This document shows positions 1 through 9,631 of a stretch of 9,631 nt of DNA, one piece after another; position 1 is the first letter of the stretch, and the number at the start of each line of letters is the position of its first letter. The notes under the pieces were generated by a model. It was not told where the DNA came from and searched no databases. It saw only the letters and a list, made by a program, of their open reading frames with translations. Where the stretch lies: assembly GCA_024684065.1 (NCBI GenBank), contig JAIKXO010000072.1, positions 1 through 9,631 of the forward strand, given 5' to 3'. A program made the translations under genes and the position numbers. The stretch comes from Lachnospiraceae bacterium (GTDB lineage Bacteria; Bacillota_A; Clostridia; Lachnospirales; Lachnospiraceae).

Positions 1-994
1 GATGATCTTTAAAAGCAGCCGTCCTGTGGATCGGAGTCGGATAAAAGATTGCAGTTGGAATCCCATTCTGATCCAGTGCCTGAAGTATCTTTTTTCGCTC
101 CTCAAAGCTTCTGGCTTTCAGCGTGTACTGCGCCCAGCTGGATTTATATCCGTCAAGGATAACCGGTACACCGATCACGTTTTTCAGCTGTTCCGTATAT
201 ATCCTGGCGATCTGTTCTCTGAGAACCAGCTCCCTTTCGAACAGATCAAGCTTTACAAGAAGAACTGCTGCCTGTATGGTATCCAGCCTGCTGTTAAGGC
301 CGATTCGGACGTTGTTATATTTATCCTGACCCTGTCCGTGATTCCGGATCGAATCAACCGCTTCCGCAAGATCATCCCGATCCGTAAAAATCGCACCGCC
401 ATCACCGTAACATCCCAGAGGCTTTGCCGGATAAAACGATGTCGCGGAAATATCTCCGAAGCTGCATGCCTTTTGATCCATGATCCTGCCGCCAAATCCC
501 TGCGCTCCGTCTTCGAGCACGAATAAATCGTTTTCCTGCGCGATCGTACATATTTCTTCATATTCCGCAGGCTGTCCGAAAAGATCCACAGCCACTACAC
601 CCTTTGGTCTTAGTTCTCCGGCTTCTGTTATCACGGAGACCGCTTTCCTTAAGGAATCCGGAGACATATTAAAGGTATCTTCCCTGCAGTCGACAAACAC
701 GGGCGTCCCACCGGCCAGGACGATGCTCTCTGCAGATGCAAAAAAAGTAAAGGATGGCACAAACACCGCATCATTCTGTCTTATGCCAAGCGCCATCAGG
801 GAAATCGTCAGAGCTTCAGTGCCGTTTGCACAGCTTTTCACATACTTTCTTCCGGTACAGGCTGCAAGGCGCTGTTCCAGCTCCTTTACCTCCGGACCGT
901 TAATAAACTGTTTGTGCTGCAGGACGACGTCAATGCTTTGCCGCATTCTGTCCTGAAATTCGTCATATTGTCTGTGTAGATCGATAAATTGCAT
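1..994 (-). CDS. DegT/DnrJ/EryC1-family sugar aminotransferase, 3' end beyond the window
   Basis: PLP-dependent aminotransferase that converts a keto-sugar nucleotide to an amino-sugar nucleotide, normally in the cytoplasm with glutamate as amino donor. I translated the minus strand from the ATG at 994-992 and found 331 open codons running off the left edge. The protein opens with MQFIDLHRQYDEFQ, the usual N-terminus of the WbpE/WlbC/PglE type. Visible motifs are SCANGTEAL (about 54-62, cofactor phosphate), EDGAQGFGG (161-169, with the Asp and Gln that contact PLP), SFYPAKPLGCYGDGGA (186-201, Lys191 the expected Schiff-base lysine), and RNHGQ and GLNSRLDTIQAA (217-243). Family members are about 360-380 residues, so roughly 30-50 residues are missing. 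It starts 12 bases after the dehydrogenase stop, with only a weak AAGG upstream, which suggests translational coupling. The pairing with a Gfo/Idh dehydrogenase and an LpxD-like acyltransferase suggests a 3-amino-3-deoxy sugar (for example a 2,3-diamino uronate), but the substrate cannot be read from sequence. Confidence 0.95.
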   Translation of the reverse strand, partial: MQFIDLHRQYDEFQDRMRQSIDVVLQHKQFINGPEVKELEQRLAACTGRKYVKSCANGTEALTISLMALGIRQNDAVFVPSFTFFASAESIVLAGGTPVFVDCREDTFNMSPDSLRKAVSVITEAGELRPKGVVAVDLFGQPAEYEEICTIAQENDLFVLEDGAQGFGGRIMDQKACSFGDISATSFYPAKPLGCYGDGGAIFTDRDDLAEAVDSIRNHGQGQDKYNNVRIGLNSRLDTIQAAVLLVKLDLFERELVLREQIARIYTEQLKNVIGVPVILDGYKSSWAQYTLKARSFEERKKILQALDQNGIPTAIFYPTPIHRTAAFKDH

Positions 995-1006
995 ATTGAA
1001 CTTGCC

Positions 1007-1945
1007 TTACAATTGTGCCAGAATCTGTATCTGGGCAGTTATCAGAATTTTCATAATACGTATAGCGGATGCCGCATCTGTCAGGGAATTCGTTCCGGAA
1101 TCCACACATGCGCAAAAGTGTTCCAGGCTGTTGTCCAGAGCATTTCCTGCTTCGGGTTTTATGATACGCAGATCATCCGTATCATTGTTATAAATCATCA
1201 GTTTATCCGGAGCAAAGATCTCATCAAAAACAAGAGTTTTTTCCGTTCCGCCAAGACATATCTTACGCTCTTTGACCGGAGAAACCCAGCTGGCGGTTAA
1301 CTCCGCCGAAAATCCCGGATACTTTAAGAGAGTAAATGCGATCGACGTATGGGAATATCCCAGCTTTTCCCCTATTGAACGGACAACCACAGGTTCTGCG
1401 CCATCTGTCAGATAATCTATGATGGAAAGATCATGTACGGTAAGATCCTGAAGAACAGTTATATCAGACCGTTCTCCGCCGAAGCTGGTTCTTCGCATTT
1501 CGATATAACGGATCTCGCCAAGGCTCTTTTTTTCAAGTAGTTCCTTCATTTTTCGAACCGCAGGGTGGTAGAGCATAATATGATCCACATGGATCAGGCA
1601 GTCCTTTTCTTTTGCAAGCTCGTAAAGACGCTCTGCCTGTTCAAGGGTTTCGGTGAACGGTTTTTCGATAAAAATATGTTTTCCTGCGAAAAGCGCCTGT
1701 TCTGCCATCTCAAAATGTGCCCCGGTAGAGACGGTCAGAGCAACCGCGTCGATCGATGCATCATCCAGCAGCTCCTGATAATTGCCTGCATAGGAAAATG
1801 AATTACCATAAGCACGACGTACCTGCTCAAGTTGTTTCGGATTCTTATCATAAACAGATACAAGTTCGATCCCGGGTGTTCTCAAAATCGCTTTTAAAAC
1901 CGTATTGCCCCAGCATCCGCATCCTGCCAGCGCTATTCTGATCAT
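1007..1945 (-). CDS. Gfo/Idh/MocA-family NAD(P)-dependent sugar-nucleotide dehydrogenase
   Basis: A 312-residue oxidoreductase expected to oxidise a sugar-nucleotide hydroxyl (C3 in characterised relatives) to a ketone, making the substrate for the aminotransferase that follows. The N-terminal Rossmann fold shows GCGCWG (8-13). FIEKPF (92-97) carries the family Glu-Lys-Pro motif with the catalytic lysine. HVDHIMLYHPAVRKMKEL (119-136) and DLTVHDLSIIDYL (167-179, with the Asp and His of the C-terminal active-site helix) match the sugar-nucleotide subgroup usually found beside DegT and acyltransferase genes. Full length for the family is 310-350. The ATG at 1945 has AGGAG at 1955-1959, nine bases away, and the gene starts 20 bases after the glycosyltransferase stop. 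WlbA/WbpB-like activity on UDP-GlcNAc uronate is the best functional guess, but this protein belongs to a different sequence subgroup from Pseudomonas WbpB. Confidence 0.92.
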   Translation of the reverse strand: MIRIALAGCGCWGNTVLKAILRTPGIELVSVYDKNPKQLEQVRRAYGNSFSYAGNYQELLDDASIDAVALTVSTGAHFEMAEQALFAGKHIFIEKPFTETLEQAERLYELAKEKDCLIHVDHIMLYHPAVRKMKELLEKKSLGEIRYIEMRRTSFGGERSDITVLQDLTVHDLSIIDYLTDGAEPVVVRSIGEKLGYSHTSIAFTLLKYPGFSAELTASWVSPVKERKICLGGTEKTLVFDEIFAPDKLMIYNNDTDDLRIIKPEAGNALDNSLEHFCACVDSGTNSLTDAASAIRIMKILITAQIQILAQL

Positions 1946-1965
1946 GTTACTGTTCTCCTGTGTTA

Positions 1966-2979
1966 TTACAATAAATCAAATAGATTGTTTTGTTTAAGTT
2001 TTCCCGCATACAGTTCCGGTAAAAGTGCTGTGACACGGACGTTTTCATGATACCGCTCCACATATTCTCTTCCGCTTTTTCCGAGGCAGATCCTTCTTTG
2101 CTTATCTGAGATGAGACTGCTTACAACCTCGCCCAGGTTGTCAAAATCAGCGTTTACGACCGGCAGAAGCGGATGCCTGAGCCTTGTCTTTTCTGAAATA
2201 TACGCAATGACCGGTTTCCCAAGAGCCATGGCTTCAATGCTGAGAACGCCATAGGATCCGCCGGAAATCTGGTCGATAATGATATCTGCCGTGCGGTATA
2301 TATTAAGTGCTTCTTCAGGTGTCTTTCCTTCTACGAGTACCAACTCAAAGTCCTCTTTCACACGCCCCAGTGCCCGGAGAATACGGTCTGTTCCCTTAAA
2401 CTGCCGATTGGTCGGTGCATGGACGATACGCAGACGCTCATGACCGGTTTCATACTGCGGTTCATGCTTTTTGATGTCTACACGGAGAGGGACGATGTAT
2501 ACAGGTTTTGAAAGAGGTTTAGGAAGATATGGATACTGACCCGCGCTGTGCAAAATGATACCATCGCTTTTCCCGATCAGATTAAGAAGCAGTTTCTGTC
2601 TTCGCAGCCTTTCTTTGGAATTTATGTGTTCCCTTGGAGCAAAAGGGAGTGGAATGTCATTGAATATATATCGGATCTCCGTTCCATGAAACTCTGCAAA
2701 TATCCGAACATTGTTTTTTTTGAACAGATCCAGGTCGGTTTGATCCGAAAGAAGAGTATCTCCCGCATGAGAATGAAAAATGTCGATTTCTTTTGCTTTC
2801 TGTTCTGCAAAATCACGCACCTGCTGTGGTTTTGTCCTGTCCAGAATAATGTCTGCTGCGTAGCTGCTTTTTCCATCCGAAAATAAAGCCAGCTCCGCCG
2901 TTATACCGTTTCTGCGCAGTCCTTGAACCGTATAGTATCCCTGTCCTGAAATCTCCGACATGCCATGTAGTACGTTCAT
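1966..2979 (-). CDS. GT4-like glycosyltransferase (GT-B fold)
   Basis: A 337-residue predicted retaining glycosyltransferase that would transfer a sugar from a nucleotide donor to a growing lipid-linked or surface glycan on the cytoplasmic face. It starts MNVLHGMSEISGQGYYTV. IFHSHAGD (67-74) and IFAEFHGTEIR (93-103) lie in the N-terminal acceptor domain. HAPTNRQFKGTDRILRAL (187-204) begins the donor domain, and SGGSYGVLSIEAMALGKPVI (239-258) is the family donor-site block with its conserved glutamates. There is no membrane segment. The open frame extends 33 codons upstream to 3078, but ATG 2979 is chosen because homology begins there and it overlaps the MurD-like stop as ATGA (2976-2979), the usual coupling arrangement. 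Its acceptor and donor are unknown; the amino sugar made by this operon is a natural candidate donor. Confidence 0.9.
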   Translation of the reverse strand: MNVLHGMSEISGQGYYTVQGLRRNGITAELALFSDGKSSYAADIILDRTKPQQVRDFAEQKAKEIDIFHSHAGDTLLSDQTDLDLFKKNNVRIFAEFHGTEIRYIFNDIPLPFAPREHINSKERLRRQKLLLNLIGKSDGIILHSAGQYPYLPKPLSKPVYIVPLRVDIKKHEPQYETGHERLRIVHAPTNRQFKGTDRILRALGRVKEDFELVLVEGKTPEEALNIYRTADIIIDQISGGSYGVLSIEAMALGKPVIAYISEKTRLRHPLLPVVNADFDNLGEVVSSLISDKQRRICLGKSGREYVERYHENVRVTALLPELYAGKLKQNNLFDLL

Positions 2980-4412
2980 CTTTTCTGCGTCCTGTTCCTC
3001 TCTTTCGCTTTCAGCTGTTCCACTAACTGCACGAACAGTTCTCCTTCTTCGAAGATATTGTTGAATTCCGGCGCCCATTTATCGCCCGGAGAAAACAGGA
3101 TCGTCTGCCCGGGGATGGCCATATTTACAGCTGCATGAAAGGCTTCTTCCAGTGAAGCTGCCGTAAAGATCTCCTTAAGGACAGCGTCCTCTCTTTCTGC
3201 AGCTTTGCGAAAGCCCTCTGCATAACGGGCGGCTGCAGGCCCGAATAAAGAGGCGCCCGTACATGTGACTGCGACAGTTTCGGCCAAAGACCTGATATCC
3301 ATTCCGGCATCTTTTCCACCGGCAATCAGAACGAGCTGTCCGGGCCGGTACATTCGGACTGCGGCCTCCGCTTTTGCAGGATTCCCGGATTTTGCGTTAT
3401 CTACAAAACGGATGCCATATGCTTCTCCGCAAGGGACATTGCGATGTTCAAATGGCTTGAATTCTTTCAGCGCCGTTCGTATATCCTCATCCGCTATTCC
3501 CAGCTCACAGGCCGCGGCAGCTGCCGCCAGCGCGTCGATCCGGTTAAATTCTCCGGGAAGCTTTAGCTGCGAAGAATGGACCAGATCATGGCAGTGCCCG
3601 TTTAAGCGCACCATCAATCGGCCGTTTTCTGTAAATGCAGCATTATCTCTCCCACAGTCACTTTCTCCGACGAAGCATGCGCGAAGTCCGGCGTCATCCA
3701 GATGCTGCAGTATTTCTCTGCAATAAGGATCGTCTGAACATATGATTGCCAGATCCTCCTTTTCCAGATTGGAAAAAATACATTCCTTGGCTTTCGCGTA
3801 GGATTCCATGGACCGGTGCCAGTCCTGGTGGTCTTCACTGATATTCGTGAGGACTGCGATACCGGGATGCATTGACGGAGCGTTGATCAGCTGGGAGTGG
3901 GACAGCTCTGCGACCAGCCATTCATCTGCTTTTCGGACTGCTTTTTCACTTACGATCGGATACCACTCGTTTCCCGCCGGAACAGCCTTTTGTCCGGAAT
4001 TCCTTATAATAGAGGTCAGTATCGCAACGGTTGTAGTCTTTCCGCTTGTTCCCGTAATTCCTATCCAACGGTCACTTTTTTCCCGAAAGGCCAGTTCGGG
4101 TTCACTGATCAACTCCCGGGAGCATTTTTCGGCGCTTTTATAGAAGCCGGACCATGAAGGGATCCCGGGGGAAGCGATGCACAGATCAAAACTGCCTGTA
4201 ACTTCTTCCCCGTAAATAACCTTCACACCGGCTTCTTTCAGCTTCTTTTCCTCTATGCTGTCTTTTTTCATCCTGCCGGTATATACAGTCAGCTCCTCGA
4301 CCCTTTTTCCGATCAGAGGGGAAAGATATTCTGCCACAGCCTGACCAGTCATGCCCCAGCCCAGGATACACACCTTTCCGTAGTTTTTGTTTTCAGCAGT
4401 ATCAATGGTCAT
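2976..4412 (-). CDS. MurD-like amino-acid ligase (divergent Mur ligase)
   Basis: A 478-residue ATP-dependent amide ligase of the MurD family; MurD itself adds D-glutamate to UDP-MurNAc-L-Ala. The N-terminal domain has ILGWGMTG (16-23). The central ATPase has GITGTSGKTTT (118-128), NISEDHQDWH (190-199, with the Mg-binding His) and YAKAKECIF (205-213, Lys209 the likely carbamylated lysine). The C-terminal domain keeps EHRN (322-325). Changed positions include ELSHSQL (169-175) for the usual ELSSFQL, DNAKSGNP (338-345) for NDSKATNP, AGNEW for GNIG, and SPGDKWAPEF (441-450) for SPAxASxDxF. Several of the altered residues contact D-Glu in E. coli MurD, as I recall it, so the amino acid or acceptor may differ. 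Setting inside a glycan operon supports a paralogue rather than the housekeeping gene, but a lineage-specific true MurD is not excluded. Start 4412 is chosen over 4418 because AGGA lies 8 rather than 2 bases upstream. It overlaps the acyltransferase gene. Confidence 0.88.
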   Translation of the reverse strand: MTIDTAENKNYGKVCILGWGMTGQAVAEYLSPLIGKRVEELTVYTGRMKKDSIEEKKLKEAGVKVIYGEEVTGSFDLCIASPGIPSWSGFYKSAEKCSRELISEPELAFREKSDRWIGITGTSGKTTTVAILTSIIRNSGQKAVPAGNEWYPIVSEKAVRKADEWLVAELSHSQLINAPSMHPGIAVLTNISEDHQDWHRSMESYAKAKECIFSNLEKEDLAIICSDDPYCREILQHLDDAGLRACFVGESDCGRDNAAFTENGRLMVRLNGHCHDLVHSSQLKLPGEFNRIDALAAAAAACELGIADEDIRTALKEFKPFEHRNVPCGEAYGIRFVDNAKSGNPAKAEAAVRMYRPGQLVLIAGGKDAGMDIRSLAETVAVTCTGASLFGPAAARYAEGFRKAAEREDAVLKEIFTAASLEEAFHAAVNMAIPGQTILFSPGDKWAPEFNNIFEEGELFVQLVEQLKAKERNRTQKR

Positions 4413-5343
4413 TTTCATTATCCTGTTGATTCTTACCGGAAATATTTTTTATATGTGCTACATAGGCGGCATGTTCAATAGCAAAGTTACCGGAGTATCT
4501 TTCGCCCGGGGGTACCGGCTTAGTCACTACGGCGCCGGCGGACAGCTTTGCATCGTGGCCTACCGTAACGCCGGGAGCAACGGTCACACCGACTCCCAAC
4601 GAGCAATTGTCCTCCAGCGAAGAAAGACCTGCCAGTATAACTCCTACAGGTAACATGCAGTTCTTTCCGACCCGGACATCATGAGACACATGAACTCTAT
4701 TGGATACTTTTACATTATCATTAAGGAAGGACGGCCGAAATACGCCTGCCTGAATCACGGTTGCTGCGTGCAGACATACTCTGTTTCCGATCACAACCCC
4801 GCAGCCGGCCCGCACAGGTTTGGTGTTGTCTCCTTCCCCATAGTAATAGAAGGCAGGCGCACCAATGATACAGTTCTCCATGATCGTGCAGTCTGTTCCG
4901 ATCGTTACGTTTTCTTCGATCACGGTCCCTGATCTGATCACACATCCGGCGCTGATTGAGACGCCCTTCGGTGCGATCTTCACGTCCTCTGCCACAACAG
5001 CTGTCTCGTCGATGAAAGTGTCGAAAAGCTCACGTTTTTCATAAATTCTGTTGTGAATTTCAAAGAATGATGTCCGGGGGTTTTCTGAGACAAGGATACC
5101 TCCGTCAAAGGAATCCTTTATTGCATCCAATAGCTCCGGAGTGCAGATAACTCCCGAAAACTCCCCGCTCAAAAGGCTCTCTGTGTAAGAACTGCCGGTC
5201 AGATATGTGATACAGGTCCGGTTGTGTTCGTGTTCTTTATCGACCAGCATCGTTTTACTGAAAAAACAATCCCGGATCAGTTGGACATTTTTGGTGCATA
5301 CAAGCATTTCTTCCGATAAACGATAATCTTTATTCATTTTCAT
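4402..5343 (-). CDS. LpxD-like left-handed beta-helix acyltransferase acting on a sugar nucleotide
   Basis: A 313-residue hexapeptide-repeat acyltransferase. Residues 1 to about 110 form a mixed N-terminal domain resembling the uridine-binding domain of LpxD. From about 113 the hexapeptide rungs follow: DETAVVAEDVKIAP, CVIRSGTVIEENVTIGTDCT and GAPAFYYYGEG (161-171), the last placed like the GaxGFGY turn of LpxD. RVHVSHDVRVG (216-226) matches the LpxD catalytic-His segment (VqIaHNv), so His221 is the candidate base. A final coil GNFAIEH and a polar tail end the protein. LpxD acylates lipid A precursors in Gram-negatives. Here there are no lipid A neighbours, so the likely role is N-acylation of the amino sugar made by the dehydrogenase and aminotransferase. 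The adenylating ligase upstream could activate the acyl group. AGGGAG lies 4 bases before ATG 5343 and 10 before ATG 5337, so either start is possible. The start overlaps the dead ABC frame by 14 bases. Confidence 0.88.
   Translation of the reverse strand: MKMNKDYRLSEEMLVCTKNVQLIRDCFFSKTMLVDKEHEHNRTCITYLTGSSYTESLLSGEFSGVICTPELLDAIKDSFDGGILVSENPRTSFFEIHNRIYEKRELFDTFIDETAVVAEDVKIAPKGVSISAGCVIRSGTVIEENVTIGTDCTIMENCIIGAPAFYYYGEGDNTKPVRAGCGVVIGNRVCLHAATVIQAGVFRPSFLNDNVKVSNRVHVSHDVRVGKNCMLPVGVILAGLSSLEDNCSLGVGVTVAPGVTVGHDAKLSAGAVVTKPVPPGERYSGNFAIEHAAYVAHIKNISGKNQQDNENDH
4421..4424 (-). promoter_or_regulatory. Ribosome-binding site deciding the MurD-like start
   Basis: AGGA on the minus strand lies inside the 3' end of the acyltransferase gene. 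It is 8 bases from the ATG at 4412-4410 and only 2 from the ATG at 4418-4416, which favours the later start. Confidence 0.5.
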
Positions 5344-5651
5344 ATAACTCCCTGTACGGCTTACATCTGCATATCAACTCACTGCGTGTTCCCTCATTAA
5401 GAACGCTGCCGTCTTCTATTAATATGATCCGATCGGCATCGATGATGGTGGATGATCTGTGGGCTGCCATGATCACCGTTCCGGCTCATTTCCTCCTCTG
5501 TCAGATACGGTTTCACGATATGCAGGTTGTCCGGATGCTGAGATTAAAAATATACGGATTCTGGCTTACCACCGCGATTCAGGACAGAGTGTCCCACTTA
5601 GCATCAATTCAGGCATCCGAAGTTTTGTTCCGAAAAATATGCTGCTGTCAT
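5330..5651 (-). pseudogene. Remnant of an ABC exporter (ATPase domain fragments)
   Basis: The space between the ligase and acyltransferase genes is a heavily deleted ABC transporter. On the minus strand 5578-5531 reads IAVVSQNPYIFNLSIR, a Q-loop segment. A one-base loss follows, since restoring a G gives SIRDNL, and reading continues in another frame as NLHIVKPYLTEEEMSR (5528-5481). The signature, Walker B and D-loop are then missing. Reading resumes as GTVIMAAHRSSTIIDADR (5482-5429), which holds the H-loop His, and runs through IILIEDGSVLNEGTRSEL to YRELYENE and a TAA at 5332-5330. No Walker A is visible, and in-frame stops interrupt the 5' part. An ATG at 5651 overlaps the ligase TGA (ATGA) and opens a 15-codon frame, possibly the original start. 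Both borders keep overlaps with their neighbours, so an intact exporter was probably once part of this operon, perhaps to flip or export the product. Confidence 0.85.
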
Positions 5652-7267
5652 CCTATATTTTTCAGTCTATTTATAATTTCCTTTTTCAGTGACAATGTAT
5701 CAATCTTTCCGTTGGCAAGGGAGGGTAGCTTTTCATAGATAAAGAAATATGCGGGGATTTTATATCTGGCAAGCTTCGTCATAAGGAAGTCCCGTATTTC
5801 CTTTCCGTCAAAGGACACTCCCTCTTTAAGTACCACAGCAGCTGTAACGATCTCACCGTATATCTCATCCGGTACTCCGATAACCTTCACATCAACAACG
5901 TTTTCATACATGGAGATTGCGGAAGCCACCTCGTTTGGCATGATATTCTCGCCACCGCGGATGATGATTTCCTTGGCACGTCCCGTGTAATGCAGATAGC
6001 CTTCCTCATCCAGGAAACCCAGATCCCCTGTCTGAAGAAAACCATCCCTGTCAAAGGGCTGCTTATCGGTCGGTTGTTTATAATAGCCACTCATCTTAAA
6101 ATTTCCTTTTACAACAATTTCGCCCTGAATACCCGCAGGACAAAAATTGTCCGTCTCCATGTCTTTTATCCTTACATCTGCGCCGTCAACGGGCTTGCCA
6201 ACAGTATACAGGATATGGTCAGTATCATCCTCCAGATCCGTCGAGCTTACCGGTGTCATCTCAGTGAGACCATAACGCCGCAAAAAATGGTTGTTGGGAA
6301 ACCTGCGCATCAGAATCTTTAACTGAGCTTCCGACACAGGCGACCCGCTGATATACGAAGCCCTGATGCCAGATACAAGCTCCTCGGAAAACCCCGGCGA
6401 ATTGACAAGTCTTATTAATACCGTGGGTACTGAATGAAGGATCGTACATTTTTCGTTTTTCAGTACGCTGATAAGCTTGTCCGGCTTCAGGCTGCATGGC
6501 AGAACCAGCAAAGATCCGCAAATGACACAGGACAACAGTACTGCTGTCAGCCCGAAAATATGAAAAAATGGCAGGATGGCACAAATCCTGTCATCCACTG
6601 TCATTTTAAGCTTGCGTACACAGTAGTCAGATGAACTGAATAAATAGGAAGGTGAAAGCATCACCCCTTTGGGCGTACCGGTAGAACCGGAGGTGAATAT
6701 AATAAGACAGGCGTGATCGGACGCGGGGCGGACATCAGGATATACTGCCAAGGGTCTTTTCAGGAAATCGATTTCGTCTCCGACATCAAGCACCTCCCTT
6801 ATCCTCGACTTTTCCGGATCGGTTATCTGCGCCAAAAACTGCTGTCTGTCTCTGACTGAAGCATTCCCTAAACAGAAATGAGTGAAATCTCCCGCCATTG
6901 AGAGAGCCGTGATCTCCTCCGAAGTGAACTGCGGATTAAGCACCACAGCGACTGCACCAATCTTTTGGATTGCGAAAAAGGTCAATATCCAGTTCACTGA
7001 GTTTGCACCGCACAAGGCTACATGCGATCCTGATCCTGCTCCAAGGGCATAAAGCTCACCGGCAATGACTGATGCCCCCCTGTCGATATCCCGCCACGCA
7101 TACTCAATCCCATCAGCTTTCATAAGGATCCCTTCGGGGTATTCGCGCACCCTGCGCTCGATCATATCCTTTATGGACATATTTCTGATATTGTCACTTT
7201 CATTTCCGGCTCTGTGCTTGGAATTATCCGACCCCCCCGTCACCTTATTGTCACCAAATTTAGTCAA
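5648..7267 (-). CDS. Adenylate-forming ligase (acyl-CoA synthetase/AMP-binding family)
   Basis: A 539-residue enzyme that activates a carboxylic acid as an acyl-adenylate and passes it to CoA or a carrier protein thiol. Motifs are FTSGSTGTPKG (191-201, phosphate loop), FFHIFGL (234-240), RYGLTEMTP (331-339), TGDLGFLDEEGYLHYTGR (413-430, ribose-binding Asp and hinge), IIIRGGENIMPNEV (434-447) and NGKID (519-523) with the C-terminal catalytic lysine. All steps needed for activity appear intact, and length is normal. The start is a TTG at 7267-7265 with AGGAG five bases upstream. The first in-frame ATG (7180) has no ribosome-binding site, although homology begins only near it, so residues 1-29 are a polar extension. 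It is the first gene of the glycan operon and may supply the acyl group for the LpxD-like protein. The substrate is unknown and no carrier-protein gene is visible in the window. Confidence 0.93.
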   Translation of the reverse strand: MTKFGDNKVTGGSDNSKHRAGNESDNIRNMSIKDMIERRVREYPEGILMKADGIEYAWRDIDRGASVIAGELYALGAGSGSHVALCGANSVNWILTFFAIQKIGAVAVVLNPQFTSEEITALSMAGDFTHFCLGNASVRDRQQFLAQITDPEKSRIREVLDVGDEIDFLKRPLAVYPDVRPASDHACLIIFTSGSTGTPKGVMLSPSYLFSSSDYCVRKLKMTVDDRICAILPFFHIFGLTAVLLSCVICGSLLVLPCSLKPDKLISVLKNEKCTILHSVPTVLIRLVNSPGFSEELVSGIRASYISGSPVSEAQLKILMRRFPNNHFLRRYGLTEMTPVSSTDLEDDTDHILYTVGKPVDGADVRIKDMETDNFCPAGIQGEIVVKGNFKMSGYYKQPTDKQPFDRDGFLQTGDLGFLDEEGYLHYTGRAKEIIIRGGENIMPNEVASAISMYENVVDVKVIGVPDEIYGEIVTAAVVLKEGVSFDGKEIRDFLMTKLARYKIPAYFFIYEKLPSLANGKIDTLSLKKEIINRLKNIG

Positions 7268-7272
7268 ATTTT

Positions 7273-7283
7273 CTCCTGCTCCT
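7273..7283 (-). promoter_or_regulatory. Tandem Shine-Dalgarno for a TTG start
   Basis: Two overlapping-spaced AGGAG cores (7283-7279 and 7277-7273 on the minus strand, separated by one base) precede the TTG at 7267-7265 with a 5-base spacer. This is the main reason to accept TTG as the ligase start. Confidence 0.6.
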
Positions 7284-7288
7284 ATGAG

Positions 7289-7310
7289 TTCGTAACAACT
7301 CAGTTACGAA
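7289..7310. promoter_or_regulatory. Inverted repeat, candidate operator of the glycan operon
   Basis: Perfect 8-bp arms TTCGTAAC (7289-7296) and GTTACGAA (7303-7310) are separated by 6 bases. The repeat sits between the ribosome-binding site of the ligase and a TACAAT hexamer at 7318-7313 on the minus strand that could serve as a -10. A dimeric repressor site just downstream of a -10 would fit, or the repeat could be a small leader hairpin. No convincing -35 is seen, so promoter placement is tentative. Confidence 0.4.
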
Positions 7311-7370
7311 TTATTGTATTTCATTTGTTTTGAGAAGTTGATCAGCTACTTGTCTTTCCTTTTCCATATT

Positions 7371-7455
7371 AAGACACGGGTAAGACACGGGAAGACACGG
7401 GGACGGTTCTTTTGTCTTATGCTTAGCAAAGACAAAAGAACCGTCCCCGTGTCTT
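7371..7455. repeat. Dispersed palindromic element with 27-nt arms and a triplicated arm end
   Basis: Perfect inverted repeats occupy 7392-7418 and 7429-7455 around a 10-base centre that can itself form a 3-bp inner stem. The arm begins AAGACACGGGGACGGTTCT. The outer ten bases, AAGACACGGG, also occur at 7371-7380 and 7382-7391, directly before the left arm, so this end is present three times in tandem. I recall near-identical GACGGTTCT palindromes dispersed in many Bacillota genomes, in the style of REP elements mobilised by Y1 (REP-associated tyrosine) transposases. No transposase is in this window. It lies 33 bases after the lipoprotein stop on the minus strand. It lacks a following T-run on either strand, so it is not a standard intrinsic terminator, although such a stem could slow transcription or protect RNA ends. 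Confidence 0.85.
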
Positions 7456-7487
7456 ATGGCTCATTTATTCAGCATAATATCTCCGCT

Positions 7488-8288
7488 TTAATTTGATTTC
7501 TTTTCGTATATATATTCATTGCCATCAACTGTAATAATAAGATCTTCCCCTGATCTTTCAATGTATTCCTTCGGAGCCGGTTCGCTGTCCTTATAAAAGT
7601 TATCCAGCCAATACTTCTCATGATAACCGCCATCAATATATTCATGTTTTCCATAATATATGGATTTGCGCTCTTCATATTCCGTTCCGTCTTCATTTAT
7701 ACCCCGTCTTAATACGCTTCCGTCATCGGATATGATAAGAGTGATATCCCCGCACGTATATTCCCCGTATAGCTTCACATATTCCTGTAAGGCCGGTTCG
7801 GCATTCAGGGTTTCTATGATAAAATCATCACCTGCTGCTTCCTTTTTAAGAAATGCACTTATGTCTGACATCCGTACAGCGTCTCCATACTCAAAGTCCC
7901 TGAGATATTTAACAAGCATAAGATAATATGCGCCTTCATAGCCTGCGTCCTGCTCAAGCTTAAACTCTGCAGCCGACAGGTCTCCGTTTTTGATAAGCTC
8001 TTTTGCGGAATCAACGGCGCCGATTTCGCCCGGGGTGATCCCGTCGAGGATATCTTCCCGACCGTCCCCGCCGGCATTATCCTCTGTCCCTGTCCCGTTT
8101 TTTGCAACACCGGCATTATCCTCTGTTCCTGTCCCGTTTTCTGCAACACCGGCATTATCCGCCGTTTCCAAATAACCGGAACATGAACATAGTGTCAGCA
8201 TAATACTGAACAATACCGTTATTACCGAAACCCTTCGTCTGGTAATATTCCATACTTCAGCTATCTCAGATGTTGTAAAGTACCCCAT
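7488..8288 (-). CDS. Putative lipoprotein with a helix-turn-helix-derived N-terminus
   Basis: A 266-residue protein of unknown function. The first 19 residues, MGYFTTSEIAEVWNITRRR, look like the start of small clostridial helix-turn-helix (excisionase/MerR-like) proteins. They are followed directly by a hydrophobic stretch VSVITVLFSIMLTL and LCSCSG, a lipobox-like end with Cys36 (or Cys34) as the likely lipidated residue. The three arginines can serve as the signal-peptide n-region. Residues 44-73 are a low-complexity linker with two 13-residue repeats (DNAGVAxNGTGTE). The rest is acidic: about 90-165 looks helical, and 170-266 is rich in alternating beta-like segments (GDITLIISDDGS, DLIITVDGNEYIYEKK). 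No family is recognised. AAGGAG lies 7 bases before ATG 8288. No alternative ATG precedes the hydrophobic core, so this chimeric start is probably the one used. Predicted location is the outer face of the membrane. Confidence 0.75.
   Translation of the reverse strand: MGYFTTSEIAEVWNITRRRVSVITVLFSIMLTLCSCSGYLETADNAGVAENGTGTEDNAGVAKNGTGTEDNAGGDGREDILDGITPGEIGAVDSAKELIKNGDLSAAEFKLEQDAGYEGAYYLMLVKYLRDFEYGDAVRMSDISAFLKKEAAGDDFIIETLNAEPALQEYVKLYGEYTCGDITLIISDDGSVLRRGINEDGTEYEERKSIYYGKHEYIDGGYHEKYWLDNFYKDSEPAPKEYIERSGEDLIITVDGNEYIYEKKSN
8071..8160. repeat. 39-nt tandem repeat inside the lipoprotein gene
   Basis: Two complete copies (8071-8109 and 8110-8148) and the first dozen bases of a third (from 8149) are in phase with the reading frame, giving 13-residue units. 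The two full copies differ at only a few positions, so the duplication is recent. Copy-number change in multiples of 39 would keep the frame and alter only linker length behind the lipid anchor. Confidence 0.85.
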
Positions 8289-8444
8289 ATCTCTTCTCCT
8301 TCAGATAGAATAACATTTATGATTACTGTATGCCTTTACAGGAATAACAGGAATAACAACACAATAATGATATTTATTTACAGGTAGAATACTTGTTTGA
8401 AACACCATAGTCAAGGTTGAAAAAAGGTGTAAAAAGGTTATTAC

Positions 8445-8483
8445 TTTATCTTTATCTGCATTTCAGATGCTGATAAAGATAAA
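8445..8483 (+). promoter_or_regulatory. Long inverted repeat in the leader of the broken ATPase gene
   Basis: Arms TTTATCTTTATC (8445-8456) and GATAAAGATAAA (8472-8483) pair perfectly. After one T/T mismatch, GCAT (8458-8461) pairs with ATGC (8467-8470) around a 5-base loop TTCAG. It ends just before GAGAGG (8487-8492) and the ATG at 8498. It could be an operator for self-regulation or an mRNA hairpin controlling translation. No T-run suited to termination follows. Confidence 0.6.
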
Positions 8484-8497
8484 ATTGAGAGGTGCAT

Positions 8498-8775
8498 ATG
8501 AATAATATTATTGGACGTGAAAATGAAATTGAACGTTTGAATCGGGCTCTTGAAGAAAAAGAAGCTCAGTTAATTATTGTATATGGCCGAAGAAGAGTCG
8601 GAAAACATTTCTTATAAATGAATTTTTTAACGGATCTTTTGCTTTTCATTTCACGGGTTCGGAAAAACAGACGAATCGAGAACAATTAAAAAACTTTTCA
8701 CTGGAATTTACTTTTTCATTCAAGTTTCAAAACGGGCTGTCAGCCGCGACCGACAACCCGCCAAATGTGCTTTGA
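8498..8775 (+). pseudogene. Broken DUF234-like AAA ATPase (archaeal-type ATP-binding protein)
   Basis: From ATG 8498, preceded by GAGAGG, the protein begins MNNIIGRENEIERLNRAL and reaches YGRRRVGKH, where the family has the Walker A motif GRRRVGKT. It then stops at TAA 8615-8617 after 39 residues. Inserting one A in the run at 8602-8605 restores KTFLINEFFNGSFAFHFTG and further family-like sequence to about 8712 (FSLEF). After that, similarity ends and the frame reads non-family residues to TGA 8773-8775. The frame after the shift overlaps the terminator of the opposite gene. Intact members are roughly 380-480 residues, so about 300 or more residues are gone. The sequence is AT-rich compared with its flanks, suggesting a separate origin. 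The gene has lost both its ATP-binding loop and most of its length. Confidence 0.85.
8729..8760 (-). terminator. Probable intrinsic terminator of the SLOG-protein transcript
   Basis: As minus-strand RNA, 8760-8733 folds into a 12-bp GC-rich stem (with G.U pairs) capped by CGCG. It is followed directly by UUUU (8732-8729) and more A/U-rich sequence. It lies 75 bases after the stop at 8835. The T-run is short, so termination may be incomplete. Confidence 0.6.
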
Positions 8776-8834
8776 TTTTTCAGTTTATATAGCCTATATT
8801 CTGCACAAAATTCCAGATTTTCAGAATTTTGGAT

Positions 8835-9350
8835 TCATTCATCCTGTCTTCCGGACGTATCAAAAACCGGCAGGACAGCTGTAAGGACTGCCTTCGCTGT
8901 CTTATATGCTTTTGGACATTCACTCGCCCTGGGACCGCCCACACACAACTCCGTTCGATCTGGCAGTGTGCTGATCCATTGGAAAATTGCTGATACATCT
9001 TTCAGCCCAGCTGCTGTGAACATCGGTTTGCCTAGATGCTCACCTTCCTCAAGACCGACTTCTGTTCCTTGTGACTTGGCAGAGCTCTCCGGAATGATGG
9101 TCAGGATAGCATCCGCGTCACGCATGTTCCACCTTGTCCTCTGCTCAGTTCCAGAAGAAGGGGTTTCCTGCAATTCCAGATAATCCCGCAGCAGTCCCGG
9201 AGGATCCGGATAATCCTCCGCCCAGCCGCCATTAGGGCACCATCCGCAATAGGGAATCCCATGTTCTACGGCAAAGTCCAGGGCAGCTCTGTCGACACCG
9301 CTCTGGCCGCCGGTCCGGATTTTTGCTATCTTTCTTACGCTTGCTGTCAT
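8835..9350 (-). CDS. SLOG-superfamily protein, putative molybdenum carrier type (PF12694-like)
   Basis: A 171-residue single-domain Rossmann-like protein. TGGQSGVDRAALDFAVEHG (13-31) is the nucleotide/ligand-binding start of the family. CGWCPNGGWAEDYP (35-48), LQETPSSGTEQRTRWNMRDAD (60-80, split here by position), AILTI (81-85), SQGTEVGLEEGEHLGKP (93-109) and VGGPRAS (137-143) follow in family order. Relatives resemble molybdenum-cofactor carrier proteins and YpsA/LOG proteins; true biochemical roles are mostly unproved, and some SLOG proteins bind nucleotides in signalling or defence. ATG 9350 has GAGGTG about 9 bases upstream. The length and motifs are complete. It lies 35 bases after the small gene upstream and is probably cotranscribed with it. 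No molybdenum-related neighbours are visible, so the carrier name should be read as a family label. Confidence 0.85.
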   Translation of the reverse strand: MTASVRKIAKIRTGGQSGVDRAALDFAVEHGIPYCGWCPNGGWAEDYPDPPGLLRDYLELQETPSSGTEQRTRWNMRDADAILTIIPESSAKSQGTEVGLEEGEHLGKPMFTAAGLKDVSAIFQWISTLPDRTELCVGGPRASECPKAYKTAKAVLTAVLPVFDTSGRQDE

Positions 9351-9385
9351 GGTGGCATCACCTCGATCAACTTGAATTTGTTTGA

Positions 9386-9619
9386 CTATTTTGTTTTATA
9401 CACGAAGACCTCATGGATTTCATGATCGTATCCTTCATAGAACCCGCTTGGCATTCCTGCGATGATCCTTGCGCCGTGATTATACAGCAAAAGAAATTCT
9501 TCACGTGCGCCGTCAAACGTCAGCCCTTCAATTTCGCCTTGCCTTTTCACGTCGTCAAACGTTTTCTCCAACACGACCGTGCCTGTTTGCCGGTCTTCGC
9601 TGATTTCAATTTGATACAT
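9386..9619 (-). CDS. Small protein of unknown function, possibly 5'-incomplete
   Basis: A 77-residue soluble, acidic protein with no signal peptide or membrane segment. Its sequence is well mixed and codon-like, with a likely N-terminal beta pair (MYQIEISEDRQTGTVVLEK), a helix around 21-28 and 37-46 (GAREEFLLLYNHG), and a tail ending HEVFVYKTK. I do not recognise the family. The frame is still open through the four codons between 9619 and the right edge, and no clear ribosome-binding site is seen in the 12 bases available, so the ATG at 9619 may be internal. The same strand and the 35-base gap to the SLOG-protein gene suggest one transcript. Confidence 0.6.
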   Translation of the reverse strand: MYQIEISEDRQTGTVVLEKTFDDVKRQGEIEGLTFDGAREEFLLLYNHGARIIAGMPSGFYEGYDHEIHEVFVYKTK

Positions 9620-9631
9620 GTGATCCGGGGC

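What the first reader, a model, noticed from the sequence alone, without database searches (positions are those of the whole stretch)
2976..4412. A MurD-like ligase with altered substrate-pocket motifs sits in a sugar-modification operon
Seen: intact ATPase motifs (GTSGKTTT, NISEDHQD, carbamylation-type lysine) but ELSHSQL, AGNEW, DNAKSGNP, GGKDAG and SPGDKW where MurD normally has ELSSFQL, GNIG, NDSKATNP, GG(x)(D)(K/R)G and SPAxAS. Known: in MurD several of these positions hold D-glutamate and the UDP-MurNAc peptide. Inferred: the enzyme may couple a different amino acid to a uronic-acid or amino-sugar nucleotide, which would be a little-described use of a Mur ligase.
Basis: partly seen in the sequence, partly recalled or inferred. 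Interest (0 to 1): 0.7.

Follow-up and report, generated by a model that had tools for sequence, protein, structure and literature searches.

The report
MurD look-alike in diaminosugar operon
A bacterium, probably related to gut Lachnospiraceae, carries a relative of the cell-wall enzyme MurD that has lost the residues thought to grip D-glutamate and sits among genes for an unusual amino sugar, so it probably joins something else, although an automatic rule would name it MurD.

Summary
It is an intact MurD-fold ligase that keeps its ATP and metal residues. Three side chains that hold D-glutamate-type carboxylates in E. coli MurD are changed in its ortholog group: Thr321 to Gly in 35 of 35 rows, Lys348 to Ala/Thr/Ser in 35 of 35, Ser415 to Trp in 34 of 35 (one gap); 133 of 133 ordinary MurDs compared keep them. 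Both genomes found with an ortholog also carry an ordinary MurD between mraY and ftsW, and a tree keeps the two apart. The window's own genome is not held. Neighbours are an LpxD-type N-acyltransferase, a glycosyltransferase, a GnnA/WbpB-like dehydrogenase and a WbpE-like aminotransferase; homologs of these four occur, without a Mur ligase in the stretch read, in polysaccharide loci of two other genomes. Best reading: a MurD-derived amide ligase recruited to a UDP-2,3-diaminosugar pathway that joins an amine other than D-glutamate to a carboxylate on the nucleotide sugar. Neither substrate is shown. The MurD model accepts it. New variant of a known kind.

The parts
2976..4418 (-). MurD-like ligase, 480 aa, intact; altered D-Glu pocket
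4402..5343 (-). LpxD-type sugar N-acyltransferase, 313 aa; its 3' end overlaps the MurD-like start by 17 bases
1966..2979 (-). Glycosyltransferase (GT4-like, 337 aa); its start overlaps the MurD-like stop as ATGA. Weak family match only: MshA 21.8 bits for the window protein, Glycos_transf_1 22.8 bits (below cut-off) for the L002 homolog
1007..1945 (-). Gfo/Idh/MocA oxidoreductase; best curated model UDP-GlcNAc 3-dehydrogenase, 143 bits, below its cut-off of 450
2..994 (-). DegT/WbpE-like sugar aminotransferase, cut off by the contig end
5333..5578 (-). Remnant of an ABC exporter gene: three pieces matching residues 537-696 of the L002 exporter, not in one frame
5648..7267 (-). AMP-forming acyl ligase, 539 aa; upstream neighbour whose membership of the unit is unsure (no tblastn hit in L001 or L002)

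Best explanation
A MurD-derived amide ligase that left peptidoglycan synthesis and works in a UDP-2,3-diaminosugar pathway. Likely course: the Gfo/Idh enzyme oxidises C3 of UDP-GlcNAc (or its uronic form), the DegT enzyme installs a 3-amino group, the LpxD-type enzyme N-acylates it, the MurD-like enzyme uses ATP to activate a carboxylate on the nucleotide sugar as acyl phosphate and joins an amine other than D-glutamate to it, and the glycosyltransferase moves the sugar to an acceptor. Shown: relatedness and predicted fold, kept ATP and metal residues, loss of the D-Glu contacts, the gene order, presence beside an ordinary MurD in two related genomes. Inferred: all substrates and the order of steps. 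My favoured site for the carboxylate is the acyl arm on N3, which would make the substrate a look-alike of UDP-MurNAc; this detail is the weakest part.
Against: The protein exceeds the MurD equivalog cut-off (269.5 against 211.95 bits). No substrate is tested. Residues on the donor side (N138, S159, G73) are kept, so the old donor could still be used. No source of a carboxylate-bearing acyl group is identified. The window's own genome is not held. Only two genomes with an ortholog were found, and in one of them (G002) the gene has an in-frame TGA. The Gfo/Idh match to the UDP-GlcNAc 3-dehydrogenase model is far below its cut-off.
Confidence: 0.62

Rival explanations
1. The donor is still UDP-MurNAc-L-Ala, but the enzyme adds a different amino acid, making a modified muramyl dipeptide that is diverted from the cell wall and decorated by the neighbouring enzymes.
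For: N138 (34/35), S159, H183 and G73 (35/35) are kept. L002 adds a family-3 glycoside hydrolase and an ATP-grasp protein downstream.
Against: I139E, G140W, S160H and F161S alter the donor side of the site; the neighbours point to a diaminosugar, not muramic acid.
Confidence: 0.17
2. A sub-variant of the best explanation, counted inside its odds: the carboxylate is C6 of a UDP-diamino-uronic acid (UDP-GlcNAc3NAcA type), amidated with an amino acid or amine.
For: Related acyltransferases in L018, L073, L074 and L075 sit with genes that look, by eye, like nucleotide-sugar 6-dehydrogenases; G001 and G002 have UDP-sugar dehydrogenase matches elsewhere.
Against: Those matches lie on other contigs than the operon, and none of 8 window ORFs scanned is one; the Gfo/Idh enzyme's best curated model is UDP-GlcNAc 3-dehydrogenase, though below cut-off.
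Confidence: 0.2
3. It is still a D-Glu (or L-Glu) adding MurD with a rebuilt pocket, a spare copy for peptidoglycan.
For: Passes TIGR01087; the top 11 solved sequences and top 30 structural rows are MurD.
Against: The three side-chain carboxylate contacts are changed in the ortholog group; an ordinary MurD is present in both genomes tested; no peptidoglycan gene was recognised in the operon.
Confidence: 0.08
4. The protein is a non-catalytic or decaying copy.
For: G002's copy has an in-frame TGA; the window has a degraded ABC gene nearby.
Against: Catalytic residues are kept in 34-35 of 35 rows; dN/dS 0.16 between window and L001.
Confidence: 0.04

Closest known systems
[quoted passage not shown]
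   Same: Full-length match and predicted fold, P-loop, metal residues, carbamylation-type lysine; over the TIGR01087 cut-off
   Different: D-Glu contacts T321, K348, S415 replaced; 24 of 72 near-invariant columns not kept; not in a mur/fts cluster; 27.3% identical to E. coli MurD
GnnA/GnnB and WbpB/WbpE/WbpD pathways of UDP-2,3-diaminosugars (roles recalled, not from a call)
   Same: Gfo/Idh dehydrogenase, DegT aminotransferase and a hexapeptide acyltransferase in one operon
   Different: The acyltransferase is LpxD-type, aligning to LpxD also before the repeats, and a Mur ligase is added
MurD2 of Xanthomonas, L-Glu adding (recalled; none of the 5 papers listed is about it, though PMC3605390 holds the word once)
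   Same: Also a MurD relative with a changed amino-acid substrate
   Different: No sequence comparison was made here; as recalled, MurD2 serves peptidoglycan synthesis
Pseudomurein ligases pMurC, pMurD1, pMurD2, pMurE
   Same: Mur ligases outside bacterial peptidoglycan; weak model matches, 51 to 80 bits
   Different: Cut-offs are 550 to 610 bits; the MurD match is far stronger

Membership tests
Mur ligase superfamily | Mur_ligase_M and Mur_ligase_C domains over gathering scores, P-loop, metal residues | tested here: met
   99.3 and 31.6 bits over cut-offs 24 and 28.4; K115 35/35, E157 and H183 35/35, K198 34/35
MurD | Score over the curated equivalog cut-off | tested here: met
   269.5 against 211.95 bits
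MurD | D-Glu carboxylate contacts T321, K348, S415 | tested here: not met
   G, A/T/S, W in the ortholog rows; T/K/S in 133 of 133 ordinary MurDs (residue roles from passages of PMC3527612)
MurD | Located in the mur/fts cluster | tested here: not met
   Neighbours are sugar enzymes; the ordinary MurD of G001 and G002 lies between mraY and ftsW (those two genes named by eye)
MurD | Adds D-glutamate to UDP-MurNAc-L-Ala | not testable with these tools
   needs an enzyme assay
UDP-2,3-diaminosugar pathway | Genes for a Gfo/Idh dehydrogenase, a DegT aminotransferase and a hexapeptide acyltransferase together | tested here: met
   by homology only
UDP-2,3-diaminosugar pathway | The enzymes act on C3 of UDP-GlcNAc or its uronic acid | not testable with these tools
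   UDP-GlcNAc 3-dehydrogenase model matched below cut-off only
Pseudomurein ligases | Score over pMur model cut-offs | tested here: not met
   79.9, 78.3, 64.3 and 51.3 bits against 610, 550, 560 and 600

The most novel reading that the evidence does not exclude
The operon builds a muramic-acid look-alike: UDP-GlcNAc carrying, on an amide at N3 instead of an ether at O3, an acyl arm that ends in a carboxylate, which a former MurD extends with a non-glutamate amine (the Trp, Asp, Lys and Trp now in the pocket suggest an aromatic or sugar-like partner), giving a second, peptidoglycan-like route to an exported glycopeptide or envelope glycan in Lachnospiraceae-type bacteria.
Probability: 0.25. 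Interest if true: 0.75.

Novelty: new variant of a known kind. Interest (0 to 1): 0.55.

Why it matters
It would show a core cell-wall ligase recruited, after loss of its amino-acid pocket, to sugar-nucleotide chemistry, and would add an amide-forming step to the diaminosugar pathway. It is also a practical warning: the curated MurD model accepts it and NCBI names the ortholog P0034 as MurD, so MurD counts can mislead. The enzyme should be soluble, so its substrates can be sought by direct assay.

Tried and rejected
The plus strand (8 stops). The window's own genome (none held). More orthologs in genomes: genome contigs gave 2 loci; family of G001 1 of 397, genus of G001 1 of 24, family of G002 1 of 299, genus of G002 1 of 25 at E <= 1e-60, each hit being the centre itself; viral contigs none. 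An acyl-carrier protein in the gap 5344-5647: none recognised by eye among the ORFs of 30 aa or more; the gap holds an ABC exporter remnant.

Literature: ten searches. The papers listed include none that I recognised, by title or start of abstract, as describing a MurD-type ligase in a diaminosugar operon; one search listed 30 of 169 papers and 20 of 292, and the library holds open-licence papers only. Passages only were read of PMC3527612, PMC2922099 and PMC4816537. PMC2922099 names Mur ligases in other predicted peptide operons; the passages seen do not describe this one. A search for 7BVJ, which I recall as GnnA, found nothing, so that identity is recall.

Corrections: the uracil-loop columns of the first mapping script were misaligned and one search gives the loop; the uracil-site Asp35 is not conserved in the ordinary MurDs used either, so nothing is built on it. 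A first script to extract ordinary MurDs failed from a wrong pattern and was redone. Its pattern demands DSK.TN and so Thr321; all 48 loci given passed, so none was dropped by it, and the other 85 ordinary MurDs were not chosen by motif.

Full report

A distinct group. The protein search scored 7996 candidates (those sharing most words) and reported 1672 proteins at E <= 1e-20, of which 120 are listed. The first 35 listed (66-94% identical; P0035 is a fragment) form one set; then identity drops to 44% or less. The altered motifs are shared, with small variants, in the first set, while the following 85 carry the usual GNIG-type, ELSSFQL-type, DSKATN-type, K348 and SPACSS-type motifs. Of those 85, only P0062 shows an organism in the listing (Collinsella). 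The window protein is 24.6-28.8% identical to 48 ordinary MurDs from the genera of its two genomic relatives, 33.6-43.3% to the 85, and 27.3% to E. coli MurD.

The pocket. In passages of PMC3527612, on inhibitors that mimic D-Glu, one carboxyl contacts Lys348 and at times Thr321, the other Ser415 and to some extent the Phe422 amide; Asn138 and Ser159 contact the sulfonyl group. I aligned 35 ortholog rows (the window and 34; the fragment dropped), 48 ordinary MurDs from two genera and 85 others. T321 is T in 133 of 133 ordinary and G in 35 of 35; K348 is K in 133 and A31, T3, S1; S415 is S in 133 and W34 with one gap. D317, S318, I139, G140, S160 and F161 also change. Kept are E157, S159, H183, K319, R302 (35/35), N138 and K198 (34/35). 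Of 72 near-invariant columns in ordinary MurDs, 48 are kept and 24 are not, 3 of these 24 only mildly. So the ATP and metal machinery is intact, the amino-acid pocket is rebuilt, and the donor side is partly rebuilt.

Second MurD. The window appears to be a whole 9631-base contig (one search lists a 9631-base contig for its own GT), and no genome is held for it. Two genome loci carry the ortholog: L001, an uncultured Lachnospiraceae MAG (RUG14137, a rumen series as I recall), and L002, a Eubacteriales MAG. Each genome has an ordinary MurD between mraY and ftsW, genes that I named by eye. Across the two genera, 23 of 24 and 25 of 25 genomes have a MurD match at E <= 1e-60, and only G001 and G002 have two. 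A tree of 60 of the 169 aligned rows puts the 14 MurD-like rows on one branch (SH-aLRT 100, stem 1.51), among the wider MurDs and away from the 14 MurDs of the two genera (99). It is a quick tree with E. coli as a long outgroup and long-branch warnings, so the rooting and exact sister are unsure. A likely history is arrival of a foreign MurD followed by change of function; this is inference.

The operon. The LpxD-like gene overlaps the MurD-like start by 17 bases, the MurD-like stop overlaps the GT start as ATGA, and Gfo/Idh and DegT follow closely. The acyltransferase aligns with LpxD in the repeats and in part of the region before them. DegT matches 4qgr and then WbpE best. Gfo/Idh matches 7bvj best and the UDP-GlcNAc 3-dehydrogenase model at 143 bits, below its cut-off of 450. 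L002 has the order DegT, LpxD-like, MurD-like, GT, Gfo/Idh, with DegT first and not last as in the window, and adds a family-3 glycoside hydrolase, a sugar-transfer ATP-grasp protein, an ABC exporter and a flavin reductase. L001 has the ATP-grasp gene upstream. The window holds pieces of the exporter gene at 5578-5333 and, beyond it, an AMP-forming ligase without a tblastn match in L001 or L002.

Co-occurrence. Ten contig lengths (135663, 90961, 41437, 20901, 12969, 9110, 7905, 6487, 5669, 4376) appear as the longest contig both among the 35 MurD-like and among the 32 LpxD-like close relatives, which suggests, without contig names, that the genes travel together. The acyltransferase family also exists without the ligase: a search with P0155 hit 2 of 397 family genomes and 6 of 391 class genomes at E <= 1e-40, G001 included in each. 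In G822 and G670 the LpxD-like, GT, Gfo/Idh and DegT homologs (35, 38-39, 42 and 59% identical) lie in what looks like an exopolysaccharide locus, with an initiating sugar transferase and a flippase named by eye. Four other loci (L018, L074, L075, L076) have only parts of the set and no GT match. None of the six stretches, 15 to 20 kb each, has a match to the MurD-like protein by blastp at 1e-8.

Selection. Window against L001: dN/dS 0.16 for the MurD-like gene, 0.14 for LpxD-like, 0.12 for GT, with dS 0.85 to 1.03, so close to saturation. Against this, G002's copy contains one in-frame TGA, which may be decay or an assembly error.

How it works. MurD makes an acyl phosphate from ATP and its donor, and D-Glu then attacks it (passage of PMC4816537). 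With the catalytic residues kept, the same chemistry is likely. D-Glu is unlikely as the amine. The neighbours predict UDP-GlcNAc3N or its uronic form as the sugar. The carboxylate could be on the N3 acyl arm (my favourite), at C6, or on UDP-MurNAc-L-Ala itself. UDP-sugar dehydrogenase matches exist on other contigs of G001 and G002, so the uronic route stays open.

Verdict. It is a new variant of the Mur ligase kind that the MurD model accepts; NCBI names the ortholog P0034 as MurD.

Noticed in passing
window 5333-5578, minus strand: Degraded pieces of an ABC exporter gene, matching residues 537-696 of the intact exporter of L002.
   Followed up: partly
L002 around 11305, plus strand: The MurD-like gene of G002 has an in-frame TGA near its 3' end; decay or assembly error not decided.
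   Followed up: no
L072 and L073: Three LpxD-like matches per locus by blastp in polysaccharide loci of class-level relatives of a Lachnospiraceae MAG, where lipid A is not expected.
   Followed up: partly
window 7488-8288, minus strand: ORF that looks like a lipoprotein, with a repeated NGTGTEDNAG stretch near its N terminus and no Pfam match.
   Followed up: no
window 8835-9350, minus strand: Circularly permuted YpsA/SLOG-family protein (PF12694).
   Followed up: no
window 8492-8617, plus strand: 41-aa ORF that looks by eye like the start of an AAA-type ATPase with a Walker A-like stretch, ended by a stop.
   Followed up: no
protein P0130: A close relative of the LpxD-like protein is named from a MAG labelled Fretibacterium (Synergistota as recalled); transfer or binning error.
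   Followed up: no
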